A stretch of 5,092 nucleotides of DNA from Chloroflexota bacterium (GTDB lineage: Bacteria > Chloroflexota > Limnocylindria > Limnocylindrales > CSP1-4): positions 1 to 5,092 of the forward strand of contig JAJYDP010000414.1 in the NCBI GenBank assembly GCA_021777365.1, in the 5' to 3' direction. The position numbers and the translations under genes are program-made. Position 1 is the stretch's first letter; each line of letters opens with the position of its first letter. This document shows, in pieces, positions 1 to 5,092 of the stretch. The notes under the pieces are model-generated. The model was not told where the DNA came from. It ran no database searches and saw nothing but the letters and a program-made list of their open reading frames with translations.

Positions 1-472
1 GCGCACCGGGACTCGCTGGCGCGCTCGGACTGGGCGGCGGCGTGGGGCCCTGCAGTGGCTGCACGGGCTGCACGCCCGACAGCCCCCGGAAGGCGCTCGA
101 GCCCGCGTAGTACCCCGTCGGACCCCACTGGCTGGTCACCAGCGCGTGCGCCTGGATGGCCGGGTTCCCGGTGGCGATCGCCGAGCGCAGCGCCACATAG
201 GCTGGGTTGTTCTTGAGGTTCCAGGCGGCGGCTTCGATGCCCGCCTGCGGCGTCGCGAAGGTGGCCAGCCACTGACCGTCCGACGCCTGGGCGACGCCCG
301 TCTGGCCCGGGTAGACGCCCGTCGCCGCGCCGTTCTTCACGGTCAGTCCGAGGACGTTGCCGTTGACGCCCTGCTCGGCGGTCACCTGCGCGCGAGCCAC
401 CGACAGGTCGAGGCCCGACAGCTTGGACCAGAGCTGCGCCAGGCTGTCGATCGCGCTCTGCGTGTAGTTCAT
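1..472 (-). CDS. Lysozyme-like phage-type peptidoglycan hydrolase candidate, C-terminus cut by window edge
   Basis: The frame reads leftward from ATG at 472-470 and stays open to base 1, giving 157 codons without a stop. It begins MNYTQSAIDSLAQLWSKL. A glutamate at residue 33 in the context AQVTAEQGVNGNVLG resembles the 'E...N.lG' arrangement of glucosaminidase and lysozyme-like muramidases. Further on, WLATFATPQAGIEAAAWNL (68-86) and an aromatic/Ser-Gln-Trp stretch near 113-122 resemble the second half of such phage-type domains. From about residue 143 a Pro/Ser/Ala linker starts, so a further domain (cell-wall binding or structural) may lie outside the window. No signal peptide is visible, which would fit a phage endolysin, a tail-associated protein or holin-dependent export. 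The start is set by a perfect AGGAGG six bases upstream. Reading the coding strand as real is secure. The enzyme class is inferred from pattern only, and the catalytic role of E33 is unproven. Confidence 0.72.
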   Translation of the reverse strand, partial: MNYTQSAIDSLAQLWSKLSGLDLSVARAQVTAEQGVNGNVLGLTVKNGAATGVYPGQTGVAQASDGQWLATFATPQAGIEAAAWNLKNNPAYVALRSAIATGNPAIQAHALVTSQWGPTGYYAGSSAFRGLSGVQPVQPLQGPTPPPSPSAPASPGA

Positions 473-478
473 GGGGCG

Positions 479-484
479 CCTCCT
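479..484 (-). promoter_or_regulatory. Ribosome binding site AGGAGG of the lysozyme-like gene
   Basis: On the minus strand AGGAGG lies six bases before the ATG at 472-470, which is textbook spacing. It fixes the start of the left-edge gene and shows that the host also uses Shine-Dalgarno initiation, in contrast to the genes at 576 and 4351. Confidence 0.85.
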
Positions 485-538
485 GGCGCGCTATTGGCCG
501 CCCAGCCGGTCCGGGCACCCACGTAGAGCGTAGCGACC

Positions 539-567
539 TTGCAGACATGGCCGATAGCGGCTACACT
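539..567 (+). promoter_or_regulatory. Sigma70-type promoter producing a probable leaderless mRNA for the 576 gene
   Basis: TTGCAG (539-544) and TACACT (562-567) match -35 and -10 consensus boxes with an optimal 17-bp spacer. The -10 box ends eight bases before the ATG at 576, so transcription should start at or within a base or two of the initiator A. No Shine-Dalgarno sequence precedes that ATG. This is the standard layout of leaderless genes in high-GC bacteria. It would drive the operon 576-2638. The remaining bases between 473 and 575 should hold the promoter of the divergent lysozyme-like gene, for which I see only a weak TACGCT (532-527 on the minus strand) without a good -35. Confidence 0.68.
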
Positions 568-575
568 CGCTCGTC

Positions 576-824
576 ATGGAACGCATGGACGGCGTACTCA
601 CCCTGGCTGAGGCCGCGGAGCGCCTCGGGCTCGCCTCGGACACCCTGCGCCACCAGGCGCAGGGTGGCCGCCTGCAGGCACGGCTGATCGGCAAGACTTG
701 GGTCACCACGCTCGAGGAAGTGGAGCGATACCGCCGAGAGAGTCTCGGTCGACGGCGGCCGACCCTGCGCCGGCCGCCCGAGTCGACGGCGCAGGCAGCC
801 GAACCCCCGGCCGATCGCCGCTGA
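576..824 (+). CDS. Small MerR/excisionase-type helix-turn-helix protein
   Basis: An 82-residue protein. Residues 7-52 form the HTH_17/excisionase-type fold. TLAEAAERLG (9-18) is the first helix, residues 20-30 (ASDTLRHQAQG) are the recognition helix, and GRLQARLIGKTWVTTLEEVERY is the wing plus closing helix, with the small conserved glycine and lysine at 39-40. The tail (57-82) is rich in Arg and Pro, suited to non-specific DNA contact. It is the first gene of a compact operon, and its stop is 12 bases before the tyrosine recombinase start. In known integrative elements such a small HTH protein next to an integrase often acts as an excisionase/directionality factor, or as a repressor of the operon. 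Which applies here is inference. ATG 576 is chosen because the promoter ends immediately before it; a second ATG three codons later (585) is possible. No dimerisation or ligand domain of a full MerR regulator is present. Confidence 0.85.
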   Translation: MERMDGVLTLAEAAERLGLASDTLRHQAQGGRLQARLIGKTWVTTLEEVERYRRESLGRRRPTLRRPPESTAQAAEPPADRR

Positions 825-826
825 GG
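823..826 (+). promoter_or_regulatory. Probable ribosome site (GAGG) of the tyrosine recombinase
   Basis: GAGG overlaps the TGA stop of the preceding HTH gene and lies ten bases before ATG 837, slightly long but usable. It supports translation of the recombinase from the shared transcript by coupled re-initiation. Confidence 0.45.
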
Positions 827-836
827 CCCGGCTTCG

Positions 837-2054
837 ATGGCGTGGTCGCCGCCCCTCGCCTCGCTCCCCGACCCGCAGGTCCACGGTGTGCTGACGCCCC
901 GCGAGCTGGCGGCTCTCGCGGCCAGTGGCCATCGGGTCCACCGGGTGGGCCGGGCGGCCTACGTGCATGGCCCTGGTCATCGCTGGATCTTCGGGGTGTG
1001 GGGGAGGCACGAGGCGCCGCCGGCTTGGCATGCTCGCCTGCGCGCCTACAGGGCGTGGTGGCTGGGCCGCGGTTCGACGCCCGCGCGCCGTCGCGCCCCC
1101 GTGGCACCGCCGGTCCAGCGGACGCCCGGAATCGCGACGCTCGAGACCGCCGTTGCGGCGTACCTGGAGCACCTGGCGGCCCGCGGCGACTCGCCGCACA
1201 CGTGGCGTGCCTACCGGACCGCCCTGCGCCAGTGGCTCGCCTTCACGGAGGCGAGCGGCGCCGACTGGACCGCACCGGGCCGTGACCATCTGCGCGCGTA
1301 CCTGGCCTATCTGGTCGACGCCCGCGGGGTCTCGCGCGCCACAGAAGCGCACCGGCTCACCATCCTGCGGAGCTTCTACCGTTGGTGCGCTCGCGAGGGA
1401 CTGGTCGATGGCCCGCCCCTGCGGGGGATCCGCGGCCCTCGCGGGCGCCGGCGGTTGCCGCGACCGCTGAGCCACGCACAGGTCACCCGCCTGCTCGAGG
1501 GGATCACTGACACCGACCCGCTGGCCCTGCGCGATCGCGCGCTCTTGGAGACCGCGTATGCCGCAGGCCTGCGCATCGAGGAACTCGTGGGCCTGCGCCT
1601 GGCCGACCTCGACTTGGAGCGTAGGTGCCTGCGCGTGGTCGGCAAGGGCGACCGGGAGCGGGAGTGCCCCATCGGTCGCTACGCGGTGGCCGCCCTGCGC
1701 ACCTACCTGGCCTGGGGTCGTCCCGACCTCGCCGCCACGCCGGATCCGGACGTGGTCTTTCTCAATGCGCGGGGAGGTCCCTTGCACCAGCGGGGAGCGC
1801 GGTTCCGCTTCGCGACCCTAGCCCGGCGAGCCGAGCTGCCGCCTGGCAGCAGCCCTCACAGCCTGCGCCACTCCTTCGCCACGCACCTGCTGGAAGGCGG
1901 GGCCGACCTGCGCACCATCCAGGAGCTGCTCGGCCACCAGCGACTCGTGACCACCGCCGCGTACCTCCAGGTGACGCCGGTCTTCGCGGCGGCGAGCTAC
2001 GGGACGGCCCACCCCCGCGCCCGCAGCCGGCGGACCGCCGCGGTGGCGGGTTGA
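837..2054 (+). CDS. Tyrosine recombinase (XerC/XerD-like integrase) with extra N-terminal region
   Basis: A 405-residue phage-integrase-family recombinase that would cut and rejoin DNA through a 3'-phosphotyrosine intermediate. The core-binding (SAM-like) domain spans about 100-190 (TLETAVAAYLEHLAARG, then HTWRAYRTALRQWL). The catalytic domain spans about 207-380. All six catalytic positions are present: R246 in AAGLRIEEL, K270 in VVGKGDRER, H341 and R344 in HSLRHSFATHLLEGG, H367 in ELLGHQRL, and nucleophile Y376 in TTAAYLQVT. XerC/D proteins are about 300 residues, so residues 1-95 are extra. They contain LTPRELAALAASG and an aromatic stretch (RAAYVHGPGHRWIFGVW) that I do not recognise, possibly an arm-site or accessory domain. 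The gene sits second in the operon after a small HTH protein and two bases before the triple-HTH gene. This context favours an integrase of a mobile element over a housekeeping Xer protein. No att site could be identified from this window alone. Confidence 0.93.
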   Translation: MAWSPPLASLPDPQVHGVLTPRELAALAASGHRVHRVGRAAYVHGPGHRWIFGVWGRHEAPPAWHARLRAYRAWWLGRGSTPARRRAPVAPPVQRTPGIATLETAVAAYLEHLAARGDSPHTWRAYRTALRQWLAFTEASGADWTAPGRDHLRAYLAYLVDARGVSRATEAHRLTILRSFYRWCAREGLVDGPPLRGIRGPRGRRRLPRPLSHAQVTRLLEGITDTDPLALRDRALLETAYAAGLRIEELVGLRLADLDLERRCLRVVGKGDRERECPIGRYAVAALRTYLAWGRPDLAATPDPDVVFLNARGGPLHQRGARFRFATLARRAELPPGSSPHSLRHSFATHLLEGGADLRTIQELLGHQRLVTTAAYLQVTPVFAAASYGTAHPRARSRRTAAVAG

Positions 2055-2056
2055 GC

Positions 2057-2638
2057 ATGGCCGAGCGCGGGCTGGTCTCTGTCGTGGGCGCGGCGCGCAT
2101 CCTGGGCGTGCACCCAAACACGGTGCGAGCCTGGACCGAACAGGGCCGGTTGCCCGCGATCCGGATCAACGCCCGCGGCGATCGCCGGTACCGGATCGCG
2201 GACCTCGGCGACGACGGCGGGCGCGGGCCACTCGTCTCGGTCGCCGGGGCGGCGCGTACCCTCGGGATCCCGCGCGGTGCCGTGCGGGCCTGGACCGATC
2301 AAGGCCGGCTGCCCGCGATGCGGATCAACGCCCGCGGCGACCGACGGTTCCGCTTGGCAGACCTTGAGGAGACGATGCGTGGTGCTGGGTCGACCCCAAC
2401 GGCCACCCCGGAGCCCCCAGAGCCATACCGCGACACGGCCGCGCCCCTCGTTTCGGCAGCCGACGCGGCACGCATCCTGGGCGTGCACCCAAACACGGTG
2501 CGAGCCTGGACCGAACAGGGACGACTCCCGGCCGCGCGCATCAACACGCGGGGCGATCGGCGCTACCGTCTGGAAGACATCGAGGCCTTCCTGATCATGG
2601 CGACCGCGACGCACGTATCCGGAGGTGAGCTAGGCTAG
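2057..2638 (+). CDS. Triple tandem MerR/excisionase-type HTH protein
   Basis: A 193-residue protein built almost entirely of three copies of one ~45-residue DNA-binding unit, at about 6-50, 59-103 and 131-175. Each runs VS-x-x-x-AAR-x-LG, then VRAWT-x-QGRLPA, then RIN-x-RGDRR-x-R, then a short closing helix (IADL, LADL, LEDI). Copies 1 and 2 are joined by a short Gly/Asp-rich linker, copies 2 and 3 by a Pro/Thr-rich linker (about 110-130). There is no other domain. A single unit of this kind is what excisionases and small MerR-like repressors use. Three in one chain suggests binding to a row of adjacent sites without needing oligomerisation, for example at an att region or the operon promoter. 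ATG 2057 lies two bases after the recombinase stop, so translation is probably coupled; TTG two codons earlier is an alternative. The frame is open upstream inside the recombinase gene, but that stretch is in its +1 shadow frame and looks non-coding. The function is inferred. Confidence 0.88.
   Translation: MAERGLVSVVGAARILGVHPNTVRAWTEQGRLPAIRINARGDRRYRIADLGDDGGRGPLVSVAGAARTLGIPRGAVRAWTDQGRLPAMRINARGDRRFRLADLEETMRGAGSTPTATPEPPEPYRDTAAPLVSAADAARILGVHPNTVRAWTEQGRLPAARINTRGDRRYRLEDIEAFLIMATATHVSGGELG
2096..2145 (+). repeat. Perfect 50-bp direct repeat, copy 1 (HTH unit 1)
   Basis: These 50 bases are identical, base for base, to 2471-2520. They encode the recognition half of HTH unit 1 (RILGVHPNTVRAWTEQG). 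The two copies start 375 bp apart, exactly 125 codons. Unit 2 at the equivalent place matches only 32 of 50. Confidence 0.95.
2471..2520 (+). repeat. Perfect 50-bp direct repeat, copy 2 (HTH unit 3)
   Basis: Identical to 2096-2145 and in the same reading frame, encoding the recognition half of HTH unit 3. Deletion between the two copies would remove 125 codons and leave a 68-residue protein with a single HTH unit still in frame. Confidence 0.95.
2621..2628 (+). promoter_or_regulatory. Strong Shine-Dalgarno-like GGAGGTGA without a well-placed start
   Basis: GGAGGTGA is a near-perfect complement of the 16S rRNA tail, but no ATG, GTG or TTG lies 4-12 bases downstream. The nearest candidates are GTG 2651 and ATG 2657, 22 and 28 bases beyond it. 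It overlaps the last codons of the triple-HTH gene. A perfect 5-bp dyad, GCTAG-G-CTAGC (2629-2639), follows immediately. It may be chance or help re-initiation. Confidence 0.3.
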
Positions 2639-2656
2639 CGAGCACAGGCGGTGGAC

Positions 2657-3502
2657 ATGGCGGACAGCTCAGCGGCGGGCGTCGAAGACCGGCTCTGCCC
2701 ACACTGCGGGAAGCGCGTGGCGCTCGATCGCAGGAGCTACTGCGATCACTGCGGGGAGCCACTGCCGCCCGGGTTTGCCGTTCGGCCTGACGCCCGCGCA
2801 GCGTCGGATCGCATCGCCTCCGCGCGCGGCTGGATCGTGGTAGCGCTCGCCCTGGGCGTCGGCGCCTATGCATGGTTCTCGGGCGCGCTGGCATCGATCG
2901 CCCCGGGGGCCGCGCCAGGCCACTGCGCGGTCGGCCTCAACGGGGCCGCCGTGTCGGTGGCGATCGATGGGCCGGGCGCGCTGGCCCAATGCGACTCGTT
3001 CCTGACTCAGACCACCGACGGGGGTACGTGGTACGTCTACGCCAACGGAGCGCAACCCGGTGGAGCGATGATCTGTCAGGTCTCCTACGCCGGGGATGAG
3101 TGGGCAGTGCGTGACGATGGCGCCCTGGACTTGTACGGCAGCGGGATCTGCAAGAACCTGATCAGCATGGCCAACGGCGCGGCGACCACGCCAGCGGTGT
3201 CGTCGGCGCCAACAGGGAGCGTCGACGTGGCCGGGGCGGGCGGAACCGCGTGCGGACTGCAGGTCGACGGTGCCAACGCGACGATCATCGCATCAGCCGA
3301 CGTGTGTGGCGCCTTCGCGGCCGCCAACCCTCCCGCTGGAGGCGCCACCTGGATGGCGATCGATCCGAGCTCGGGGCCGCCGACCGCCGATCGAGACATC
3401 TGCGACGGCACGTGGTCAGGGGCGCAGGTGTCGGTGTGGGACTCGGGCTTGGCCTACTACGGGTCGAGGCTCTGCCAGGGGCTCGGCTGGGCGACGCATT
3501 GA
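2657..3502 (+). CDS. Zinc-ribbon, single-pass membrane protein with duplicated four-cysteine outer domain
   Basis: A 281-residue protein from ATG 2657; GTG 2651 two codons earlier is the longest alternative. I prefer the ATG because GGCGG lies five bases before it. Residues 14-32 form a zinc ribbon with CPHC and CDHC pairs (C14, C17, C29, C32). A hydrophobic segment at about 59-81 (WIVVALALGVGAYAWF) is one membrane helix. The rest should lie outside and is an internal duplication. Repeat A has cysteines at about 90, 112, 140 and 165, repeat B at about 199, 217, 249 and 273. Both share a TW after the second cysteine, an IC third cysteine, then V-x-D-x-G and YGS before the fourth. This suggests two disulfides per repeat. 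I recognise no family for the repeat. It follows the recombination operon with an 18-bp gap, on the same strand. A role as cell-surface or sensor protein is speculation. Confidence 0.85.
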   Translation: MADSSAAGVEDRLCPHCGKRVALDRRSYCDHCGEPLPPGFAVRPDARAASDRIASARGWIVVALALGVGAYAWFSGALASIAPGAAPGHCAVGLNGAAVSVAIDGPGALAQCDSFLTQTTDGGTWYVYANGAQPGGAMICQVSYAGDEWAVRDDGALDLYGSGICKNLISMANGAATTPAVSSAPTGSVDVAGAGGTACGLQVDGANATIIASADVCGAFAAANPPAGGATWMAIDPSSGPPTADRDICDGTWSGAQVSVWDSGLAYYGSRLCQGLGWATH

Positions 3503-3601
3503 CCGCCGAAGGACTGGGACCGCCTGATCGGGCCTGCTCCACAAGGAGATCCTTCCGGAGCGGGCGCCGCGGCCGTCGGTCGCCGCACGAATCCGGGCGC
3601 T

Positions 3602-3618
3602 GGGGGCGGGCCCCCTTT
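3602..3618 (+). terminator. Candidate terminator hairpin with short T run
   Basis: GGGGG-CGGG-CCCCC is a five-pair GC stem with a four-base loop, followed by TTT. It is 100 bp past the stop of the zinc-ribbon membrane gene. The T run is short, so intrinsic termination is only likely, not certain. Confidence 0.45.
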
Positions 3619-3693
3619 CGGGACGGTCCTGCGCCGGGCTAGCAGGTGGGACTCAGAGGCGCGATCGATCGTGGGGAGCGCCAGACGCGGCGA

Positions 3694-3727
3694 ACGCCCC
3701 TGCGCCAAGTGCCGGCGCCAGGGGCGT
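3694..3727. terminator. Strong 13-bp hairpin, possible bidirectional terminator
   Basis: ACGCCCCTG (3694-3702) pairs perfectly with CAGGGGCGT (3719-3727). An inner CGCC/GGCG pair (3703-3706 with 3714-3717) closes a seven-base loop, leaving one bulged C at 3718. Position between convergent gene ends favours a stop signal for either strand. No T tract follows on either side, as is common for high-GC terminators. Confidence 0.5.
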
Positions 3728-3749
3728 CCGTCGTCACCCGTTCGGCCCC

Positions 3750-3765
3750 CGTCCCCGCGGGGACG
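3750..3765. repeat. 16-bp perfect palindrome CGTCCCCGCGGGGACG
   Basis: A perfect 16-bp palindrome with no spacer. Being loopless, it is better suited to binding a symmetric protein dimer than to forming an RNA hairpin. However, GGGCGTCC (3722-3729) can also pair with GGACGCCC (3761-3768), giving an alternative fold with the hairpin just upstream. Confidence 0.6.
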
Positions 3766-3886
3766 CCCAAGGGTCGAACAACGGCGAGCATAGGTGATCC
3801 GCTGTGCTGCGGCCGTGCACGATCGTCCCACCGCTCAGGCGTCCGTCGTACCGTGTGACGCTCTACGGAGGTGGCGCGCCGTCGCG

Positions 3887-4351
3887 TCACCAGCCCCGGA
3901 ATCCACCGGCCCACGGGTCGCCGACCACCGGCCCGGATGCGGCCGGCGGGGCGGAGGGGCGCCGGAACCGGTAGCCGACGGCCGCCACCATGATCACCAC
4001 GGCGATCACCCCGAGCAACCACGGGGACCAGCGCGGCAGGGCGCGAGGGGCAGACGGCGATGCATCCGTGGCGGCGCCGGTGACGGACGGCGTGGCTGGC
4101 GCTGGCGCCGATGCCGGGGCCGCGGGCGGTACCGCCATGACTTCCGCGGCGGCGAGTTCGCGGGCCATGGCGCGGCCGGCTTCGGTGAACTGATAGCGCG
4201 CGTAGGCGGGGCTGGCCACCAGCCCGCGGGCCATCAGTCGGTGCAGTGCGCGCCGGCAGACGCGGGCGTCGAGTCCCGTGGCCCGCGCACAGTCCGCGGT
4301 GGAGCGGGCGCCTGCCGCGAGCGTCGCCAGGACGGCCTCGTCAGCGTTCAT
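3887..4351 (-). CDS. Winged-helix DNA-binding protein with C-terminal membrane anchor
   Basis: A 154-residue protein read leftward from ATG 4351 to TGA at 3889-3887. Residues 3-65 look like a winged helix: DEAVLATLAAGARSTADCA, then LDARVCRRALHRLMARGLV as the recognition region, and a beta wing with ARYQFTEAGRAMAREL, the 'Y.lT..G' pattern common in MarR/ArsR-like and archaeal-type regulators. An Ala/Pro linker follows (about 70-106). A single hydrophobic helix at 109-127 (SPWLLGVIAVVIMVAAVGY) precedes a 27-residue tail with RFRR and a Trp-rich end (DPWAGGFRGW). The HTH must be in the cytoplasm, placing the tail outside or in the wall space. This layout suits a one-component membrane-bound regulator. 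GTG 4354 directly before the ATG is an alternative start. The ATG is preferred because a -10 box lies six bases before it. The upstream repeat field could be its operator or the serine recombinase's site. The ligand is unknown. Confidence 0.8.
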   Translation of the reverse strand: MNADEAVLATLAAGARSTADCARATGLDARVCRRALHRLMARGLVASPAYARYQFTEAGRAMARELAAAEVMAVPPAAPASAPAPATPSVTGAATDASPSAPRALPRWSPWLLGVIAVVIMVAAVGYRFRRPSAPPAASGPVVGDPWAGGFRGW

Positions 4352-4357
4352 CACGGC

Positions 4358-4363
4358 ACCCTA
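4358..4363 (-). promoter_or_regulatory. -10 box TAGGGT of a probable leaderless transcript
   Basis: On the minus strand TAGGGT (TANNNT type) ends six bases before ATG 4351, so transcription would begin at the initiator codon itself. I see no good -35 at 16-18 bp. This repeats the arrangement seen at 562-576 and supports leaderless initiation in this genome. Confidence 0.5.
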
Positions 4364-4410
4364 CCACCCCGTCTGCGGCATCCGAGTCCGGGGCGACTCC
4401 CGCGGCTGCC

Positions 4411-4442
4411 CGCGCCGACTCCTGTACAACCCCGTGACAACC
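4411..4442 (+). repeat. 32-bp direct repeat, copy 1, merging into an 11-bp tandem
   Basis: It differs from each of the copies at 4544 and 4610 at only two or three of 32 positions. Its right half begins two exact tandem copies of ACAACCCCGTG (4426-4436 and 4437-4447). The 11-bp period is close to one turn of DNA. Confidence 0.9.
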
Positions 4443-4505
4443 CCGTGACGAGCGGCCGCCGTCGGTGAGCGCGCCGCACCCGCGGAGCGAGCGGTCCGGT
4501 GGCGA

Positions 4506-4514
4506 CCCCGTGAC
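4506..4514 (+). repeat. Isolated CCCCGTGAC unit
   Basis: ACCCCGTGACGAGC (4505-4518) repeats the end of the tandem at 4440-4453 exactly, without the left half of the 32-bp repeat. It begins 65 bp after the previous unit and 57 bp before the next. Confidence 0.7.
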
Positions 4515-4543
4515 GAGCCTCGCGATCGCGGTCCGCGGTTCTC

Positions 4544-4575
4544 CGCGCCGACTCCCGTACAACCCCGTCACAACC
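4544..4575 (+). repeat. 32-bp direct repeat, copy 2
   Basis: It matches copy 1 at 30 of 32 positions; the core reads GTACAACCCCGTCACAACC. It starts 133 bp after copy 1 and 66 bp before copy 3, so copies fall at about one and two units of 66 bp. Directly after it, CCGGCCGG forms a small palindrome (4574-4581). Confidence 0.9.
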
Positions 4576-4609
4576 GGCCGGCGACGGCTCGCGGCGCAGG
4601 GTGCCGTGC

Positions 4610-4641
4610 CGCGCCAACTCCCGTACAACCCCGTGACAACC
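4610..4641 (+). repeat. 32-bp direct repeat, copy 3
   Basis: Differs from copy 2 at two positions; the core reads GTACAACCCCGTGACAACC. A second partial 11-bp unit, ACAACCCCG (4636-4644), follows in tandem. It ends 31 bp from the stop codon of the serine recombinase. Confidence 0.9.
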
Positions 4642-4672
4642 CCGCCGCACGTGGGGAGCCCGGTGGGTCCGC

Positions 4673-5092
4673 TCACCGGCCGGCCGCGCCGCTGTCACCG
4701 TCGGCCAGGAGCCGGGCCAGGGTGGCCGTCCCGATGCCCAGACGACGGGCCGCCTGGCGGCGCGAGAGGGTTCCTGCGCCGATCGCCGCCCGGACCGCCG
4801 GCCACTGCCGGGCGAACCCGGGACGCGCGGTCACCGGCGGCCGGCCGATGTGGGCCCCCTGCCGGGCGGCGTGGCGCATCCCCTCCCGGACGCGGTCGGC
4901 GATGAGTTCGCGCTCCATCTCCGCGACGGCGGCCAGGATGGTGAAGACGAGCCGGCCGGTCGGGGCGGTAGTGTCGAGCTCGGGCTGGGTGAGGGCGGCG
5001 AAGCCGACCCCGTGATGCTCGAGATCCCGGAGGGTGGCCAGGGCGTGCAGCGTGGAGCGGAAGGCCCGGTCGAGCTTCCACACCAGCACGAG
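4673..5092 (-). CDS. Serine recombinase (resolvase/invertase), N-terminus cut by window edge
   Basis: The frame is open from the right edge to TGA at 4675-4673, giving 139 codons. The visible part starts LVLVWKLDRAFRST, the conserved segment around the second set of catalytic residues. By comparison with gamma-delta resolvase, the D, R and R of LDRAFR correspond to D67, R68 and R71. Then DTTAPTGRLVFTILAAVAEMERELIADRVREGM is the DT-x-x-x-G motif and the long E helix with its AE-x-E signature, and GRPP opens the linker. The C-terminus GTLSRRQAARRLGIGTATLARLLAD is a Hin-type helix-turn-helix. The nucleophile serine and first 60 or so residues lie outside the window. Total size should be about 190-200 residues, that of the small resolvase/invertase class. 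A GTG at 5089 is inside the domain and is not the real start. The repeat field just downstream could contain its target sites. Confidence 0.92.
   Translation of the reverse strand, partial: LVLVWKLDRAFRSTLHALATLRDLEHHGVGFAALTQPELDTTAPTGRLVFTILAAVAEMERELIADRVREGMRHAARQGAHIGRPPVTARPGFARQWPAVRAAIGAGTLSRRQAARRLGIGTATLARLLADGDSGAAGR

Follow-up and report, generated by a model that had tools for sequence, protein, structure and literature searches.

What could a chain of three winged helix-turn-helix (wHTH) units do when its gene directly follows that of a tyrosine recombinase? The question is raised by a stretch of Chloroflexota DNA of 5,092 nucleotides, hereafter called the window, in which the original prediction had recognized three excisionase-type HTH domains strung together in one small protein. 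The reading that we favor, and that our analysis makes somewhat probable, is that this protein would be a covalent array of MerR/BldC/Xis type, serving as an accessory DNA-binding factor and/or an (auto)regulator of a coupled recombinase module.

Results

Three winged HTHs in one chain

The open reading frame at 2057-2638 of the + strand encodes 193 residues and a stop codon, with the following parts.

2057..2638, + strand: three-unit winged-HTH protein P0001, 193 aa (profile search and AlphaFold2; no other domain found)
2075..2206, + strand: unit 1 core, residues 7-50 (AlphaFold2 helices 9-16 and 20-28, strand 43-46)
2096..2145, + strand: 50-nt tract in unit 1 with the same letters as 2471-2520, spanning recognition-helix codons (simulation)
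2234..2365, + strand: unit 2 core, residues 60-103, with a changed recognition region, IPRGAVRAW (AlphaFold2 helices 62-69 and 73-81)
2450..2581, + strand: unit 3 core, residues 132-175, about 28 residues past unit 2 across a Pro-rich spacer (AlphaFold2, low confidence at 113-126, and core alignment)
2471..2520, + strand: 50-nt tract in unit 3 with the same letters as 2096-2145 (simulation)

Three stretches of P0001 matched Pfam HTH_17 (PF12728; 1.1e-33, 115.7 bits, exceeding the curated cut-off of 27) and three matched the NCBIfam 'excise' model TIGR01764 (5.4e-24, 84.3 bits, exceeding the cut-off of 28.8), which bears out the predicted chain of three excisionase-type HTHs, 193 residues long and devoid of any other domain. 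The score against the NCBIfam BldC model NF033787 was 60.7 bits, below its cut-off of 77, so that by score the protein falls outside the BldC family. AlphaFold2, run on a 27-row alignment, modeled three separate winged HTHs (mean pLDDT 82.5, pTM 0.41), as had been anticipated; the alternative of three units packed into a single non-DNA-binding fold was not seen and was rejected. The low pTM fits units without a fixed relative placement, and within the second linker residues 113-126 have a pLDDT below 50. Past unit 3 the model holds just one last helix (residues 172-191), and the dimerizing coiled coil and effector domain that follow the wHTH in classical MerR proteins were absent from P0001 in both the profiles and the model.

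The excisionase type thus stood at the level of profiles, above the curated cut-offs, and was qualified by fold and kinship. BldC is the nearest solved fold by PDB sequence and by structure, excisionases (4J2N and 8C3T) being among the next, and the nearest relatives found besides the array proteins are single-unit proteins; for these two reasons 'excisionase' is to be taken as a profile label and not as a demonstrated role. The host's closest relative of a unit is an HTH_17 - four GAF - GGDEF protein, which shares 35 of 44 residues with unit 1.

The units are under selection. In all 15 pairs formed by the three window units, two units from the genome G067 and one host unit, pN/pS lay between 0.17 and 0.53, that is, amino-acid change is less than synonymous change per site. 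On these values we rejected P0001 as a chance open reading frame. With the protein and local codon usage fixed, an identical run of at least 50 nt between units arose in one of 20,000 synonymous-codon simulations, and the longest identical runs in the 14 pairs other than units 1 and 3 are 9-20 nt. We infer from these letters that the tract shared by units 1 and 3 probably stems from gene conversion or recent duplication. One could imagine that the array grew by chance duplication in a mobile cassette, one unit working and the others decaying. The tract sharing, a sign of recent duplication or conversion, would suit such a history, as would the middle unit, where IPRGAVRAW replaces VHPNTVRAW (PRGA where the others have HPNT). 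However, pN/pS does not exceed 0.53 in any tested unit pair and unit 2 keeps a confident wHTH fold in the AlphaFold2 model; we find this explanation very improbable.

Multi-unit arrays among related proteins

Arrays of HTH_17-type units look rare among the matches listed. Two protein searches, taking the best 120 of 230 and the best 120 of 925 matches, gave 188 distinct proteins, P0001 included; among these matches listed, 181 had one unit, six had two (P0002, P0003, P0004, P0122, P0123 and P0132) and one, P0001 itself, had three. P0001 is carried by 3 contigs, up to 74,790 bp long, and P0002 by 5, up to 85,489 bp long. P0001 was matched in 37 of 61 genomes (G000 included), and open reading frames with more than one unit occurred at the G000 and G067 places only, among 231 loci scanned, several of them overlapping. 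Thirteen places with matches across long query spans were fetched; as all 13 had one unit each, some with stops inside the match, further arrays hidden behind such wide-span matches were rejected. At E <= 1e-20, two of 177 class genomes were matched, G000 and G067 (the G067 row spanning one unit). At E <= 1e-14 this became 29 of 400 phylum genomes, with up to eight candidates scored per genome, and in these 400 no unbroken match across two units was listed apart from the window's own protein. No match to P0001 was found by tblastn in phage and plasmid records, nor any multi-unit open reading frame in viral contigs at five loci per alignment (alignments A1 and A5). In PADLOC the HTH domain matched mad1 and a model for a type II methyltransferase; we read neither match as a defense function.

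In G067, which belongs to another genus, a two-unit relative sits after the orthologous recombinase. For the triple architecture sought beside tyrosine recombinases elsewhere, this two-unit version was found; a second three-unit protein was not found among the matches listed.

The tyrosine recombinase and its neighbors

The array gene lies in a run of genes, with these features around it.

2..472, - strand: gluc, first 157 codons of a divergent gene at the cassette left (367 aa in G067); glucosaminidase-like match, E 0.013, below cut-off
539..567, + strand: pair that by eye weakly resembles a promoter (TTGCAG, 17 nt, TACACT); 27-nt block CTTGCAG...GGCTAC conserved with G067
576..824, + strand: single-HTH protein, 82 aa (HTH_59 3.8e-7 and HTH_17 9e-7, both over cut-off)
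837..2054, + strand: tyrosine recombinase, 405 aa, with an N-terminal extension of about 100 aa and catalytic motif regions present (Phage_integrase 1.2e-41, SAM_1 5.7e-15)
2651..3502, + strand: protein of 283 aa whose N-terminus weakly matches a zinc ribbon, below cut-off (profile search); what looks by eye like a membrane segment follows
3887..4354, - strand: winged-HTH-like protein outside the cassette (matches below cut-off), marking the flank that abuts opposite cassette ends in the window and G067

The recombinase stop codon ends at 2054 and the array ATG stands at 2057, leaving two bases between them, exactly as first described. Such adjacency to a tyrosine recombinase, found in the same order in G067, is a trait of recombination directionality factors; their single wHTH is not shared by P0001 with its three units. 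More than one wHTH of Xis/BldC fold per chain, the trait of a TraN-like protein, is present. The recombinase itself appears intact from its sequence, with motif regions that we take to be those of the catalytic Arg, Lys, His/Arg, His and Tyr, and is 69% identical to the G067 copy. In viral contigs, none of 59 stretches was confirmed for the recombinase pair.

In place of the 2651..3502 gene, G067 carries a DUF3761 protein, and its full-length gluc copy had no Pfam match. The 473-575 region, where DNA binding by the array had been envisaged, holds the 27-nt block conserved with G067; between 440 and 600, which includes it, there are no direct repeats of at least 8 nt, inverted ones only. Consensus promoter and terminator scans returned none, and Rfam gave no match at the gathering threshold.

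A cassette with inverted ends inside a tRNA-Val element

The window differs from positions 1070-6161 of contig C77 of G000 at 8 of 5092 positions (51, 660, 664, 1382, 1545, 1721, 3225 and 4966). Further along, C77 carries in this order a serine resolvase, a D5_N primase-like (primase-helicase-like) protein, a second tyrosine recombinase and tRNA-Val(gac), beyond which follow apparent thrS, infC, pheST and mutS2-type genes (names by eye). Since the second tyrosine recombinase (L053 (C77) 10541-11701) adjoins tRNA-Val(gac), it is likely the element's integrase and the recombinase of 837..2054 probably is not. A 41-bp copy of the tRNA-Val start occurs at the far end, in contig C199 (L190 15963-16003) and in G067, where the stretch L063 is an identical part of contig C1. 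Summed over its pieces, which are spread over several contigs, the element would measure about 12-13 kb. G000 has one more related serine resolvase, at L217 (G000:C138) 2245-2889, which suggests another element of the same family.

Within this tRNA-Val element, the array gene belongs to a cassette of about 4.4 kb with inverted ends of about 93 bp.

3534..3626, - strand: right-hand inverted repeat IRb, 93 nt (left copy outside the window, G000 C77 ~235-344)
3561..3602, - strand: three 9-bp direct repeats CGGCGMCCG in the inverted repeat, spaced 17 and 16 bp; candidate accessory sites, the first IRb copy with one mismatch
3606..3632, - strand: candidate recombination core, 27 bp, across the cassette edge (half-site comparison; outer exchange in CCGT, 3623-3626)

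The inverted repeats, about 93-110 bp long, are 94.5% identical in C77 (235-344 versus 4602-4711) and 92% identical in G067 (L063 3079-3176 versus 7118-7216). The outer flank with its repeat (C77 4602-7762) is 96.7% identical to G067, but its orientation with respect to the cassette is reversed. For the flank on the other side (C199 15915-17254) identity is 99.5%, and for the chromosomal DNA beyond it 86.7%. The cassette orientation is opposite in the window/C77 and in G067, which are two genomes and not one population, so that inverted repeats flank a segment present in both orientations, as in an invertible cassette. As the recombinase lies within such a cassette, DNA inversion rather than excision may be the relevant reaction.

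Taken per 100 columns, nucleotide identity of the cassette to G067 starts at 88-100% on the left, drops to 43-78% at about window position 1065 and stays there up to about 3500; the last two intervals of this profile give 81 and 100%, the final one with 16 gap columns. By this profile the catalytic half of the recombinase, the array and the third gene were replaced, or diverged, as a unit, and the edge of the block is not one clean breakpoint, since identity falls gradually over about 300 bp.

Among 177 class genomes, four contained the pattern CCGTYCCGAAAGGG-N18-30-WTCGTGC, with 8 occurrences in all (three in G000, two in G067, two in G026 and one in G017); its reversed control had 0. In G026, about 7.3 kb next to a related resolvase are enclosed by an inverted pair of 97 columns with 96.9% identity. 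The cargo between this 97-bp pair (L216 (G026:C342) 937-8477) reads by eye as a single operon of sugar ABC transporter, kinase and GntR type. Neither the window's recombinase nor its array was found by tblastn in the G026 cassette, weak matches lying elsewhere on the contig; inverted ends can thus exist without recombinase and array, and G026 perhaps illustrates like ends with interchangeable cargo. A 20-nt piece of the inverted repeat had no exact match in the viral contigs.

Junctions of the cassette

In G067 repeat version a adjoins the wHTH flank and version b the distal flank, whereas the window and C77 have version b next to the wHTH flank. The flanks differ immediately outside, and the repeats immediately inside, a common CCGT (3623-3626); because differences begin directly on either side, the outer exchange falls within these 4 nt. 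At both G067 ends, the outer half-site of the candidate core mirrors the inner one in 7 of its 8 positions, and in the window hybrid in 6 of 8; the fraction of C77-stretch 27-mers reaching 7 mirrored positions is 0.0018, and the G026 and G017 sites show 3-5 of 8. An assembler misjoin behind the opposite orientation was judged unlikely, the flanks having only 4 nt in common at the exchange. One RecA crossover within the long stretch where the repeats are identical was rejected as the source of the window/C77 right junction in its outer part; for the C199 junction such a crossover is possible.

The a and b repeats of G067 differ at seven positions; at the innermost of these (56) the right repeat of C77 has the letter of a, and at the other six that of b. 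Judged from its letters, the window/C77 junction does not follow perfectly from the G067 state in one step, except if position 56 is a private change, and this discordant inner base leaves room for a second event. The left end of C77 (L053 1-344) shows a second, inverted, partial wHTH gene (99.6% over 237 nt), which runs into version a after a gap of about 312 missing bp. Beyond C77, the cassette repeat was found in a single G000 contig, C199, which ends with version b (a at position 56) and then three gluc-side nucleotides, an interior that is not predicted by a single exchange at CCGT. Both junction types exist in the G000 assembly, one of them beside the ~312-bp deletion at a contig end; the C77 left end and the C199 end may reflect the other orientation of the cassette, a duplicated copy or artefacts at contig ends. 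The serine resolvase outside the cassette could be the inverter instead of the tyrosine recombinase. We set aside the view that it must be the inverter, as the repeats that are presumably its own res site lie elsewhere.

Candidate DNA targets

Besides the 473-575 region, two sets of repeats could be considered as targets of the array. The CGGCGMCCG triple appeared in 21 of 2000 dinucleotide shuffles of IRb and in 8 of 2000 of IRa, a comparison made post hoc. The inverted repeats of G067 have the same three repeats although its array protein has two units, so that repeat and unit copy numbers are mismatched. One could still picture the chain as a molecular ruler used in DNA inversion: with its units placed on the three repeats beside the 27-bp core, it would hold or bend the ends for the cassette's recombinase, while array length (two or three units) would evolve with the recombinase through unit duplication and conversion. 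We deem this precise picture quite unlikely; were it true, the locus would be a site-specific inversion system in which a covalent filament replaces the self-assembling Xis/BldC filament.

The second set comprises AACCCCGTGAC-type repeats (at most one mismatch), five in C77 (window 4428-4637) and six in G067, which in both array-carrying elements have the wHTH gene on one side and the serine resolvase gene on the other (window 4400-4652). Tandem copies at 11 bp number two in C77 and three in G067, further copies being 57-66 bp apart. The G017 stretches L213 and L215 have one one-mismatch copy each, the other related-resolvase stretches examined have none, and the background is 10 in 365,518 bp. 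These repeats are possibly res sites or iterons. If iterons, the array might be a replication or partition factor acting on the 11-bp iteron-like repeats at 4428-4637 and serving primase-based replication, for which the tandem copies (one pair in C77, three in a row in G067) and the D5_N primase-helicase-like protein encoded by the element would speak. However, the repeats adjoin the serine resolvase gene, the usual place of a resolvase's own res site, and the array gene stands in the variable cassette, away from the primase; such a role seems to us very improbable.

Discussion

The array can be compared with several known systems. BldC of Streptomyces (PDB 6AMA and 6AMK), which has the same wHTH fold as the array units, binds 9-bp direct repeats head-to-tail through the wHTH alone and distorts DNA; it has one unit per 68-residue protein and assembles on DNA, whereas the window protein has three linked units (PMC5859096). 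The wHTH fold is also common to the array and the directionality factors RdfS, lambda Xis, Pukovnik Xis and GIsul2 excisionase. Directionality factors with this fold work for tyrosine recombinases. RdfS assembles head-to-tail into oligomers, each unit occupying about 10 bp; it binds close to attP and is an excisionase that also activates the integrase promoter, and lambda Xis forms filaments on DNA (PMC11963761). RdfG and RdfM, wHTH proteins of the MerR superfamily, are required for excision by their integrases (PMC5882170). RdfS and Xis differ from the array by their single unit per chain, and the excision role, tested for RdfS, would for the array be a prediction.

Chains with several HTHs are closer in architecture. 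TraN of pIP501, like the array, combines several Xis/BldC-type wHTHs in one chain on a mobile element: two MerR/Xis/BldC-like wHTHs in 122 aa form a repressor with a 34-bp site. It differs in having two units instead of three and in belonging to a conjugation operon, and the accessible text mentions no tyrosine recombinase partner (PMC10877727). Cbp1 of Sulfolobales and relatives has three HTHs, arisen by domain duplication, that align along a DNA repeat, and Cbp2 has two HTH units in one chain; Cbp1 is archaeal and binds CRISPR repeats (PMC10883916). The likeness of the array to Cbp1, three HTHs in one chain by duplication (in the window, the 50-nt tract of units 1 and 3), is one of architecture. 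All-HTH chains of two or three units are thus already known from TraN and Cbp1, and what is new is three Xis/BldC-type units behind a tyrosine recombinase, an arrangement that we did not find in the literature covered, most subscription journals lying outside its scope.

On the reading that we favor, a chain of fixed length would place two or three of its units next to each other on DNA sites that are repeated; BldC and Xis achieve this by self-assembly, and Cbp1 within one chain. The array would thereby aid and/or autoregulate the tyrosine-recombinase module, which is carried in a cassette with inverted repeats of about 93 bp as candidate recombination sites, oppositely oriented in two closely similar elements. 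DNA binding by the array, its target sites, the recombinase as the inverter and the help or restraint that the array would exert on it are all steps that we infer. Against this reading speak the mismatch of repeat and unit numbers in G067, the discordant base at position 56, the single-HTH protein of 576-824, the G026 ends that enclose neither recombinase nor array, the serine resolvase outside the cassette and the gluc-side interior of C199.

The array could also be a TraN-like transcriptional repressor or activator of element genes without a direct part in recombination, the recombinase neighborhood serving co-expression only. TraN, with its two Xis/BldC-like wHTHs per chain, is indeed a repressor (PMC10877727), the host's closest unit relative is found within an HTH_17-GAF-GGDEF regulator, and the AACCCCGTGAC-type repeats accompany the array-carrying elements (five in C77, six in G067, elsewhere at most one one-mismatch copy per related-resolvase stretch examined). 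Yet in each of the two elements found, the array comes after the recombinase, and it has diverged together with the catalytic half of that enzyme. Moreover, the excisionase RdfS is a transcriptional activator as well (PMC11963761), so that regulatory and recombination roles are compatible. A purely regulatory array comes next after the favored reading, though in our opinion it is rather unlikely.

If the array does act as a covalent accessory factor, its interest lies in its length. BldC, lambda Xis and RdfS act as oligomers or filaments, and how long these become depends on the number of assembling monomers; a unit number fixed at three, together with a natural two-unit relative on a closely similar element, would give a handle on how filament length controls recombination or promoter output, and the opposite cassette orientations with their narrow outer exchange window provide a concrete test system.

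A more ordinary excisionase candidate than the array is the single-HTH protein of 576-824, upstream of the recombinase, which brings a fourth HTH_17-type domain into the same gene run. Its sequence is 100% identical in G067 and 98% identical in the C77 copy (differences at 660 and 664). At L201 (G091:C6) 6497-9787, where tblastn gave no match to the recombinase or the array, homologues of this 82-aa protein and of the zinc-ribbon-like protein lie near each other.
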